64,000 nucleotides of DNA, taken from NCBI RefSeq assembly GCF_003076275.1, contig NZ_CP029064.1:2800501-2864500 (forward strand). Direction: 5' to 3'. Source of the stretch: Microbulbifer sp. A4B17. Its GTDB lineage: Bacteria; Pseudomonadota; Gammaproteobacteria; Pseudomonadales; Cellvibrionaceae. The position numbers and the translations under genes are program-made. Shown here in pieces: positions 1 to 64,000 of this stretch; within the stretch, counting starts at the first letter, position 1, and every line of letters begins with the position of its first letter. The notes beneath the pieces were generated by a model, which was not told the DNA's origin, searched no databases, and worked only from the letters and a program-made list of their open reading frames with translations.

Positions 1-2419
1 CTGGGAAGTCATGCTTATCAACATTCCAGTAGGTCAGGTAAGACTCATCTTCCCAGTGAATTCCGATAAACGGAATAATTGCTCCACCATGAGCCAGCTC
101 AAAGGTGTGATCGTAATTGATGGTGAAGCTGAACTCCGGTGATACCGGCAGCTCATTGCCCTTCAGGTTGCGGTACAACTCTTCATTACTATTGTCGTGA
201 GCTGCACCCCAATCATCAATCTCAAACAGAGACTGGTTATTGAAGTTCCAGCGGTTCCAGAAATCAGAGGTAATCTCTGTTTGCATCCAGGTAGCAAAAC
301 CACTGATTCGGCCATTCGGGTATGGGGCCCAGTCAAACTCAAGCTCCAACCCCATGATGTCTGCTCTGGCAGCATTTTTGGTGAGATAAATTACATAAGG
401 CTCAGTGGTAACTTCGCCTGTTAAATTACCCTCTTCATCTCGCTCCTCAACATAATAGGTATATGCCGTATCCGGTGCAGCCAGCTGCATATCCTTATAT
501 TTTGAAAGAAAAAATGTGCTAGCAAGATTCAATCGACCATCAAGGAATGTACCTTTTGCACCCAGCTCCCAGGTTATAACCGTTTCTTCATCGTAGTTGG
601 TACTGATTTCTCGTTGAATGATACGGTTGCCATCGCTATCCAAGATATATTCAGCAGTATCGGCATCTTGCTCGTACTGAATTATCGTGTCTCCAAGGCC
701 ACCTGACTTAAATCCTGATGCAATATACGAATAGAGCATTACCTCATCAGTTAAATCGTAATCTATACCGATACGGAAGTCTGTATTTTCCCAGTCATCA
801 CTAGCATCATTAGGCGCAATGGCAGTGTAAATTGAACTATCGACAAAGTAATCTGTAGACAACTCATTAAAGAGGGCTTGGTCATATGCAGGGAAGCAAC
901 CATATTCCCCAGTTGTTTCAGTATCAGCGGACCAATCTCGGACACAGCTTAAATTGTAGCCGCCCTCGTCACTCTTCTTATCTTTGGTATAACGTGCGCC
1001 AACTGTTAAATGTAAAACATCGGTAAGATCATAAGTAGCCTGTGCAAATGCAGCACTGGCTTCGATTGTCCTATCCGGTTGATCCCAAAATGTCGCATTA
1101 TCAAGTGATGCAAGGAAGTAGCCATTCAGATCTGTAGTCTCATGGAAGTAGAATAAACCTGTAATCCACTGAAGGGGGCCATCTCCAGTTGATTGCAGCT
1201 GTAATTCATGAGAATAAGAGACATTTTCTGAGTCAGTAATACTCATACTCATATCCCAGGTATTGCGACCTGCATCTACATCAATCAGGTTACTACGCTC
1301 TTGAACTGCGTAACCCGTGTTATAAACAAAAGCCATGGTATCACTGAAATCCCAACGGAAATTAGACCGAAGCGAAGTCATGGTGAGATCAAGTTCACCG
1401 GGAACGTTTACAGCTACCGTATACTCATCGGCTCCAGAACCGTAATAGGTTTCGCAGTTTACGCCATCTTCACGTTCATCAGCCTTATCGCAGTCAATAG
1501 TGTTAATACCACCCGCACTACTGTCCTGATAATGCTCCGCAACAGCATACCAAGAGATATCTTCTGTTGGCTCCCACAAGGCACCAAGACGCACTGCCTG
1601 TTGGTCAACATTGCCATAAAAATCTTCAGGATCGGCTTTTACCAGGGAGACATCCTCAGATGCCCACCAATTACCATTCTGGGTAAAGGTGCGCTCAGCA
1701 TCATCTGAAAGCGCGGTCGCTCCAATACTATCCGCATTAATATAGCGGTTGTCATACTGATTAGCATCGTAGTAACCAGTCAGGTAGGAATCCCGCGTTT
1801 CATCCATAAAGGATGCACGAAGAGCAAAGGTGTCTGAAACCGGGATATTAATAACACCCTTAACCAGCTCTTGGTTCCAACGGCCAAGCTCAACGCCTAC
1901 GGAACCTTCAAACTCATCGATTACCGGTCTTTTTGAAATAACATTGATCGCGCCTACTGTGGAGTTACGTCCGTAAAGGGTACCCTGGGGCCCACGCATG
2001 GCCTCTACCCTTTCAGAGTCAAACATCATTGCCATAGCAGACTGCGGACGGGACGAGTAAATACCGTCAAAGTGCAAGCCAACGGCTGGATCACCAAATT
2101 CCGTAGTATTAGTAGAACGCACGCCGCGCATAGAAATCACGGGGGAAGACTGGGAAGCGTCGTAGCCGATATCAACATTAGGGATTGTATTCCCCAAGTC
2201 TTTTACGTTTTTTACCCCTTGTCGATCCAGCTCTTCTTGAGTAAATGCACTGATCGCTACGGGGGTTTCCATCAGGTTAGTTTCACGCTTGGTTGCGGTA
2301 ACCGTCACCTCTTCCAACGCCCAATCATCATCCTGTTGGCTTTCTTCCTGAGCCCAAGCCGACACTACCGCGACATTTGCCATTGCAATTGCAAAGGTAA
2401 GTGGTTTTTTAATTCTCAT
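1..2419 (-). CDS. TonB-dependent outer-membrane receptor, C-terminus cut by window edge
   Basis: An open frame runs without a stop from an ATG at 2419 down to base 1, about 806 codons. The start MRIKKPLTFAIAMANVA has a signal peptide ending AWA, followed by a TonB-box-like EEVTVTATKRE and a plug domain (PVAISAFTQEEL, RGVRSTNTTEFGDP, RGPQGTLYGRNSTVGAINV) typical of TonB-dependent receptors. The rest is Asp/Tyr-rich beta-barrel sequence (VLHLTVGARYTKDKK, YSYIASGFKSGG). A purine-rich GGAGAGA stands about 5 bases before the ATG. The last part of the barrel lies outside the window. These proteins import siderophores, vitamins or oligosaccharides across the outer membrane using TonB energy. The ligand cannot be read from the sequence, and no degradation genes flank it inside the window. 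Confidence 0.93.
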   Translation of the reverse strand, partial: MRIKKPLTFAIAMANVAVVSAWAQEESQQDDDWALEEVTVTATKRETNLMETPVAISAFTQEELDRQGVKNVKDLGNTIPNVDIGYDASQSSPVISMRGVRSTNTTEFGDPAVGLHFDGIYSSRPQSAMAMMFDSERVEAMRGPQGTLYGRNSTVGAINVISKRPVIDEFEGSVGVELGRWNQELVKGVINIPVSDTFALRASFMDETRDSYLTGYYDANQYDNRYINADSIGATALSDDAERTFTQNGNWWASEDVSLVKADPEDFYGNVDQQAVRLGALWEPTEDISWYAVAEHYQDSSAGGINTIDCDKADEREDGVNCETYYGSGADEYTVAVNVPGELDLTMTSLRSNFRWDFSDTMAFVYNTGYAVQERSNLIDVDAGRNTWDMSMSITDSENVSYSHELQLQSTGDGPLQWITGLFYFHETTDLNGYFLASLDNATFWDQPDRTIEASAAFAQATYDLTDVLHLTVGARYTKDKKSDEGGYNLSCVRDWSADTETTGEYGCFPAYDQALFNELSTDYFVDSSIYTAIAPNDASDDWENTDFRIGIDYDLTDEVMLYSYIASGFKSGGLGDTIIQYEQDADTAEYILDSDGNRIIQREISTNYDEETVITWELGAKGTFLDGRLNLASTFFLSKYKDMQLAAPDTAYTYYVEERDEEGNLTGEVTTEPYVIYLTKNAARADIMGLELEFDWAPYPNGRISGFATWMQTEITSDFWNRWNFNNQSLFEIDDWGAAHDNSNEELYRNLKGNELPVSPEFSFTINYDHTFELAHGGAIIPFIGIHWEDESYLTYWNVDKHDFP

Positions 2420-3026
2420 TGATGTCTCTCCAATCTGCTGCAAAAGGAAAGCCACATTTATTTTTTAATGCATGGCCATCCCAGAGGGCCGTCGGCAGTA
2501 CGGCGGCTAGGCTAAAATCTCAAAAAGAAGGGACGTAAGAAACTCAGATACGATAGAGCGGGTCGCGACTAGGACAAATAGGACTAGCTCACAATTTGTT
2601 GTCACCCGGTGCCGACCAACAAGTCAATCAAGCGCCGGTACCATAGGACATATACACCAGCTCTCTACGAATATTGGGAGTTTATTTTAAAATATACCCG
2701 CTTGTTTTCCCAACGCCTCGCATCCCAACAGCAGACCTTAAATATACGTTCCCCGGGCTATAAAGGCCACATTTGGGGGGGACTAGATGTGACTCTTAAG
2801 CCAAGAGCTGTCCTGCAAGGATAAAAAGACACTATTAATTCTTAGTTTTACAGCCCTATTTAAAATATGAATAAACCTCAGGAAACGTATTTACTAAAAT
2901 GCCTGAAAAAAATAAATCTTAGATATAAAACCCAAATAAAAAATAAAATTAGAAACAAAATTCCCAATTATATTTATGCTTTTGATATGCGGTTTATGTA
3001 AGAACATAAAGAGACGGGAAAAGAAA
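2420..3026. other. Intergenic region, no gene seen
   Basis: About 600 A+T-rich bases lie between the receptor start and the prp-operon terminator. Short open frames exist but none has a ribosome binding site or recognisable product. The part next to 2419 must hold the receptor promoter, but I could not identify boxes with confidence. Confidence 0.5.
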
Positions 3027-3044
3027 AGGGGCCGGAAGGCCCCT
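3020..3044 (-). terminator. Rho-independent terminator of the prp operon
   Basis: Read on the minus strand, AGGGGCC, a four-base TTCC loop and GGCCCCT form a 7-bp perfect stem (3027-3044), followed by TTTTCTTT. It lies about 20 bases past the prpF stop codon, the end of the five-gene propionate operon. Confidence 0.85.
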
Positions 3045-3066
3045 CTATGCAGAAGCTCCGCAGAGC

Positions 3067-4245
3067 CTAAAAGCTATCGCCCGGTACTCGCACCCACCCT
3101 TCCATCAGGATTCGGGCGCTACGACTCATGATTGCCTTGGTTGCTGTCCACTGCCCATCGACCTCATTGGCTTCAGCACCCACACGCAAGGTACCCGATG
3201 GGTGGCCGAAGCAAACAGAATTCCGCTCCCCCCCGCCAGCTGCAAGGTTGACCAATGTGCCCGGAATCGCCGCGGCGGTACCAATGGCTACTGCTGCCGT
3301 GCCCATCATGGCATGGTGCAACTTGCCCATAGATAAAGCGCGCACGAGGAGGTCGACCTCGGAAGATGCCACTGCCTTACCACTGGATGCAGCGTAATCC
3401 TGCGGTTTAGCGACAAAAGCAATCTTAGGGGTGTGATGGCGATTGGCAGCTTCTTCAATGGTAGAAACCAATCCCATCTTTACCGCACCGTGAACGCGAA
3501 TACTCTCAAACATCGCCAGTGCTTTGCTGTCACCATTAATGGCATCCTGCAATTCAGTGCCGTTATAGCCAATATCTTCTGCATTGACAAAAATCGTGGG
3601 AATGCCGGCATTGATCATAGTGGCCTTGAGCACACCTACATCGGGCACTTCAAGATCATCGACCAGGTTACCGGTAGGAAACATGGCACCCTCACCGTCG
3701 GCGGGGTCCATAAATTCCACTTCCACTTCAGCCGCAGGAAAAGTCACACCGTCCAGCTCAAAGTCTCCGGTTTCCTGCACCTCACCATTGGTCATAGGTA
3801 CATGAACAACAATGGTCTTGCCAATATTGGCCTGCCAGATGCGCACGGTGCAGATGCCATTTTCTGGCACTCTGGCGGGCTCTACAAAACCGCTATTGAT
3901 CGCAAAGGCACCCACGGCGGCGGTGAGATTGCCGCAGTTACCACTCCAATCAACAAACGGCTTATCGATGGAAACCTGACCAAAAAGGTAGTTCACATCG
4001 TGATCGGCTTTATCGCTGGGCGATAAAATTACCGTTTTGCTAGTGCTTGAAGTAGCGCCACCCATACCGTCGGTTTGCTTACCGTAGGGATCCGGGCTGC
4101 CAATCACGCGCAGCAGCAGGTTGTCACGGGCCTGCCCGGGTACCTGGGCAACTTCGGGCAGGTCTTGCAAGCGGAAGAAAACACCCTTGCTGGTTCCCCC
4201 GCGCATGTAAGTCGCGGGGATTTTTACTTGAGGAGCAAACTTCAT
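3067..4245 (-). CDS. prpF: PrpF, AcnD-accessory isomerase of the 2-methylcitrate cycle
   Basis: The 392-residue product starts MKFAPQVKIPATYMRGGTSK, the classic PrpF opening, and keeps the GGTSKGVFF and GNCGNLTAAVGAFA segments of this diaminopimelate-epimerase-fold family. PrpF works with the Fe/S dehydratase AcnD and is thought to isomerise its 2-methylaconitate product so that aconitase can finish the conversion of 2-methylcitrate to 2-methylisocitrate. The start lies three bases after the acnD stop codon, so the two are translationally coupled. It is the last gene of the operon and is followed by a hairpin terminator. Length is normal for the family. Confidence 0.96.
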   Translation of the reverse strand: MKFAPQVKIPATYMRGGTSKGVFFRLQDLPEVAQVPGQARDNLLLRVIGSPDPYGKQTDGMGGATSSTSKTVILSPSDKADHDVNYLFGQVSIDKPFVDWSGNCGNLTAAVGAFAINSGFVEPARVPENGICTVRIWQANIGKTIVVHVPMTNGEVQETGDFELDGVTFPAAEVEVEFMDPADGEGAMFPTGNLVDDLEVPDVGVLKATMINAGIPTIFVNAEDIGYNGTELQDAINGDSKALAMFESIRVHGAVKMGLVSTIEEAANRHHTPKIAFVAKPQDYAASSGKAVASSEVDLLVRALSMGKLHHAMMGTAAVAIGTAAAIPGTLVNLAAGGGERNSVCFGHPSGTLRVGAEANEVDGQWTATKAIMSRSARILMEGWVRVPGDSF

Positions 4246-4248
4246 AAC

Positions 4249-6846
4249 TCAGGCCGTCGCTTCTGCTTCGAGGAAGTCTTTGGCAAAGCGCTGCAAAACA
4301 CCCCCAGCCTCATAAATGGAAACTTCTTCTGCGGTATCCAGGCGACATGTAACAGGAGCCTCAATCGTCTCACCATTAGCGCGGTGGATAAGCAAGGTCA
4401 GCGTGGCATGAGGAGTGCGCTCACCGATTACATCGAAATTCTCGGTACCGTCGATACCCAGGGTTTCACGGGTAGTGCCCGGCTTAAACTCCAACGGCAA
4501 TACACCCATGCCAATCAGGTTGGTGCGATGAATTCGCTCGAAGCCTTCGGCCACAATCGCCTCCACACCGGCAAGGCGCACACCTTTCGCAGCCCAGTCA
4601 CGAGAAGAGCCCTGCCCATAATCAGCGCCTGCAATGATAATCAGTGGCTGCTTGCGATCCATATAAGTCTCGATGGCTTCCCACATACGGGTAACCTGCC
4701 CATCCGGTTCGACACGAGCCAGGGAGCCCTGACGGATCTCGCCGTTATCATCGCGCACCATTTCGTTGAGTAACTTCGGGTTAGCGAAAGTTGCACGCTG
4801 GGCAGTGAGGTGGTCGCCTCGGTGGGTCGCGTAGGAGTTAAAGTCCTCCTCCGGCAATCCCATCTTAGCCAGGTATTCACCAGCAGCACTGCTGGCCAGA
4901 ATGGCATTGGACGGAGACAAGTGGTCGGTAGTGATATTGTCACCCAGCACCGCCAGCGGGCGCATGCCCTTCAAACTGCGCTCGCCTGCCAGGGCACCTT
5001 CCCAATAAGGTGGACGGCGGATATAGGTGCTCATCGGGCGCCAGTCGTAGAGTGCGTGGCCCTGCTCTTCTGCGGCATCCCGCTCTTCGAACATGGGAAT
5101 ATACACATCGCGGAACTGCTGTGGCTTCACGCTCTGACGTACGATCGCATCGATCTCTTCATCGCTGGGCCAGATATCTTTCAAGGTAATCGGGTTGCCA
5201 TCGGCATCGTATCCCAGCGCATCTTTTTCAATATCGAACCGGATGGTGCCGGCAATAGCGTAGGCAACGACCAGTGGCGGTGAAGCCAGGAAAGCCTGCT
5301 TGGCATAGGGGTGGATACGACCGTCGAAGTTGCGGTTTCCGGACAGGACAGCGGTTGCATACAGGTCGCGGTCGATCACTTCCTGCTGGATTTTCGGGTC
5401 CAGGGCACCGCTCATGCCGTTACAGGTAGTGCAAGCGAAAGCCACTACGCCAAAGCCCATCTGCTCCAGATCCGGTAGCAGGTCAGCCTCTTCCAGATAC
5501 ATTTTTACCGTTTTGGAGCCCGGTGCCAGGGAGGACTTGACCCAGGGCTTGCGGGTCAGGCCGAGCTTGTTCGCATTGCGGGCAATCAGGCCTGCGGCAA
5601 TCATATTGCGCGGGTTACTGGTATTGGTGCAGCTGGTAATCGCGGCAATAATCACAGCACCATCGGGCATCTCACCGGCTTTCTCTTCCCAGGCTTTAGC
5701 GATACCGCGATTAGCCAGTTCCGAAGCCGGCAGAAGCGCATGGGGGTTGGAGGGGCCAGCAAGGTTGCGACCCACTGTGTCCAGGTCAAACTTCAGTACA
5801 CGCTCGTATTCGGCATCCTTCAAGGTGTCGGACCAGAGGCCCGTTTCCTTGGCAAACTTCTCTACCAAAGCTACCTGCTCATCATCGCGGCCGGTGAGTT
5901 TGAGGTAGTCGATGGTTTGCTCATCGATAGAGAACATGGCCGCAGTAGCGCCATACTCCGGAGTCATATTGGAAATAGTGGCGCGATCGCCCAGGGTCAG
6001 GTTGGAAGCCCCCTCACCGTAAAACTCCAGGTAGGCTCCGACCACGCGCTCGCGGCGCAGGAATTCAGTGAGAGCCAATACCAAGTCGGTACCAGTAATA
6101 CCCGGCTGCAACTTTCCGGTGAGCTCCACTCCAACAATATGCGGCAGACGCATATAAGAGGCGCGGCCGAGCATCACGCTCTCAGCTTCCAGGCCGCCAA
6201 CACCCACAGAAATCACACCCAAAGCATCTACCATCGGCGTGTGGCTGTCGGTACCGACACAGGTATCCGGGAAGGCCACGCCCTCGCGCACCTGCACCAC
6301 CGGAGACATTTTCTCCAGATTGATCTGGTGCATGATGCCGTTACCGGGGGGAATCACATCGACGTTTCCAAATGCGGTTTTGGTCCAGTTGATAAAGTGG
6401 AAGCGATCTTCGTTACGACGCTCCTCTACCGCACGATTTTTTTCAAAAGCATCCTTCTCAAAGCCGGGGTGCTCTACCGCGAGGGAGTGATCCACAATCA
6501 ACTGGGTGGGAACCACTGGATTTACCTTGGCGGGATCACCGCCTTTATCGGCAATGGCATCGCGCAGACCGGCTAGGTCTACCAGCGCAGTTTGGCCGAG
6601 GATGTCGTGGCACACAACCCGGGCTGGAAACCAAGGGAAGTCCAACTCGCGCTTGCGCTCAATAATCTGTTTCAGGGAGTCGGTCAGTTTTGCCGGCTCG
6701 CAGCGACGCACCAGGTTTTCCGCCAGAATACGTGAGGTATACGGCAGTTTGGCATAGGCTCCGGTCTGGATCGCGTCAACAGCGGCTCGGGTATCGAAAT
6801 AATCGAGGTCTGTACCGGGCAGTGATTTGCGGTAATCAGTATTCAT
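4249..6846 (-). CDS. acnD: AcnD, Fe/S-dependent 2-methylcitrate dehydratase
   Basis: This 865-residue aconitase-family enzyme dehydrates 2-methylcitrate in propionate breakdown. The start MNTDYRKSLPGTDLDYFDTR matches the family opening; the frame extends 31 codons further upstream, but that stretch looks non-coding. Fe/S-ligand cysteines appear in ITSCTNTSNP (Cys406) and FACTTCNGMSGAL (Cys472, Cys475), and GTDSHTPMVDALGVI is the usual substrate-site loop. The C-terminal swivel domain contains GADYGQGSSRDWAAKG. It replaces the iron-independent PrpD and pairs with PrpF directly downstream. The Shine-Dalgarno sequence at the chosen start is weak, and three hairpins precede the gene. Confidence 0.96.
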   Translation of the reverse strand: MNTDYRKSLPGTDLDYFDTRAAVDAIQTGAYAKLPYTSRILAENLVRRCEPAKLTDSLKQIIERKRELDFPWFPARVVCHDILGQTALVDLAGLRDAIADKGGDPAKVNPVVPTQLIVDHSLAVEHPGFEKDAFEKNRAVEERRNEDRFHFINWTKTAFGNVDVIPPGNGIMHQINLEKMSPVVQVREGVAFPDTCVGTDSHTPMVDALGVISVGVGGLEAESVMLGRASYMRLPHIVGVELTGKLQPGITGTDLVLALTEFLRRERVVGAYLEFYGEGASNLTLGDRATISNMTPEYGATAAMFSIDEQTIDYLKLTGRDDEQVALVEKFAKETGLWSDTLKDAEYERVLKFDLDTVGRNLAGPSNPHALLPASELANRGIAKAWEEKAGEMPDGAVIIAAITSCTNTSNPRNMIAAGLIARNANKLGLTRKPWVKSSLAPGSKTVKMYLEEADLLPDLEQMGFGVVAFACTTCNGMSGALDPKIQQEVIDRDLYATAVLSGNRNFDGRIHPYAKQAFLASPPLVVAYAIAGTIRFDIEKDALGYDADGNPITLKDIWPSDEEIDAIVRQSVKPQQFRDVYIPMFEERDAAEEQGHALYDWRPMSTYIRRPPYWEGALAGERSLKGMRPLAVLGDNITTDHLSPSNAILASSAAGEYLAKMGLPEEDFNSYATHRGDHLTAQRATFANPKLLNEMVRDDNGEIRQGSLARVEPDGQVTRMWEAIETYMDRKQPLIIIAGADYGQGSSRDWAAKGVRLAGVEAIVAEGFERIHRTNLIGMGVLPLEFKPGTTRETLGIDGTENFDVIGERTPHATLTLLIHRANGETIEAPVTCRLDTAEEVSIYEAGGVLQRFAKDFLEAEATA

Positions 6847-6897
6847 AGCAGGTAAATCAGTCGAATCTTTTTTTAAAATCGTGTCTCTTCTGAGGGT

Positions 6898-6969
6898 GGC
6901 TCCAGGCCACTCACCAAAGGCAACCTGGAGCCGGCACACCGGGTGTGCCTCATTTCAAAAGTGAAATGA
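6898..6969 (-). other. Three consecutive hairpins between prpC and acnD
   Basis: Three perfect inverted repeats lie in tandem: GGCTCCAGG (6898-6906) with CCTGGAGCC (6924-6932), 9 bp; GGCACACC (6933-6940) with GGTGTGCC (6942-6949), 8 bp with a one-base spacer; and TCATTTC (6950-6956) with GAAATGA (6963-6969), 7 bp. None has a strong T-run, so they look like mRNA-processing, stability or partial attenuation structures within the operon transcript. Function is inferred. Confidence 0.7.
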
Positions 6970-6972
6970 AAA

Positions 6973-8100
6973 TTAACCGCGCTCAGCGATTGGAGTTACT
7001 GTACGGGGCTCAACACCTACGTACTCCGCACTCGGGCGAATAATGCGGTTATCAGCGCGCTGCTCGAATACATGTGCAGCCCAGCCGGTAACGCGGGACA
7101 TTACAAAAATCGGGGTAAACAACTTTGTGGGAATACCCATAAAGTGATAAGCGGAAGCGTGGAAGAAGTCTGCATTACAGAACAATTTTTTCTCACGCCA
7201 CATTACTTCTTCACAACGAACAGATACCGGGTACAGCACAGTATCACCGACATCCTCAGCCAGTTTTTCAGACCAGGCTTTAATGATCACATTACGTGGA
7301 TCGGACTCGCGGTAAATCGCATGTCCAAAACCCATAATCTTTTCCTTGCGCTCCAGCATACCCAGCAGTTCTTTTTCTGCTTCATCCGGGCTGGAGAAAC
7401 GCTCGATCATTTCCATCGCCGCTTCGTTAGCACCACCGTGTAGTGGACCACGCAGGGTGCCGATGGCTCCAGTGATACAGCTAAACAGGTCGGACAGAGT
7501 GGATGCACACACTCGCGCAGTGAAAGTCGACGCGTTGAACTCGTGCTCTGCATACAGGATCAGGGAAACATTCATGACCTGCTCATGCAGTGCATTGGGT
7601 TTTTCATCGCGCAGCATATGCAGGAAGTGCCCGCCGATGCTGTCATCATTGGTTTCAGTTTCAATACGCACATTGTCGTGGGTGAAACGGTACCAGTAGC
7701 AGATTATGGATGGGAAAGCAGCCAACAGACGGTTGGCTTTTTCCAATTGCTGGGCGAAAGACTCTTCACCTTCCAGGTTACCCAGCATGGAGCAACCGGT
7801 ACGCATTACATCCATCGGGTGGGCATCAGCGGGGATGCGCTCAAGAACTTCTTTCAGCGCTTGCGGCAGGCCGCGCATGCTTTTTAACACCGCCTTGTAC
7901 TCAGCAAGCTGACCGCTAGTAGGTAACTCTCCGTAGAAAATCAGGTAAGCCACTTCTTCAAACTGACAGTGCTCAGCCAGATCTTTGATATCGTAACCAC
8001 GGTAAGTCAGGCCGGAACCGGATTTGCCCACCGTAGACAGTGCAGTTTTACCCGCAACCTGACCACGTAGACCGGCACCACCCAATGCTTTATCTACCAT
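6973..8100 (-). CDS. prpC: PrpC, 2-methylcitrate synthase
   Basis: This 375-residue citrate-synthase-family enzyme condenses propionyl-CoA with oxaloacetate to 2-methylcitrate. The start MVDKALGGAGLRGQVAGKTA is placed at 8100 because AGGGGAG stands about 7 bases upstream; an in-frame extension to 8223 has no such site. Catalytic histidines are visible in AEHEFNAST (His186), GPLHGGANEAAME (His221) and GFGHAIY (His260). The short length and N-terminus are those of methylcitrate synthases rather than GltA. It lies between prpB and acnD, with the same orientation and probably the same transcript. Confidence 0.96.
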   Translation of the reverse strand: MVDKALGGAGLRGQVAGKTALSTVGKSGSGLTYRGYDIKDLAEHCQFEEVAYLIFYGELPTSGQLAEYKAVLKSMRGLPQALKEVLERIPADAHPMDVMRTGCSMLGNLEGEESFAQQLEKANRLLAAFPSIICYWYRFTHDNVRIETETNDDSIGGHFLHMLRDEKPNALHEQVMNVSLILYAEHEFNASTFTARVCASTLSDLFSCITGAIGTLRGPLHGGANEAAMEMIERFSSPDEAEKELLGMLERKEKIMGFGHAIYRESDPRNVIIKAWSEKLAEDVGDTVLYPVSVRCEEVMWREKKLFCNADFFHASAYHFMGIPTKLFTPIFVMSRVTGWAAHVFEQRADNRIIRPSAEYVGVEPRTVTPIAERG

Positions 8101-8188
8101 CTTCTTTATCTCCCCTGTTTTGCACACACTTGATGTGTTCATCCAATTGAATGCGAATCCCCGGACACAAGGCCCGGGAAACCCATCC

Positions 8189-9067
8189 TTACTTGTTGAA
8201 AAGCTCGTCCAGCTTTTGCTCAAACTCGTGATAATTCAGATAATCGTACAGCTCCTCACGGGTCTGCATGGTATCGACAACAGCTTGTTGATCACCATTT
8301 TGCAGAATGCTGGTGTATACGTTTTCCGCCGCGCGGTTCATCGCACGGAATGCCGACAGTGGATACAGTACGATATCTGCGCCCGCTTCGCCCAACTCTT
8401 TGGCGTTATACAACTTGGTTTTACCAAATTCGGTAATATTGGCCAAAATCGGCACATTTAACGCATCTTTAAAGGCACGATAGTGCTCCAATTCAGTTAC
8501 GGCTTCCGCAAAGATGCCGTCTGCTCCAGCCTCGATACAGGCCTGGGCACGCTCAATGGCTGCGTCGAGCCCTTCCTGCGCAAAGGCATCGGTGCGGGCC
8601 ATCACAAAGAAGTCATCATCGGTGCGTGCGTCCACTGCCGCCTTAATGCGATCGACCATTTCCTGCTTGGAGACAATCTCTTTGTTGGGGCGGTGGCCAC
8701 AGCGCTTTTGCGCTACCTGATCTTCGATGTGTACCGCAGCGGCACCAGCACGGATCATTTCTTTAATGGTGCGAGCAATATTGAAAGCGCCACCCCAGCC
8801 AGTATCAATATCCACCAGCAGCGGCAATTCACTGGCGCCAGTAATTCGACGAACATCTTCCAGCACATTGTCGAGGCTGGTCATACCCAAATCTGGCAGG
8901 CCATAGGAGGCGTTAGCGACACCAGCTCCAGATAAGTAAATCGCCTTGTGACCAATACGTTCAGCCATAATGGCGAAATAGGCGTTAATGGTTCCAACCA
9001 CTTGTAACGGTTGGTTCTCGGCGAGTGCAGCACGGAAACGTGCGCCAGCAGAAGGCTTTTGACTCAT
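8189..9067 (-). CDS. prpB: PrpB, 2-methylisocitrate lyase
   Basis: The 292-residue product belongs to the isocitrate lyase/PEP mutase superfamily and cleaves 2-methylisocitrate to pyruvate and succinate. The signature KRCGH (121-125, catalytic Cys123) and the Mg-binding DIDTGWGG (86-93) are present, as is the normal start [22 protein letters not shown] sits 5-6 bases before the ATG. It begins three bases after the stop of the GntR regulator gene, so the regulator is the first gene of the operon. Confidence 0.96.
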
Positions 9068-9070
9068 GCT

Positions 9071-9751
9071 CTACCTCAGTTTCTTTTCAATGTTTATTCT
9101 TGAGGCGCGGATATGCCGGCGCATCAACAGCTCTGCCAGCTCTCCATCCCCTGCCTCAATGGCTTCAATAATATGGTTGTGCTCGCGAAATGCCCGCTGA
9201 GCCCTGGGACTGGCCATTCCCAACTGGTAGCGATACATACGAACACGGTAATAAAGTCGATTGCATAGGGTGTCGATCAGGAGATCATTTTTTGATGCCT
9301 GCACTATGCGGAAATGAAAGTCGAAATCCCCTTCCGGCTGGAAATACGCCTTACCGGCCTGCAACTCTTCCTGCTGTTCATGGTGATAGAGCATTTGGCG
9401 CAACTCAATCAGGTCTTCCTCGGTGCGCTGCTCTGCCGCTAAACGGCAAGCCATACCCTCCAGAGCTTCACGAACTTCATAGAGCTCCAGCAAACCGCGC
9501 TCACTTAACTCTACAACCCGGGCCCCTACATTGACCTTGCGTTCCAGCAGCCCCAGAGACTCCAGGCGCATCACAGCTTCGCGCAAACTCCCGCGACTGG
9601 CATTAAAGCGGCGCGCCAGTTCCGGCTCGCTAATTTTACTGCCAGAGGCAATTTGCCCCTCCACAATTTCAGCGCGCAAAGTCAGAAATAAACGCTCAGC
9701 CAGGCTTTGGCGTTCCTCCGAAGCTGAACCGGTAGTACCAACTACAGTCAT
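9071..9751 (-). CDS. GntR-family (FCD-type) regulator of the prp operon
   Basis: The 226-residue product has an N-terminal winged helix (about residues 38-72, SEPELARRFNASRGSLREAV) and a helical FCD-type C-terminal effector domain (YEVREALEGMACRLAA, HIIEAIEAGDGELAE). It heads the operon and starts directly below a 14-bp palindrome of the type FCD regulators bind, so it most likely represses itself and prpBC-acnD-prpF until a propionate-derived ligand (probably methylcitrate) accumulates. The role follows from position and family, not from direct evidence. It differs from the sigma54-type PrpR of enterobacteria. Confidence 0.93.
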   Translation of the reverse strand: MTVVGTTGSASEERQSLAERLFLTLRAEIVEGQIASGSKISEPELARRFNASRGSLREAVMRLESLGLLERKVNVGARVVELSERGLLELYEVREALEGMACRLAAEQRTEEDLIELRQMLYHHEQQEELQAGKAYFQPEGDFDFHFRIVQASKNDLLIDTLCNRLYYRVRMYRYQLGMASPRAQRAFREHNHIIEAIEAGDGELAELLMRRHIRASRINIEKKLR

Positions 9752-9761
9752 GTAAAACCTG

Positions 9762-9775
9762 GATTGTCGACAATC
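9762..9775. promoter_or_regulatory. Palindromic operator of the prp operon
   Basis: GATTGTCGACAATC is a perfect 14-bp palindrome, 11 bases upstream of the GntR-type regulator's start codon. It has the TTGTnnACAA-like symmetry common for FCD-subfamily GntR regulators. A repressor bound here would block transcription of the whole operon. Confidence 0.82.
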
Positions 9776-9845
9776 TTTAAGGGGGCAGACATTAAATCAC
9801 CAGCATTGTCCCGTCAACCGCCGAAAAATCGGTGTAAACATTAAG

Positions 9846-9859
9846 GATTGTTGACAGTA
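9846..9859. promoter_or_regulatory. Second, imperfect copy of the prp operator
   Basis: GATTGTTGACAGTA matches the palindrome at 9762-9775 at 11 of 14 positions and keeps the TTGT-nn-ACA core. The two copies are centred about 84 bp apart, roughly eight helical turns, which would suit cooperative binding or looping. The functional reading is inferred. Confidence 0.6.
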
Positions 9860-10063
9860 GGGCAAAATGGGTGACTTTCAACAGAGCAGTAGTCTTGCCA
9901 TGCTTAAGTGGGCATAATAGCGCCCGCGCCAGATGAGCCTGTTCGACTAAAGCGAGCGCTCTATGCTTTATTTGGGGCTTAGGGAAAAACCCACAGAAAG
10001 AATATCCAGGCCTCGGAACAGCGCTTGTTTTAGGCTGCCACCACCCAGGTTACAGACAGAGTT

Positions 10064-10588
10064 ATGCCGAAGAGTATTATCAGGCGATGGCTGCCAAGCC
10101 CCGAAGAAGTTAGAGCCAACAACGGCCTCAAATTTCTGGGGACTCTTCTCCACGACCCCAACCTTTTCCACCTGAACCGACACTCAGTATCGGTCGCATT
10201 TGCAGTTGGCGTATTTACCAGTTTCCTCCCACTGCCGGGGCAAATGGTCATTGCCGCCCTGCTCGCACTCTGGCTGCGCTGCAACCTGCCTCTGTCGATG
10301 ATTCTTGTTTGGATCAGTAACCCGATTACCATGCCGGCCATTTTCTTTAGCACTTACAAGCTCGGTGCATGGGTTCTGGGAACACCACCAGTGGATTTCA
10401 GCATAGAACTATCTTGGGAATGGCTGACCAGTGAAGTCGGGAAAATCTGGCTGCCATTATTTACCGGCTCACTGATTGCCGGGGCATTCTTTGCAACGCT
10501 TGCCTATTTTGCAATGCGCGCCCTATGGCGCTGGCATGTTGTGAAGAGATGGAAACTCCGAATCCAAAGGCGGTCAGCCGTCAGTTAA
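10064..10588 (+). CDS. DUF2062 inner-membrane protein
   Basis: The 174-residue product matches the DUF2062 pattern: an N-terminal basic stretch, HLNRHSVSVAFAVGVFTSFLPLPGQM, the conserved WISNPITMPAIFF segment and hydrophobic helices before a basic tail (VKRWKLRIQRR). Its biochemical role is unknown. It is transcribed divergently from the prp operon. Its 3' end overlaps by four bases the end of the convergent small membrane gene at 10585. The ribosome binding site is weak, but no better start was found. Confidence 0.88.
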   Translation: MPKSIIRRWLPSPEEVRANNGLKFLGTLLHDPNLFHLNRHSVSVAFAVGVFTSFLPLPGQMVIAALLALWLRCNLPLSMILVWISNPITMPAIFFSTYKLGAWVLGTPPVDFSIELSWEWLTSEVGKIWLPLFTGSLIAGAFFATLAYFAMRALWRWHVVKRWKLRIQRRSAVS

Positions 10589-10992
10589 TGCTTCCCGCTG
10601 AAAATTCGATGTACGACCCAGCAGGCAAATGCCCCTGAGGCGATTGCCAGCAGTGCCTGCAGGTAATATTCAGTAAAAAACCCCAGCACTGAGGCTGCGA
10701 CAGTACCGACAAGAAAAGCTCGATGAGCCACTTTGATTTTGGCGGTTGCCGCAGCCAGGACTGCCACGCATACCACCATAAACGCTGAAACTATTGCCCC
10801 AAGAGCAACAATCCAGGCGGACCAGATCTCCCAACCCTCTTCATAACAAACCGAGCCATCACGCATATCTGACGGACAAAAGGTCAGCAAATGCCACTCA
10901 TCCAGCAGCAAAGTAAAGCAAGCGGCCAAAACCCAAGCCAAAACCGCAGCGGGCACTGGCAGGTATCTGCGAAAAGCAGCGCCCTTTTTCAA
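10585..10992 (-). CDS. Small membrane protein downstream of lolE
   Basis: This 135-residue protein is unrecognised. Four hydrophobic segments are visible (VLAWVLAACFTLLL; WIVALGAIVSAFMVVCVAVLAAA; FLVGTVAASVLGFF; LLAIASGAFACWVV), with two cysteines in a periplasm-facing loop (FCPSDMRDGSVCYEE) that could form a disulfide. The start is a TTG at 10992 preceded by AGGGTAGGGG; no ATG fits. It follows lolE by 13 bases on the same strand and is probably co-transcribed with lolCDE. A role in lipoprotein export is not shown. Confidence 0.72.
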   Translation of the reverse strand: MKKGAAFRRYLPVPAAVLAWVLAACFTLLLDEWHLLTFCPSDMRDGSVCYEEGWEIWSAWIVALGAIVSAFMVVCVAVLAAATAKIKVAHRAFLVGTVAASVLGFFTEYYLQALLAIASGAFACWVVHRIFSGKH

Positions 10993-11005
10993 ACCCCTAC
11001 CCTAA

Positions 11006-12265
11006 TTACTCATTGCGCAAAGCCGCTGCCGGCTGCACCTGGCTGGCCTTAAGGGCCGGATATAACGTTGCCAACAGGCTGAGCACAAAGCCCGCAGCCA
11101 CTACCAGGGCCACATCTCCCCACACCAACTGGGACGGCAGATAATCCACGGGATACACATCGGACTTTAAAAATTGAATGCCCAGCATTGACTCAAGCCC
11201 CGCCACCAAATTGGTGACCGTCAGAGAGCCCAGCACCCCCAATGCACCACCGACCACAGCACCCACAAGCCCAACCAAGGCTCCCTGACTCACAAACGTC
11301 AGCAGGATTTGTCGGGTACTGGCCCCCATAGTGCGAAGGATGGCGATATCGCTGTGCTTATCGATAACCACCATCACCAGAGTAGAAACCACATTGAAAG
11401 CGGCAATAGCAATAATCAGAAACACCAGCAGCCCCACCAGATTACGGGACATCTGGATAGCCTGATAGAGATTACCGTGGGTTCGGCTCCAGTCAGTACC
11501 GTAGAAATTTCCACGGGGCAGTTCCTGCAAAAGGCGCCGCATAATCCAGTTGGCCTCAAGCATTTCATCGACCCGTAACTGGACCCCTGCCCCACCACTG
11601 CCTCCAGCAAGGGCCTTGGCCTGCTGCCACGAAACCAGAGCAAGGGACTGATCCAAAACCGTGCCGGAGTGAAAAACCTCAGCCACCTTAAACCCGGCAA
11701 CCCGGGCAGCCCTGCGCGCGCCGGTGGCGCTATCGTTGTTCGGTACTATCAGGGAGAGGTAGTCACCGGCCTCAACACCCAATTTTTCCGCAATACCTTT
11801 ACCCAGGACCACACCTGGCTCTGACGGATTAACCAGAGCATCGAAGGATGTGGATTTAAGGAAGTCTCCGATATTGGAGACTTCGGTAATCGTCTCCGGA
11901 TTAACTCCCTGCACCAACAGCGGCGTCACCTCGGCACCACGCCTGGCCAGTGCATTGACTTGCCACACTTCAGCCGCAGAGAGAACGGCCGGATCGGAAA
12001 CCACCTGTTGGCGCACCTGACTCCAATCCACATCGGGGCTGGCGTTATAAATAGTGACATGGGGCATAATCCCCAGAATCCGCTCGCGCAACTCCCGATC
12101 AAAACCATTCATTACCGACATCACCACAATCATCAGGGCAACACCGAGGATCAGGCCGATCATCGATAATCCGGAAATAAATGACACCAAACCGGCCGAA
12201 TCATCGTTTCGGCGCTGGGCTCCGGCGTAACGCAATCCAATAAAGGCGGGAAGTGGCTTAAACAT
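11006..12265 (-). CDS. lolE: LolE, lipoprotein-releasing ABC transporter permease
   Basis: This 419-residue MacB/FtsX-fold permease of the LolCDE complex extracts mature lipoproteins from the inner membrane for LolA. It starts [15 protein letters not shown], has the first helix near residues 25-55, a large periplasmic domain and three C-terminal helices, and ends PAAALRNE. LolE-like features are the [16 protein letters not shown] and ILRTMGAS stretches. I placed the start at the ATG at 12265; a GTG two codons earlier is also possible. It overlaps the end of lolD, as in tightly coupled lol operons. Confidence 0.92.
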
Positions 12266-13010
12266 GGTCACCCTGGTGCCAGTCAGCGGTTAACTGCCCA
12301 TCAATCAAATGGAGACAGCGATCCAAGGCCGCCGCAAGATCAGGATCATGGGTAACGATCACAAAACTGATGCCCATTTCCTGATTCAAGCGGTCCATCA
12401 GCTTGTGAATTTCTGCCGCCGTCGCCCTATCCAGGTTACCGGTAGGCTCATCCATTAATACACAGGCGGGCCTTGTCACCAATGCCCGGGCAATAGCTAC
12501 TCGCTGTCTTTCGCCACCGGAAAGCTGGGATGGTTTGTGACCCATTCGCTCGCCAAGCCCAACCGCCGTGAGCATCGCCTGGGCCTCTTTGCGGGCGTCA
12601 GCGACAGAGCGCTTGCCGATCAACAGCGGCATAGCGACATTTTCCAAAGCGGAAAACTCGTTCAGCAGATGGTGAAACTGATATACGAAACCGAGACTGC
12701 TGTTGCGCAACCACCCGCGCTCATTGGCATTGAGATCGGCAAGATTCTTCCCCGATACCCAAACCTCACCGGAGCTGGGGGTATCGAGGCCGCCGAGCAA
12801 GTTGAGGAGAGTCGACTTGCCGGAGCCGGAAGCACCGACGATAGCCAATTTTTCTCCCCGCTTAACCTCCAGTTCGACGCCACTCAGGACCTCCAGGTCC
12901 CTGCCTCCCTGGCGATAGTGCTTGCGCAATTGCCGGCAAGCCAAAACAGCATCACCCGGGGCCGGTGCTGGCCGCGCTTTTTCCGTATCTATTTCCACTC
13001 GACTGTTCAT
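12258..13010 (-). CDS. lolD: LolD, ATPase of the lipoprotein-releasing complex
   Basis: The 250-residue ABC ATPase has Walker [10 protein letters not shown] (59-67), a Q-loop at Gln111, signature LSGGERQ (163-169), Walker B VLMDEP (184-189) and GNLD. The [18 protein letters not shown] stretch is characteristic of LolD. It powers lipoprotein release by the two membrane subunits encoded on either side. The ATG at 13010 is preferred over the preceding TTG. The gene overlaps the lolE start, indicating coupled translation. Confidence 0.96.
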
Positions 13011-13082
13011 CAATCTATTCGCTGTCTCTCAACATCTATAAATCGCGCCGATCAAACAGATCGACCATGGATTTATACAAAT

Positions 13083-14324
13083 TTATTCATAACGGAGAGC
13101 TTCCGCCGGCTCAATCTGTGCCGCCCGCCAAGCGGGAAATATGGTTGCCAGCAAGCTCATACAAATTGCCGCCGTCAGCACCACTACCGCATCGCCAACA
13201 CGAAATTCAGATGGCAGGTAACTGACAAAGAAAACTCGGGGGTCAAAGATCTTTGCGCCTACCACTGACTCAATCCAGGTCACCATCTCGGTCAGATTCA
13301 TCGCTATGAGGATGCCCAGTAGAGCGCCGGAGAAGGCGCCGATAATTCCTATAGCACTCCCCTGGATCACAAACACCGCCATAATCTGGCGCGAAGTCAG
13401 CCCCAACGTTCTCAATACGGCGATATCGGAGCGTTTATCCGCAACCATCAGCACCAGCGCCGAGACAATATTAAATGCGGCTACCGCGACAATAATCATC
13501 AGCATCAGTGTGACAACTGTCTTCTCCATCTTCACCGCCTGAAAAAGACTTCCCTGGGAATCCCCCCAGTCTTCACCCTGAAACCCTTCGCCAAGCTCAT
13601 TTGCATAAACGGCAACTCGACCCAGCGCATTATCCATATCGTCAAAACGCAGCTGTAACCCCTGGACTTTGCCGCTCATACGGGTCAAGCGAGCAGCATC
13701 TTCAATATTGATCAGTGCAACATTCTGATCCACCTGCGCACCCACAGAGAAAACGCCAGCAACGGTAAAACGTTTGGTGCGAGGAAATATACCCGCCGGC
13801 GTGACAGCCACTTCCGGCAGCGTCAGGATTACCGAGTCTCCGGGAATTACATTGAGCTGGTGAGCGAGGATTCTCCCCAAAACCACCCGGTAGCTGCGGG
13901 GCTCCAGCAGATCCAGGTTGCCCATCACCATATGTTCGCCAACTGTCGACACTTTGCGCAACGCCCGGGGCTCCACACCCTGGAATTGAGCGCCGTGACT
14001 GCTCCCATGGGCACTCAAAAGGGCATAGCCATTCACAAAAGGACTCGTTGCCTCGACATGGGGCTGTGCTTCCAGCTGCCGCGCGGGCTCCTGCCAGTCC
14101 ACAAGGCCGCCTTCCCTCTCAACAAAGCCGTGAGGTACAACACTCAAGATTCGGGTTTTAAGCTCACGATCGAAGCCGTTCATAACAGAAGCTACAACGA
14201 TCAAAGCAAGAACACCAAGAGCCATCCCCAGCAGGGAGAAGCCGTTGATGAAAGATATAAACTGCTGTCTGCGGCGGGCAGCCACGTATCGCAAGCCAAT
14301 AAAAAGGGGAACAGGTTTTAGCAT
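13083..14324 (-). CDS. lolC: LolC, lipoprotein-releasing ABC transporter permease
   Basis: The 413-residue product begins MLKPVPLFIGLRYVAARRRQ and has one N-terminal helix, a large periplasmic domain and three C-terminal helices, ending PAEALRYE. LolC-type stretches include ALINIEDAARL, GSLFQAVKMEK and GLTSRQIMAVFVIQG, which let me separate it from LolE. In LolC the periplasmic hook recruits LolA. It is the first gene of lolC-lolD-lolE, the same order as in E. coli. Its start is 51 bases from the end of the upstream hydrolase gene on the same strand. Confidence 0.93.
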   Translation of the reverse strand: MLKPVPLFIGLRYVAARRRQQFISFINGFSLLGMALGVLALIVVASVMNGFDRELKTRILSVVPHGFVEREGGLVDWQEPARQLEAQPHVEATSPFVNGYALLSAHGSSHGAQFQGVEPRALRKVSTVGEHMVMGNLDLLEPRSYRVVLGRILAHQLNVIPGDSVILTLPEVAVTPAGIFPRTKRFTVAGVFSVGAQVDQNVALINIEDAARLTRMSGKVQGLQLRFDDMDNALGRVAVYANELGEGFQGEDWGDSQGSLFQAVKMEKTVVTLMLMIIVAVAAFNIVSALVLMVADKRSDIAVLRTLGLTSRQIMAVFVIQGSAIGIIGAFSGALLGILIAMNLTEMVTWIESVVGAKIFDPRVFFVSYLPSEFRVGDAVVVLTAAICMSLLATIFPAWRAAQIEPAEALRYE

Positions 14325-14375
14325 AGGGCCGATTTAAACGGAAAAACGTCAGGAAATCCAAAGATTTAGGCAAGT

Positions 14376-16010
14376 TTACCGCACGTTGTAGGTCTTGAGC
14401 TTCTTATTCAGCCGCTCCAGGGTCTCTTCATCCCAGCCATCAGGCTCCGTCATGGCGACCCAAGCCATAGTGTAACCCTTTGGAGTATATCGATGGCCAA
14501 AAGACAGAGGAGCTAAACCTACATTCAAATCTGCCAATAGCTGCAGACCTGTGACCAATGGGTACCATTCAAGATCAGGCGACACATCCGGCCCCCGGGG
14601 GTGATTCAGCCAGTCCGGCCTCTCAATCGCCCAGCGCACACGAAAAAACACGATGGGATCACTGGCGTGCTGGAGAAATACAATCCTGAATTCCCCCCAG
14701 GGCTCACTGCCAATATATCCGCCGTACTGGTTACCAAAACGAACAACTTCTCCCCCCTTGTAGATAGGCAGCCAGGCAGGTGTGCCAGGATCACGATTAT
14801 TGACTATCCGACTCCAAATACCATCTCCCAATGGAGGGCCCGCCCACAGTGCGCCATCGATTGGGTCATCAACAATATCGTAGAAGTCGAAAGAATCCTC
14901 GGATAACTGAGCCCCAAGGCTAAGACCGAACAAATAAACTCTCGGGCGATCTTCAGCCGGCAACTCCGTCCAATAATCATAAATTACTTTAAACAGTGTT
15001 CTCGCCGATTCGAGCCCCTCTGAGTCATCCGCCATCAGTGCGATAGGGCTGGGCAAATACGAGTATTGAGTAGCAACAATCGCCGTGTTTCCCCGGTATA
15101 GAAACTCAAGGGAATTGACAGCACCCGGGTCTACCCAACCAGCACCGGTTGGTGTTGCCACCAATAGGATCTCACGCTTGAATGCGTCCACCCGCTTCAA
15201 TTCCTCAAGAGCTAGTTGTGCGCGCTTTAACGGTGTCTCAGCACTTTCAAGCCCAACAAAAACTCTTATAGGCTGGACTGCAGAACCTGCCACTTCCTGT
15301 ATGTCCTCAACTGCTGGTCCAAGTGTCAAAAAACGGCGTCCCTGGTGCCCGATACCTTTCCAGTTAACTAACGAATTTGCCCCTCCCGGACTATCCGGGT
15401 TTTTTGGCTGCACAATATTCGCTGCGACAGCGTCATCGAAGCGCTGATAGATAGACGAAATAACATCCAGGCCCGCATTCAGCAGCACCCCGGTAAACAA
15501 GCCCCAGTAAAGCAGAACAGCAGCAACCACCCCTACCAGCAGCGCCACACGTTCCGGCACATGCTGCTCAACATAACCCGCTACAAGGCGCATAACACGC
15601 TGGAACCCTTTGCCCAGCAACCAGAAAACAAAAAAAGTAAACAGTGCGACTGCAGCGACAGTTATTGGTCCTATAGTCGTCACAGGCTCCATTCCCATCA
15701 ATGCGCGAATAGAGTTTTGCCAATAAACACCCTGCCAAAGAAACGCGAATATCAGGAGAGCACAGAAAATCAACACGGAACGATCAAACGTACGTCGCTG
15801 CCAGGGCGTTACGGGTAAATTAGGAATTTTCAGGAACTTCCAGAACCAACAAATGAAAACACCCAATGCATAGCCAAAAGTAAATGCCACACCGGCCAAG
15901 AGCCCCTGCATAGGGCTACTGCGAGGAATAAGAGATGGAGTCAAAGAAAGGGCAAAACAGATGGAGCCGATAAGCAGACCGAGGATTGAAAAAGTTTTTA
16001 CCAGCCTCAT
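14376..16010 (-). CDS. Membrane-anchored alpha/beta hydrolase (Abhydrolase_9 type)
   Basis: The 544-residue product has four to five N-terminal transmembrane helices (residues 8-28, 36-60, 78-96, 112-133, 155-178) followed by an alpha/beta-hydrolase-like domain. The nucleophile elbow FGLSLGAQ puts the probable catalytic serine at Ser364. This layout matches proteins with an Abhydrolase_9 N-terminal membrane region plus catalytic domain, whose substrate is unknown. It is upstream of lolC on the same strand with a 51-base gap, so it may be co-transcribed. The catalytic Asp and His were not assigned. Confidence 0.82.
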   Translation of the reverse strand: MRLVKTFSILGLLIGSICFALSLTPSLIPRSSPMQGLLAGVAFTFGYALGVFICWFWKFLKIPNLPVTPWQRRTFDRSVLIFCALLIFAFLWQGVYWQNSIRALMGMEPVTTIGPITVAAVALFTFFVFWLLGKGFQRVMRLVAGYVEQHVPERVALLVGVVAAVLLYWGLFTGVLLNAGLDVISSIYQRFDDAVAANIVQPKNPDSPGGANSLVNWKGIGHQGRRFLTLGPAVEDIQEVAGSAVQPIRVFVGLESAETPLKRAQLALEELKRVDAFKREILLVATPTGAGWVDPGAVNSLEFLYRGNTAIVATQYSYLPSPIALMADDSEGLESARTLFKVIYDYWTELPAEDRPRVYLFGLSLGAQLSEDSFDFYDIVDDPIDGALWAGPPLGDGIWSRIVNNRDPGTPAWLPIYKGGEVVRFGNQYGGYIGSEPWGEFRIVFLQHASDPIVFFRVRWAIERPDWLNHPRGPDVSPDLEWYPLVTGLQLLADLNVGLAPLSFGHRYTPKGYTMAWVAMTEPDGWDEETLERLNKKLKTYNVR

Positions 16011-16257
16011 TCTTATCCGCTCGACAAACCAAGCCCAACTATCAGCCTAGCCCTAACCCCATTTCTGTGTTTGATCGACACAAAACTCAGCGCCATAACC
16101 TTACCAGTATTTAAACTTAACCAATTGGCACCTAATCACTTGGATAGGCGTATTTTTCTCCGGTTATGGCGTTAAAACGTGAAGAAAAACAGGAGCTTTG
16201 GCGGAAATTCTGTTCTAATGGGACGGCTAATGGAACATCTAAATCGGAGAACAAAAA

Positions 16258-16554
16258 ATGTTCAGCAGACTCCGCAGCGGATTGAATTGTCTCGCTGGCT
16301 CAATGGCCCTACTCCTTTCTTTTGGCGTCCAGGCGACAACAATAGAGGTACCCGTAGGCACCCAGGGTGGGGAACTCACCATTGAAGAAGTCCGTGGGTT
16401 AAAAAAAGATGATGTCACCTCGCGCCTGGGAGAGCCTCTCGGTATCCAGGGGCCAATTGGCGAGCCAGCCATCACTCGCTGGGAATACAATGATTTCTAC
16501 GTCTTCTTTGAGCAGGACACTGTTTTGCATACCGTCAAAAAACCCAGCGGCTGA
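16258..16554 (+). CDS. Small exported protein of unknown function
   Basis: This 98-residue protein has a clear signal peptide (RLRSGLNCLAGSMALLLSF, cleavage likely after VQA) and a mature part of about 70 residues with EEVRGLKKDDVTSRLGEP and RWEYNDFYVFFEQD. The phrase resembling LGEPxxxxG...RWEY recalls SmpA/OmlA-like folds that sense or bind outer-membrane components, but the similarity is only suggestive. GGAG precedes the ATG at a good distance. No cysteine follows the signal peptide, so it is not a lipoprotein. Confidence 0.72.
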   Translation: MFSRLRSGLNCLAGSMALLLSFGVQATTIEVPVGTQGGELTIEEVRGLKKDDVTSRLGEPLGIQGPIGEPAITRWEYNDFYVFFEQDTVLHTVKKPSG

Positions 16555-16823
16555 TCATGAAAATTTCCCGGCAGGCACTCAACTTGAGCTGCCTGCCCTC
16601 TAGCTGTTCCCCTCCGTACAAAAAAGATCATTCAAAATTTTCTCCGCAAAAGTGGGTTCAGCAACCCCTGGGTAGCAGGTAAGAGCCCAGTCCACCTAAA
16701 AACTAACCGTCAGCGGTTTATAGTGCCACCAAGACAAGCCACGCGAACCCCCCTCTTTTCCAGAATAGGTAAAGCAAGTTCACGATAACCGGGCTCGACC
16801 ACTTTCAAATGGAGTAGAAAGTT

Positions 16824-17297
16824 GTGCGTTATATCGTCATCCTTTTTTTAGCATTAGCCAGTTTTGCCCAGGCAGAAGTCACTCTGGTGCAAGTTATTAA
16901 ATCGCAAAACAGGATGCACTTGCTCAACGGAGATAAAATTATCAAGAGCTACCACGTAGCCTTTGGCGGACAACCCCAGGGACACAAACGGCAAGAGGGC
17001 GATGAAAAAACACCCGAGGGGCGCTACACCCTGGACTACAAAAAAGAAGACTCATCCTATTATCGGGCAATGCATATCTCCTACCCCAATGCCGAAGACC
17101 GCGCCCAGGCTGAAGCCCGAGGAGTCTCCCCAGGTGGATTCATAATGGTACACGGCCAGCGCAACCGACTCGGCTGGCTCGCCCCGCTCACCCAGCGCTT
17201 TAACTGGACCGATGGCTGTATTGCCCTTGCCAACGACGAGATGGATGAATTTATGCTACTCGTGCAAACCGGTACTCCCATTGAAATCCACTGGTGA
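16824..17297 (+). CDS. Periplasmic L,D-transpeptidase (YkuD family)
   Basis: The 157-residue product starts at a GTG preceded by GGAG and carries a short signal peptide (VILFLALASFAQA). The YkuD catalytic pattern is complete: MVHG (His110) and WTDGCIAL with nucleophile Cys132. The family forms 3-3 peptidoglycan crosslinks, tethers proteins to peptidoglycan, or hydrolyses such bonds. The compact form with the TPEGRYTLDYK segment resembles the ErfK/YafK subgroup, some of which act as amidases on lipoprotein-peptidoglycan links. The exact reaction cannot be read from the sequence. Confidence 0.9.
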   Translation: MRYIVILFLALASFAQAEVTLVQVIKSQNRMHLLNGDKIIKSYHVAFGGQPQGHKRQEGDEKTPEGRYTLDYKKEDSSYYRAMHISYPNAEDRAQAEARGVSPGGFIMVHGQRNRLGWLAPLTQRFNWTDGCIALANDEMDEFMLLVQTGTPIEIHW

Positions 17298-17492
17298 CAT
17301 ATCTGTACCAGACAGACCCTAAAGGGTCCAAGAGAACATTGCAGGGATATTCAGCCCCCCAATTACCAAGGGACTGGATTTCCCCTCTACAACCAGTCAA
17401 TATGCCCGCCGTAACTTCACCTTGGTGGTTGGTCAACTTTTAGGCAAGCTGGCAGAACACCACCTTCCGGACTAACGAGAAACCGATAGAAA

Positions 17493-18899
17493 ATGACAGT
17501 AAAAGTCGAATCCGTAGATAGCCTATTGAAATCCAGTGGTCGCGAGGGCGAAGAAGTCCGCGTTCAGGGCTGGATCAGGACACGCCGCGACTCTAAAGCC
17601 GGCCTCTCTTTCCTGGCCGTACACGACGGCAGCTGCTTCGATCCAATTCAAGTAGTAGCAGAGAATCATCTGCACAATTACCAATCAGAAGTGCAACGTC
17701 TGACTACCGGCTGCGCGGTAGATATCCTCGGCACTATCAAGCCATCCGAGGGCAAGGGACAGTCTATCGAGCTGCTTGCCACTGAAGTCCAGGTTGTAGG
17801 TTGGGTGGAAGATCCGGACACCTATCCCATGTCCCCCAAGCGCCACACCATGGAGCACCTGCGCGAGCACGCACACCTGCGCCCGCGTACCAATGTCAGT
17901 GGTGCCGTCGCCCGCGTGCGCAACTGTATCGCCCAGGCTATCCACCGTTTCTATCACGAGAACGGCTTCCTCTACGTGCACACCCCAATTCTCACCGCTT
18001 CTGATTGTGAAGGTGCCGGTGAGATGTTCCGGATCAGCACTCTGGATATGGAAAACCTGCCACGCACTGATAAGGGTGCTGTGGATTACAGCAAGGATTT
18101 CTTCGGCGAGGAGAGCTTTCTCACCGTATCTGGCCAGTTAAACGTAGAAAGCTACTGCCTGGCTATGTCCAAGGTTTACACCTTCGGTCCAACCTTCCGT
18201 GCAGAAAACTCCAACACCACTCGCCACCTGGCAGAATTCTGGATGGTTGAGCCTGAAGTCGCCTTTGCGGACCTGGCAGATGTGGCCGACCTCTCCGAGC
18301 AAATGCTGAAGTACGTTTCCAAGGCGGTACTGGAAGAGCGCGCCGACGATATGGCCTTTTTCGCCCAGCGCATCGACAAAGAGGCTATCAGTCGCTTGGA
18401 AAACATCGTCGATAACGATTTCGCCCGCATCAACTACTCCGAAGCGATTGAGATCCTGGAAAACTGCAAAGAGAAGTTCGAATTCCCCGTATCCTGGGGT
18501 ATCGACCTGGCCTCTGAGCACGAGCGCTACCTGGCTGAGAAGCACTTTAAGAAGCCGGTTATCGTGATGAACTATCCCAAGGACATCAAGGCCTTCTACA
18601 TGCGCATGAACGACGACGGCAAGACTGTTGCCGCTATGGACGTTTTGGCACCGGGCATTGGTGAAATTATCGGTGGCGCCCAGCGTGAAGAGCGCCTGGA
18701 AAAGCTCGATGAGCGTATGGACGAGATGAATGTACCCAAGGAGCATTTGGACTGGTACCGCGACCTGCGCCGCTACGGCACAGTGCCCCACGCAGGCTTC
18801 GGTCTCGGCTTTGATCGCATCGTGTCCTACGTGACTGGAATGGGCAACATCCGCGATGTTATCCCCTTCCCGCGCACCCCCAAGAATATTTCGTTCTAA
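17493..18899 (+). CDS. asnS: Asparaginyl-tRNA synthetase
   Basis: This 468-residue class II aminoacyl-tRNA synthetase charges tRNA(Asn). It has an N-terminal OB-fold anticodon-binding domain ([19 protein letters not shown], residues about 20-120), motif 2 ([19 protein letters not shown]) and motif 3 ([10 protein letters not shown]). The insertion and the ending [11 protein letters not shown] are those of AsnRS rather than AspRS. Length is normal. It stands alone and is closed by a strong hairpin terminator six bases after the stop codon. Confidence 0.97.
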
Positions 18900-18905
18900 T
18901 CAAAT

Positions 18906-18931
18906 AGCCCCGCTACGCGGGGCTTTTTTTT
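18906..18931 (+). terminator. Rho-independent terminator of asnS
   Basis: AGCCCCGC, a three-base TAC loop and GCGGGGCT (18906-18924) form a perfect 8-bp G+C stem followed by eight T residues. This is a textbook terminator. Confidence 0.95.
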
Positions 18932-18950
18932 ATCCCCACAGCAAGACCTG

Positions 18951-20912
18951 TCAGGCACTCAGCCCAGACGCTGCGGCAATAATGTCATCGCTCGCCTTTT
19001 CACTGATCATGTAAACCGGCACCACAATAAAGAAGCCGGGAATTCGAGGAAATACCGAAGCATCAACGACTCGTAAATTATTGGTGCCATGCACTCGGAA
19101 TTTACTGTCAACCACCGCCATAGGGTCACTGGCCGGCCCCATTTTATTGGAGCAGGAGGCATGGTGCCCCCATGCTTGGTTTTTCACAAAATCACCGATT
19201 TGCTGATCTGATTGCACATCATTACCAGGTAGTAACTCCCTGGAAACACGCTTACTCACAATGGGACCCGACATAATATCTCTGGAGATTTTTACCCCCT
19301 CAATAACCGCCTGAAGATCCTCCCCCAAGGCATCATTACCTTCACCAAAGTAATGGAAATTAATCTCCGGTGTATCTCTTGGGTCTGCAGATCGCAGGGT
19401 CACACGCCCAGCAGTATTATTGGTATGCCCTTTAAGCACGACCCAGGAAAAGCGATCCTTGTAGTCTCTCAACGCCTGGGAGTAGCCGGGAAAGTAGCCA
19501 TGGAAGTCTGTCGGTACCCCAAAAATAAACAGGTCCGGATCTTCCAGCTCCGGTCTTGAGCGCTTCACCAGTGATAATACCGGGCCATTCCCACTGTAAG
19601 GGCCCTGGTTAAACCAGCCATATCGATAGCGATTCAAACAGGGATCATTCCCCTCCCCCCAGGTGCAATCTTTCAGCAGGGAAAGATCTTCACTCATCTC
19701 ACTGACAATACCGACTTCATAGCGGTCCTGAAGGTTCTCTCCGACTCCGGGCAGATCTACCAAAGGTTCTATACCGTGATCTCGAAGCTCATGTGCGGGA
19801 CCTATCCCCGACAGCTTCAAAAGCTGCGGACTATTAAAGGCCCCGCCCGATAAAATGACCTCCCGATTTGCACGCACTTGCCTCAGGACTCCGGCAGTGC
19901 CACCTTCGTCGTGGTGTGGGTCCGCTTTATACAGGCTCGCCCCCTCTAGAAACTCCACTCCAACAGCAGTATTTCCTTCAAACAACACTCGGGTGGCCAA
20001 TGAATTTGTGCGGATATGGAGCAGGTTTGGGTAAATGGCCTGAGTCTCCAAAAGGTGTTCTCGCACACTGGTACGCCGGTTTCGGCTATCCGCTGCCATA
20101 GGGGCAATAAAAGGTCCCTCCTGCCCACTGGCAACATCCCAGTGATTAATATCCAAACGGAGATTGCCACTGACAATCTGCTCCAAAGCCCCCTCAAGCC
20201 CATACTTGGCCAGGGCTGCCTGCACGACTTTCAGGATGGTAGGGTCTTCAAACAGTAAAGCGGGGTTGCCACGATTGGTTGGCAGCCAACCATCAAAACC
20301 ATGGCGGGAGGGGTTAGAGAAGATTGGGCGAGGCACATATTCACAGCGCTCCAAGCGCTCAAAATATCGTCGCATGTTTGCGCTGTCCCAGGAAATATCC
20401 CCTGTATCCTTCGCTATGCGATCAAAGTCATTATTATGCGGATAAACAGTAATTAATGCGTGGTGTGTGGTACAGCCGCCGATAGTACTAGCGCGAGGGT
20501 AGAGAATCCCCTTCCCTGAAACATATTTATCGTCTAGTTGCTGCTGGTTGATATCCGCATAGTGCTTAACAAAAAAGTCCCAGCTCAATTTGGGGTCTTC
20601 AGAAGCAAAGGGGTGCCACGCTGGGATATTATGAGTGTCATCGCTGGGGTCATCTGCACCAGCTTCCAGCACCAAAACAGAAAATCCCGCTTTCGCCAAA
20701 TTTACCGCTAAGGGCCCCCCTCCCGCTCCCGAACCAACAACCACATAGTCATATTGATCATAAAAGTCGCGATCTAACATTGAGAGAGCGGAAACCAATC
20801 CCGTTGAAGCGGCACTGGCAGCGATACCTAATTGAATCGCTCCCTTAGTAAAATTTCTACGACTAATTTTTTGAGCCGATACTTTCTTTTTAATCGCATC
20901 CTTCTCTTCCAT
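18951..20912 (-). CDS. GMC-family FAD oxidoreductase, exported by Tat-like signal
   Basis: This 653-residue glucose-methanol-choline oxidoreductase has its FAD-binding loop in YDYVVVGSGAGGGP, the GMC signature region near YPRASTIGGCTTHHAL, and the catalytic-His region WGHHASCSNKMGP followed by LRVVDASVFPRIPGFF. Residues 12-40 contain SRRNFTKGA and a hydrophobic stretch, a twin-arginine-like export signal, so the enzyme probably folds with FAD before export. I place the start at the ATG at 20912; a TTG 13 codons upstream also fits. The alcohol substrate is unknown, and no partner cytochrome gene is adjacent. Confidence 0.92.
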   Translation of the reverse strand: MEEKDAIKKKVSAQKISRRNFTKGAIQLGIAASAASTGLVSALSMLDRDFYDQYDYVVVGSGAGGGPLAVNLAKAGFSVLVLEAGADDPSDDTHNIPAWHPFASEDPKLSWDFFVKHYADINQQQLDDKYVSGKGILYPRASTIGGCTTHHALITVYPHNNDFDRIAKDTGDISWDSANMRRYFERLERCEYVPRPIFSNPSRHGFDGWLPTNRGNPALLFEDPTILKVVQAALAKYGLEGALEQIVSGNLRLDINHWDVASGQEGPFIAPMAADSRNRRTSVREHLLETQAIYPNLLHIRTNSLATRVLFEGNTAVGVEFLEGASLYKADPHHDEGGTAGVLRQVRANREVILSGGAFNSPQLLKLSGIGPAHELRDHGIEPLVDLPGVGENLQDRYEVGIVSEMSEDLSLLKDCTWGEGNDPCLNRYRYGWFNQGPYSGNGPVLSLVKRSRPELEDPDLFIFGVPTDFHGYFPGYSQALRDYKDRFSWVVLKGHTNNTAGRVTLRSADPRDTPEINFHYFGEGNDALGEDLQAVIEGVKISRDIMSGPIVSKRVSRELLPGNDVQSDQQIGDFVKNQAWGHHASCSNKMGPASDPMAVVDSKFRVHGTNNLRVVDASVFPRIPGFFIVVPVYMISEKASDDIIAAASGLSA

Positions 20913-21546
20913 ATTGCTTGATCCATTTTTTATAAGCTTTATTCCGGTCAAGCATTATGCGCACGAGATTATTATGTTTCGCGTACCTGAATAACGTTTA
21001 TTCTTAAAACCCGACTTACTTATCAGAGTAAAGATGCAATAGGTGCCTGCCCTTATGGATCGTAGAGGGAAAGATAATCACACAATCAATAGTAAAATTT
21101 TCTGTAATTTAATATGCCCCAACCAGATTTGTAGAGGACGGATATTGAGCCTCAATAAACGAACCAATCCAGGGTACACCTCCCCGTGAGCTCAAGCCAT
21201 TAAAATAAAATTGAATAAAAAGGGGACTAACTACCAAATAATAAAGCGAAAAACAGTGACACCCTACTTAAATTGAGTGGGTAACAAAACCAAGGTTAAA
21301 CTAATTTTTTCGTGAATTTTCTACACACCAAGTCGCCTCAATTCACTTTTACTACCTGATTAGCACTTAAAATATTGCCCATAGTAGCAATCCATCGCTA
21401 TGATTAATCTCATTGAAATTTCTTGTAATACAACTACCAACAACTAAACCTATACATAACAAAAAATACAACTATCAAAACCCAATAGAAGCACTCAGAA
21501 AAATCGCATTTCTGTTTTAGACGATGAACGTGAGAAGGAGATCAGT
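20913..21546. other. A+T-rich intergenic region, no gene seen
   Basis: About 630 A+T-rich bases lie between the divergent GMC oxidoreductase and Tse2-like genes. No open frame with a ribosome binding site and no clear regulatory palindrome was found. The base composition contrasts with the asnS side and may mark the edge of acquired DNA. Confidence 0.5.
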
Positions 21547-21924
21547 ATGTCCGGGAAAGAGCTCTATATCACCTACGAAGAACTTTTGAAACTTGAAAGT
21601 TTTAGAACCCCCGATTCAAGCATCAGAAAGCCACAAAACATAGACACCACATACCTTGACACCATGCAGGTAGTTATCGCTAATGGAAAAGGGGTACTAG
21701 CTCTTGATCGAGAAGCTATTAACCAACTCCCTCTAACGGGGTGGGTGTGCAGGTTTCCAGCTCATGTTCACCCTCCCAAAGGGTTGAAGCTGGTTCGGGT
21801 AAATGAAAATCAGTTCAATATTGCCCCTGCTCGAAACATGCCACTGCAAAAATTTGAAGCTCTTGTGAAAGAGCTTACCGTAAGTGCTATTACCATATTC
21901 AAAAAACAGGGGCGCGCCGTCTAA
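21547..21924 (+). CDS. Tse2-like ADP-ribosyltransferase toxin candidate
   Basis: The 125-residue product starts after AGAAGGAG with ideal spacing. Residues 47-100 follow the order seen in Tse2-family ADP-ribosyltransferase toxins: GKGVLALDR (47-55), GWVCRFPA (65-72), PPKGLKLV (76-83) and FNIAPARNMPL (90-100), the last resembling the HYTIMPAKPM segment of Pseudomonas Tse2. Tse2 is a cytoplasm-acting type VI effector normally paired with the small immunity protein Tsi2. No small gene follows here on the same strand. It has no signal peptide or membrane segment. The assignment rests on remembered family patterns and should be confirmed by profile search. Confidence 0.6.
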   Translation: MSGKELYITYEELLKLESFRTPDSSIRKPQNIDTTYLDTMQVVIANGKGVLALDREAINQLPLTGWVCRFPAHVHPPKGLKLVRVNENQFNIAPARNMPLQKFEALVKELTVSAITIFKKQGRAV

Positions 21925-21950
21925 AACTGGAGATACCTCACAGACACCAA

Positions 21951-21983
21951 GGGAACAACAAGCTGTGCGGGCTTGTTGTTTCC
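21951..21983. terminator. Hairpin terminator between convergent genes
   Basis: GGGAACAACAAGC (21951-21963) and GCTTGTTGTTTCC (21971-21983) pair at 12 of 13 positions around a seven-base loop. It sits 27 bases after the toxin-like gene and before the end of the convergent membrane gene, so it may serve both. There is no long T-run, so efficiency is uncertain. Confidence 0.65.
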
Positions 21984-22009
21984 TATTGGAAATCATCCCA
22001 AACAGCTTT

Positions 22010-22693
22010 TCATTTTAGCAATTCTTGGAAGTCTATTAGACTCCTAAGATACGCTCGCATCTCAGGCGTATCAAACTGCCCCTTATAGCGATCAGGTGCA
22101 TCAAGTGACCGCCCTTTAATGCCGGGACAGCCTCCGAAACGAATTAGCGTTGAAAATGCCGGCATTGACTGCATTTCTTCAATTGCAGCCTTAATCTTCA
22201 GATCCAAATGATCAGAGTACTCATCAACATATCGAGAAATCATTCCCATCCCGGTCAAAGTTTGCGAGCAAACCATGTTCCCTACCGTTCCAAATTTGGG
22301 AAAACGGTGGACTGCCTTGAAATCCAATTTATCAAAAGCAGACAATAAATTGTCTCCCAATACCAGCTCAGCAAACTCTACATGATCCCCTTTTTTCGGT
22401 TTGTTGCCTGTCACTTGATAGTGAAGTGCCTCAAAGGGAACAAACAGATTGCTCCAACCCTTTTCAATCTTTGAGATTGCATATTCCTTATAAGCTGCCT
22501 TTTCCTGATATTTATCGACAGTCTGAAAGATAGAAAGCGCCAGACCAACAACCGCCACTCCAGCTGCAATACCACCTGTTCTGGTCACCCTCCTCAGGCC
22601 AACTTGAGCTTCATCCCATGTCTTTCCATGAATCGCTAAAAGAGCTGCAATAGCGGTTAGTGCATGCCCTAAAATAGAAATAGTCAGATCCAT
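22010..22693 (-). CDS. Orphan membrane protein, function unknown
   Basis: This unrecognised 227-residue protein begins after a strong AAGGAGGG site. Hydrophobic segments near residues 5-22 (ISILGHALTAIAALLAI) and 40-60 (GGIAAGVAVVGLALSIF) are followed by a soluble, mixed-charge region of about 165 residues. It is convergent with the Tse2-like gene 85 bases away, so it is not an operon partner, and any immunity role would be guesswork. Nothing in the sequence suggests an enzyme. Confidence 0.75.
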   Translation of the reverse strand: MDLTISILGHALTAIAALLAIHGKTWDEAQVGLRRVTRTGGIAAGVAVVGLALSIFQTVDKYQEKAAYKEYAISKIEKGWSNLFVPFEALHYQVTGNKPKKGDHVEFAELVLGDNLLSAFDKLDFKAVHRFPKFGTVGNMVCSQTLTGMGMISRYVDEYSDHLDLKIKAAIEEMQSMPAFSTLIRFGGCPGIKGRSLDAPDRYKGQFDTPEMRAYLRSLIDFQELLK

Positions 22694-23213
22694 ACAACCC
22701 TCCTTGCATTACCCAGGTTTCAACGTGAACTAAAAATCAAGGATTATTTTCACACCCTATCAATATCACGTAATTTCAAAACGGTAGACACACGCCACAC
22801 TACTGTTAAAAAACGCCAGTCAGCGCTTTTACAGTTAACAGGAGCAGATAGAAGGATGCCCCTGCTCGCAAAAAATTAACGTACCTGTTTCTTTTCATAT
22901 CAACCCATAGGGTCAAACATTGATATCCAGAGCGAATACTTTTCAAGTAACTTTCTTCAGTAAGCAGATAAAGGGATAAGGGATATAAACGTCGAGTTAT
23001 GAGGTAGCGCTCTGAAACACCTCGCCGGACAATAAAGTTACCCCCTCACCAGCTTCATTGCTGACAGCCTTGAATTAAAAGTCAAACTATCCATTTACAG
23101 TCGAGAGACTATCACTTGGAACCCTCTTTAGAACTTGACCCTTGATGGCTAACTACTATAACTATTCACAGGGTTTTATAACACTCAGTATCTACTGACC
23201 GGCTGGTATCCAT
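22694..23213. other. Intergenic region, no gene seen
   Basis: About 520 bases without a supported gene. It should hold promoters for the diverging neighbours. CTGTTAA and TTAACAG form a weak inverted repeat near 22802-22840, too loose to call an operator. Confidence 0.45.
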
Positions 23214-23483
23214 ATGATACATCTATTTATGCACGCGAATGTTAAGGACTTCAACGAATGGCACAGAGTGCTTAAGGATTTTATGCCTACCGTGGAGAAA
23301 ATGGGAGCTACTTCTACATCCGTATACCGCGAAATTGACAACCATCACAATGTAACCGTAATTCACGAATTCCCTTCAAAGGAGCATGCAATAAAGTTTG
23401 TCAATAGCAGTGAGCTTGAAGAAGCCAGGAAAAAGGCTGGCGTGCTTGTAACTCCGAAAATCTGGTATACAGAAAAATTATAG
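23214..23483 (+). CDS. Small dimeric alpha/beta-barrel-like protein
   Basis: The 89-residue product MIHLFMHANVKDFNEWHRVL has the size and pattern of small ferredoxin-like dimeric barrel proteins (DUF3764 or antibiotic-biosynthesis-monooxygenase-like): an initial strand with a conserved H, a helix with FNEWHRVL, then VTVIHEFPSKEHAIKFV and a final strand. Function is unknown. The ribosome binding site is poor, and an alternative start at 23229 exists. It stands alone, with gene-free DNA on both sides. Confidence 0.65.
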   Translation: MIHLFMHANVKDFNEWHRVLKDFMPTVEKMGATSTSVYREIDNHHNVTVIHEFPSKEHAIKFVNSSELEEARKKAGVLVTPKIWYTEKL

Positions 23484-23821
23484 TTATACCCCACTCTTGG
23501 TATAAAAATTCTCAAAGCTATATCTGTTCCACATTAGAGCATTCACTCAAGGTGTAAATCTTTAAAGAAAGCATTCCCTTTATGAGCGAAGCAGCTTGAG
23601 TGTGCTGCTACCATTGCAGCATCCATTAAACGACACTCATAAACCCTACTCTCAAAGTAACCTCAAATACTTAATTGAAACACTACCAACCATCCACACA
23701 TTATTAGCAGAATTATAAAATGCAAAGCCATCGCGAAATATAGACCTTGTCCCGAAATTCTATCGCAACCTAATATCTAACATCCCCTGAGTTAAAATAC
23801 TAAGCAGCTGCTCGCGCATAC
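23484..23821. other. Intergenic region, no gene seen
   Basis: About 340 A+T-rich bases with no supported gene, RNA or repeat. Confidence 0.45.
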
Positions 23822-24016
23822 TTATAACCCCACAAAAAATCCGCTGCACGCAATTCCCTCCTCTTTACTACCCACATCAACCCACCAAAAGGCATCTTTA
23901 CTATAAAAGTGGGGAATTCTCGATGACAGGTACTTAAGCACAGCATCATCAATTAGACATCGGACCAGTAATGTTTGATCATTCTTTTCAATAACCCTAA
24001 GCTCAACCATTTGCAA
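23822..24016 (-). CDS. Possible small protein
   Basis: A 64-residue frame (MVELRVIEKNDQTLLVRCLI and onward) with AGGGGTGA near its TTG/ATG start. Composition is protein-like, with no export signal or membrane segment, and I recognise no family. It is divergent from the siderophore receptor. It may equally be chance, because the surroundings are gene-poor. Confidence 0.35.
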   Translation of the reverse strand: MQMVELRVIEKNDQTLLVRCLIDDAVLKYLSSRIPHFYSKDAFWWVDVGSKEEGIACSGFFVGL

Positions 24017-24175
24017 ACCGTCACCCCTTTTGTATTCAATCTATATGCCCTAATAAAGAAGCAGGGCTCTAAAAGTCCTATCCCATAAACACGTTATGTT
24101 CCCACTGCTACTGCTGCAAACGCTCACAGTATTTAGCTTTACATGACTACTTAGTACCAACCACTTCACCCAGTT

Positions 24176-24206
24176 AATGATAACCATTATCATTTGAGAA
24201 TCATTC
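24176..24206. promoter_or_regulatory. Fur box upstream of siderophore receptor
   Basis: AATGATAACCATTATCATT (24176-24194) matches the classic 19-bp Fur box GATAATGATAATCATTATC in core and symmetry, 8 of 9 pairs being complementary about the centre. It runs into a further TGAGAATCATTC (24195-24206), giving overlapping Fur sites. It lies 23-53 bases before the receptor start codon, so iron-bound Fur would shut off the receptor and the downstream PepSY gene. Confidence 0.9.
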
Positions 24207-24228
24207 TAACTGTACGGACTCCACAAAT

Positions 24229-26346
24229 ATGCACCCGCACCCACTCAGCCTAGCGGTCCTGGTCTCACTGGCCCCAGCAACTTTTGTATCTGCCCAGGAA
24301 GCAGGTCAAAAGATAGAGGAGGTTGAGGTTATTGGCAGAGCCCAACAGTTTTACCTCGACTCAAATACTCAAGTTGGAACCAAAACAGACGCAGACCTTC
24401 TGAATATTCCTATGTCTGCGCAGGTGCTGAGCGAGCAACTAATTGAAGATCAGGCCGCCCGCGATATCACCGACCTGTATCGCTCTATCGCTGGAGTTAG
24501 CGAATTCAGCTACTCCGGGGTCACCTTCCGGGGTTTCCGGGACGATGAAAGTGTATTTTACGATGGTGTCCGTGGTGACCCATTCTCCGGCTTTAGCGTA
24601 CCTCAAGTATTTAATGTAGAGCGCATTGAAGTGTTGAAGGGGCCCTCCGCTGCTCTCTACGGCGGCGGTGAGCCCGGTGGGATGATTAACTACGTCTCCA
24701 AAAAACCAACCTTCTTTGAGAACCGTGAGTTAAAAGTCACCACTGGCAGTGAATCACTATACGGGGCATCTATGGAACTCACAGGCGGCTTGAACGAAAG
24801 TGTCGCCTACCGTTTAGGAGGTTTTTATGAGTCTCAAGATAGCTTCCGCAATAATGCGGATAGCGAGAATACCGAACTTGCCGGTGGGCTATTGTTTGAC
24901 CTCAGCACAGATACTCAACTGACAACGACTTTTGATTACATTGAACAAAACCTAGGTGGCAATCGCTTGCGTGGTGTGCCCGTTGATGATGATGGCAACT
25001 TCCTGGTAGACCCGTCATACAACGCCAACGAAGAGTTTGATTATCAAAACCTGGAAGCTTTGGTTTTACAGACCAATGTGAAGCATAACTTCACTGAAAA
25101 ACTGAATCTTAATGCAACTGTTCGTTATATGGATAACGAAAGAGAGCAAGCTTACCACGAGTCACGCGGTTGGGTAGATGTTAATGGTGATGGCGAGGCA
25201 GATGCAGAAGATGAAACTATTCAGCGTGAATACCGCGACCAGTACCGTGCAAATGAAGAACTGAGTCTTACTCTGGATTTTGTGTATGACGCTCATATAG
25301 CGGGAATGAATCATCAGGTTTTGTTTGGTGGTGATTACCACGATGTTGATACCGAATACGATTACTTACGTGCCCGCTATGAAACTGACGGTGTTACCAA
25401 CCTCAATATCTACGAACTGAATTACGGAATAACCGATCCATCAACTTACGATCTTACCGATATGGAAAGAGATGGCATTACCAGCACCCGAGCCAGCTTC
25501 TACATTCAGGATACTATAGCACTGACTCATCAATGGTTTTGGATGCTGGGCGCACGATTTGATCAATTTGAAGAAACGGAAAAAGAAAGTGGTAATAGCT
25601 ATAAGGATGATGACATAACCTACCGCACAGGCATCACATACAAGCCCTCAGAGTCGCTGTCTCTCTATGCCAACTACTCCCAAAGCTTTAACCCAGTGAG
25701 TGCAGACGACTTTGAGGATGGCGCACAGGAACTTGAACCCAGCACTGGTGATCAAGTGGAGATCGGCCTGAAGAAAGAGTGGCTAGATGGACGTATTCTT
25801 ACCACCCTGGCCTTCTATCAGATCGATAAGGAAAATATGGCATTGAGCAATCCCGATTACATCAGTGCCGACGAAACACCGAATGAAGTGGAAATTATCA
25901 ATCTGGGCTTGGTTGAAAGCGATGGAGCTGAATTTACTTTGGTGGGTGATATCACTGAAAAGCTCAGTTTAACGGCTAACTATGCCTATAACGATACTTA
26001 TATTTCTGAAGGTGATTCAAGTAACGTATCTGAATCAGGTCGGTTCGTAAATGCCCCGAAACACCAAGCTGGCTTATGGGCCCGTTATGACATTGGAATC
26101 TGGGACTCAGCATTTGCTTTTGGCGCCGACTATGTCAGTGAGCAAATCAGTTTTGACGACCAAAAAGTAAAACCCTATACAGTGTTCGATGCCAGCTGGA
26201 CAACTCACTGGGATGATATTCTCCTGAGTATCAATGTAAACAATATTTTCAATAAGGAGTATGCGGTGAGTGGCTTTAGTGAGAGAAATGGCCATTTTCC
26301 GGGCCAACCAAGAGAAGTCATTGCCCAGCTAACCTACAGCTTCTAA
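24229..26346 (+). CDS. TonB-dependent siderophore receptor
   Basis: This 705-residue outer-membrane receptor of the ferric-siderophore type has a short signal peptide (LSLAVLVSLAPATFVSA), a TonB box in IEEVEVIGR, and the siderophore-receptor plug signatures VLKGPSAALYGGGEPGGM and VSKKP. The barrel ends in the expected aromatic LTYSF. FhuA/FoxA-type receptors for hydroxamate siderophores share this layout, but the ligand is not certain. A Fur box lies just upstream, and a PepSY reductase-like gene follows, supporting iron acquisition. No siderophore synthesis genes are nearby, so it probably imports siderophores made by other organisms. Confidence 0.95.
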   Translation: MHPHPLSLAVLVSLAPATFVSAQEAGQKIEEVEVIGRAQQFYLDSNTQVGTKTDADLLNIPMSAQVLSEQLIEDQAARDITDLYRSIAGVSEFSYSGVTFRGFRDDESVFYDGVRGDPFSGFSVPQVFNVERIEVLKGPSAALYGGGEPGGMINYVSKKPTFFENRELKVTTGSESLYGASMELTGGLNESVAYRLGGFYESQDSFRNNADSENTELAGGLLFDLSTDTQLTTTFDYIEQNLGGNRLRGVPVDDDGNFLVDPSYNANEEFDYQNLEALVLQTNVKHNFTEKLNLNATVRYMDNEREQAYHESRGWVDVNGDGEADAEDETIQREYRDQYRANEELSLTLDFVYDAHIAGMNHQVLFGGDYHDVDTEYDYLRARYETDGVTNLNIYELNYGITDPSTYDLTDMERDGITSTRASFYIQDTIALTHQWFWMLGARFDQFEETEKESGNSYKDDDITYRTGITYKPSESLSLYANYSQSFNPVSADDFEDGAQELEPSTGDQVEIGLKKEWLDGRILTTLAFYQIDKENMALSNPDYISADETPNEVEIINLGLVESDGAEFTLVGDITEKLSLTANYAYNDTYISEGDSSNVSESGRFVNAPKHQAGLWARYDIGIWDSAFAFGADYVSEQISFDDQKVKPYTVFDASWTTHWDDILLSINVNNIFNKEYAVSGFSERNGHFPGQPREVIAQLTYSF

Positions 26347-26359
26347 CTTCCTACCTGTT

Positions 26360-26389
26360 ATATCGCCAGTGGATTTCTGCTGGCGATAT
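26360..26389 (+). other. Intercistronic hairpin, receptor to PepSY gene
   Basis: ATATCGCCAG (26360-26369) and CTGGCGATAT (26380-26389) form a perfect 10-bp stem with a ten-base loop, between the receptor stop codon and the PepSY start. It has no T-run. It could lower expression of the second gene or protect the upstream mRNA from 3' decay. Confidence 0.65.
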
Positions 26390-26399
26390 CCCATACAGC

Positions 26400-27593
26400 A
26401 TGAAAAAAGCAACTTGGTATCAATGGCATCATTGGCTTGGTGTAAAACTCTCGATATTGCTATGTTTTATTTTAGCAAGCGGCACCCTAGCTGTTATATC
26501 CCACGAACTTGACTGGCTAACCCAGCCAAACCTCCGCGCAAAGCCAACACCCTACTATCACCCTATCCCATGGGGACAAGTGTACTCCAGTATCAAGCTA
26601 GAGAGCCCAACTGACCGACTCCTTTCGCTCTCTGCTCCAATCCATCAGGGGTTTGCCATTGAGGGAATCGCTAAAAGACAAAGCGGTGATCGATATCGAA
26701 TATATCTCGACCCCACAGATGGTAAGTTTCAGGGAATCGGCCCCTGGTACAATTGGCAAACCGTTTTACGCAGACTGCACCGGCACCTAATGCTGCCAGC
26801 AACTCTGGGCATCACGATAGTGAGTTTTTGTGCGTTTATTTTCCTTGGCCTTCTCTTTTCTGGACTAATCCTTCATCCCAAATGGGCCTCCGGCTTAATT
26901 CAATGGCCCCGCCGGAAAAACCCACGAATTTTTTGGGGGGATCTACATCGATTGGCCGGTCTCTGGAGCAGCTGGTTAGTCTTAATAGTATCAATCACTG
27001 GTGTATGGTACTTGGCCGAACGGTGGGGGCTGGATGCAGCTTACCCAGAAGATGCCAAGCCAATTTCAGACTATCACAACCAATCAAGCCCACTGCCATC
27101 TCAGGAAAATTTTGATCGGATAGTAAAACAGGCCAGAGCTTTGCGCCCAGAACTAAAGATCAAGTTTATTCGCTTCCCTCAGAATGCAAGGCAGTCTCTC
27201 GTAGTTGAGGGACAAGCCAACAACTTATTAGTGAGGAATCGAGCTAACAATATGACGTTTGACCCAAATAACGGAACATGGCTATCATCTCGCCACGCTG
27301 AAAATTTGTCGCTCCATGTACGCATTTCAGAAGCTGCAGACCCATTGCACTTCGGAATATGGGGTGGTTACCCTACAAAAATCATCTATTTTATCTTTGG
27401 ATTGATACTTACCAGCGTTGCTATATCTGGAACCTATATCTTTGCCTTACGACAGGCCAAAATGGCTAAGAATGAACCTCTAATAAGCTTAAATCGTTGG
27501 GGCCTTGCCTGGCAGAATATGGGAAAACTACGCTGGATAGCTCTAGGGGGAGTTTTACTGGCCTTGGGGTTTATACCCTTTTATATTCTTTAA
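26400..27593 (+). CDS. PepSY-domain membrane protein, probable siderophore-iron reductase
   Basis: The 397-residue product has the PepSY-TM layout: first helix WLGVKLSILLCFILASGTLAVI, periplasmic PepSY segments, a central pair of helices (ITIVSFCAFIFLGLLFSGLIL; LWSSWLVLIVSITGVWYLA) and two C-terminal helices. Histidines flank the helices (HHWLGVK, RRLHRHLM, GDLHRLAGLW), as in heme-linked reductases of this group. Such proteins beside siderophore receptors are thought to reduce ferric siderophores at the inner membrane. It is 53 bases downstream of the receptor and likely shares its Fur-controlled transcript. Confidence 0.88.
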   Translation: MKKATWYQWHHWLGVKLSILLCFILASGTLAVISHELDWLTQPNLRAKPTPYYHPIPWGQVYSSIKLESPTDRLLSLSAPIHQGFAIEGIAKRQSGDRYRIYLDPTDGKFQGIGPWYNWQTVLRRLHRHLMLPATLGITIVSFCAFIFLGLLFSGLILHPKWASGLIQWPRRKNPRIFWGDLHRLAGLWSSWLVLIVSITGVWYLAERWGLDAAYPEDAKPISDYHNQSSPLPSQENFDRIVKQARALRPELKIKFIRFPQNARQSLVVEGQANNLLVRNRANNMTFDPNNGTWLSSRHAENLSLHVRISEAADPLHFGIWGGYPTKIIYFIFGLILTSVAISGTYIFALRQAKMAKNEPLISLNRWGLAWQNMGKLRWIALGGVLLALGFIPFYIL

Positions 27594-27795
27594 GCAAATT
27601 TGGAGCCCAATATCTATTCCCCCTATAAGGAATACTGTGGGTAAGAACTAGTAAAAGCCTATTCACCTCAGTCACCAAAAAACAAAAAATTACCAGTTGG
27701 ATAGTTACAACCTTTTGTTCCGGAACCCAACAGCATCACACTTGTCCCAATTTACGTATAATTTGAGTTATTAGCTGATTAGGGGCAATAGTTAC

Positions 27796-29568
27796 ATGTT
27801 AAAAATGAAAAATGGGAATTTAACCGCTCTTATAACGCTAGCAATTAGTTTCTGCATAAGCGCAGGAAACACAAAAATTGCACTTGCAGCAGAAAATACA
27901 AATCCGGTTGATTACTTTGGAGAAATGCAAGTAAGTGGGAATAAAATAAATGGCTCCAACACCGGGGAGTCAATGCAAGTAAAAGGCATGAGCTTTTTCT
28001 GGAGTAATTGGACTACATATTACAACACTGAAACAGTCGACAGAATGGTTGATGAATTTCAAGTAGAAATTCTAAGGGCTTCATATGGCGTCGATGACAA
28101 TGGAACCCCCTACGACAATGACGAAGATAAAATACGAACGGTTGTTGAAGCAGCTATAGACAGGGGCGTTTACATAATTATTGATTGGCATTCACATGGA
28201 GCACACAACAATGTTGATGCGGCAAAAGATTTTTTCTCCAGAATGGCACAGGACTATGGCAGCTTTGATAATGTGATATTTGAAGTCTATAACGAGCCAA
28301 CCTATGTTACATGGAGCACCGTGAAAGAGTATGCAGAGGAAATAATCTCAGAAATAAGAAAATACTCTAACAATTTAGTAGTTGTTGGATCACCTACATG
28401 GTCCCAGGATGTTGGCTCTGCTGCGGATGACAGAATAAATGATGATAACGTTGCTTATTCATTACACTTCTATGCCGGAACCCATTTTTCATCATTAAGA
28501 GACAAGGCCGATTATGCCTTGAGCCAGGGAGTACCACTTTTTGTTACAGAGTGGGGCTCAGTAAATGCAGACGGTAACGGTTCGATTAACTACGATTCGA
28601 CCAATGAATGGTTGGAGTGGATGGATGAAAACCAGATATCATGGGCCAATTGGACAATTAATGATAAAGCAGAATCATCCAGTATCTTTTACTCGGATGG
28701 AAGCCTTACGGAGGCTGGAAACCTCCTAAAAGGTATATTTGAAGATTCGGTTCCAGGTCGGGCATGGATTAACATCAACAATGATACTGTCAATACTGAT
28801 GAAGGCAGCGATGACAGTAACAGTAGCGACAATAGTAATACCGATGATGGCGAGACTGGCAGTGAAAATGATGATACCGGAAATACAGATAGTGGCAACT
28901 CTGATAATGATAACTCCAGTGCAGATTCAACATCAGCAGTAGTATTTAGTAAGACATCCGACTGGGGTAATGGATTTAATGGTAAATTGACCATTAATAA
29001 TAGTGTATCAAGCGATATAGAAGACTGGGTTTTAGAGTTTGATTTTGATGGACAAATAAATTCATTCTGGACTGCAGAGATTATATCTCATTCAGGAAAT
29101 CATTATATTGTTAAGCCTTTAAGCTGGAATTCAACGATAGCCCCAGGGGAATCGATAGAACTGGGCTTTACTGCAAAGGGCGGCCAGGAAGTTACCAATA
29201 TCATTCTCAACGACAATAGTACCAGTGTCGACGAGCCAGATGAAACTGACAACAACAATAGCGATTCCAAAAATGAAGATGCCGACTATAAGGTAGAGAT
29301 AAGCACTATCAAAGATTGGGGTACCGGCTTTAACGGCCAGTTTCAAATTAATAATACTGGCTCAGATAATATACAAGATTGGGTGTTAGAATTTGACTTT
29401 GAAGGACAAATAAATTCATTCTGGACTGCTCAGATAATCTCCCACTCAGGAAACCACTATATTATTAAGCCGCTAAGCTGGAATTCAACAATACAATCAG
29501 GACAATCACTAGAATTAGGTTTTACCGCGATAGGCAACCAGAGCATTACCAATATAACCCTTAAGTAA
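27796..29568 (+). CDS. Secreted GH5 cellulase with two CBM2-like modules
   Basis: The 590-residue product has a signal peptide (LITLAISFCISAG..ALAA), a GH5 catalytic domain (about 35-320) and an Asp/Ser/Asn-rich linker (about 330-380), then two carbohydrate-binding modules (382-472, 499-590). The acid/base is Glu167 in VYNEP and the nucleophile Glu252 in VTEWG; IIDWHSHG and SLHFYAGTH are typical GH5_2 segments. The modules share long identical stretches (QINSFWTA, ISHSGNHYI, KPLSWNSTI) and resemble CBM2 with a conserved WGxGFNG start. The enzyme would cut beta-1,4-glucans outside the cell. It is monocistronic. Confidence 0.93.
   Translation: MLKMKNGNLTALITLAISFCISAGNTKIALAAENTNPVDYFGEMQVSGNKINGSNTGESMQVKGMSFFWSNWTTYYNTETVDRMVDEFQVEILRASYGVDDNGTPYDNDEDKIRTVVEAAIDRGVYIIIDWHSHGAHNNVDAAKDFFSRMAQDYGSFDNVIFEVYNEPTYVTWSTVKEYAEEIISEIRKYSNNLVVVGSPTWSQDVGSAADDRINDDNVAYSLHFYAGTHFSSLRDKADYALSQGVPLFVTEWGSVNADGNGSINYDSTNEWLEWMDENQISWANWTINDKAESSSIFYSDGSLTEAGNLLKGIFEDSVPGRAWININNDTVNTDEGSDDSNSSDNSNTDDGETGSENDDTGNTDSGNSDNDNSSADSTSAVVFSKTSDWGNGFNGKLTINNSVSSDIEDWVLEFDFDGQINSFWTAEIISHSGNHYIVKPLSWNSTIAPGESIELGFTAKGGQEVTNIILNDNSTSVDEPDETDNNNSDSKNEDADYKVEISTIKDWGTGFNGQFQINNTGSDNIQDWVLEFDFEGQINSFWTAQIISHSGNHYIIKPLSWNSTIQSGQSLELGFTAIGNQSITNITLK
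28958..29565 (+). repeat. Tandem-duplicated CBM coding units
   Basis: The units at about 28939-29211 and 29290-29565 encode nearly the same 90-residue module. Conserved nucleotide stretches such as GGACAAATAAATTCATTCTGGA occur in both, showing a recent internal duplication. They are separated by an Asn/Asp-rich linker of about 25 residues. Confidence 0.85.
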
Positions 29569-29616
29569 AATTACACTCTCGTTATTAGAGAGAGGACATC
29601 AGGCAGGTTAATTCAG

Positions 29617-29714
29617 ACCGCCAAACTACATACATCTGCAGTAGATATTCTCTAACGCTTCAGTGCGACTGCATACACGATAAAAAAATCTACAGATGTA
29701 CGCAGTTTGGCGGT
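29617..29714. repeat. Long imperfect inverted repeat between convergent genes
   Basis: The left arm 29617-29645 begins ACCGCCAAACT and continues with ACATCTG; the right arm 29689-29714 ends with the complement (CAGATGTACGCAGTTTGGCGGT). The arms pair at most of 26 positions around a core of about 43 bases. It lies 48 bases after the cellulase and 28 bases before the end of the convergent gene. A run of T follows the right arm (TTTTTC), so it may act as a terminator, but the arm length and core are more like a small mobile or integron-type hairpin. Confidence 0.75.
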
Positions 29715-29742
29715 TTTTCATCAACTTTTGAATAACAATCTA

Positions 29743-30273
29743 TTAATCAGCTAGCTCTAAACTGATACCTGATATCTTGGTTCCTGGTGGTACATCTTTA
29801 AGCTTATAATAAAGCTGTCCCATTAGAGAAATATGGACTGTTACATCGCAGGTACTTATATTACCAATAACCATATTTCCACCAAAACAAGGGGGCTTTT
29901 TGAAGCTATAACACTGTCCAGAGTTCAGGATAATGCCGGACTCCCTCAGTTTCGCAACGAAATCCGGTGCATATCTTGTACCAAACTCTTCGTCATTTCC
30001 CCAGGGGTCTTCCCTGAATTCCTGATATCCCTTTTCGAGTGCATCAGATTGCCCCCAGTTAACATCAAGAAAGAATATACCATTTCCTGATCTGTAGAAG
30101 ACATCACCAAGTGCAGTTATCAATAGTGGTTCAGCAGACTCGCCTACCAACCAGTGCCAATCCAATAAGAGCTCATTTTTATTTATGCCAGATACTGGTG
30201 CAAATAAATCATCGTAGGTTGTTTCGATCTTAATCGCTTTTTTCAGATTCAAGATTTTCTTTAGAAACTTCAC
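29743..30273 (-). CDS. Tdi1-like (DUF1851) type VI immunity protein
   Basis: The 176-residue product follows the DUF1851/Tdi1 C-terminal pattern: LLDWHWLVGE (36-45), LLITALGDVFYR, GIFFLDVNWGQ, LEKGYQEF, SGQCYSFKKPPCFGG and the ending VPPGTKI. These proteins neutralise DNase-type (Tde1/GAD-like) effectors or stand as orphan immunity genes. I start it at the GTG at 30273, preceded by AAGGAGG at ideal spacing; the upstream extension lacks a site. No effector is encoded next to it, so it may defend against toxins of other strains. Confidence 0.82.
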   Translation of the reverse strand: MKFLKKILNLKKAIKIETTYDDLFAPVSGINKNELLLDWHWLVGESAEPLLITALGDVFYRSGNGIFFLDVNWGQSDALEKGYQEFREDPWGNDEEFGTRYAPDFVAKLRESGIILNSGQCYSFKKPPCFGGNMVIGNISTCDVTVHISLMGQLYYKLKDVPPGTKISGISLELAD

Positions 30274-30544
30274 TAATAACCTCCTTGTACTTATGTATAT
30301 CACAATACCGCAGGAAGGAGCTTAACAGAAGCTCACTATAATTGAAGCAACAACATCCAGCCGACTGATTGGCTATTAAAACCACTCACTGCAAAAAATA
30401 AGCGTACATAACCTCAGATTGAAGCTCTATACGCAGGGGGTTCAACCTGAGATGACTATATCAACCAAGTTTACAGCACTTCTCGTTAATTTTGCCTTGG
30501 CAGCTCTAAAGACACACTAAGTACAATAAGTCTACAAGTTGTTA

Positions 30545-30937
30545 TCAACTATGAGAGTAATCAAACTCATAGAAGTGCTGTCCATCGTCCATACGGATAG
30601 ACATTTTCCCAGACAAACCGACAAGTTCTCCAGTGGCTGAGTCAGGCACAACTTCTAGAGTAAGACGATCCTTACCTTTACTCATGGTGCCAAAGTGCTG
30701 TAAAACGAATGTGCCTCGTTTGCCATCCAATGTTCCGATGACTTGCTCTATAGCTACATATCCAGCCGACCCTTTTACAGGAGTCATTACACTTAACATT
30801 TCACCTCTACTTTCCGCTGAGAGTTCACCATAAAAAATTTTATTGATGGACATACGTCCCAAACTAGCCCCATCTACCCCTCTTGAGTATGGGTCCATAG
30901 GCTTAACAGTAACTTCGAACATTCCTGAGATCTTCAT
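30545..30937 (-). CDS. DUF3224 protein
   Basis: The 130-residue product matches DUF3224: MKISGMFEVTVKPMDPYSRG, LGRMSINKIF, GEMLSVMTPVKGSAGYVA, VLQHFGTM and LEVVPDSATGEL are all family hallmarks. The fold is a small beta-barrel-like domain, and function is unknown. There is no signal peptide. GGAA lies about 9 bases upstream of the ATG. It is a single gene in gene-sparse DNA. Confidence 0.92.
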   Translation of the reverse strand: MKISGMFEVTVKPMDPYSRGVDGASLGRMSINKIFYGELSAESRGEMLSVMTPVKGSAGYVAIEQVIGTLDGKRGTFVLQHFGTMSKGKDRLTLEVVPDSATGELVGLSGKMSIRMDDGQHFYEFDYSHS

Positions 30938-31430
30938 ACTGGTTCCATTAAAAGTAAAGATATTTTCAATACCGCCACTTCACACCGAACTTGAATTGGC
31001 CTTTTTGGCCACCACGTGAGCACGACGGTATGTAGAAGGTCAATGATACTGTATATATGAACAGATAAAAAGAAGGGATTTATCAATTAGATATGATGAT
31101 TGGATACAATCAAGGCTCAAATAGAAAGTATGTGTTTATAACGACCTCAAATGTCTTTATTAAAATACCCAAAATTGTAGGCGCAACCTTTTTAGGCTCA
31201 AAGGAATCAAACCAGGAATAGAAGTCGAAAGGTCAAACCAACGCCTAATACAGTATAAGCCAACCGTCAAAAAACCGGGCGAATAATGTGTTCCTCACTC
31301 GAACTCCAGAATACCTGGAGTAATCACAAAAGAGCACTTCTATTTGAATAAAAAATTTTTTGGCAGTCACAAGCGTTATTAAAGCTAAAACTTCACTTGT
31401 GACATGCCACACCAATACTAAAAACAATTA
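30938..31430. other. Intergenic region, no gene seen
   Basis: About 490 A+T-rich bases upstream of the DUF3224 gene. I see no convincing gene, RNA or repeat. Confidence 0.45.
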
Positions 31431-32111
31431 TCAGCTACGTAAGTCCTCAATCACCACACCCATATTTCGAACTTCATCTTCATGCAGTGTTTCTCTCCAG
31501 GGCTCTTGTAATGCATCAGAAATCCACTTTTTCATAGAGGGCAAGCTTAGTAAGTGATCAATATACTGTTTAGCTACACCACTAAATTTCAACCCATAGT
31601 TTTGTGCACGGATAGCAACTGGCGCAAAGAAAGCATCCACCGCTGTAAACTCCTCTCCGGTAAGAAAAGGCCCTTCAAACCGCTTTAAGCCCTCCTGCCA
31701 AAGCTCATCAATTCGATTAATATCTTTCTGTAACAGTGGTGGAATCTCAACCAAATCCACAATCAAGCCACAGTTCATGGCACAGATATTCCTCAAGGCC
31801 GAAAAACCAGAGTGCATTTCTGCGCAAGCACTCCGGGCCCAGCTTCTTGCCAACCTATTGATAGGCCAAACCTGAGGAAAATCTTCTGCAACGTACTCCA
31901 CTATGGCAAGGGAATCCCAAACAGTAATATCTCCATCAATCAAACATGGCACCAATCCAGTAGGAGAAAAGCTATGAAATTTCTTCCAGCTTCCACCCTC
32001 TTCAAATGTAACCAACTGCTCATTAAAGGGGATTTCCAAGTGGTGCATTAACAACCAAGGCCGCAGTGACCAAGATGAATAATTTTTATTTGCTATAAAC
32101 AACTGATACAT
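31431..32111 (-). CDS. Glutathione S-transferase family protein
   Basis: The 226-residue product begins MYQLFIANKNYSSWSLRPWL, the thioredoxin-fold opening of a well-known bacterial GST subgroup with a candidate catalytic serine in YSSWSLR. The cis-Pro region TGLVPCLIDGDITVWDSLAI and the all-helical C-terminal domain (FLTGEEFTAVDAFFAPV, with its N-capping Asp) are intact. It would conjugate glutathione to electrophiles or act in thiol chemistry in the cytoplasm. AAGGAAAG precedes the ATG. No operon partner is seen. Confidence 0.93.
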   Translation of the reverse strand: MYQLFIANKNYSSWSLRPWLLMHHLEIPFNEQLVTFEEGGSWKKFHSFSPTGLVPCLIDGDITVWDSLAIVEYVAEDFPQVWPINRLARSWARSACAEMHSGFSALRNICAMNCGLIVDLVEIPPLLQKDINRIDELWQEGLKRFEGPFLTGEEFTAVDAFFAPVAIRAQNYGLKFSGVAKQYIDHLLSLPSMKKWISDALQEPWRETLHEDEVRNMGVVIEDLRS

Positions 32112-33125
32112 TCACTTTCCTTAGTAATTAATAATAAGACTCCAATAGCCACGGCTTTGTAATTTAGATTTACTTCTGCCAGTTAGCTATTATTGACATA
32201 GACGCAAAAACTCAAATTTCTCTTAATCTCCACACCAACTTCCAACATTCTTACCCAGCTCCATCAAGTTTTTCAATGATAAATTGCAAGCATTCTCTGT
32301 CAGCAGTAGTATTAGCCAATGTATAACGCAAATTATAATTTTTTGACTGATACTTATTTCCACAAGAACAATTCAATCACTGTCCATCCCACTGTGGATC
32401 TGAATTAAAGTATGATATTGCAGGTGTAATAGCCAGCTTCTTTCTTTTTTAGTGGGAGTCTGATCCCTCGTATTATGCAGCAAACTTGTACCGCTGGCTT
32501 TCTGCAAAGGTCATAGCCACTTACTAATTTATCGGAACCCTTCTCCAAAGCATTAAACTTGGAACCTGAGATCTGCTCAAATAAACTGCTTATTGACCTC
32601 CTATGAATTGAGCCAGATTCATTCCTGGCTGCCAGTGATTTGCTTACGAAAAATCTATTATGTTCCTTCATTTTAACTAGTGAAAACCAGCTTTTGATGA
32701 ATAAAAAGTATACAGAATTAATAAGCTGCTAATACTCTATGCCCTACTCGCCCCCGATCTGAAAATTAACTATATACCAAGTGCCTAATACATATTTCTT
32801 TACTTGCTTACAAGCCAAACTATTCTACTAGCCGCCTGGGGGAAAATTGGGAAACGTCACACTAAAATTGGCAATTATCTCATTAAGTAACTAGCTTTTA
32901 ACAAACTCATCATCGCAATAGCATTCTGCTACCTCAAACATCAATCTGTATAGTACTATTGAGGAGGAAATAATCTAGACAACATTCTTGCCCCCAGAAC
33001 CATCCTAATCTCTACTTTTTAAGGAATATTGCTCTCCTGTAAGGACTGGCATATTCAGCTCAAACCTGCCTTTTGACCCGTAGTATCACCCGCCAAAGCG
33101 GTCTGTAGTAGAGGAAGGGATGCTC
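32112..33125. other. One-kilobase A+T-rich gap, no supported gene
   Basis: About 1,000 bases hold no gene I can support. A minus-strand frame at 32405-32671 lacks a ribosome binding site and family resemblance. The region next to 33126 should contain the promoter of the secreted protein, but boxes are not clear. Confidence 0.5.
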
Positions 33126-34922
33126 ATGAAAGTTACATCTTGTTTTGCACTCTCAATCTTTTTGGCGACACTGGTTGCACCCAGTGCGAACGCACAGTGG
33201 AGCGGAAACGATGAAGAATCCTCGGGGTACCCTGGCAAGCACTGTAAAAGAGTTAAGCCCCGGTTCGATAAGCTGTTTAAAGCTCCAGTAGATGAGTGCT
33301 TCAATGGTGTAGGTGAACCCTACCCAGAACTGATTGACGGCGTATGTTCCGCAGGTGAACCCAAACGAAACGGCGCCCAGATCTGGGGTATGGCTGAGTC
33401 ACCCCGCTTTCTCTACTGGGGTACTGGGGCAAATGTCCCCTGTACCGCACAAGCCTCTCCAAATGCCATGTTGACGCCTATCTTTGCCCCCAACCAGGGC
33501 TGGGTATGTGAGTTTGCAGAAGGAATACTCGCTCAAGAGAACCCAAATCTTAAAAATCTTGGTGATTGGCGTGCTCCAATGGCCTATCGCATGGATACCT
33601 GCACGCTTGAGGTAACGGAAATAACCCCTACCTACGACCCCCTGTTACAAGACACGTTGGGCTTCCGCTCTGGCGGTTACGCGGATGATGTGGTATTTCT
33701 CGCCGGCCCCGGAGGTGTTCAGGAGGGAATCGCCGGTGAAGGTGGCGGTAACAGCATCATTATGATGGCCTGGCAGGCGAGTACAGGACTCTACCTCGGG
33801 TCAAAGAAGTTTCCCCAATACTCCAATATTCGCAAGTTCCTAACTCATGAGGGAGTTCTGTATACCGGCGTGGCTCTTCAAGAGTCCCTTGGTGGCACAG
33901 GAGAGGTTTTACGCTGGATGGGTAATATACATCACCCATTTAAGTTTGAAGTTGTCGGCACAATGCAGAGCACCCCAGCAAATTTCACCGTGCATGATGG
34001 CCGCTTGTTTTTCTCAACCTGGCCAACTGGAGATTCTCAGACCGGGCAGATCCGCGCCTATTCTGGCATCGTAATGAGCCCCAAAATTCCGGAAGGCGGA
34101 TTCCTGCCTGAAGACGTAACAGAGTGGGAAGAGGTCTGGAACATTACAGAATATGAGCCAGACACTGTTTCATCTAGTGCCTATGCAGGTGGCGATATCA
34201 CCTCATGGCGCGGCAAGCTCTACTGGGGCACGATTAACATCCCGCTGGGGGGTTTTAGGGCACATGTTCTCGCCTATGGAGAAACCTGGAATAACCCGAT
34301 TGGTGAGCTAGAAACCATTATCGCCACCCACAGAGCAACAACAGTGTTCCGCGGTGATCGATTTGGCAAAAAGAAGAGAAAGCCCAAAGTGGAGGTTCTC
34401 TACGGATATAAGAGTGTTGAGGTATGGGACCCTGACAGCAATATGTTTGTAGAGAAGAGTACTTTGGCAGGCCCGCCCAAACTAGGTAGAGCCGGTTTAG
34501 GGTGGCCATTTAATGTCTATACTTGGCGCCTCGGCGTGACGGGTAGCGATATGTACTTGGGAACTCTGGATGTGAGTAGACAGTTTGCAGGCCTAATTGA
34601 AAGTGGAACTGATCCAGCCAACGAACTCCCCGCAGAGCTTCTAATGCTTTTGGAAGATGCACTTTCAAATCCCAAGACCTCAGGCGGGAAGCTCTATCGT
34701 TTCTTCTCACCAAATCGCAGGGCTATTCCAGCAACATTCAATGGCGTTGGCAATTCCGGGAACTTTGGTTTTCGCACAATGATCAACCATCCCAAGTTCA
34801 TGTGGCTTGGCACTGCAAATCCTTTTAATTTAGACCCAAGGGGTGGGTGGGAGCTATATAGATTTGCTCCTATAGCCCCAGGAAAACCTAAGTGGGTTAA
34901 TGACACCGAGTTGGATCAATAA
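33126..34922 (+). CDS. Large secreted protein of unknown function
   Basis: The 598-residue product has a signal peptide (VTSCFALSIFLATLVAPS, cleavage after ANA) and a mature part rich in Trp, Gly and Asp, with repeated motifs such as LYWGTG, LYWGTIN, MYLGTLD and MWLGTANPF, followed by strands. This spacing suggests a beta-propeller, but I recognise no family. Cysteines occur in the N-terminal 170 residues (HCKR, DECF, GVCSAG, VPCTA, WVCEF, DTCTL), consistent with disulfides. I prefer the second Met at 33126 because GGAAGGG is then 7-8 bases away. A strong terminator follows. Confidence 0.85.
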   Translation: MKVTSCFALSIFLATLVAPSANAQWSGNDEESSGYPGKHCKRVKPRFDKLFKAPVDECFNGVGEPYPELIDGVCSAGEPKRNGAQIWGMAESPRFLYWGTGANVPCTAQASPNAMLTPIFAPNQGWVCEFAEGILAQENPNLKNLGDWRAPMAYRMDTCTLEVTEITPTYDPLLQDTLGFRSGGYADDVVFLAGPGGVQEGIAGEGGGNSIIMMAWQASTGLYLGSKKFPQYSNIRKFLTHEGVLYTGVALQESLGGTGEVLRWMGNIHHPFKFEVVGTMQSTPANFTVHDGRLFFSTWPTGDSQTGQIRAYSGIVMSPKIPEGGFLPEDVTEWEEVWNITEYEPDTVSSSAYAGGDITSWRGKLYWGTINIPLGGFRAHVLAYGETWNNPIGELETIIATHRATTVFRGDRFGKKKRKPKVEVLYGYKSVEVWDPDSNMFVEKSTLAGPPKLGRAGLGWPFNVYTWRLGVTGSDMYLGTLDVSRQFAGLIESGTDPANELPAELLMLLEDALSNPKTSGGKLYRFFSPNRRAIPATFNGVGNSGNFGFRTMINHPKFMWLGTANPFNLDPRGGWELYRFAPIAPGKPKWVNDTELDQ

Positions 34923-34953
34923 GGAATTTCCCCTTTTTACTCCGATTCTCTAG

Positions 34954-34988
34954 AAGCTTCTCACCTGAAATAGGTGAGAAGCTTTTTT
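34954..34988 (+). terminator. Rho-independent terminator
   Basis: AAGCTTCTCACCT (34954-34966), loop GAAAT, and AGGTGAGAAGCTT (34972-34984) form a perfect 13-bp stem followed by T residues. It ends the secreted-protein gene. Confidence 0.93.
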
Positions 34989-35570
34989 ACTGCCTTAACA
35001 CTGACGCCGAAAATTCATCAACTGGATTTAATCATTATTTTTATCGACCTGATTATTAGGCTCCTAGAATAAAATCTTCCCGAACTCCTTTTCACGAGCT
35101 TAATAACTGAGCACTTCAGGCAAGTTACTGCAAGGTAAAGAGAAGCGAAATCTGCAAAAAAAATAAAGGCGCAGACTCTAGTAAAAATAGAGTACTCATT
35201 CCGACATATGAAATATTTTTAATTTTATAAAAATGCACTAAAACACCTAACGCTTGTACCTGCTATCCGGTTTTACCAACCTGTTAATTGGGAGAAAAAT
35301 TTTCTGAGCCGGGCCTATATGCCAGGGATTTTCAAAATCTGAAATTCAGGCGATGGAAATGGCGATAGATACGTCCAGAAAATTGAAATCCAATCAATAA
35401 ATAGTCATTTTTAACTGCATGAAACGTAAAGTAGAAGCCCATTTTTCAGAGCTTCCTTATATCAGCACCCGTTATAGTTATTGCATAATTTCTTATACGG
35501 CAATTTTCATATATGGGCCGCCTTTGATTACTAGCAGTAGCGGTAAAAGAACTACGACTACAGAGTCTTT
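34989..35570. other. Intergenic region, no gene seen
   Basis: About 580 A+T-rich bases between the terminator and the 3' end of the RND gene. Nothing supported is seen. Confidence 0.5.
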
Positions 35571-38500
35571 TTATCCCATTGTTACCACCCCACTCTGAAG
35601 TGGCTCTCCTCCGTCATTATCCTCTTGGGACTCGGCAAAACCAAAATCTTCCAATATCCCATAAAGCGCAGGCAGTACTAAGAGAATCAGAACCGTAGAA
35701 CTACTAATACCAAACACAATACTTATTACTAGCGGTACTAATACCTGGGCCTGCAAGCTGGTTTCAAATAGCAGGGGCAACAGGCCTGCAACGGTAGTCA
35801 GTGAAGTGAGGAAGATTGCCCGGAAGCGGTCGCGACTGGCTTGACTTGCAGCACTGTGAACATCCATCCCTTCACGCACTCGCCGCTTCACAAACTCCAC
35901 CAGCAAAATTGAGTCATTGACCACAATTCCTGTGAGAGAGACAAAACCCATCAAACTTGGCATGGACATATTGTGCCCCATGATCAGGTGCCCCCAAATT
36001 ACACCGATCAGTGCCAAAGGAATAGCCATCAGAACAATCAGTGGCTCCACATAGCTTCGGAATTGCAATGATAGAAGTAGATAGATACCAATTGCCCCTA
36101 TCAATAGTGCCCGGACAAGAGATGAAGCGGTAATTTTAATGTTCTTCATCTCCCCTTGCATGTCTACACGCAACCCTGGAAATTCACGGGTAAGTTCAGA
36201 TAAAAACTTTTCCTGGGTGTCACCGAGTACCTGGACAGTATTTGCTTTCTCAGTGAAAACATCAGCATACACACTCACTACCCGCTCGCCATCAATACGC
36301 TGAATTCGGGCGTATTCCCGATTCATTTCTATATCTGCAATTGCAATCAGCGGAACACGTTGTTTAGTAGATGGGTGAATGATAACCAGTTCATCGAAAC
36401 GGCTAAGCGCCCCTCGGGAATCTGCATCCATACGTACCTGGATCTCATAGGTTTCACCCCGATACTGGATCTCATCTATTTCCATGCCCTGGTAAGCAGC
36501 CCGCAGCTGATTGGCGACATTGCTGGCATCTATTCCAGAGGCATAGGCGCCCTCACGCATTTTTACTGTGAGCTGAGGTTTGCCGGGACGCAGGTCGTCC
36601 ACCACATTCACAACGCCATCGTATCCGCGTAGCCAATTCTGCAAGCGGATGGACACCGCCTTTAACTGATCTAACTCCAAACCAGTAAGGCGTATGTGAA
36701 TTGGGCGCCCGGCAGGGCCGAACGATGGCTCTTTATAAAGAATGGCGATTGCCCCAGTAGTATCACCAGCGGCCTCACGCCACGCATGGCGCAATTCATC
36801 AATGCTGGTATTACGCCCCTCAGCAGCAAGCAAGTCAACGTTAATGGTGGCTACATGGGGGCCTGTTTCAAAGGCATCTCCGTTGACACCAAAAGTTACA
36901 CTTGTGTGATTCACCAGAGGTGCACTTTCATTTTCAGATAGCCCTGAGACAACTCGATCTAGTGCTGTCAGTTGCTTGTCGACCACTTTTTCCATATCGA
37001 CAAGAGAGGTCCCCTGGGGCATCAAGATCCGAGCCTGTAATAAATCGCCCTCCAAGGTAGGGAAACCCTGGAACTTCACGATACCTGCCGTCATCAGACT
37101 TACAGTCACCAGAAATAGGCTAAACACTCCGCCGACAAAGGCGTAGCGATATTTCACAGCCCAGTCCGCAGCACGTCCCATATTTTCTCGCCAATCTTCA
37201 AAGCGCTTGGCAAACGCCTGCTTCCAGGCAGGTGTGCGACTTTTGTGCTCAAGGGCATGACGCAGATGCGCCGGCAGAATTAAAAAAGCCTCCACCAAGC
37301 TGATGAGCAATACAGAGATCAAAACAATTGGCAGCGCCTTAAGTACCTGCCCCATATCTCCGTTAATAAAAATCAGCCCTCCAAATACCATCACTGTAGT
37401 AGCGAAAGAGGACAAGACACCTCGGGCCACTCGCTTGGTGCCATTAATTACCGCGTCCAATGGAGGGCTTCCTTTGCGGTGCTCAGTCGCAATACTCTCC
37501 GACAGGACAATGGCATCATCCATCAATATACCAATAGCAATCAGCAGCCCCACCAGGCTGATCATGTTAATGGACACTCCCATAGCCGTGATCAATGCGA
37601 AAGAACCAAGAAATGAAACCGGTAAGCCCATCACCACCCAAAAGACATAGCGGCCACTAAAAAACAGATAGAGAGCCAGGGCTACCAGAATCAGGCCCTG
37701 CCAGGCATTAGCCATAATCATCTGCAAGCGATCGGCAACAATAGAGGCGCTGTCCTGGGTTAAGGTCAGTTTCATGCCTTCAGGCAAGTTTGCATTTTCA
37801 CGATCTAAAAATGCGCGCACGGCTTCGAGCACATTCAAGCTATCATCCACACTATTCTTCTCGACACTGAGAAGCGCCGTGCGACGCCCATCAAAAATGA
37901 TTTTATCTTCTGCCAACTCAAAGGCATCGTAAATTTTTGCAATATCGCCAAGTCGAACTTCCGCCCCATCAACACCTTTGAGCACGACGAGATTTTCCAA
38001 CTCTGCCACCGTGCGACGCTCTTCTGTGAAGCGCAGCTGGTATTCTCGAGCAGGGGTGGAAACCTTACCGGCAGGCATGTCGATAGCTTGCTGGTCAATA
38101 ATATTGGCCAGGTCCATCACACTGAGCCCGTACTGACGCAAATTGTAATCTGAAATTTCAATCTGGAGCTGGTGGTCAGAAAAGCCGGAAATGCGCACGA
38201 TAGGGATCGCGGGATCGCGGAGTAATTCGCGGCGATAATGCTCTGCCAACTGGTTCAATTGAGGTAGAGGAAGGTTGGCACTGATGGCAATACTTACCAC
38301 CCGCTGAGTGCGACCTAACTCTTCGATCACCGGACGCTCGCTCTGGGCTGGAAGCGAGTTGATACTGTCTACCGCAGACTCCACATCAGCAACAAACTGG
38401 TCCATATCACCTGCTTCTTGCATTTTTAAGGTCATCAGGCCCAGGTTATCTTTCGCCTCACACGATCGCTCATCAATAAAGCTGATTCCATCGGTGGCAT

Positions 38501-38699
38501 CTTCCAATGGAAGGCAGATACTATCTTCTATCTCGGCTGCTGCAGCGCCGGCATAGGGGACCGAGACCTGAACCTCAAACTTTTGGATTTCCGGCATAGT
38601 TTCGCGTTTCATGCTAGGTAAAACAAAAAGTCCACTTAGCATTAGTGCAACCATCAATAAATTAGCTGCCGTAGGGTGACTGGCAAAATAACGAATCAC
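35571..38699 (-). CDS. RND efflux transporter, inner-membrane pump
   Basis: The 1042-residue product has the RND layout: helix 1 at residues 10-28, a large periplasmic loop, helices 2-6 with the proton-relay pair in GILMDDAIVLSES, a second loop, and helices 7-12. It starts MIRYFASHPTAANLLMV and contains FEVQVSVPYAGAAAAEIE, as in the AcrB-like group of proteobacterial efflux and export pumps. The substrate is not predictable. It overlaps the adaptor gene by four bases and is under the TetR regulator at the operon head. No outer-membrane channel gene is encoded here, so it must use a TolC elsewhere. Confidence 0.95.
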   Translation of the reverse strand: MIRYFASHPTAANLLMVALMLSGLFVLPSMKRETMPEIQKFEVQVSVPYAGAAAAEIEDSICLPLEDATDGISFIDERSCEAKDNLGLMTLKMQEAGDMDQFVADVESAVDSINSLPAQSERPVIEELGRTQRVVSIAISANLPLPQLNQLAEHYRRELLRDPAIPIVRISGFSDHQLQIEISDYNLRQYGLSVMDLANIIDQQAIDMPAGKVSTPAREYQLRFTEERRTVAELENLVVLKGVDGAEVRLGDIAKIYDAFELAEDKIIFDGRRTALLSVEKNSVDDSLNVLEAVRAFLDRENANLPEGMKLTLTQDSASIVADRLQMIMANAWQGLILVALALYLFFSGRYVFWVVMGLPVSFLGSFALITAMGVSINMISLVGLLIAIGILMDDAIVLSESIATEHRKGSPPLDAVINGTKRVARGVLSSFATTVMVFGGLIFINGDMGQVLKALPIVLISVLLISLVEAFLILPAHLRHALEHKSRTPAWKQAFAKRFEDWRENMGRAADWAVKYRYAFVGGVFSLFLVTVSLMTAGIVKFQGFPTLEGDLLQARILMPQGTSLVDMEKVVDKQLTALDRVVSGLSENESAPLVNHTSVTFGVNGDAFETGPHVATINVDLLAAEGRNTSIDELRHAWREAAGDTTGAIAILYKEPSFGPAGRPIHIRLTGLELDQLKAVSIRLQNWLRGYDGVVNVVDDLRPGKPQLTVKMREGAYASGIDASNVANQLRAAYQGMEIDEIQYRGETYEIQVRMDADSRGALSRFDELVIIHPSTKQRVPLIAIADIEMNREYARIQRIDGERVVSVYADVFTEKANTVQVLGDTQEKFLSELTREFPGLRVDMQGEMKNIKITASSLVRALLIGAIGIYLLLSLQFRSYVEPLIVLMAIPLALIGVIWGHLIMGHNMSMPSLMGFVSLTGIVVNDSILLVEFVKRRVREGMDVHSAASQASRDRFRAIFLTSLTTVAGLLPLLFETSLQAQVLVPLVISIVFGISSSTVLILLVLPALYGILEDFGFAESQEDNDGGEPLQSGVVTMG

Positions 38700-40057
38700 T
38701 GCTGGGTACCTCTAGTACTCGCGGTCACAGGTTGCTCATCATCGACCACAGAAACTGCCATGCCGTTAATCGCAGGAATAACATCAGTCACAATAACCAT
38801 CTCACCGGGATTCAACCCTTCGCGGATCACAGTAGTATCCCCTTGGTGGTAATCTATCTGTACAGGGCGTACTCGTAATTGCCCATTTTCTATCAGATAA
38901 ACTTTGCCCTCGTGCAAAGCACTACGGGGTATTGCGAGCACCGGAGTCGCGGGAGCCAATAACTCTACGCGGGCATACATACCGCGAAACAACGGTGGTT
39001 TTTTACCGGTCAGCGCTTTGCCATAAGGATCGTCTACCGCAACGACAACGGAGAGCGTTCGACTGGTACTATCAAGAGTCCCGCCCAAGCGCACGACTCT
39101 TCCCTGCCATTCACTGTCCCCCGGGCCACCGACCAGAGAAATCCGCGCATCCAGACCCAGCAGCATTTTGGGCAAGTCATCTGGGGTTGGATTGGAATCA
39201 ATGCCCGGTCTTAGGTTACGCAATAGTGGGGCTACATGAACCATGGGAAGCTCTGCTGCAATTTCTACTTGGGCAAGGCCGCTTGCATCAAATAGGCGAG
39301 CATTGCCGGCAACATATTGGTTTTCCTCTACATGAACTTCGCCAATACGAGCATTAAATGGCAGGATCACCTGGGTGCGCTCCAGGTTGTATTTACTGTC
39401 CCGTACCTGAGCTTCAGAACGAGCTATCTGGGCTTCAATCACTTTACGGCGAGTCGGGAAAAGGGAAAGCTGGCTGCTCTGGTTTTGCACTTCTTGGCGC
39501 AAGCGCAACATATTTTGCTCTTCAATATCTACAGTCGAGCGGGAGACGGTTCCCTTAGCAACCAACTTTTGCTTGCGAGCGAGTTCTTTCTCACCCAATT
39601 TGAGAGTACGCTCGGCTATTTCCAGAGAGCGTTTACTATTTGTCTCCTCCACATCCAACTCTTGCAAGTTAGCGCGGTTTGCAGCCAGGTCGCTTTCCGC
39701 CTGGGCCAGGGCAAGCTGATAGCTGGTGTCGTCAATCTTCAGCACCAATGTACCGGCGGAGATAATATTTCCCCGCTCCAATTCCGGAGCTGTATATACC
39801 ACCCTGCCACTGACTTCTGCATTGGCTTCCAGGAAAGTACTGGGCTTCACCTCCCCATATGCAATGGCTTGAGCTCGTAACGGTAACTCCTGCACTTTTA
39901 TTGCGTCTACCGTCGTTATAGGAGCCGTGATCGCATCGTGTTTAGGCTCACCTTTAGTGGCGACCAGGGCCATAGATACAACTACCCCCACCGCAATCAG
40001 TGCCGGTAATGCTAGCCGGCGATTCATCAGTGCTTTCATATGAGTCTTAATTTCCAT
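38696..40057 (-). CDS. Periplasmic adaptor (membrane fusion protein) of RND pump
   Basis: The 453-residue HlyD/AcrA-type adaptor has an N-terminal membrane anchor (LALPALIAVGVVVSMALVA), biotinyl-lipoyl halves (VSGRVVYTAPELERGNIISAG and NARIGEVHVEENQYV) flanking a long coiled-coil hairpin (about residues 118-215), then beta-barrel and membrane-proximal domains. It bridges the inner-membrane pump and TolC. The start at 40057 has GAGGAAG 7 bases upstream and lies inside the end of the tetR gene (11-base overlap), so tetR, adaptor and pump form one coupled operon. Confidence 0.94.
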   Translation of the reverse strand: MEIKTHMKALMNRRLALPALIAVGVVVSMALVATKGEPKHDAITAPITTVDAIKVQELPLRAQAIAYGEVKPSTFLEANAEVSGRVVYTAPELERGNIISAGTLVLKIDDTSYQLALAQAESDLAANRANLQELDVEETNSKRSLEIAERTLKLGEKELARKQKLVAKGTVSRSTVDIEEQNMLRLRQEVQNQSSQLSLFPTRRKVIEAQIARSEAQVRDSKYNLERTQVILPFNARIGEVHVEENQYVAGNARLFDASGLAQVEIAAELPMVHVAPLLRNLRPGIDSNPTPDDLPKMLLGLDARISLVGGPGDSEWQGRVVRLGGTLDSTSRTLSVVVAVDDPYGKALTGKKPPLFRGMYARVELLAPATPVLAIPRSALHEGKVYLIENGQLRVRPVQIDYHQGDTTVIREGLNPGEMVIVTDVIPAINGMAVSVVDDEQPVTASTRGTQQ

Positions 40058-40739
40058 TGCCGACTTCCTCGCCTTTGGTCATAGATTTATTGGAAACACC
40101 ACGGAGTAACAGTTGAACGGTATGGTTAATCCATCTCTCCCCACTTTCCTCCCCCAGAGCAAAGCCAAATTCCTCCTTAAAACGGGCGCCAGCAATAAAG
40201 GGGAAGGCAATCAAACTGGAAAAAGAGATTGGCATCAGGTCAATATCCAGATCCTCTCGCAACTGGCCGCTGGACTGGAGGATTTCCAGTAGCCCGCGCA
40301 GCTTAGGCACCAGTTTTGAGGCCAACCTGTCGGCAAAGAGTTCACGCATTCGGCCAGATTTGGAAGCTGCTTCATCAACAATCAGGCGAGGAATCCATGG
40401 CTCCTTGATATATAGTCGTATCATTCTGCTCATTGCTTCTCTCAGTAATTCTAAAGTGGGCTCCCTCCCATCCAGCCCTGCACTGATGAAAGCGGGGCCG
40501 TACTGCATAATTTGGCTCTGAATTACCTCGATAATCAGCCCTTCCTTGCCGCCAAAGTGGTAACTGATCATCGCAGAATTCACCCCTGCCCCTTGGGCAA
40601 TCTCCCTGATAGAAATATCACGAAAGGCCTTATCCCGAAGTAGTGTGTAGGCTGAATGCATAAGCGCTTCGCGCACCTGGGATTCACGCTCAGGATCTTT
40701 TGGGCGCCCGCGGCCACGGGTGGATGGCTTATCAGTCAA
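40047..40739 (-). CDS. TetR/AcrR-family repressor of the efflux operon
   Basis: The 230-residue product has a TetR DNA-binding domain (DISIREIAQGAGVNSAMISYHFGGKEGLI, about residues 40-70) with a basic N-terminal tail (RGRGRPKDPERE) and a helical ligand-binding C-terminus. It heads the adaptor-pump operon, with a perfect inverted repeat just upstream of its start codon, the usual arrangement for autorepression lifted by a pump substrate. The ligand is unknown. Confidence 0.93.
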   Translation of the reverse strand: MTDKPSTRGRGRPKDPERESQVREALMHSAYTLLRDKAFRDISIREIAQGAGVNSAMISYHFGGKEGLIIEVIQSQIMQYGPAFISAGLDGREPTLELLREAMSRMIRLYIKEPWIPRLIVDEAASKSGRMRELFADRLASKLVPKLRGLLEILQSSGQLREDLDIDLMPISFSSLIAFPFIAGARFKEEFGFALGEESGERWINHTVQLLLRGVSNKSMTKGEEVGNGN

Positions 40740-40751
40740 AGAAACATACCC

Positions 40752-40775
40752 TTAATTAATCAAGCGATTAATTAA
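40752..40775. promoter_or_regulatory. TetR-type operator
   Basis: TTAATTAATC, four-base AAGC, GATTAATTAA is a perfect 10-bp inverted repeat, 13 bases upstream of the tetR-family start codon. Size and symmetry fit a TetR dimer site. It should control tetR, the adaptor and the pump together. Confidence 0.85.
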
Positions 40776-41121
40776 ATGCCAGAAGCCGCCCAGATACAAG
40801 CTCAGTTTATGACTAATCGGTCAGCAGTTAGAGTGATTACCGTTTGGTAGCGAGGAATTGTCGATTCAATCTGGCAAGCCGCCCCTCTAAGACAGGAATC
40901 GGGTTTTCTCTACTTTCCTAATGGAACTTGGTGACCCAATGATCTGCGACATATATCCGCAGCAAATAGGCAAATCCGCCTGTCGTTGCACGCAGCCCGG
41001 TAGACTGAAAGCATCAAAAAGTTGGCCCGTCATAATGTTACAACATTACCTGTGAGGACCTTTTAGGAGGCACGGTGTAAAATTTACGGTAAACACCGCC
41101 AGCGCTCTATATCTACCCAAT
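40776..41121. other. Intergenic region with a second palindrome
   Basis: No gene is seen. TAATGTT (41033-41039), AC, AACATTA (41042-41048) is a perfect 16-base palindrome in a region that could hold the promoter of the efflux operon or a site for another regulator. Its owner is not known. Confidence 0.5.
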
Positions 41122-41505
41122 CTACGAAAAGGCTCCACGACGGAAGTTGTATACAGCCACCTGAGAAAGAATAAATAGTGTAAATGTCACTATCAAGCCA
41201 GTCAGCATTACGGGTTCATAGCCCTCAACCAATACAGAAATTACTCGTGAAGAACCATTAAATAGGAAGTACACCGAGGCAGGAAGTATTAATAACCACT
41301 CTTTGCGAAACGCTCCTATTGCCGTAATGATAGCAAGGCTAAGTGTCGGAGCACCAAGGGTACGTAGATTGGTGAAACCATAATTAGTTGTGGCATCAAA
41401 TCCAGCGAGGCCATTAATGATCTCAGGGAAAAGCATAGTCACTAAGCCTGCTAAACCCAATACAAGTACAAATATACCGGAAAGAAATTGTGAGAAACGA
41501 ATCAT
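41122..41505 (-). CDS. Four-helix membrane protein, DUF4345-like
   Basis: The 127-residue product has four hydrophobic segments (residues 6-27, 49-67, 69-88, 97-120) and the spacing NLRTLGAP, AFRKEW, FNGSSRVISVLVEGYEP, which resembles DUF4345 proteins. No function is established for that family. It is monocistronic, with no partner close by. The assignment is by pattern only. Confidence 0.72.
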   Translation of the reverse strand: MIRFSQFLSGIFVLVLGLAGLVTMLFPEIINGLAGFDATTNYGFTNLRTLGAPTLSLAIITAIGAFRKEWLLILPASVYFLFNGSSRVISVLVEGYEPVMLTGLIVTFTLFILSQVAVYNFRRGAFS

Positions 41506-42164
41506 ATTAAATACTCCATTTGGTTGGTAAAGCGAAAAGATTGAGTATTTGAATACCTTCTGAAAATTTCCTTATTATCTCTACTAGGCTTTCAGGGGCT
41601 CCTTAACTTGGATAGCCGCCGGAAATAGGCCAAAGCGATGTTCCTAATCGACCGTATCAAGCTTCACTATTCATTGATTACATAGGGGCCAGAGTGATTT
41701 GCGTTAGAGCTTCCAGCAAAGAACCGTTGCCCTACTGCCCATTACTTAAATGATATAAGTAGTAACTTGCAGCCCAATTGGACTTTTGGCTCCACTTTCA
41801 GTGTTGCTATTCAGGATCATTAGAATCCACGAATAATCGCGTTTATTGTCCTTTTCAACAGGCATCAACAAGTAAAGAATAGTGAACGATTTATATGCAA
41901 CGCAGGTATCAGTTGTAGCTCGCGCTAGGAAGGTACCAATCAGACCTCTAGGGTGATAACTAATGCGCTTCGGGCAAAAAATAGAACCAATATCACAATT
42001 TGCTTCAGCAGTGAGAATATATTCATTCTTTAGCCCCTCAGTAACAAGAGGGTTTAAATATAAGGACATATCGGTGAAGACGTACGCTGTTAAAACAAGG
42101 ACTAGGTTAAGCGGTAAGTCAACAATTCACTTGAAACATCCAGTCAAGGATTTGTACAAATCCG
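41506..42164. other. Intergenic region, only weak open frames
   Basis: About 660 bases. A 107-codon minus-strand frame (41746-42069) and an overlapping plus-strand frame lack ribosome binding sites and family resemblance, so I do not call them. Confidence 0.45.
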
Positions 42165-43052
42165 TCAAATCGCCTTTTTACGCATTTGGGAAGGGGCTAC
42201 TTGGTAGTGCTGTTTAAACACCCGGGAGAAGTAGCTAAGCTCGTCAAAACCGCACTCCAAAGCAATCTCTGTCAGGCTAAGATCGCTATTTAGAATCAAC
42301 CTCTGTGCTTTCTCCATTCGTTTCGAAGCAATATATTTCGTGGCACTGCAGCCATAGACTTGCTTGAATTTACGAGTAAATGTTGACTCACTCATATGAC
42401 AAAGAAAAGCTAGATCCGCCAGTTTCAGCGAAGTGTACAAGTGAGCTTGCACCACTTCCTGTAGCTTAGGTTGCTGCCTGATGAACAGCTGCCCCAACAT
42501 CTTGGCAACTCTTCCACTACTATCAAGCCTGGGGATAAGCTCTACTAATTCTCGAATCTTTAATACCACCAGTGGCTCACTGAATACTTCTGACTTCTGG
42601 ATATAGTCAATTATGCTACGCATATAATTGGAGAGCAGTACAGATTCCTGCAGGCACTCAGCCGACGGGTGCTGCTTGAGGGTCTTATTACTCTCTTTAA
42701 CAACACTCCTACTTTCACCATTATTACCAAAGACATCAGGCATACCATTTGGGTAGAGTCGCTGTAATAGCTATGACGTTAGCCGAAAACCGATGAAATT
42801 AATTTCATTGTTTATTCCACCTTCACGCCACTGATTAATAAAATTATCTGTCTTCATTAGCACAGTAACACCTGGGCTCAAGGTGAGGGTTTCATCACCA
42901 CAAACCAGGGTTGAACAGCCACTGATGACGTAAACAAGCCTTGCCTCATCAACCAAACGGCCTTGATAACTTAACGATGCCCTGAATTTACGCTGACCAA
43001 GTACCATTTTTCCTTGTATTTTAAATACAACTGATTCTTCACTATCTGGCAT
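42165..43052 (-). pseudogene. AraC-family regulator broken by one in-frame TAG
   Basis: Two parts lie in the same reading frame: 43052-42774 encodes an AraC N-terminal cupin-like half (VYVISGCSTLVCGDETLTLSPG, ending GFRLTS), and 42743-42165 encodes the C-terminal half with both HTH motifs (LKLADLAFLCHMSESTFTRKF; LSLTEIALECGFDELSYFSRVF). The nine codons between them (LLQRLYPNG) also make sense, and only a TAG at 42771-42773 interrupts 295 otherwise open codons. A CAG-to-TAG change would explain it. The second half could still start at the ATG at 42743. Sequencing error cannot be excluded. Confidence 0.88.
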
Positions 43053-43362
43053 AAATTATTATCTTTATCAGGGACTTAGTCATTTGTAATAAAACATGAA
43101 GCACATCAGCTTTTCAATCAGAGAAAACGACCAATCGAAAGTGATAACCAAAGCTTCTCCGGCAGGGAATCAAGTTAAATCCAGGGGTGATAAAGAACAT
43201 ACACTACAAAGAATCTTCTAACCTAAGAGACTCAAAAGCCTCTGAAATGAATAAAACAACTTAATTTTTATCGGCACCATCTATTATCGCAATATATCTG
43301 GAATCGGGTTTTACATTACCGAACTAAAACGAGCACCTCCACAAAGTTATTTCTAGAAGTTG
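43053..43362. other. Intergenic region, no gene seen
   Basis: About 310 A+T-rich bases between the VOC gene end and the AraC pseudogene start. Nothing supported is seen. Confidence 0.45.
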
Positions 43363-43728
43363 CTACACCACCGCGTTAACTTCCACCTTATTCCCTACCG
43401 GATCAAAAAATACTAATTGCCGTACATTGCGCCCGGGCACATCCATTAGGTGATTGGCGACTCCCAACGCATCCAGACGCTGCTTAACCGGCTCAAGTGC
43501 ATCTGCACGAAAAGCAATATGGTCCAGGTAGGGCCTCTCAGGCTGCTCATCACTTACTTCATCATCAATCAGGTGCAAAATAGCCCTGCCATTGCCATAG
43601 AGCCAGAACCCATCATTCTTGAAGTTTGGCCTATCACCCTCAATGAGACCAAGCACCTGTATATAGAAGTCTCGCACCCGTTTAAGAGTTTTCATTGGGG
43701 CGGTAATATTGACGTGGTCGAGTTCCAT
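43363..43728 (-). CDS. VOC-superfamily (glyoxalase-fold) protein
   Basis: The 121-residue product has two beta-alpha-beta-beta-beta halves: MELDHVNITAPMK with a probable metal-ligand His5, and LDHIAFRADALEP with a His, ending in VFFDPVGNKVEVNA with a Glu ligand. Such single-domain VOC proteins include dioxygenases, glyoxalases and fosfomycin-resistance-like enzymes. The substrate is not readable. It lies 65 bases after the CoA-transferase on the same strand and is probably co-transcribed, hinting at a role in the same catabolic step. Confidence 0.9.
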   Translation of the reverse strand: MELDHVNITAPMKTLKRVRDFYIQVLGLIEGDRPNFKNDGFWLYGNGRAILHLIDDEVSDEQPERPYLDHIAFRADALEPVKQRLDALGVANHLMDVPGRNVRQLVFFDPVGNKVEVNAVV

Positions 43729-43793
43729 CTCTTAGCCCTAGGTTACAAGGCACATCCTTGTGCCTGATTAGCAGTAAGTTATCTCTCTATAAC

Positions 43794-45017
43794 TTACACA
43801 ATATTCTTGTTTCGCAACTCTTCTACTTGCTCGTCACTTTTGCCAAGCAAATCTCGCAATACTTCCTCAGTGTGCTCACCCAATACTGGCGGCGCCTGGG
43901 TGTAGTCGAGTGCGGACTCGGAGAAGATTACAGGGTTACGCACGGTCTTCACCTTTCCAGCTTCCGGATGATCCTGCTCAACCACCATACCCCGGGCCTG
44001 TACTTGAGGATCAGCAAAAACCTCTTCCAATGTATTGATAGGCCCACAGGGAACATGAGCATCACTAAGATGCTGGAGCCACCAAGCGGAATCGTGCTTA
44101 CGAGTCACAGCTTCGATCTGCGGCACCAATTCTTCACGGGCCATTACCCGCGCTGAGTTAGTTCCGTACGCAGGATTTTCTGCCAGTTCTTCTACACCCG
44201 CGATTCCGCAGAAGCGTTTAAACTGATCATCATTACCCACTGCCAACATAAAATAGCCATCTTTTGAAGGGACTGCCTGATAGGGGACTATATTGGGATG
44301 GCCGGTACCCTGTCGCTCAGGGCTTTTACCAGAAGTAAGGTAATTTTGGGCTTGGTTAGCCAACCATGAAACCTGGGTATCCAATAAGGCGAGATCGATA
44401 TGCTGACCAACGCCCGTATGCTGCCGGTGAACAACAGCTGCCAATACAGAAGATACCGCGTACATCCCTGTCATCAGGTCGGCTACTGCCACCCCCACCT
44501 TTTGCGGGCCCGCGCCCGGTTGCCCTTCTGGCACACCGGTAATACTCATCAGACCACCCATCCCCTGGATCATCGCATCATAGCCTGCTCGATTTTTGTA
44601 CGGGCCAGTTTGCCCAAAACCTGTAATCGAGCAGTAGATAACACCAGGATTGAACGCCTTAATGGATTCATAATCCAAGCCGTACTTTTTCAGCCCATCT
44701 ACTTTGTAGTTTTCAAGAAGAATATCGCATCGGGCTGCCATCTCCTTGATCAGGGCCTGGCCATCTTCAGTAGTGATATCTACGGTAACTGATTTTTTTC
44801 CGCGATTGGCACTTAGGTAGTAAGCAGCATCGGCAGTGTCATTTCCCTTCTCATCCTTTAGGTAGGGAGGGCCCCAGTGGCGAGTGTCATCCCCTCGCTC
44901 CGGGCGCTCTACTTTAATAACCTCAGCCCCAAAATCAGCAAATACCTGCCCAGCCCAGGGTCCGGCGAGAATACGACTTAAATCGAGTACCTTTAAGTGT
45001 GCGAGTGGACCTGCCAT
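43794..45017 (-). CDS. Family III CoA-transferase (CaiB/BaiF type)
   Basis: The 407-residue product starts LKVLDLSRILAGPWAGQ, the N-terminal signature of family III CoA-transferases, and continues with FGAEVIKVERPERGDDTR. The catalytic aspartate is Asp180 in VAVADLMTGMYAV. The C-terminus includes NPVIFSESALDYTQAPPVLGEHT. These dimeric, interlocked enzymes move CoA between carboxylic acids such as formate/oxalate, succinate/glutarate or carnitine. Which pair is used cannot be told from the sequence. The start is supported by a purine-rich stretch. A VOC gene follows downstream. Confidence 0.95.
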   Translation of the reverse strand: MAGPLAHLKVLDLSRILAGPWAGQVFADFGAEVIKVERPERGDDTRHWGPPYLKDEKGNDTADAAYYLSANRGKKSVTVDITTEDGQALIKEMAARCDILLENYKVDGLKKYGLDYESIKAFNPGVIYCSITGFGQTGPYKNRAGYDAMIQGMGGLMSITGVPEGQPGAGPQKVGVAVADLMTGMYAVSSVLAAVVHRQHTGVGQHIDLALLDTQVSWLANQAQNYLTSGKSPERQGTGHPNIVPYQAVPSKDGYFMLAVGNDDQFKRFCGIAGVEELAENPAYGTNSARVMAREELVPQIEAVTRKHDSAWWLQHLSDAHVPCGPINTLEEVFADPQVQARGMVVEQDHPEAGKVKTVRNPVIFSESALDYTQAPPVLGEHTEEVLRDLLGKSDEQVEELRNKNIV

Positions 45018-45293
45018 AACTTCCTCATATCGCTTACTTGCGGGTTAACCGCATATTTTTGCGGCAGCCTAACAGATAATTTGTGCCCGCGCCCTGATTG
45101 GCGTCTGTAGATATTCGTCTTAAACTTAGGAGTCTCTGAACAAACCCGCGATACGGCTAGCTTACGGAGCGATTCATAGTTAAGGCGCGACCTCGCAGCA
45201 ATGCCTGGACCTTGCAAGAATTCGCAACGCAGAGATATTACGGATTTGTTCAGCGGCTCCCCTGATTGTGCAATAAAAATAAGGAGGCACAGC

Positions 45294-45611
45294 ATGGCCG
45301 CAATAGAAGCGCAAAAATTTGAATCTTTTCGCGAGTTTTATCCATTCTACTTACAGGAACACAGCAACCTCACCTGTCGTAGGCTGCACTTTTTTGGTAC
45401 CAGTCTGGTGTTCGCGACAATAATTGCGGCTGTAGTAACTTCCAATTTGTTGTGGCTGGCAGTTACTCCTATCGCAGGCTACGGGTTTGCATGGATCGGG
45501 CACTTTTTCTTTGAAAACAACCGCCCGGCAACCTTTAAGTATCCGTTCTACAGTTTTATCGGAGACTTTGTTATGTTTAAAGATATGCTGATCGGGCGAA
45601 TCGAACGCTAA
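45294..45611 (+). CDS. DUF962/Mpo1-like membrane protein
   Basis: The 105-residue product has HTG-like spacing with FESFREFYPFYLQEHSNLTCRRLHFFGTS, then two hydrophobic segments around residues 33-65, and GHFFFENNRPATFKYP, typical of DUF962 proteins. The yeast homologue Mpo1 is an Fe(II) dioxygenase that acts on 2-hydroxy fatty acids, and the conserved histidines here fit such a site. The start at 45294 is chosen for AAGGAGG eight bases upstream. It is divergent from the CoA-transferase. Confidence 0.88.
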   Translation: MAAIEAQKFESFREFYPFYLQEHSNLTCRRLHFFGTSLVFATIIAAVVTSNLLWLAVTPIAGYGFAWIGHFFFENNRPATFKYPFYSFIGDFVMFKDMLIGRIER

Positions 45612-45616
45612 ACAAA

Positions 45617-47044
45617 CTATTTTTTATTGGCCGACAAGCCGTATTTCCGCAATTTGTTGGCCACAGCGGTATGAGAAATACCCAGCTCCTTAGCCAGCTC
45701 CCTGGTTGAGGAGTGACCTTTGATAATATCCGCCAACAACGCCCTCTCCAGTTGCTCCATCATTTCCTTATAGGTAAGTCCACGGCCCCAGTCCCGCCAG
45801 GGAAGTTCCGCCTTAACCATTAAATCCGGCACATCTGCACAACTGATCGACGCCGCCCCTCTAATCAAGCATTGACTGGATGCGGCCATTAAATAGTCCT
45901 TGAGGCCGTTGAAGTTATCCGGCCAGTCGTGGAGTTTGATCAACTCCACCACCTCGCTATCAAAATTGAGCTCACTAGCCTCTGGAGACTCCTGGCGCAT
46001 TAAAGTACTGGCATAGCGCGGCAGAGCCGGTCGCATATTTCGCAACGGGGGCAAGGACATCGCTAACGACGAAAAGAGCTGCGCAAGTGGCGGCGCAATA
46101 GATTCCCTATCAATAGCGGTGGCCACCAATCTCAGCGATGCCGGCAAATTGCGGAGTTTTCTCAATAAATCAACTTGAGCTTCTGTTTTGAGAGTATGTA
46201 TATCCTCAAGAATCAAAGTACCCGTTCGACGAAGATGTGAAGGCAGCTGTATAGTCCCGTCACGGGGGATAATTCGATAGCAATCAGCCCTTGAGGCCGA
46301 TGGGGAGAGGTAATGTACCGCACAGGCAAACGTTGTCTTTCCTGTGCCCCGCTCACCCAGTATCAATAGAGGTGCGCTGAGTTCAGATAAGTCCTGCAAC
46401 TGGAGGCAACTCCTTCGACGCAAATCAAAATCCCACAACACCATTGGTCTTGGCAGCTCAGTGACAAACTCACTGCTATCCCAAGGCTGTAAACGCAGTA
46501 CCGCCCCAGCCAGTGAGTCAACCGCTCCGGGATTTCCCTCCAGAGTGATTGGGGACCAGTCCACACGAAAACTCTGCCCCCTTACCACCAGAGGCAGTCC
46601 GTAGCGAGGCACTGCAAAATCCCGCAGCAATTCAGCGACCTGCATAAGCGGCAGGAATCTCTGCAGCTGTAGACCTGGCACCTTGTCCAAGCTCACACCG
46701 AAGGCCCTTGCCGCAGCCAGATTCGCAGCGACCACCCTGCCCTCGCGATCCACACTAAGAACCGGATCAGTCACATGACTCAGCAAAGTGTCCAACTCGA
46801 AATGACGTCGCTCCAGAGGCAATAGAGAGATCCTCCGCACCCGCTTAACTCCAGGAACCTGGTGCAGGGACTTCTCGATAGTCTGGTATTGAGTAGCAAG
46901 CATCCCGGGCGCTATCAGATAGACCTTATCTCCACTGTCACCCCCGAGCTCACCAGAGGTCACATTTATCCGATATTTACCGAAAATTTGCATTATTTCG
47001 TGCAAAATGCCGACACGATTTGCACAAGTTATCTCTACTCGCAC
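45617..47044 (-). CDS. TyrR/PhhR-type regulator of aromatic amino-acid use
   Basis: The 475-residue product has the TyrR plan: ACT-like N-terminal domain (VRVEITCANRVGILHEIMQI), PAS region, an AAA+ domain with Walker A GERGTGKT (230-237) and LILEDIHTL, and a C-terminal Fis-type helix-turn-helix (LAKELGISHTAVANKLRKYG). The sigma54-contact GAFTGA motif is absent, as in E. coli TyrR, so it likely acts on sigma70 promoters. I start it at the GTG at 47044, which restores the expected N-terminus. It diverges from phhA across a TyrR box and probably responds to Phe/Tyr. Confidence 0.9.
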   Translation of the reverse strand: MRVEITCANRVGILHEIMQIFGKYRINVTSGELGGDSGDKVYLIAPGMLATQYQTIEKSLHQVPGVKRVRRISLLPLERRHFELDTLLSHVTDPVLSVDREGRVVAANLAAARAFGVSLDKVPGLQLQRFLPLMQVAELLRDFAVPRYGLPLVVRGQSFRVDWSPITLEGNPGAVDSLAGAVLRLQPWDSSEFVTELPRPMVLWDFDLRRRSCLQLQDLSELSAPLLILGERGTGKTTFACAVHYLSPSASRADCYRIIPRDGTIQLPSHLRRTGTLILEDIHTLKTEAQVDLLRKLRNLPASLRLVATAIDRESIAPPLAQLFSSLAMSLPPLRNMRPALPRYASTLMRQESPEASELNFDSEVVELIKLHDWPDNFNGLKDYLMAASSQCLIRGAASISCADVPDLMVKAELPWRDWGRGLTYKEMMEQLERALLADIIKGHSSTRELAKELGISHTAVANKLRKYGLSANKK

Positions 47045-47053
47045 AGCCCCACC

Positions 47054-47071
47054 TGTAAAGAAATGTTTACA
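47054..47071. promoter_or_regulatory. Perfect TyrR box
   Basis: TGTAAA, six bases, TTTACA exactly matches the TyrR consensus TGTAAAN6TTTACA. It lies 10 bases upstream of the regulator's start and 170 bases upstream of phhA, touching the ribosome binding region of the regulator. It should mediate control of phhA and autocontrol of the regulator. Confidence 0.92.
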
Positions 47072-47240
47072 GAAAGTGTAATTTGAACTCCCTGGAAGGC
47101 GCAATAGCTCGCCGCTACCTCTCCCCACTAAGGGCACGCCTGGCTAAAAATAGAGGTCGAAACATAACAACAACAGGTTCAGCGGCAGGTGCTGGGCACT
47201 GGGAATCAGCGAGAGCTACCGAGCCGCAGGAGAGACATTC

Positions 47241-48044
47241 ATGAAGAAAGAAGCAAAGAAGGCAAGCAAGTACGTTGCCCGTGAGCCCAATGAAGACGGC
47301 TTTATCGAGTATACCGACCTTGAACACCAAACTTGGCAGCGTCTGATTGAACGCCAACTGGATGTCTTACCTGGCCGCGCCTGCGATGAATATATGCACG
47401 GCCTGGAGCTGTTGGACCTACCGAAAGACCGCATACCCCAACTCGAGGAAATCTCCAGCGTGCTGCGCAGAGAAACTGGCTGGGAAGTCGCCCGGGTTCC
47501 CGCCCTTATCGGCTTCGAAACCTTTTTCGGTCTTCTAGCGGATCGTAAGTTCCCAGTTGCTACCTTTATACGCACTCCCGAAGAGTTTGATTATCTGCAG
47601 GAACCGGACATCTTCCACGAGATTTTTGGCCACTGCGCCATGCTCACCAACCCAGCATTTGCAAACTTCACGCAAAAATACGGACAACTGGGCCTTAAAG
47701 CCTCGCCTAAAGAACGCGCCTATTTAGCCCGCCTCTATTGGTTTACAGTGGAGTTCGGCCTACTGAACACCGACGATGGTTTGCGCATTTACGGTGGCGG
47801 CATTCTGTCTTCCCCGAAAGAGACACTCTACGCACTGAGTCACCAACCAGAGCGCTACGATTTAGACGCGGTTACCGCACTGCGCACCCCATATCGCATC
47901 GATATTGTTCAACCCATTTACTATGTCCTCAACAGCTTGCAACAACTGCAGGAACTGACAGAAATTGACCTGATGGCCAAGGTCCGCGAGGCTATTGAGC
48001 TGGGACTATTCGAACCCCGCTTCCCGCCCAAAGACGCAGCCTGA
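47241..48044 (+). CDS. phhA: Phenylalanine-4-hydroxylase
   Basis: This 267-residue non-heme iron enzyme uses tetrahydropterin and O2 to make tyrosine from phenylalanine. The iron ligands are clear: HEIFGH (His126, His131) and YWFTVEFGL (Glu171). Flanking IRTPEEFDYLQEPDIF and GGGILSSPKET are conserved in bacterial PhhA. Length is normal for the bacterial catalytic-domain-only form. It is divergent from the TyrR-type regulator, which probably activates it. The pterin dehydratase gene phhB is not adjacent. Confidence 0.97.
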   Translation: MKKEAKKASKYVAREPNEDGFIEYTDLEHQTWQRLIERQLDVLPGRACDEYMHGLELLDLPKDRIPQLEEISSVLRRETGWEVARVPALIGFETFFGLLADRKFPVATFIRTPEEFDYLQEPDIFHEIFGHCAMLTNPAFANFTQKYGQLGLKASPKERAYLARLYWFTVEFGLLNTDDGLRIYGGGILSSPKETLYALSHQPERYDLDAVTALRTPYRIDIVQPIYYVLNSLQQLQELTEIDLMAKVREAIELGLFEPRFPPKDAA

Positions 48045-48054
48045 TCTGCATTCA

Positions 48055-48083
48055 AGATTGGGCGGCCAACTTCCGCCCAATCT
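48055..48083 (+). other. Hairpin after phhA
   Basis: AGATTGGGCGG (48055-48065) and CCGCCCAATCT (48073-48083) form a perfect 11-bp stem with a seven-base loop, starting 10 bases after the phhA stop. There is no T-run after it, so it may be a weak terminator or a 3' stabilising structure. Confidence 0.65.
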
Positions 48084-48312
48084 CAACTCTGCTAAAAAGC
48101 TCCCCCAGAAGCGTTGCACATCTAGGGAAATTCCACTACCAGCACCCTCCCCCTGAGCCTATCGTATCTGCAGTAGGTGTGATGGTAGTTCGATGACTTT
48201 CATCCAATAGCCCCCACACCCACTCGCCCAAATACCGTTAGGGGTAGCCAGGGAGGCAATGCGATCAGCGCAAGGACACAAAACCCCTGCTTTATAGGGA
48301 GCGCATAGCACT

Positions 48313-48783
48313 ATGTCCTCACTTGACGCGATTGATAGAAAACTTCTTGCGATTCTGCAATCTGACGTCAGCCTTTCGATCGAGGAGCTGGCGGAGCGTG
48401 TGGGCCTGACAAAAACCCCATGCTGGCGCAGGGTGCAGAAACTGGAAAAGAGCGGCATCATTCGACGCAAAGTCGCCTTGCTTAATGCCGAGATTTTAGG
48501 ACTTCCGGTCTCGGTGTTTGCCCAGGTTAAAACCGACCAGCACACACCGGAGTGGGCCGACAACTTTGCCGAACACATGGCACAGTTGCCAGAGGTAGTG
48601 GCTTGCTACCGTATGGCGGGCGACTACGATTACCTGTTGCGAGTGGTAGTCAGCGATATCACAGCCTACGACCGCTTTTACAAAGAGTTAATCCGGCATG
48701 TTGGCATCAGCGATATTGTCTCCAACTTTGCCCTGGAACAGATCAAAAGCACTACCGAGTTACCGATTCCATCCGGTGAATAA
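48313..48783 (+). CDS. Lrp/AsnC-family transcriptional regulator
   Basis: The 156-residue product has an N-terminal helix-turn-helix (LSIEELAERVGLTKTPCWRRVQKLE) and a C-terminal RAM/AsnC ligand domain (VACYRMAGDYDYLLRVVVSDI). The opening SSLDAIDRKLLAILQSD is typical. Family members sense amino acids and regulate their metabolism; its place after phhA suggests an aromatic amino-acid role, but that is inferred. It is separated from phhA by about 270 bases containing a hairpin, so it likely has its own promoter. Confidence 0.92.
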   Translation: MSSLDAIDRKLLAILQSDVSLSIEELAERVGLTKTPCWRRVQKLEKSGIIRRKVALLNAEILGLPVSVFAQVKTDQHTPEWADNFAEHMAQLPEVVACYRMAGDYDYLLRVVVSDITAYDRFYKELIRHVGISDIVSNFALEQIKSTTELPIPSGE

Positions 48784-48879
48784 GGTCTCAGCACAACCAC
48801 TTGGTAGGCACATAGCTCTTTCAGCTGTTCGCACATCTATGGATAATGGTTAAATCTCGCTCACCAACAAGGATGGCCT

Positions 48880-50049
48880 GTGGCGGACAGCTCCCTTTTC
48901 CAATCATTTTTCCTGATTTTTAGTGGCGCAGCAGTTGTTGCCTCACTGGCTCTGTTTGGACGACAACCGCTCCTGGTCGCCTACATAGCTCTCGGTGTTT
49001 TACTCGGTCCATCCGGCTTTGCAGTAATCGATAACCTGCGACTTCTATCTGATATGTCCAGCGTTGGGATTATCTTCCTGCTCTTCCTGTTGGGGCTGGA
49101 TATGCAACCTCAGGCGCTGGTAGCTGTATTGCGCAAAGCTACATTTGTGGGAGTCGTAAGCTGTGCGATCTTCCTCGGCCTTGGCTTTGGCATAGGTTTG
49201 CTGTTCGGATTTACTACCGTTGAATCCTGGGTAATCGGCATGGCGCTGATGTTCTCTAGCACCATTATCGGTATCAAACTGCTTCCCACGACCGTACTTC
49301 ACCACAAGCACTTGGGTGAACTTATGGTGGGACTTCTTCTTTTTCAAGACTTTGTGGCAATAGTCTGCCTAATGGTACTGCTGAGTGATAACACCGGTGA
49401 CGAACAGATCTGGCAATTGGCTCTCTCCTTTGGATCGCTGCCACTGCTGATCCTTTTTGCCTGGCTAATAGTAAAATATATTTTATTGCCACTTTTTACC
49501 CGCTTTGACCGCTTTCACGAATACGTATTTTTAATGGCACTTGGATGGTGCATGGGCATGGCAGAGCTGGCAGAAGTTGTTGGCCTTTCAAGAGAGATCG
49601 GCGCATTTATTGGCGGTATCACGCTGGCTGCCAGTCGGATTTCACAGTACATCGCCCTCAGTCTTAAACCTCTGCGAGACTTCTTCCTGATCCTGTTCTT
49701 TTTCAGCCTCGGAGCGCAATTCAAGCTGGCCATGCTGCCCGAAATTCTACTTCCTGCCCTGGTCACAGCTGCCGCAGTGCTGGTAATAAAACCCGTTGTA
49801 TTTCACTTCCTGCTTGGAAATCGCAGTGAACACAAGGTGCTCTCGTGGGATATTGGATTTCGACTTGGGCAAATTAGTGAGTTTTCCCTGTTAATCGCCC
49901 TGCTCGCTTATACGCAAAACCTGATTGGCAGCGCAGCATCACATTTAATCCAGGCAACCGCGATTCTTACATTCCTGGTGTCGTCTTACATTGTGGTGAT
50001 GAACTTTCCCAACCCCATTGCAATCAAGGATGAGCTGCGAAGAGACTAA
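48880..50049 (+). CDS. CPA2-family cation:proton antiporter
   Basis: This 389-residue membrane protein has about 12 hydrophobic helices and the Kef/CPA2 patterns YIALGVLLGPSGFAVI, FLLFLLGLDMQPQAL, MFSSTIIGIKLL and LGQISEFSLLIALLA. It ends after the membrane domain, lacking the C-terminal TrkA-N regulatory domain of KefB/KefC, so it is a short Kef-like potassium or sodium:proton exchanger. It starts at a GTG preceded by AAGGATGG. The ion is not determined. Confidence 0.92.
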   Translation: MADSSLFQSFFLIFSGAAVVASLALFGRQPLLVAYIALGVLLGPSGFAVIDNLRLLSDMSSVGIIFLLFLLGLDMQPQALVAVLRKATFVGVVSCAIFLGLGFGIGLLFGFTTVESWVIGMALMFSSTIIGIKLLPTTVLHHKHLGELMVGLLLFQDFVAIVCLMVLLSDNTGDEQIWQLALSFGSLPLLILFAWLIVKYILLPLFTRFDRFHEYVFLMALGWCMGMAELAEVVGLSREIGAFIGGITLAASRISQYIALSLKPLRDFFLILFFFSLGAQFKLAMLPEILLPALVTAAAVLVIKPVVFHFLLGNRSEHKVLSWDIGFRLGQISEFSLLIALLAYTQNLIGSAASHLIQATAILTFLVSSYIVVMNFPNPIAIKDELRRD

Positions 50050-50118
50050 ACCTCTTAGCCTCTTCCTGTAGCTGGATTTAGCAGACCACTGCAATCGACT
50101 AACAATGGTGACAGCTTA

Positions 50119-50922
50119 TTAAAGCTTAAACACCCTTTCAGCATTCTTATATAAGAAGAGCTCGGCAACCTCATCCCCCAACTCCAGAAGGTGCATTTCC
50201 TTTAAACACATCTCCGGTGTCAGCATGGGATAATTAGTCCCGAACATCACCTTATTCTTACCGTGCGACTTGATAAATGAAACCAGCTCGCGGGGGTATC
50301 TTTTTGGCTTATAAGCAGAAGTGTCTATGTAGACATTGGGAAACTTGGTCGCAAAAGCGATCATTTCATTGTGCCAAGGATACCCAATATGGCCACAAAC
50401 AACCTTTAGATCAGGAAAATCGAGAGCAACCCGCTCAATATGAGCAGGACGGCCAGAATCAGAGCTGCGCAACGGCCCGGTAAGGCCCACTTGCAAACAA
50501 ACTGGCACATCCAGCTCAACACAAGCCGCGTATAGCGGATAATACAAAGGGTGAGTACAAGGCAACTCCCAGAGCCACTGCACAATACGCAACCCTTTAA
50601 AGTCATGCTCCAAAACGTACTTGCGCAGGGTTTGTACAGCCTCTACTGGCTTTCGCAAGTCCACTGATGCCAGACCGCAAAACCTGTCAGGATGAGTTAA
50701 AGTAAGATCCAGTACTTCATCATTGCTAATCAAGGCTCCGCTCGGCCCATGCCAAGCAGAAATCAATGCCTTGGACACATCTGCCATATCCATAGCTGAC
50801 AGGGTCCACTCAAGGGGCACTTCTTTAAAATCCTGCCCCATCCAACGCTTCAAAGTATCAAAGAAAGGTTCAGCAAGAAAACGCTCTGTAGGATGCTGGG
50901 CCCAAACATCAATCACTTTCAT
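50119..50922 (-). CDS. Amidohydrolase-fold protein with altered metal site
   Basis: The 267-residue product has the TIM-barrel amidohydrolase_2 layout. The usual metal ligands are replaced: DxHxH is IDVWAQHP (Trp7, Gln9), the central strand His is Gln144 (VCLQVGLTG), and the usual Asp of FGTD is Asn230 (FGTNYPM). Only His178 (VCGHIGYPW) is kept. Conserved shape with substituted ligands suggests a decarboxylase/lactonase relative with a changed or non-metal mechanism, or a binding protein. The gene has GGGAG upstream and is monocistronic. Confidence 0.85.
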   Translation of the reverse strand: MKVIDVWAQHPTERFLAEPFFDTLKRWMGQDFKEVPLEWTLSAMDMADVSKALISAWHGPSGALISNDEVLDLTLTHPDRFCGLASVDLRKPVEAVQTLRKYVLEHDFKGLRIVQWLWELPCTHPLYYPLYAACVELDVPVCLQVGLTGPLRSSDSGRPAHIERVALDFPDLKVVCGHIGYPWHNEMIAFATKFPNVYIDTSAYKPKRYPRELVSFIKSHGKNKVMFGTNYPMLTPEMCLKEMHLLELGDEVAELFLYKNAERVFKL

Positions 50923-51023
50923 GTTAGCAACTCCCTGCTATTGCAAGCCTTCCCTCTATTCTCTGGTAGCACAAGTATTACCAGTGAATAGCTGCACCCT
51001 TTTAAAGAAATATTATTGACTAC

Positions 51024-51671
51024 CTACTTGAGAGGCATCGCCACACTACTAAAGAAATCTCTCTCCTTAGAAAAGGAAAACGCTAAAGATGTAACTTTGC
51101 CCATAACCCTATCACGGTCAACCAAGCCCCAATATCTCGAATCCAAGCTATCGTTGCGATGATCTCCCATGACAAAGTACTTACCTTCAGGGATCTCAAT
51201 AGTCTTCCCAATGTATGGCAATTTCTTATTACCACTAAGCTTGAACTGATGTTCCCTGCCACCAATGACTTCCCTACCCAGGATGTCCGAACCCACCCCA
51301 CTTTCCAGGCGATACTCAAGCTGAGCCCCATTAACAAACACATTCACCCCTTCAATACGTAAGCTATCACCAGGGACGCCTATTACACGCTTCACATATA
51401 GTTGATCAGTTTGAGGTGGCAAAAAGGTAATAACATCTCCTCGGGAAGGGTTCCCCCATTGAGCAACCTGCTTATTGAAGAAAAATAAAGTTGGCCCATA
51501 ACTCGTCTTATCTACCCACAAAAAGTCACCAGGGTGAATAGTAGGCTCCATAGACCCACTTGGTACTGGAGACCAATCAGCATACGCTGACTTGAAAAAG
51601 TACATAAGAAATAGAAACAATATTGCACCGCGGTTGTTTCTTACCGCACCCTTAAAGCTAAACCTGCTCAT
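51024..51671 (-). CDS. Signal peptidase I, second copy type
   Basis: The 215-residue product is an S26 signal peptidase: one N-terminal membrane helix (GAILFLFLMYFFKSAYA), catalytic Ser40 in PSGSMEPTI, Lys94 in YVKRVIGVPGD, and box E MGDHRNDSLDSRYWG. It cleaves signal peptides of exported proteins. It has a single membrane anchor, whereas the housekeeping LepB of gammaproteobacteria has two, and it is not beside lepA or rnc, so it is probably an extra signal peptidase. AAGGAG lies about 12 bases upstream of the ATG. Confidence 0.93.
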   Translation of the reverse strand: MSRFSFKGAVRNNRGAILFLFLMYFFKSAYADWSPVPSGSMEPTIHPGDFLWVDKTSYGPTLFFFNKQVAQWGNPSRGDVITFLPPQTDQLYVKRVIGVPGDSLRIEGVNVFVNGAQLEYRLESGVGSDILGREVIGGREHQFKLSGNKKLPYIGKTIEIPEGKYFVMGDHRNDSLDSRYWGLVDRDRVMGKVTSLAFSFSKERDFFSSVAMPLK

Positions 51672-51994
51672 TCCCTAAACTCCTTTCCCAGGGCAACGCA
51701 CCACTTAAAACTGATTACTCAGAAATAACAGAATCTCCGAAAACTAAAAAATCAGCCTCCAGCTTTCATTAGGTGGGACATTATCCTTATCAGAACGTTC
51801 GGAAAGGATTACCCTATTTACAGCACATCCGTACTAAACAAAAGGGAGCCATAAATATCAAAGGGCACTCGCATTACACATGCGTTGGCTTGACCGGCAC
51901 TCTTATGCCAACCAAGAAATTCAACAATAAATCCAGAGTAACTAAGAGCCGTAATAATTAAGCATTGAGTTACTCCTACATTGAACAGAGCACC
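51672..51994. other. Degraded region after transposase fragment
   Basis: About 320 bases with no open frame that I could match; stops occur in all minus-strand frames. It directly follows the transposase N-terminal fragment and is probably decayed insertion-sequence DNA, but no sequence match supports that. Confidence 0.4.
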
Positions 51995-52225
51995 TTACCC
52001 AAAAGCATGAATAAAAAGTTCAGCATTAAACCTGACAAAATCGAAACTCCTACGAGGCCAGCATCGATATCGCTTCTCGCTTGCTCGACTATACCGCTCC
52101 AAATACAAGAAGGTCGCTTTGCCCTGGAAAACCATTAGTGCGGCAAATAGGATGAGCATGAACTTCCGTTGAGGCTTTTTAACATTGGACATTTGAGCGA
52201 AGACAGTTTTCACTACCTCTTCCAT
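51995..52225 (-). pseudogene. N-terminal remnant of an IS4/IS701-type transposase
   Basis: The 76-codon frame contains KKPQRKFMLILFAALMVF, QGKATFLYLERYSRASEK and RRSFDFVRFN, a pattern I recognise from the N-terminus of transposases with the RGKxxFRNLxRYS motif. The catalytic DDE part is missing: the frame ends after FNAELFIHAFG. It is a truncated, inactive insertion element. No terminal repeats were found. Confidence 0.72.
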
Positions 52226-52339
52226 GGGCAGATACTGTGTTGATTGGATATGAGAACCTTAATTTCTCAGCACCTGCCTATGGATCCTACCAATTTCTTG
52301 CCCAAAACTGACCGAGGTGTTGATCCAAGCATCCTTCGT

Positions 52340-53251
52340 TTATAAACTCGGATAAAGCTCCAAAATTTTTTCCCTTAGCCATCGATGAGCTGGATTTGTT
52401 GTCTGCGACTTATGCCAGGTGAGCTGAAGTACTACCTTTGGAAATGCCATTGGCAGTTTGAGCATACGTATGGGAAGCCCTTTATAATAGCTTGAAATCA
52501 TCATTCTTGCTGGTACAACGCCAATTAAATCGGTTGTGCAAACCACATAGGGGAAAGACGAAAGGTGTGGGACTCGTAAACAAATATTGCGCTGTAACTT
52601 TCTGGGCCTGGCTAGCCTTTCCATTGGAGAGCCCATAGGGTTTCCTCTTAATAGAGATACTTGTGGCAGCGATTGAAATTTTTTTTCACTGATTGTCTCA
52701 CCCACATTTTTATTATGCTTGCTGACAATAATCACAAGCTCTTCTTCTGCAATAGGCTGGTTAACATGGCTGGGGGAATTGACAGGTAGGTAGTCAATGA
52801 TTAGGTCTACTTCCCCATTACTCACCATTCTGGCTGTCATTTCTGACTCATCGGGGAGTACAGTAAGCCTGATGCCGGGTGCAAATTCTCGAAGCCATTT
52901 GCAGAAGCCGGGGATCATCAGAGTTTCCACCACATCGGGCATAACGATGGAGAATTCCTGCTCTGCTTTCCGGTAATCAAAAGACGTTTGCTGGAAGCCT
53001 GAACGGACGGTATTGAGCGCCTGGTGAATAGAGGGGTGCAGTACCAGTGCGCGTTCAGTAGGACGCAATCCCCTAGCGGTCCGTATAAAAAGCTCATCTT
53101 CATAAGTAGCTCTCAACCGCTTGAGGGCGGCACTGACGGCAGGTTGGCTCATATGCAGTTTTACTGCGGCTCTGGTCAGGTTTCGCTCAATCATAAGTGC
53201 CTCAAACACGGGGAGCAGATTTAAATCCAGTGATCTAAGATGCGTAGACAT
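52340..53251 (-). CDS. LysR-family transcriptional regulator
   Basis: The 303-residue product has a LysR winged helix (LLPVFEALMIERNLTRAAVKL, SQPAVSAALKRLRATYED) and a periplasmic-binding-protein-like effector domain. The NodD-like subgroup opening LRSLDLNLLPVFEAL is clear. I use the ATG at 53251; a TTG two codons earlier is possible. It is divergent from the fatty-acid-hydroxylase gene (119-base gap), the classic arrangement of a LysR regulator and its target, so it probably controls that gene. Confidence 0.93.
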   Translation of the reverse strand: MSTHLRSLDLNLLPVFEALMIERNLTRAAVKLHMSQPAVSAALKRLRATYEDELFIRTARGLRPTERALVLHPSIHQALNTVRSGFQQTSFDYRKAEQEFSIVMPDVVETLMIPGFCKWLREFAPGIRLTVLPDESEMTARMVSNGEVDLIIDYLPVNSPSHVNQPIAEEELVIIVSKHNKNVGETISEKKFQSLPQVSLLRGNPMGSPMERLARPRKLQRNICLRVPHLSSFPYVVCTTDLIGVVPARMMISSYYKGLPIRMLKLPMAFPKVVLQLTWHKSQTTNPAHRWLREKILELYPSL

Positions 53252-53370
53252 TATCAACCTGATGAATAATGTATTTAATAATTATTTATTAGACGATACA
53301 TGATGTCCCTAATTATATTTATCGTCAATAGCATGAAAAACCGTAAATACTATAAAAAGTCAGGTGAAAT

Positions 53371-54057
53371 ATGTCGAACATGCATGATACGGCGGCTTTC
53401 AGAGAGCAATATAGAGCCTATACCCATAGCCGCTATAGCGGCTGGTTCCATTTAGGGAGCATTCTACTAATCAGCCTAATCGGTGCTATTTACTGTATTT
53501 TTCAGATAAGTGAGTTGAGGACGTATGAACTGCTGATAATTCCAATAGGAATTCTTGTTTACAACGCTGTAGAGTATGCCACCCATCGCTGGCCTGGGCA
53601 TAATAAGTTGAGGTTTACCAAACTGTTTTACAAGCGGCATACTGGCGATCATCACAGTTTCTTTTCTGCGCCTTTGTTGTCTTTTGAGTCAACTCGTGAT
53701 TGGCGTATAGTACTGTTTCCAATCTATTTAACAGCTGTTATCACTTTTTTTCTGGCACCACTTTGTGGTTTTTTTCTATCCTGGGTGGCTTCAGGCAATA
53801 TGGGATATATCGCAGCGGCAACCATAATATTAAATCACCTGGCTTATGAGCTAATGCATATCGGTTATCACCAACCCAAGAGTCACTGGTTCCATAAAGT
53901 GCCAGTGTTTCGTGAGTTAGCCCACTTACACAGAATTCATCATCACCGTAAACTAATGAAAGTTTATAATTTCAATTTAACTTTTCCGCTATTCGACCTT
54001 TTATTAGGCACTTTCTATTGGGAACCGCAGGATTCCTTTGACGATTTTCGCGACTGA
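53371..54057 (+). CDS. Fatty-acid-hydroxylase superfamily membrane enzyme
   Basis: This 228-residue integral membrane di-iron enzyme of the sterol desaturase/fatty acid hydroxylase superfamily shows the histidine clusters HRWPGH (His72, His77), HTGDHH (His90, 94, 95), ELMHIGYH (163, 167) and HLHRIHHHR (185-192). Four hydrophobic segments surround them. It would hydroxylate or desaturate a lipid; the exact substrate (fatty acid, sterol or carotenoid) is not evident. It is divergent from a LysR regulator. Its 3' end overlaps a decayed gene on the other strand. Confidence 0.92.
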   Translation: MSNMHDTAAFREQYRAYTHSRYSGWFHLGSILLISLIGAIYCIFQISELRTYELLIIPIGILVYNAVEYATHRWPGHNKLRFTKLFYKRHTGDHHSFFSAPLLSFESTRDWRIVLFPIYLTAVITFFLAPLCGFFLSWVASGNMGYIAAATIILNHLAYELMHIGYHQPKSHWFHKVPVFRELAHLHRIHHHRKLMKVYNFNLTFPLFDLLLGTFYWEPQDSFDDFRD

Positions 54058-54327
54058 TAGTTTGTAGATTACTTGTACCTTATTACGCACTCGGTTCTGC
54101 CTTTGACCTTGATCTTCTTCCTGCAATTTTGCCAGCATTAATTTTCGGATAATTGGCACTGGCGCATTACCAAAACTGAGGAACTCCTTATGGAAGGCCT
54201 TTAGATCAAACTTTTTCCCAGTTTTTTGTTTAATTTCCTCACGCAGAGAGAGGATATCTGAGTAACCGGCAAAATAGCTGGCTAGCTGTACCTGGTTCAA
54301 GGTGGCCCGCCGCAACTTGTCTTCAGC
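54004..54327 (-). pseudogene. C-terminal remnant of a DUF885 protein
   Basis: The frame encodes AEDKLRRATLNQVQLASYF, GYSDILSLREEIKQKTGKKF and LKAFHKEFLSFGNAPVPIIR, a match to the C-terminal end of DUF885 (COG4805) zinc peptidase-like proteins. Only about 80 of some 600 residues remain; a TGA at 54328-54330 precedes it, and insertion-sequence DNA replaces the upstream part. The natural end is also lost, because the frame runs on into the opposite-strand hydroxylase gene. Confidence 0.8.
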
Positions 54328-54519
54328 TCACTTAAAGTAGAAGCAATTCATGTTAACCGCTTTCCCACAAGGCGCCTCATGCGAGAAACCGTACTTGAGT
54401 ATATAGAGATAGACTACAATCGAAATCGCCTGCACAGCGCCAATGGCTATCTCAGTCCTGAGGCGTTTGAGGAACAACCAGTCGCTTAGTAGTGTGTCCG
54501 TTGTTGATGGGTAGGATCA
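54322..54519 (+). mobile_element. IS3-family transposase C-terminal remnant and right end
   Basis: The plus-strand frame reads FSSLKVEAIHVNRF, then ETVLEYIEIDYNRNRLHSAN and GYLSPEAFEEQPVA before TAG at 54487-54489. This is the end of an IS3 orfB integrase domain. TGTGTCCGTTGTTGATGGG plus GTAGGATCA after it looks like the terminal inverted repeat of IS3 elements. The rest of the element is gone. It joins the DUF885 remnant at about 54320-54330. Confidence 0.82.
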
Positions 54520-54559
54520 CTATGTAATCGAGCGGTAAAACCCGTTCCCACATATCAAT

Positions 54560-54880
54560 TCATTGGCCCATAGTATTGAGCCGTTCTTTCACCGCTGCAG
54601 AATCCACCGCTGTGTAATTCGAAATTAGCTTTATTCGCTCACAGTCTTTACCAAGCATAATTGCAATACCAATCATTATTCCAGCCGGAATTGTAAAAAC
54701 CGCCACCCAAATCTCACCCAACTCCAAAAATCTAACAAAAACCATTGAGATTACACAAAGGAAAAGCGCCCCAACTTTAAGCAGAACCTCACCTGACTTA
54801 TAGATTTTCAAAAGACCTTCAAGATCCTCTTCCCTTTTCAAAAGCTCTTGCAAGACCCCTATCTCGAGTTCTTTTTTCAT
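54560..54880 (-). CDS. Small membrane protein, function unknown
   Basis: The 106-residue product starts MKKELEIGVLQELLKREEDL, followed by two hydrophobic helices (LLKVGALFLCVISMVFV and WVAVFTIPAGIMIGIAIML) and a soluble tail. An in-frame upstream extension to a TTG at 54946 is possible and would add 22 residues. I recognise no family. It follows the gene at 54950-55444 on the same strand and may be co-transcribed. Confidence 0.65.
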   Translation of the reverse strand: MKKELEIGVLQELLKREEDLEGLLKIYKSGEVLLKVGALFLCVISMVFVRFLELGEIWVAVFTIPAGIMIGIAIMLGKDCERIKLISNYTAVDSAAVKERLNTMGQ

Positions 54881-54949
54881 CTTAGAATCCAATACTTGCC
54901 TTAAATGGTATACACCAATATCAAAAGGATAACGATATCCAGCCAAAAG

Positions 54950-55444
54950 TTAGTCAGTGCCCTTTCCTATAGCAATGAAGCGTCCCTCATTGACAAAATC
55001 AACAACCTCAAGTGAACTAAATTGGCTCGATAAGTTTTCACCTTCCAGGTTCCACTTCCAGCCTTCTTTCTGCCAATCATAAATATCCTCATCTTCGCAA
55101 GAAATCACTTGATCTTTGATCTGAAGCTTTTGGCAATAACCGGAAGCACTCCATAAGTGATGTTTTGACGGCATCAGATAACTATTTTCTCGTGTAAGCA
55201 AGAGAAACACTCTTACCTCGCCCCCATCTTTTAAAATCAAATACGAGTGCCCCCAATAGCCATCAAAGCCACTATCTATAATTACAAAGCGCTTTTCTTT
55301 CAGCTCGCCTATGTCGAACCTTATCAAATGCTCACCAGCATTGGCAGGCATACTCCACGATTCTATTAGTGGCTTAAAGCTGAAACCAATACCAACAAGA
55401 AGCAGAGATATCACTAAAGCAACTAAAACCCTCTTCCTACACAT
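54950..55444 (-). CDS. Membrane-anchored or exported protein, function unknown
   Basis: The 164-residue product starts at an ATG 8 bases after GGGAG and has one N-terminal hydrophobic segment (VLVALVISLLLVGIGFSF), so most of it is periplasmic. The rest is a mixed strand-rich region with a Cys pair (YCQKL, ISCED). I recognise no family. It lies between two other small membrane genes on the same strand, and all three may share a transcript. Confidence 0.7.
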   Translation of the reverse strand: MCRKRVLVALVISLLLVGIGFSFKPLIESWSMPANAGEHLIRFDIGELKEKRFVIIDSGFDGYWGHSYLILKDGGEVRVFLLLTRENSYLMPSKHHLWSASGYCQKLQIKDQVISCEDEDIYDWQKEGWKWNLEGENLSSQFSSLEVVDFVNEGRFIAIGKGTD

Positions 55445-55555
55445 GGAGGCTCCCTCTCCCAAGAACCAACAACACTACTTACAAAAGGCACAGGGATCAT
55501 TCGAAGCTTCCCGACCATCTAACCCAACCTTGTTAAACAAATAGCAGAACCTGTT

Positions 55556-56014
55556 CTAGACCTCCCTAGCACGGTCAACCCTATCGATTAAATCTACAAC
55601 AACAGGGCTTTTAGAGAAAAAATTAAGCCTCATTGGGGGAATAAAAGCCAACTCCTTTCCAATATCCCCCTCCGTGCGCACTTGCAAAACAATTCTCTCG
55701 GGCGCATTCATTTGGGCATAGTTGATATTAACAACATCTTTAAGTTGAACTCTTTGCCGCTTACTCCCTTTTTGAAAGAGCAAGGATTCCCCCTCATCGT
55801 ATACTTCATCAGCCAAACTCCACAACAGCTTTTTAAAAAAGACAAAGCCAAATACAGCCATAAAAATCGGCATGACTAAAAACATAAACGAATCTTTAAC
55901 TGCACCTCCAGATATAGAGGCAGCCACAAAAAGCACCAAGAAACCAAACCATATACTTGGAAAAATCTTCTTAAAATAGAATGTAGACCCTGATATTTTC
56001 TTCATATTTTCCAT
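55556..56014 (-). CDS. Small membrane protein with a PH-like cytoplasmic tail
   Basis: The 152-residue product has two hydrophobic helices (IWFGFLVLFVAASISG and FMFLVMPIFMAVFGFVFF) and then a strand-rich tail (DEGESLLFQKGSKRQRVQLKDVVNINY) that resembles the PH-like tails of small bacterial membrane proteins. No specific family was recognised. It is the first of three small membrane genes in tandem (to 54560). The start could also be the second Met at 56005. Confidence 0.68.
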   Translation of the reverse strand: MENMKKISGSTFYFKKIFPSIWFGFLVLFVAASISGGAVKDSFMFLVMPIFMAVFGFVFFKKLLWSLADEVYDEGESLLFQKGSKRQRVQLKDVVNINYAQMNAPERIVLQVRTEGDIGKELAFIPPMRLNFFSKSPVVVDLIDRVDRAREV

Positions 56015-56431
56015 ACAACTCTACGCGCATTTAATTCTAAACATTACCTTTCGGTGCGGATTGCGCCACCGCTCAGCGAGCGGCGCCATTCCACTTAACC
56101 ACAGAAAAATTCCCATTCAATATTACAGGAACTTATCGTGATAAACCCTAGAAACCAAACAACTACAAACTCCACAAGGAAGTTATGCATACCATATCGT
56201 TTTTATGCCTCAATCGATACAGTCCCAAGAGAAATGAAACAAATCATAAAAACTTCAAATATCCCCATATCACTCTATTTGAAAAATCACCCAACCTCGT
56301 GAAAGAACTGTAGTAAAAACACCACAACAATCTATTTTTAACCTAGGACAGAGCAACAATTATCGCATTTCATTTTCTTGCTCCCTCCCAGGCAAAACTT
56401 CGAGATGCAAATTAGATCATGAAAATAATAC
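56015..56431. other. Intergenic region, no gene seen
   Basis: About 420 A+T-rich bases with nothing supported. Confidence 0.45.
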
Positions 56432-56872
56432 TTACAAGCCTCTTTTCAGGTCAAAATAACATCCACCGTAGCTAACCTTAAAATGATAAGTCTTGAATTT
56501 CTTACCACTTGGTTTTAACTCGATATGAGCTTCCAAAGGCACCTGAAAAATATTATCAACTCCCTCAGGACCTATCCATGCTGAGCCCCTGAAGCGAACA
56601 GCTCTCTTACCAGCAATATGTATATCTTCAAACTCAACCCCATCACACCACATGAAATCAGGGCAGCGTTCTGTTTTTAGCTTCCAGGAAAGTAGAAATT
56701 CAAGGCTGGTCGCAAAGCGACGATCACTAAGTGATCTTTTCTTAGCCAGCAGCAGACTAAGTCTTCTCGCTGTCAGCCGCTCCATTCGCAGCACTCGTCG
56801 CTTAATTCTCAGCTTGCTGGAATAAATATATTTCCAGTACCGATCCTCTCTCGATCCAACTTCTTCCGTCAT
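56432..56872 (-). CDS. Hypothetical soluble protein
   Basis: The 146-residue product is Arg/Lys-rich in its first 65 residues (KLRIKRRVLRMERLTARR), then has a strand-rich part (MWCDGVEFEDIHIAGKRAVRF, FKTYHFKVSYGGCYFD). No signal peptide, membrane segment or family was recognised. It stands alone between gene-free stretches. Composition looks protein-like, so I keep it. Confidence 0.6.
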   Translation of the reverse strand: MTEEVGSREDRYWKYIYSSKLRIKRRVLRMERLTARRLSLLLAKKRSLSDRRFATSLEFLLSWKLKTERCPDFMWCDGVEFEDIHIAGKRAVRFRGSAWIGPEGVDNIFQVPLEAHIELKPSGKKFKTYHFKVSYGGCYFDLKRGL

Positions 56873-57103
56873 AAGTCAGGCTTGTATTCGAAGCTAATTG
56901 AAGGGGTAATGGTTAGGCAGGTAGCTAACTCGATAAAAACAATACTATAAGTCGATATTTATAACATTCTAAAGGTGAGCAGGCGAGGGAGAAGTGATAT
57001 GAAGGGCCAGGAGGAAGGCTGGCGATACGATACTCCTCAATCAGCAGGCAGCCCCCTGCCCGCTGATCCACAAAGCCACCCCCAAGCAGGAAATGATTCA
57101 GTA

Positions 57104-57568
57104 CTAAAAAGAACGCCCCAAAATCCGCTTGGCGGCATCCATCGCAAAATCCTTATAGTCCGCCTCTACTTGCGCCATCTCCAACTCATACTTGAATTGT
57201 TCTTTACGCGGCAGTTCTTTCCAGTCTTTTAGAATTGGGATATGACCGGTTTTCTCTGCGATGGTATAGAAGGCTACAAACTCTTCACGCACTTTATCTT
57301 CCACCTGAAGCGCATCCAAAAGAACACGAATACGAATCGAAGCTTCGGTGAGCCCTACCCCATCATCCAGCAATGTGCGGGCAATAATCTGGATGCTGTC
57401 GTTTACTCTTTCGCGCTGATCTTCGGCAGCTTGCTCTAGCTCCGCCAGTTGTTCGGCCTGCTTCTTTTGCGCTACTGATAATTTGCGCAGATAGTAGCCA
57501 GCTACAACCGCCAGGGAGAAGATAATCAGAGCTGCAACAACCAGCAGCCAAGTGGGGAACACCGTCAT
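57104..57568 (-). CDS. DUF2489 membrane protein
   Basis: The 154-residue product has one N-terminal helix (LLVVAALIIFSLAVVAGYYL), a coiled-coil stretch (QKKQAEQLAELEQAAEDQRER) and the conserved DUF2489 end (LLDDGVGLTEASIRIRVLLDAL, HIPILKDWKELPRKEQFKYE). Function is unknown. The ATG at 57568 overlaps the stop of the AEC gene (TGATG), so the two are translationally coupled. Confidence 0.9.
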   Translation of the reverse strand: MTVFPTWLLVVAALIIFSLAVVAGYYLRKLSVAQKKQAEQLAELEQAAEDQRERVNDSIQIIARTLLDDGVGLTEASIRIRVLLDALQVEDKVREEFVAFYTIAEKTGHIPILKDWKELPRKEQFKYELEMAQVEADYKDFAMDAAKRILGRSF

Positions 57569-58497
57569 CAAATATACACCTTAAGTAACGCCAGCCCGAT
57601 GCTGGCCGAAATAACAGAAAGCACTGTACTGAGGCCAACAATATTGGCCGCCAGCTGGCTATTGCCACCCATGGTATGGGCCATCACAAAAGCTGATATC
57701 GCACAGGGCGAGCCTGTAATCAACATCAGATATCCCAAGTAGGTTGGGCTCATACCCAGAGCCCAACCTATCAGCACTGAGAGTATCGGCACCCCAAACA
57801 GCTTGAGCACTGAGGACGTCAGCGCTGTTGGCGAACTACGCAGTAGCTGGCCCAGCTTCATACTCGCACCGATACAGATCAACCCCATCGGCAAACTCGC
57901 TGAGCCCAGTATTTTAACGGTATCAAACACCATTTGTGGCACTTTGATATTCAGCACCCTGCACAAAATTGCCAGAAATACCCCGATGATTAATGGGTTC
58001 TTTGCCAGCTCCCTCAGTAGCAAGCCAAAGCTGAACTTCTTTTCTTCGTTGTAAAAAACAAACAGTATTACCGCGAATATATTGAACTGGATTGTCAGCG
58101 CAGCAACCAGCACCGCAGAGTGCGAAACTCCCGATTCGCCGAAGGCCTTCTCCACCCAGGCGAGGCCCACAATGGCAACGTTTCCACGAAATGCCCCCTG
58201 GATAAACGCACTGCGATCCTTCACAGCGATAGGCCGAGCCATCAGCCAAGATATGGGGACTATCGCACAGGTACCCAAAATACCCGCTGTTAAAAGAGGA
58301 ATCTCATCTGCGGGCTTTGCGTCCGAAGAATAAATACTATCGAACAGCAGCGCGGGCAGCATCACGTTGAAAACCAGCACCGTTGCATCATCGATAAACG
58401 ATTTGTGCAGCATGCCCTGCCTGGTTAGCAGATAACCACCAATAATCATCAAAAAGATCGGGCCAGTAACCAGCAGGGCAAAGGCAATATTTTCCAT
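57568..58497 (-). CDS. AEC-family transporter (auxin-efflux-carrier type)
   Basis: The 309-residue product has ten hydrophobic helices in two groups of five and the AEC pattern NVMLPALLFDSI, GAFRGNVAIVGLA, ASLPMGLICIGASMKL and ITGSPCAISAFVMAHTMGGN. Bacterial members move malonate, malate or other small carboxylates or metabolites. The substrate is unknown. It lies between rmuC (six bases upstream) and DUF2489 (overlapping), so the three genes are likely an operon. Confidence 0.93.
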   Translation of the reverse strand: MENIAFALLVTGPIFLMIIGGYLLTRQGMLHKSFIDDATVLVFNVMLPALLFDSIYSSDAKPADEIPLLTAGILGTCAIVPISWLMARPIAVKDRSAFIQGAFRGNVAIVGLAWVEKAFGESGVSHSAVLVAALTIQFNIFAVILFVFYNEEKKFSFGLLLRELAKNPLIIGVFLAILCRVLNIKVPQMVFDTVKILGSASLPMGLICIGASMKLGQLLRSSPTALTSSVLKLFGVPILSVLIGWALGMSPTYLGYLMLITGSPCAISAFVMAHTMGGNSQLAANIVGLSTVLSVISASIGLALLKVYI

Positions 58498-58503
58498 AGG
58501 GGA

Positions 58504-59880
58504 TTAATCTTCCGCAGCGACTCCCTCTTCCTGAGGAAGCGCTAATTGTCCAGAGTCATCAGCTCGCTCGCGTACCTGGGCAGAAATCTGCTTTCGGGTT
58601 TTAGCACCCAGCTTACGCAGGCTATCAATCCGCTTCACCGCGTTACCACGCCCTGTCACCAGTCGTTTGTAGGTCTGCTGGTAAGCGTCATCCGCTTGGC
58701 GCAGGCGGTCACCAAGAACATCCAGTGACTCCAGCACCATAGCAAACTGATCGTGCAGCTTGCCGGCTTCGTCGGCGATTTTTTCCGCGTTCTTGTTTTG
58801 TTTCTCATAGCGCCAAATATTCTCGACGGTGCGCAGGGTCGCCATCAGGCTGGTGGGGCTCACCAGGACAATTTGCTTCTCATAAGCGAAACGGAACAGG
58901 TCCGGGTCCGCTTGCATAGCCAACATATACGCAGCCTCAATGGGCACGAAAATAAAAACGAAATCCAGGGTGCGAACACCCTCCAACTGCTCGTAGGCCT
59001 TCTTGTTAAGGCCGGTGATATGGGCGCGCAGGGAATTCACATGCTGTTTCAGGGCTTGGGTGCGCCCCTCATCGGTTTCCGCCGAGCTGTAGCGCTCGTA
59101 GTCCACCAGGGAGACCTTGGAATCGATAATCAGGTCTTTGTTTTCCGGCAGGCGCACAATCACATCCGGCTGGCGCCTGCGGCCATCGCTCGTCAGGGTT
59201 ACCTGGGTTTCGTACTCGCGCCCTTTCTGCAAGCCGGATTCCTCCAGCAAGCGTTCCAGCACCACTTCACCCCAGTTACCCTGAATCTTGCGGTCCCCTT
59301 TCAGGGCCGAAGTCAGGTTCAGGGCCTCATCGCTGATACGCTGGGTTTGCTCGCGCAACGCTTTGATCTGCCCAAGCAGGCTGTTGCGCTCGGCATTTTC
59401 GCGATCGTAGACATGCTCCACCCGCTTACGGAAATCCCCCAGCTGGCGCTCCAGCGGATCGAGACTTTTGCGCAGGCTGTCTTCACTGCGGCGCACGAAG
59501 CTCTGCTGCTTCTCTTCAAAAATCCGGTTAGCCAGATTCTCGAACTGCTCACCCATGGCAATACGCATTTGCTCCATCAGCTTGCGCTGCTCCGCCAGGG
59601 CCGCCTCCCCTTTTTCTACCAGCACTTGGCTTCTCGTGAGCTGCTGGAGCTTGTCCGCCAGCTCGGTACGCAGGGATTCCACCTCAACCCCAAGTTGGGA
59701 TTCCCGCTCGCGGCTGCTTTCGATACGCGCCTGAGCCACCTGCAAAGCAGCTTGGCTCTGCAGTAAAGCGCGGCGGCTACTGGCTCGCGCCAACCAAAAC
59801 ACCAAGCCCAACAGAAACAAGATGGCAACAGCCGCCATCACCGCATGATCGGCATTCAATTGCAGCGGGAACGCTGGCAT
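58504..59880 (-). CDS. rmuC: RmuC, DNA recombination protein
   Basis: The 458-residue product has one N-terminal membrane helix (VMAAVAILFLLGLVFWLA), a long coiled coil (about 35-140) and the RmuC nuclease-like domain with GNWGEVVLERLLEESGL, PDVIVRLPENKDLIIDSKVS and DFVFIFVPIEAAYMLAM. RmuC limits rearrangements at inverted repeats. I start it at the ATG at 59880 (GGGAG 9 bases upstream); the frame extends further but without family resemblance. It heads the rmuC-AEC-DUF2489 group. Confidence 0.94.
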   Translation of the reverse strand: MPAFPLQLNADHAVMAAVAILFLLGLVFWLARASSRRALLQSQAALQVAQARIESSRERESQLGVEVESLRTELADKLQQLTRSQVLVEKGEAALAEQRKLMEQMRIAMGEQFENLANRIFEEKQQSFVRRSEDSLRKSLDPLERQLGDFRKRVEHVYDRENAERNSLLGQIKALREQTQRISDEALNLTSALKGDRKIQGNWGEVVLERLLEESGLQKGREYETQVTLTSDGRRRQPDVIVRLPENKDLIIDSKVSLVDYERYSSAETDEGRTQALKQHVNSLRAHITGLNKKAYEQLEGVRTLDFVFIFVPIEAAYMLAMQADPDLFRFAYEKQIVLVSPTSLMATLRTVENIWRYEKQNKNAEKIADEAGKLHDQFAMVLESLDVLGDRLRQADDAYQQTYKRLVTGRGNAVKRIDSLRKLGAKTRKQISAQVRERADDSGQLALPQEEGVAAED

Positions 59881-60137
59881 AGAGTGGTACTCCCAGACCT
59901 GGAAAGAGATAGATAAATCAGGAATTTGCCAGGAGCCTCGCCCACTGGCCTGCCCGGGAAACCGCCCAGGCGAAGGCGCCATTCTACCAGCTTGCCCCTG
60001 GAAAGTACCCCACGCCAGCCCGGTCGATAACCTCAGTATCAAGGGATAGGTTTGCGCCCGAGAAGACCCAGCGGGAATTTTTACGGGGTTTTAGGTATTC
60101 TTGGAGGATTGGTTTCGATGTTGGTACTCCAGAACGC

Positions 60138-60971
60138 ATGCACAAACACAGCGCCCACCCAGATAGCCCAGCCCCCAGCGCCCTGATCTTTGATTCCGGC
60201 GTGGGCGCCATCAGCATTGCGCGGGAGATCCGCCGCCTGATGCCGGGCTTGACCTTGCACCTGGGTGTGGACAACGGCTTTTACCCCTACGGCAACAAAA
60301 GCGAAGAGGAACTACGCCCCCGCATCGTCCAGCAGGCCCAAGCCATGATGGAGCACTGCGAGGCTGATATTTTAGTGGTGGGCTGCAATACCGCCAGCAC
60401 CCTGGCCCTACCCCAGCTGCGCGAATCCCTACAGAAACCCGTAGTGGGCGTAGTGCCCGCGGTGAAACCCGCCGCTGCCGCCAGCCGTTCCCGCACTATT
60501 GCCCTGATTGCCACCGAAGGTACTGTCAATCGCCGCTACACCCGCGAGCTGATCGAGCAATTTGCCAACGGCAACCGGGTAATTAATGTGCCCGCACCGG
60601 AGTTGGTGCATCTGGCGGAAAGCAAACTGCGCGGCGAAGCCATCACCGCAGAGGATTTGGAGCCGGTCTTGCACCGCGTATTCCACACCGCCGGTGGCGA
60701 TCAGGTAGATATTGCCGTATTGGCCTGCACCCACTTTCCCCTGCTGCGTGAAGAACTGGACCAGTTCGCCCCCCGCTCAATCCAATGGCTGGATTCCGGT
60801 GAAGCCATCGCCCGGCGCGTGCGCTGGTGGCTGGAAGAACTTGAGCTGATGCTGCCGAATGCCCCAAATACTGGCCGCCTGATCACCAGCACGGTGGACC
60901 TAACCGGCAATATAGAACGGGCCTTCAGCGAGTTCGCCCCAGTTGCCGAACCCCTCGAATCCAACCCTTAG
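60138..60971 (+). CDS. murI: Glutamate racemase
   Basis: This 277-residue enzyme makes D-glutamate for peptidoglycan. Both catalytic cysteines are in place: GCNTAST (Cys83) and ACTHFPLL (Cys197). The start ALIFDSGVGAISI and YPYGNKSEEEL are typical family segments. It is divergent from rmuC, with about 250 bases between the starts, and lies upstream of the AddB-like gene on the same strand. Confidence 0.96.
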   Translation: MHKHSAHPDSPAPSALIFDSGVGAISIAREIRRLMPGLTLHLGVDNGFYPYGNKSEEELRPRIVQQAQAMMEHCEADILVVGCNTASTLALPQLRESLQKPVVGVVPAVKPAAAASRSRTIALIATEGTVNRRYTRELIEQFANGNRVINVPAPELVHLAESKLRGEAITAEDLEPVLHRVFHTAGGDQVDIAVLACTHFPLLREELDQFAPRSIQWLDSGEAIARRVRWWLEELELMLPNAPNTGRLITSTVDLTGNIERAFSEFAPVAEPLESNP

Positions 60972-61069
60972 GATCATCAAAATAGTGACAACTGCTCGTC
61001 AAGGTTGACAGCTCCGCCACAAACCGCGACCGTTCCCCGAATAACAAGCCCTAACCGGTACCCGAATTC

Positions 61070-63769
61070 ATGCTGAAGCCGGCATTTCCCGCTCTCGAAA
61101 TATTTGCACAGCTGCCCCCCGGCGGACTGCTGCTCACCCCCAACAGCCGTCTGCGCAACCGCTGCCAACAGGTGTTTGCCGCGCAGCAGTCGCCCGGTGC
61201 CTGCTGGATGCCGCCGCCGGTGGAATCCCTGCGCAGCTGGCTGGACAAGCTCTGGTTCCAACTGCAACAGCGCAACTGGCAGCCCGCCTTGCAGCAGGTA
61301 TTGAATCGCGAGCAACGGCAATTGCTCTGGCAGCGCGCCCTGGATGAATCCCTGGACCGGCAACTGCTCAACAGCCAGCAACTGTGCCGGGATGCCGATA
61401 GCGCCCTGGCGCAGCTGCTCCAATGGCAGCTGATCTCCGATCTCTCGCAAATAGATGAAGCGCTAACTCCCCTACTGGAACAGTTCGCACTCTCTATGCG
61501 CAGCGATGAACTGCCGCTGTGCGCCATGATCAAGGCCTTTGCCACTGAACTTCAGGCCAACAGCGCCATCACACCAGACCAGCGCGATCAATTGATCCTG
61601 CGCGCATTCCAGGAAGGCATTCTGGAACCCGTCGCACAAATTGATACCGCCGGCTTTGCCCAGATTTCGCCCCTCGCCAATGCCCTGATTCACGCAGGTG
61701 CAACAGCCGTTAATGAAAGGCCGGGACTTACCCAGCAAAGTGAATTATCCGTAGCCGCCTGCGCCGATTTGGATGAAGAGCTCTACCAAGCAGCTCTTTG
61801 GGCCGGACAAAAGCTCGCCGAAAACCCCGGCCACAGCGTCGGTATAGTGGTGAACAATCTGGGCCAGTGCCGCGCTCAGGTGGAAGCGGTATTTTCCCGC
61901 GTGCTCGAGCCCCAATGCCTGGACCCGCAGCAACCGCGCTACACACTGCCGTTTAACTTCTCCGCCGGTACACCCCTGGCGCAAACACCGATCGGCAGCG
62001 CCGCCCTGCAATTGCTATCGCTACTGCAAGACGAATGGGATTACCCCCAATTGCAAAATATCCTGTTCAGCCCCTTCTGGGGTGACAACAGTGAAACCTG
62101 GCTGCGCAGCGCCCTATTCCGCCGTTTACAAAAACTGGAACTTCGCCGCATCGACGGCGCAACCCTGCGCTACTGGGCCGAGCGCAGCGCAGAAGTCCTC
62201 CACTTGGAATCGCCGCAACTGCCCCGCCAGCTGGAACAAATGGCCGAACGCGCCCGGCGCTGGCAGCGAGCCCCCGCAGAAATTTGGGCCGCGCGTTTTT
62301 CCGAAACACTTACCGCTTTAAATTGGCCCGGCAACCGCAACCCGGACAGCCAGGAATACCAGCAGCTGATGCAGTGGGAATCCATCCTGGAAGAGTTCGC
62401 CGCACTCAGCGCCTGTGGTGGCAACCTTACTCTCACCCAGGCCCTGCAATTGCTGCGTCAGATTGCCAGCCGCACCCCCTTCCAAGCGGAAACCCGCGAT
62501 GGCCCCCTGCAAATTCTCGGAGTACTGGAAGCCGGCGGCCTCGCCTTCGATCACCTGCGCCTGGTCGGCTTCGGCCAACAGCAATGGCCGCCGGCACCGG
62601 CGCCCAATCCGCTGCTGCCGATTCAATGGCAAAAACACTGGAAGATGCCCCGCGCCAGCGCCGAGCGGGAATTGGAACTGGCCCGCGAACTCACCGCCGA
62701 CCTGCTCAATGCCAGTGGCGATATCATCGTGAGTTTCACCTGCGAAGAAGACGGTGTGCAGCAAGGCCTGAGCAGCTTGTTTGAAAGCCCGCAACAAGCC
62801 CAGCACTTTGCCAAAGGCGCCCTGCACCATCACTACAGCCAACTGGCGCAAGCCTGTCAGCTGGAAAAAGTCGAAGACAAAAAGCTACCGCCACTCACCC
62901 CCGCCGAATGCGAACGGGTGCGCGGCGGTGCCTCGGTGCTCAAGGCCCAGGCCCTGTCCCCGTTAAATGCCCAATTGCGCTTCCGCCTCGGCGCCAGCAG
63001 TTTTACCCAACCGGATATCGGCCTTGGCCCCGCCGAGCGCGGCAATGTGGTGCACCAGGTGTTGGCGGAATTCTGGCAACAGTGCGGCACCCTCACACAA
63101 CTGCAAGCCATGGACGATGAGCAACGCCAAGCGCAAATCGAGCGCGCGGTAGAACGCTCTCTCGGCAGTGTGCGCAAAAAATACAATCACCTGCCGATCG
63201 GATTTTGGGCCATGGAAAAGCAGCGCCTGGAGCGCCTGCTGCAACAATGGTTGTCCGTGGAACTGGACAGGCCCAACTTCTCCGTAGAGAAAGTCGAATG
63301 GGAACAAGCCGTGGAAATCGGCGGGCTGCACTTTAACCTGCGCCTAGACCGATTGGATCAACTCGCCAGCGGCGAACAACTGGTAATCGATTACAAAACT
63401 GGCGTCCCCAGTATTCGCGACTGGCTTACCCAGCGCATCCGCGAACCCCAGCTGCCGCTCTACGCCCTATTCCAACCGGACGCCCACGCCATCGCCTTCG
63501 GCCAGGTGCGCAACGGCGACTGCAAATGGAATGGCTGCGGAGACCTGGAGCACCCCATTACCGGCATTAAAGCCGTGGGCGATACCGAAAAGGAATCCCC
63601 CTACGGCACCTGGAGCAATCTGGTGGAGCACTGGCGCTACAGCCTGGAATCCCTCGCCACCGAATATCGCAGTGGTGTAGCCACCCTCGCCTTTGATCGC
63701 CCCACCGATAACAATAGTGAACTCTGGCCCCTAAACCGCTGGCCGGAAAGGGAGCAAATAACCGAATGA
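61070..63769 (+). CDS. AddB-like PD-(D/E)XK nuclease, DNA repair
   Basis: The 899-residue product matches the family of AddB-like proteins annotated as probable DNA repair proteins in gammaproteobacteria: an N-terminal helicase-like inactive part with [11 protein letters not shown], and a C-terminal nuclease domain with [18 protein letters not shown] and the catalytic VIDYKTG (about residues 771-777). It works with the AddA-like helicase encoded next, in double-strand-break repair. The next gene starts within its stop codon (ATGA overlap), which is strong evidence for a two-subunit complex. Confidence 0.88.
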
Positions 63770-64000
63770 ACGAAGTCGTGACCACTCCCGCCCTACGCCG
63801 CCCCATTGATGCTGACGCCCGCAGCCAAGCCCTGGATATCAGCCGCAGCTTTGCCGTGTCTGCCCCGGCGGGCTCCGGTAAAACCGGCCTGCTCACCCAG
63901 CGCGTATTAAAGTTGCTCGCCGCCTGCCAGCAACCGGAAGAAGTGCTGGCCATTACCTTCACCCGCAAAGCCGCCGGTGAAATGCGCGAGCGCCTGATCG
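63766..64000 (+). CDS. AddA/RecB-like UvrD-family helicase, partial
   Basis: The first 78 codons are in the window. The sequence has Walker [17 protein letters not shown] and motif Ia [17 protein letters not shown] of UvrD-like helicases. It starts at ATG 63766 overlapping the stop of the AddB-like gene. The rest lies beyond the window edge. Confidence 0.9.

What the first reader, a model, noticed from the sequence alone, without database searches (positions are those of the whole stretch)
42165..43052. AraC regulator interrupted by a single in-frame TAG
Both halves of an AraC protein lie in the same frame with only a TAG (42771-42773) between them; the codons after the stop continue the family pattern (LLQRLYPNG). 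This is either a very recent nonsense mutation, a sequencing error, or readthrough. The C-terminal half retains both HTHs and could be expressed alone as a constitutive DNA-binding fragment.
Basis: seen in the sequence. Interest (0 to 1): 0.55.

Follow-up and report, generated by a model that had tools for sequence, protein, structure and literature searches.

The report
Regulator gene cut by nonsense mutation
A rarely found AraC-type gene regulator in a marine bacterium carries a single stop codon in its middle where its closest relative has an intact gene, so it is most likely an ordinary, fairly young broken gene rather than a new way of reading the code.

Summary
One 296-codon frame (43052 to 42165) is interrupted only by TAG at 42771-42773, codon 94. 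One of 47 other genomes of the genus holds an intact ortholog (92% identical) with GAG (Glu) there; five of six distant homologues have Asp. So the best reading is a GAG-to-TAG nonsense mutation, not the predicted CAG-to-TAG. No amber-suppressor tRNA was found (incomplete scan), TAG ends 7 of 40 window ORFs, and 0 of 7 aligned homologues are split there: readthrough is unsupported. The C-terminal ORF keeps the two-HTH domain, without amino-acid difference from the relative, but has no obvious Shine-Dalgarno and lacks the first part of the regulatory domain; a working fragment is possible but unshown. The relative carries 9.8 kb with an RHS-repeat gene just upstream where the window has 301 bp; a third genome keeps an RHS piece there, so the window's lineage probably lost it. 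Most likely an accessory regulator being lost. A sequencing error cannot be excluded without reads. Ordinary; low interest.

The parts
42165..43052 (-). interrupted AraC-family regulator gene, 296 codons including the final stop
   Evidence: full-length match to intact ortholog in G034
42771..42773 (-). in-frame TAG, codon 94; GAG in the ortholog of G034
42774..43052 (-). first 93 codons: beginning of the N-terminal regulatory domain
   Evidence: alone it hits no Pfam family at E 0.001
42165..42743 (-). downstream ORF from ATG (codon 104), 192 aa, possible restart product; no obvious Shine-Dalgarno before it
42513..42938 (-). ExsA_N regulatory domain match (residues 39-180), cut by the TAG
   Evidence: coordinates computed from residue numbers
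42177..42401 (-). HTH_18 match (residues 218-292), two HTH motifs, intact
   Evidence: no amino-acid difference from G034 in residues 174-295
43071..43371 (.). 301 bp upstream of the gene where G034 has 9.8 kb with an RHS-repeat gene; the part next to the gene is still weakly alignable to G034
41100..42600 (.). approximate tract of low divergence from G034 (39 differences in ten 150-bp bins, 2.6%), holding the DNA-binding half of the gene and the ORFs downstream
41122..41505 (-). 127-aa predicted small membrane protein downstream on the same strand; shares the gene's rarity, possible target (inference)

Best explanation
A rarely found, probably horizontally acquired AraC-family regulator has been inactivated in this lineage by one GAG-to-TAG nonsense substitution at codon 94. 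Translation ends after 93 residues, within the N-terminal regulatory domain, and full-length regulator is no longer made. The gene probably became dispensable when the neighbouring RHS locus was lost, or because it was an accessory gene to begin with. Shown: the stop, its place, the intact ortholog with GAG, the missing upstream locus. Inferred: the direction of change, loss of function, and the link to the RHS loss.
For: One in-frame TAG only. Intact 295-aa ortholog with GAG at codon 94 in G034, 1 of 47 other genus genomes. At that alignment column 5 of 6 further homologues have Asp and one (the 18%-identical one) Ala, none a stop. Codons 1-93 show past constraint between the two genomes (dN/dS 0.14) and 174-295 no replacement (0 against 5 synonymous), so the gene was probably functional for most of the time since the two copies parted. 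Of 18 scorable replacements the G034 residue is nearer the outgroups in 14 and the window's in 4 (5 more had no outgroup residue), as expected if constraint has weakened in the window. No suppressor tRNA found. The RHS locus beside the gene in G034 is absent here, with an RHS piece at that site in G021. It is the only clear mid-gene stop I recognised when G034 ORFs were compared with the window (60 matched stretches above 70% identity, 15 flagged for a stop or short coverage).
Against: The DNA-binding domain shows no decay at all. The lean of replacements towards the window is not special to this gene: VOC 12 to 3, TetR 14 to 8. Only one close relative is available, so the direction GAG to TAG rests on it and on distant homologues. 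Without reads a base error cannot be excluded. The order of events (RHS loss, nonsense) is unknown, and an independent RHS gain in G034 and G021 is not excluded.
Confidence: 0.72

Rival explanations
1. The C-terminal ORF (residues 104-295) is translated by restart at the ATG that lies 27 nt behind the TAG and acts as a DNA-binding fragment freed from its regulatory domain.
For: Intact HTH_18/HTH_AraC; ATG at codon 104 close behind the stop; residues 174-295 identical to G034 with 0 replacements against 5 synonymous changes. Reinitiation is considered frequent in bacteria (PMC5972666, passages read). The DNA-binding domains of other AraC-family members can bind DNA and recruit RNA polymerase (said in PMC4552939, passages read).
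Against: No obvious Shine-Dalgarno before codon 104; Met104 is shared with G034 but Leu in 6 of 6 other homologues aligned; no promoter-like site in excess of chance in 41100-43400 (6 found, 4.6 expected); the conservation largely measures the time before the stop arose, and the domain lies in a tract of low divergence anyway. In ExsA the N-terminal domain mediates dimerisation, which stabilises DNA binding (PMC4552939, passages read), and the fragment lacks much of that domain.
Confidence: 0.13
2. Sequencing or assembly error, or a polymorphism private to the sequenced clone; the species gene is intact.
For: A single base change; no reads available; rest of the frame open.
Against: The genome is one contig, 100% complete by the tool's estimate, and the difference is a substitution, not the insertion or deletion typical of long-read errors (recalled); no other clear mid-gene stop recognised in the parts of the window that could be compared with G034.
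Confidence: 0.12
3. Programmed or suppressor-driven readthrough of TAG makes a full-length regulator.
For: Same frame on both sides; family residues resume straight after the stop.
Against: None of 54 tRNAs found has anticodon CTA (150 of 236 candidates scored, so incomplete); of 8 pattern hits for a CTA tRNA one is tRNA-Arg(TCT) and seven are no tRNA by ARAGORN; TAG is the stop of 7 of 40 hand-picked window ORFs; the relative has a sense codon.
Confidence: 0.03

Closest known systems
Nonsense-inactivated bacterial pseudogene
   Same: one premature in-frame stop, intact ortholog in a relative, accessory gene, neighbourhood rearranged
   Different: only one lesion so far; DNA-binding domain untouched
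AraC/XylS-family regulators with an ExsA-type N-terminal domain (Pfam ExsA_N + HTH_18)
   Same: domain order and both HTH motifs when the frame is read through
   Different: no NCBIfam model reaches its cut-off among the 25 best of 35 shown and solved-structure matches are to the DNA-binding part or the stretch next to it; best full-length relatives outside the genus are in Bacteroidota; nothing seen links it to type III secretion

Membership tests
AraC/XylS-family regulator | C-terminal DNA-binding domain of about 100 aa with two HTH motifs | tested here: met
   PF12833 5e-25 and PF00165 2.6e-24, two stretches
AraC/XylS-family regulator | N-terminal regulatory/dimerisation domain joined in one chain | tested here: not met
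   only in the read-through frame and in the relative; in the window the TAG cuts the ExsA_N match
Pseudogene by nonsense mutation | premature in-frame stop where an ortholog has a sense codon | tested here: met
   TAG against GAG at codon 94
Pseudogene by nonsense mutation | loss of function | not testable with these tools
   needs expression or binding data
Amber readthrough / recoding | tRNA reading UAG | tested here: inconclusive
   none found, tRNA inventory incomplete: 150 of 236 candidates scored
Amber readthrough / recoding | stop conserved at the same place in homologues | tested here: not met
   0 of 7 aligned homologues have a stop there

The most novel reading that the evidence does not exclude
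The nonsense mutation is adaptive: it uncouples the DNA-binding half from its sensor, and the restart product from codon 104 is kept as a shortened regulator or competitor, explaining why the DNA-binding domain shows no replacement while the N-terminal half drifts.
Probability: 0.07. Interest if true: 0.4.

Novelty: new member of a known kind. Interest (0 to 1): 0.13.

Why it matters
If right, it is one more example of an accessory regulator decaying next to a lost RHS locus; useful as an annotation note (interrupted gene, with a C-terminal ORF that an automatic annotation may list as an intact short AraC protein). It does not change any general view.

Tried and rejected
Altered code or suppressor: searched tRNAs and a CTA pattern in the own genome, nothing found. 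Two naturally separate genes: the 7 aligned homologues are single ORFs. Rfam and tRNA features in the window: none at the thresholds used. Selection for the C-terminal fragment: dN/dS was suggestive at first, but the divergence profile showed that this half lies in a tract of low divergence running into the downstream ORFs, so it does not separate a selected fragment from a young mutation. Promoter and terminator scan: not above chance (6 against 4.6, 1 against 2.0). Plasmid search for the 127-aa neighbour: no match. Paper searches: no paper on this gene among the rows listed; nothing usable on restart after nonsense codons in lacI, which I recall but could not cite. My notebook entry 2 speaks of '13+' genomes with a lyase at the site; that was not counted and is wrong: I saw the lyase in six.

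Of the homologues found, the Persicobacter (L085), Paenibacillus (L013), G584 (L087) and the other rows (1,692 plasmid records matched, 15 listed) were not put into alignment A2.

Full report
Observation. On the minus strand, 43052 to 42165, one frame of 296 codons is interrupted by TAG at 42771-42773 and ends in its own stop. Read through, it is a 295-aa AraC-family protein with HTH_18, HTH_AraC and ExsA_N matches; the TAG lies within the ExsA_N match (residues 39-180), well before the HTHs (218-292). The finding does not say that the gene is on the minus strand; the plus strand shows no such frame.

Relatives. The genome is one contig of 5.04 Mb; the next best match in it is 35% over the C-terminal part. 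A search of 48 genus genomes (own included) found a match at E 1e-20 or better in 2: the own genome and G034, 92% identical and uninterrupted. In an order-wide sample 2 of 390 (own included) matched at 1e-25, the other, G145, at 40% over residues 138-291; in a phylum-wide sample with alignment A1, 2 of 398 (own included) at 1e-35. Those two searches scored only six candidates or fewer per genome in the rows listed, so they may miss some. A scan of named genomes gave two loci: a Saprospiraceae MAG (38%, nearly full length) and a Paenibacillus (31%, C-terminal part only). Among the 15 plasmid rows listed of 1,692 records, the best E-values are from Bacteroidota: Aureibacter, Flammeovirga, Persicobacter and Spirosoma. 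This patchy spread suggests horizontal transfer (inference). The genus is probably Microbulbifer: the contig length of G045 equals the size given for M. variabilis in a table of PMC12388028 (passages read).

The codon. G034 has GAG (Glu) at codon 94. In alignment A2 the outgroup residues at that column are D, D, A, D, D, D; the Ala belongs to the least similar sequence, 18% identical.

Divergence. Window and G034 copies differ at 51 codons, one of them the stop; there are 23 amino-acid differences, all in residues 26-173, none in 174-295. dN/dS is 0.14 for codons 1-93, 0.44 for 95-173 and 0 for 174-295 (0 replacements, 5 synonymous). Against six outgroups the G034 residue is nearer in 14 of 18 scorable differences (sign test p = 0.03); 5 of 23 had no outgroup residue. 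This points to weakened constraint in the window lineage, but neighbours lean the same way (VOC 12 to 3, TetR 14 to 8; CoA-transferase 2 to 2), so it is weak evidence. The divergence profile is a mosaic: 2.6% over roughly 41100-42600, 9-12% in the first half of the gene, and 12-18% over about 40050-41100 on the other side. The conservation of the DNA-binding half is therefore partly that of its tract.

Neighbourhood. From 18 bp upstream of the start codon on, G034 has 9.8 kb where the window has 301 bp. It holds a 2430-aa protein with RHS, FG-GAP and SpvB matches and a 202-aa ORF without a Pfam match. The bases upstream of the gene are still alignable between the two (score 149.5 against 90 +/- 9 for 200 shuffles, maximum 113.5). 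G021, more distant, has a piece of about 0.5 kb matching that RHS gene (55-67% protein identity) behind its VOC gene, on a contig that ends soon after. Presence is therefore probably older and the window lost it; separate gains are not excluded. In four other genus members a PLP-type lyase (name recalled from its sequence) lies between the TetR and VOC genes (L064-L067), and two more show it beside one of them (L070, L072); these genomes gave no match to the regulator. The 127-aa downstream ORF matches in 3 of 48 genus genomes (own included): the pair that has the regulator, and G043 at 52% elsewhere.

Readthrough and restart. Of 54 tRNAs found by Rfam, whose places were all scanned by ARAGORN, none has anticodon CTA; the search scored 150 of 236 candidates and some tRNAs I would expect (such as Ile-GAT) did not appear, so a gap remains. 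A CTA-tRNA pattern gave 8 hits against 61 for its reversed control; one is tRNA-Arg(TCT), the other seven are no tRNA by ARAGORN. TAG ends 7 of 40 hand-picked window ORFs. The first ATG in frame after the TAG is codon 104, 27 nt behind it, with no obvious Shine-Dalgarno. ExsA, after which the Pfam family is named, dimerises through that domain, which stabilises DNA binding; the same paper says that the DNA-binding domains of other family members can bind DNA and recruit polymerase (PMC4552939, passages read). So a constitutive fragment can neither be assumed nor excluded.

Control. Comparing ORFs of 120 aa or more from the G034 stretches with the window gave 60 matched stretches above 70% identity; 15 were flagged. 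By my reading against the ORF list these are: the AraC gene; ten stretches antisense to longer genes (one ORF counted twice because two loci overlap); two cut by the window's end; one with a longer N-terminus in G034 (22010-22693); and a phenylalanine-hydroxylase-like gene (47241-48044) that ends 15 codons earlier than in G034. The AraC gene is the only clear mid-gene stop. About 23.5-30.6, 30.9-35.6 and 50.9-54.6 kb of the window had no nucleotide match in the G034 stretches fetched and were not controlled.

Verdict. An ordinary nonsense-interrupted accessory regulator, most likely a young pseudogene; a sequencing error or a surviving C-terminal fragment are the live alternatives.

Noticed in passing
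L016:4294-12195 (G034), site equals window 43071-43371: A 2430-aa RHS/FG-GAP/SpvB-type protein gene with a 202-aa ORF behind it sits beside the regulator in the relative and is missing at this place in the window.
   Followed up: partly
window 41100-42600: Tract of unusually low divergence from G034 between more divergent flanks, as after recombination.
   Followed up: partly
window 43363-43728: The VOC (glyoxalase-like) gene shows many more window-side than G034-side amino-acid changes (12 to 3, outgroup G021) with near-equal nucleotide counts (29 to 27).
   Followed up: no
window 41746-42069: The 107-aa ORF behind the regulator has 6 replacements to 2 synonymous differences from G034 and no Pfam match; possibly not a gene.
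   Followed up: no
L063:286-358 (own genome 144285-144357): Lowest-scoring tRNA of the list (44.2 bits), called Ser with the unusual anticodon ACT.
   Followed up: no
window 47241-48044: Phenylalanine-hydroxylase-like gene ends 15 codons earlier than in G034.
   Followed up: no
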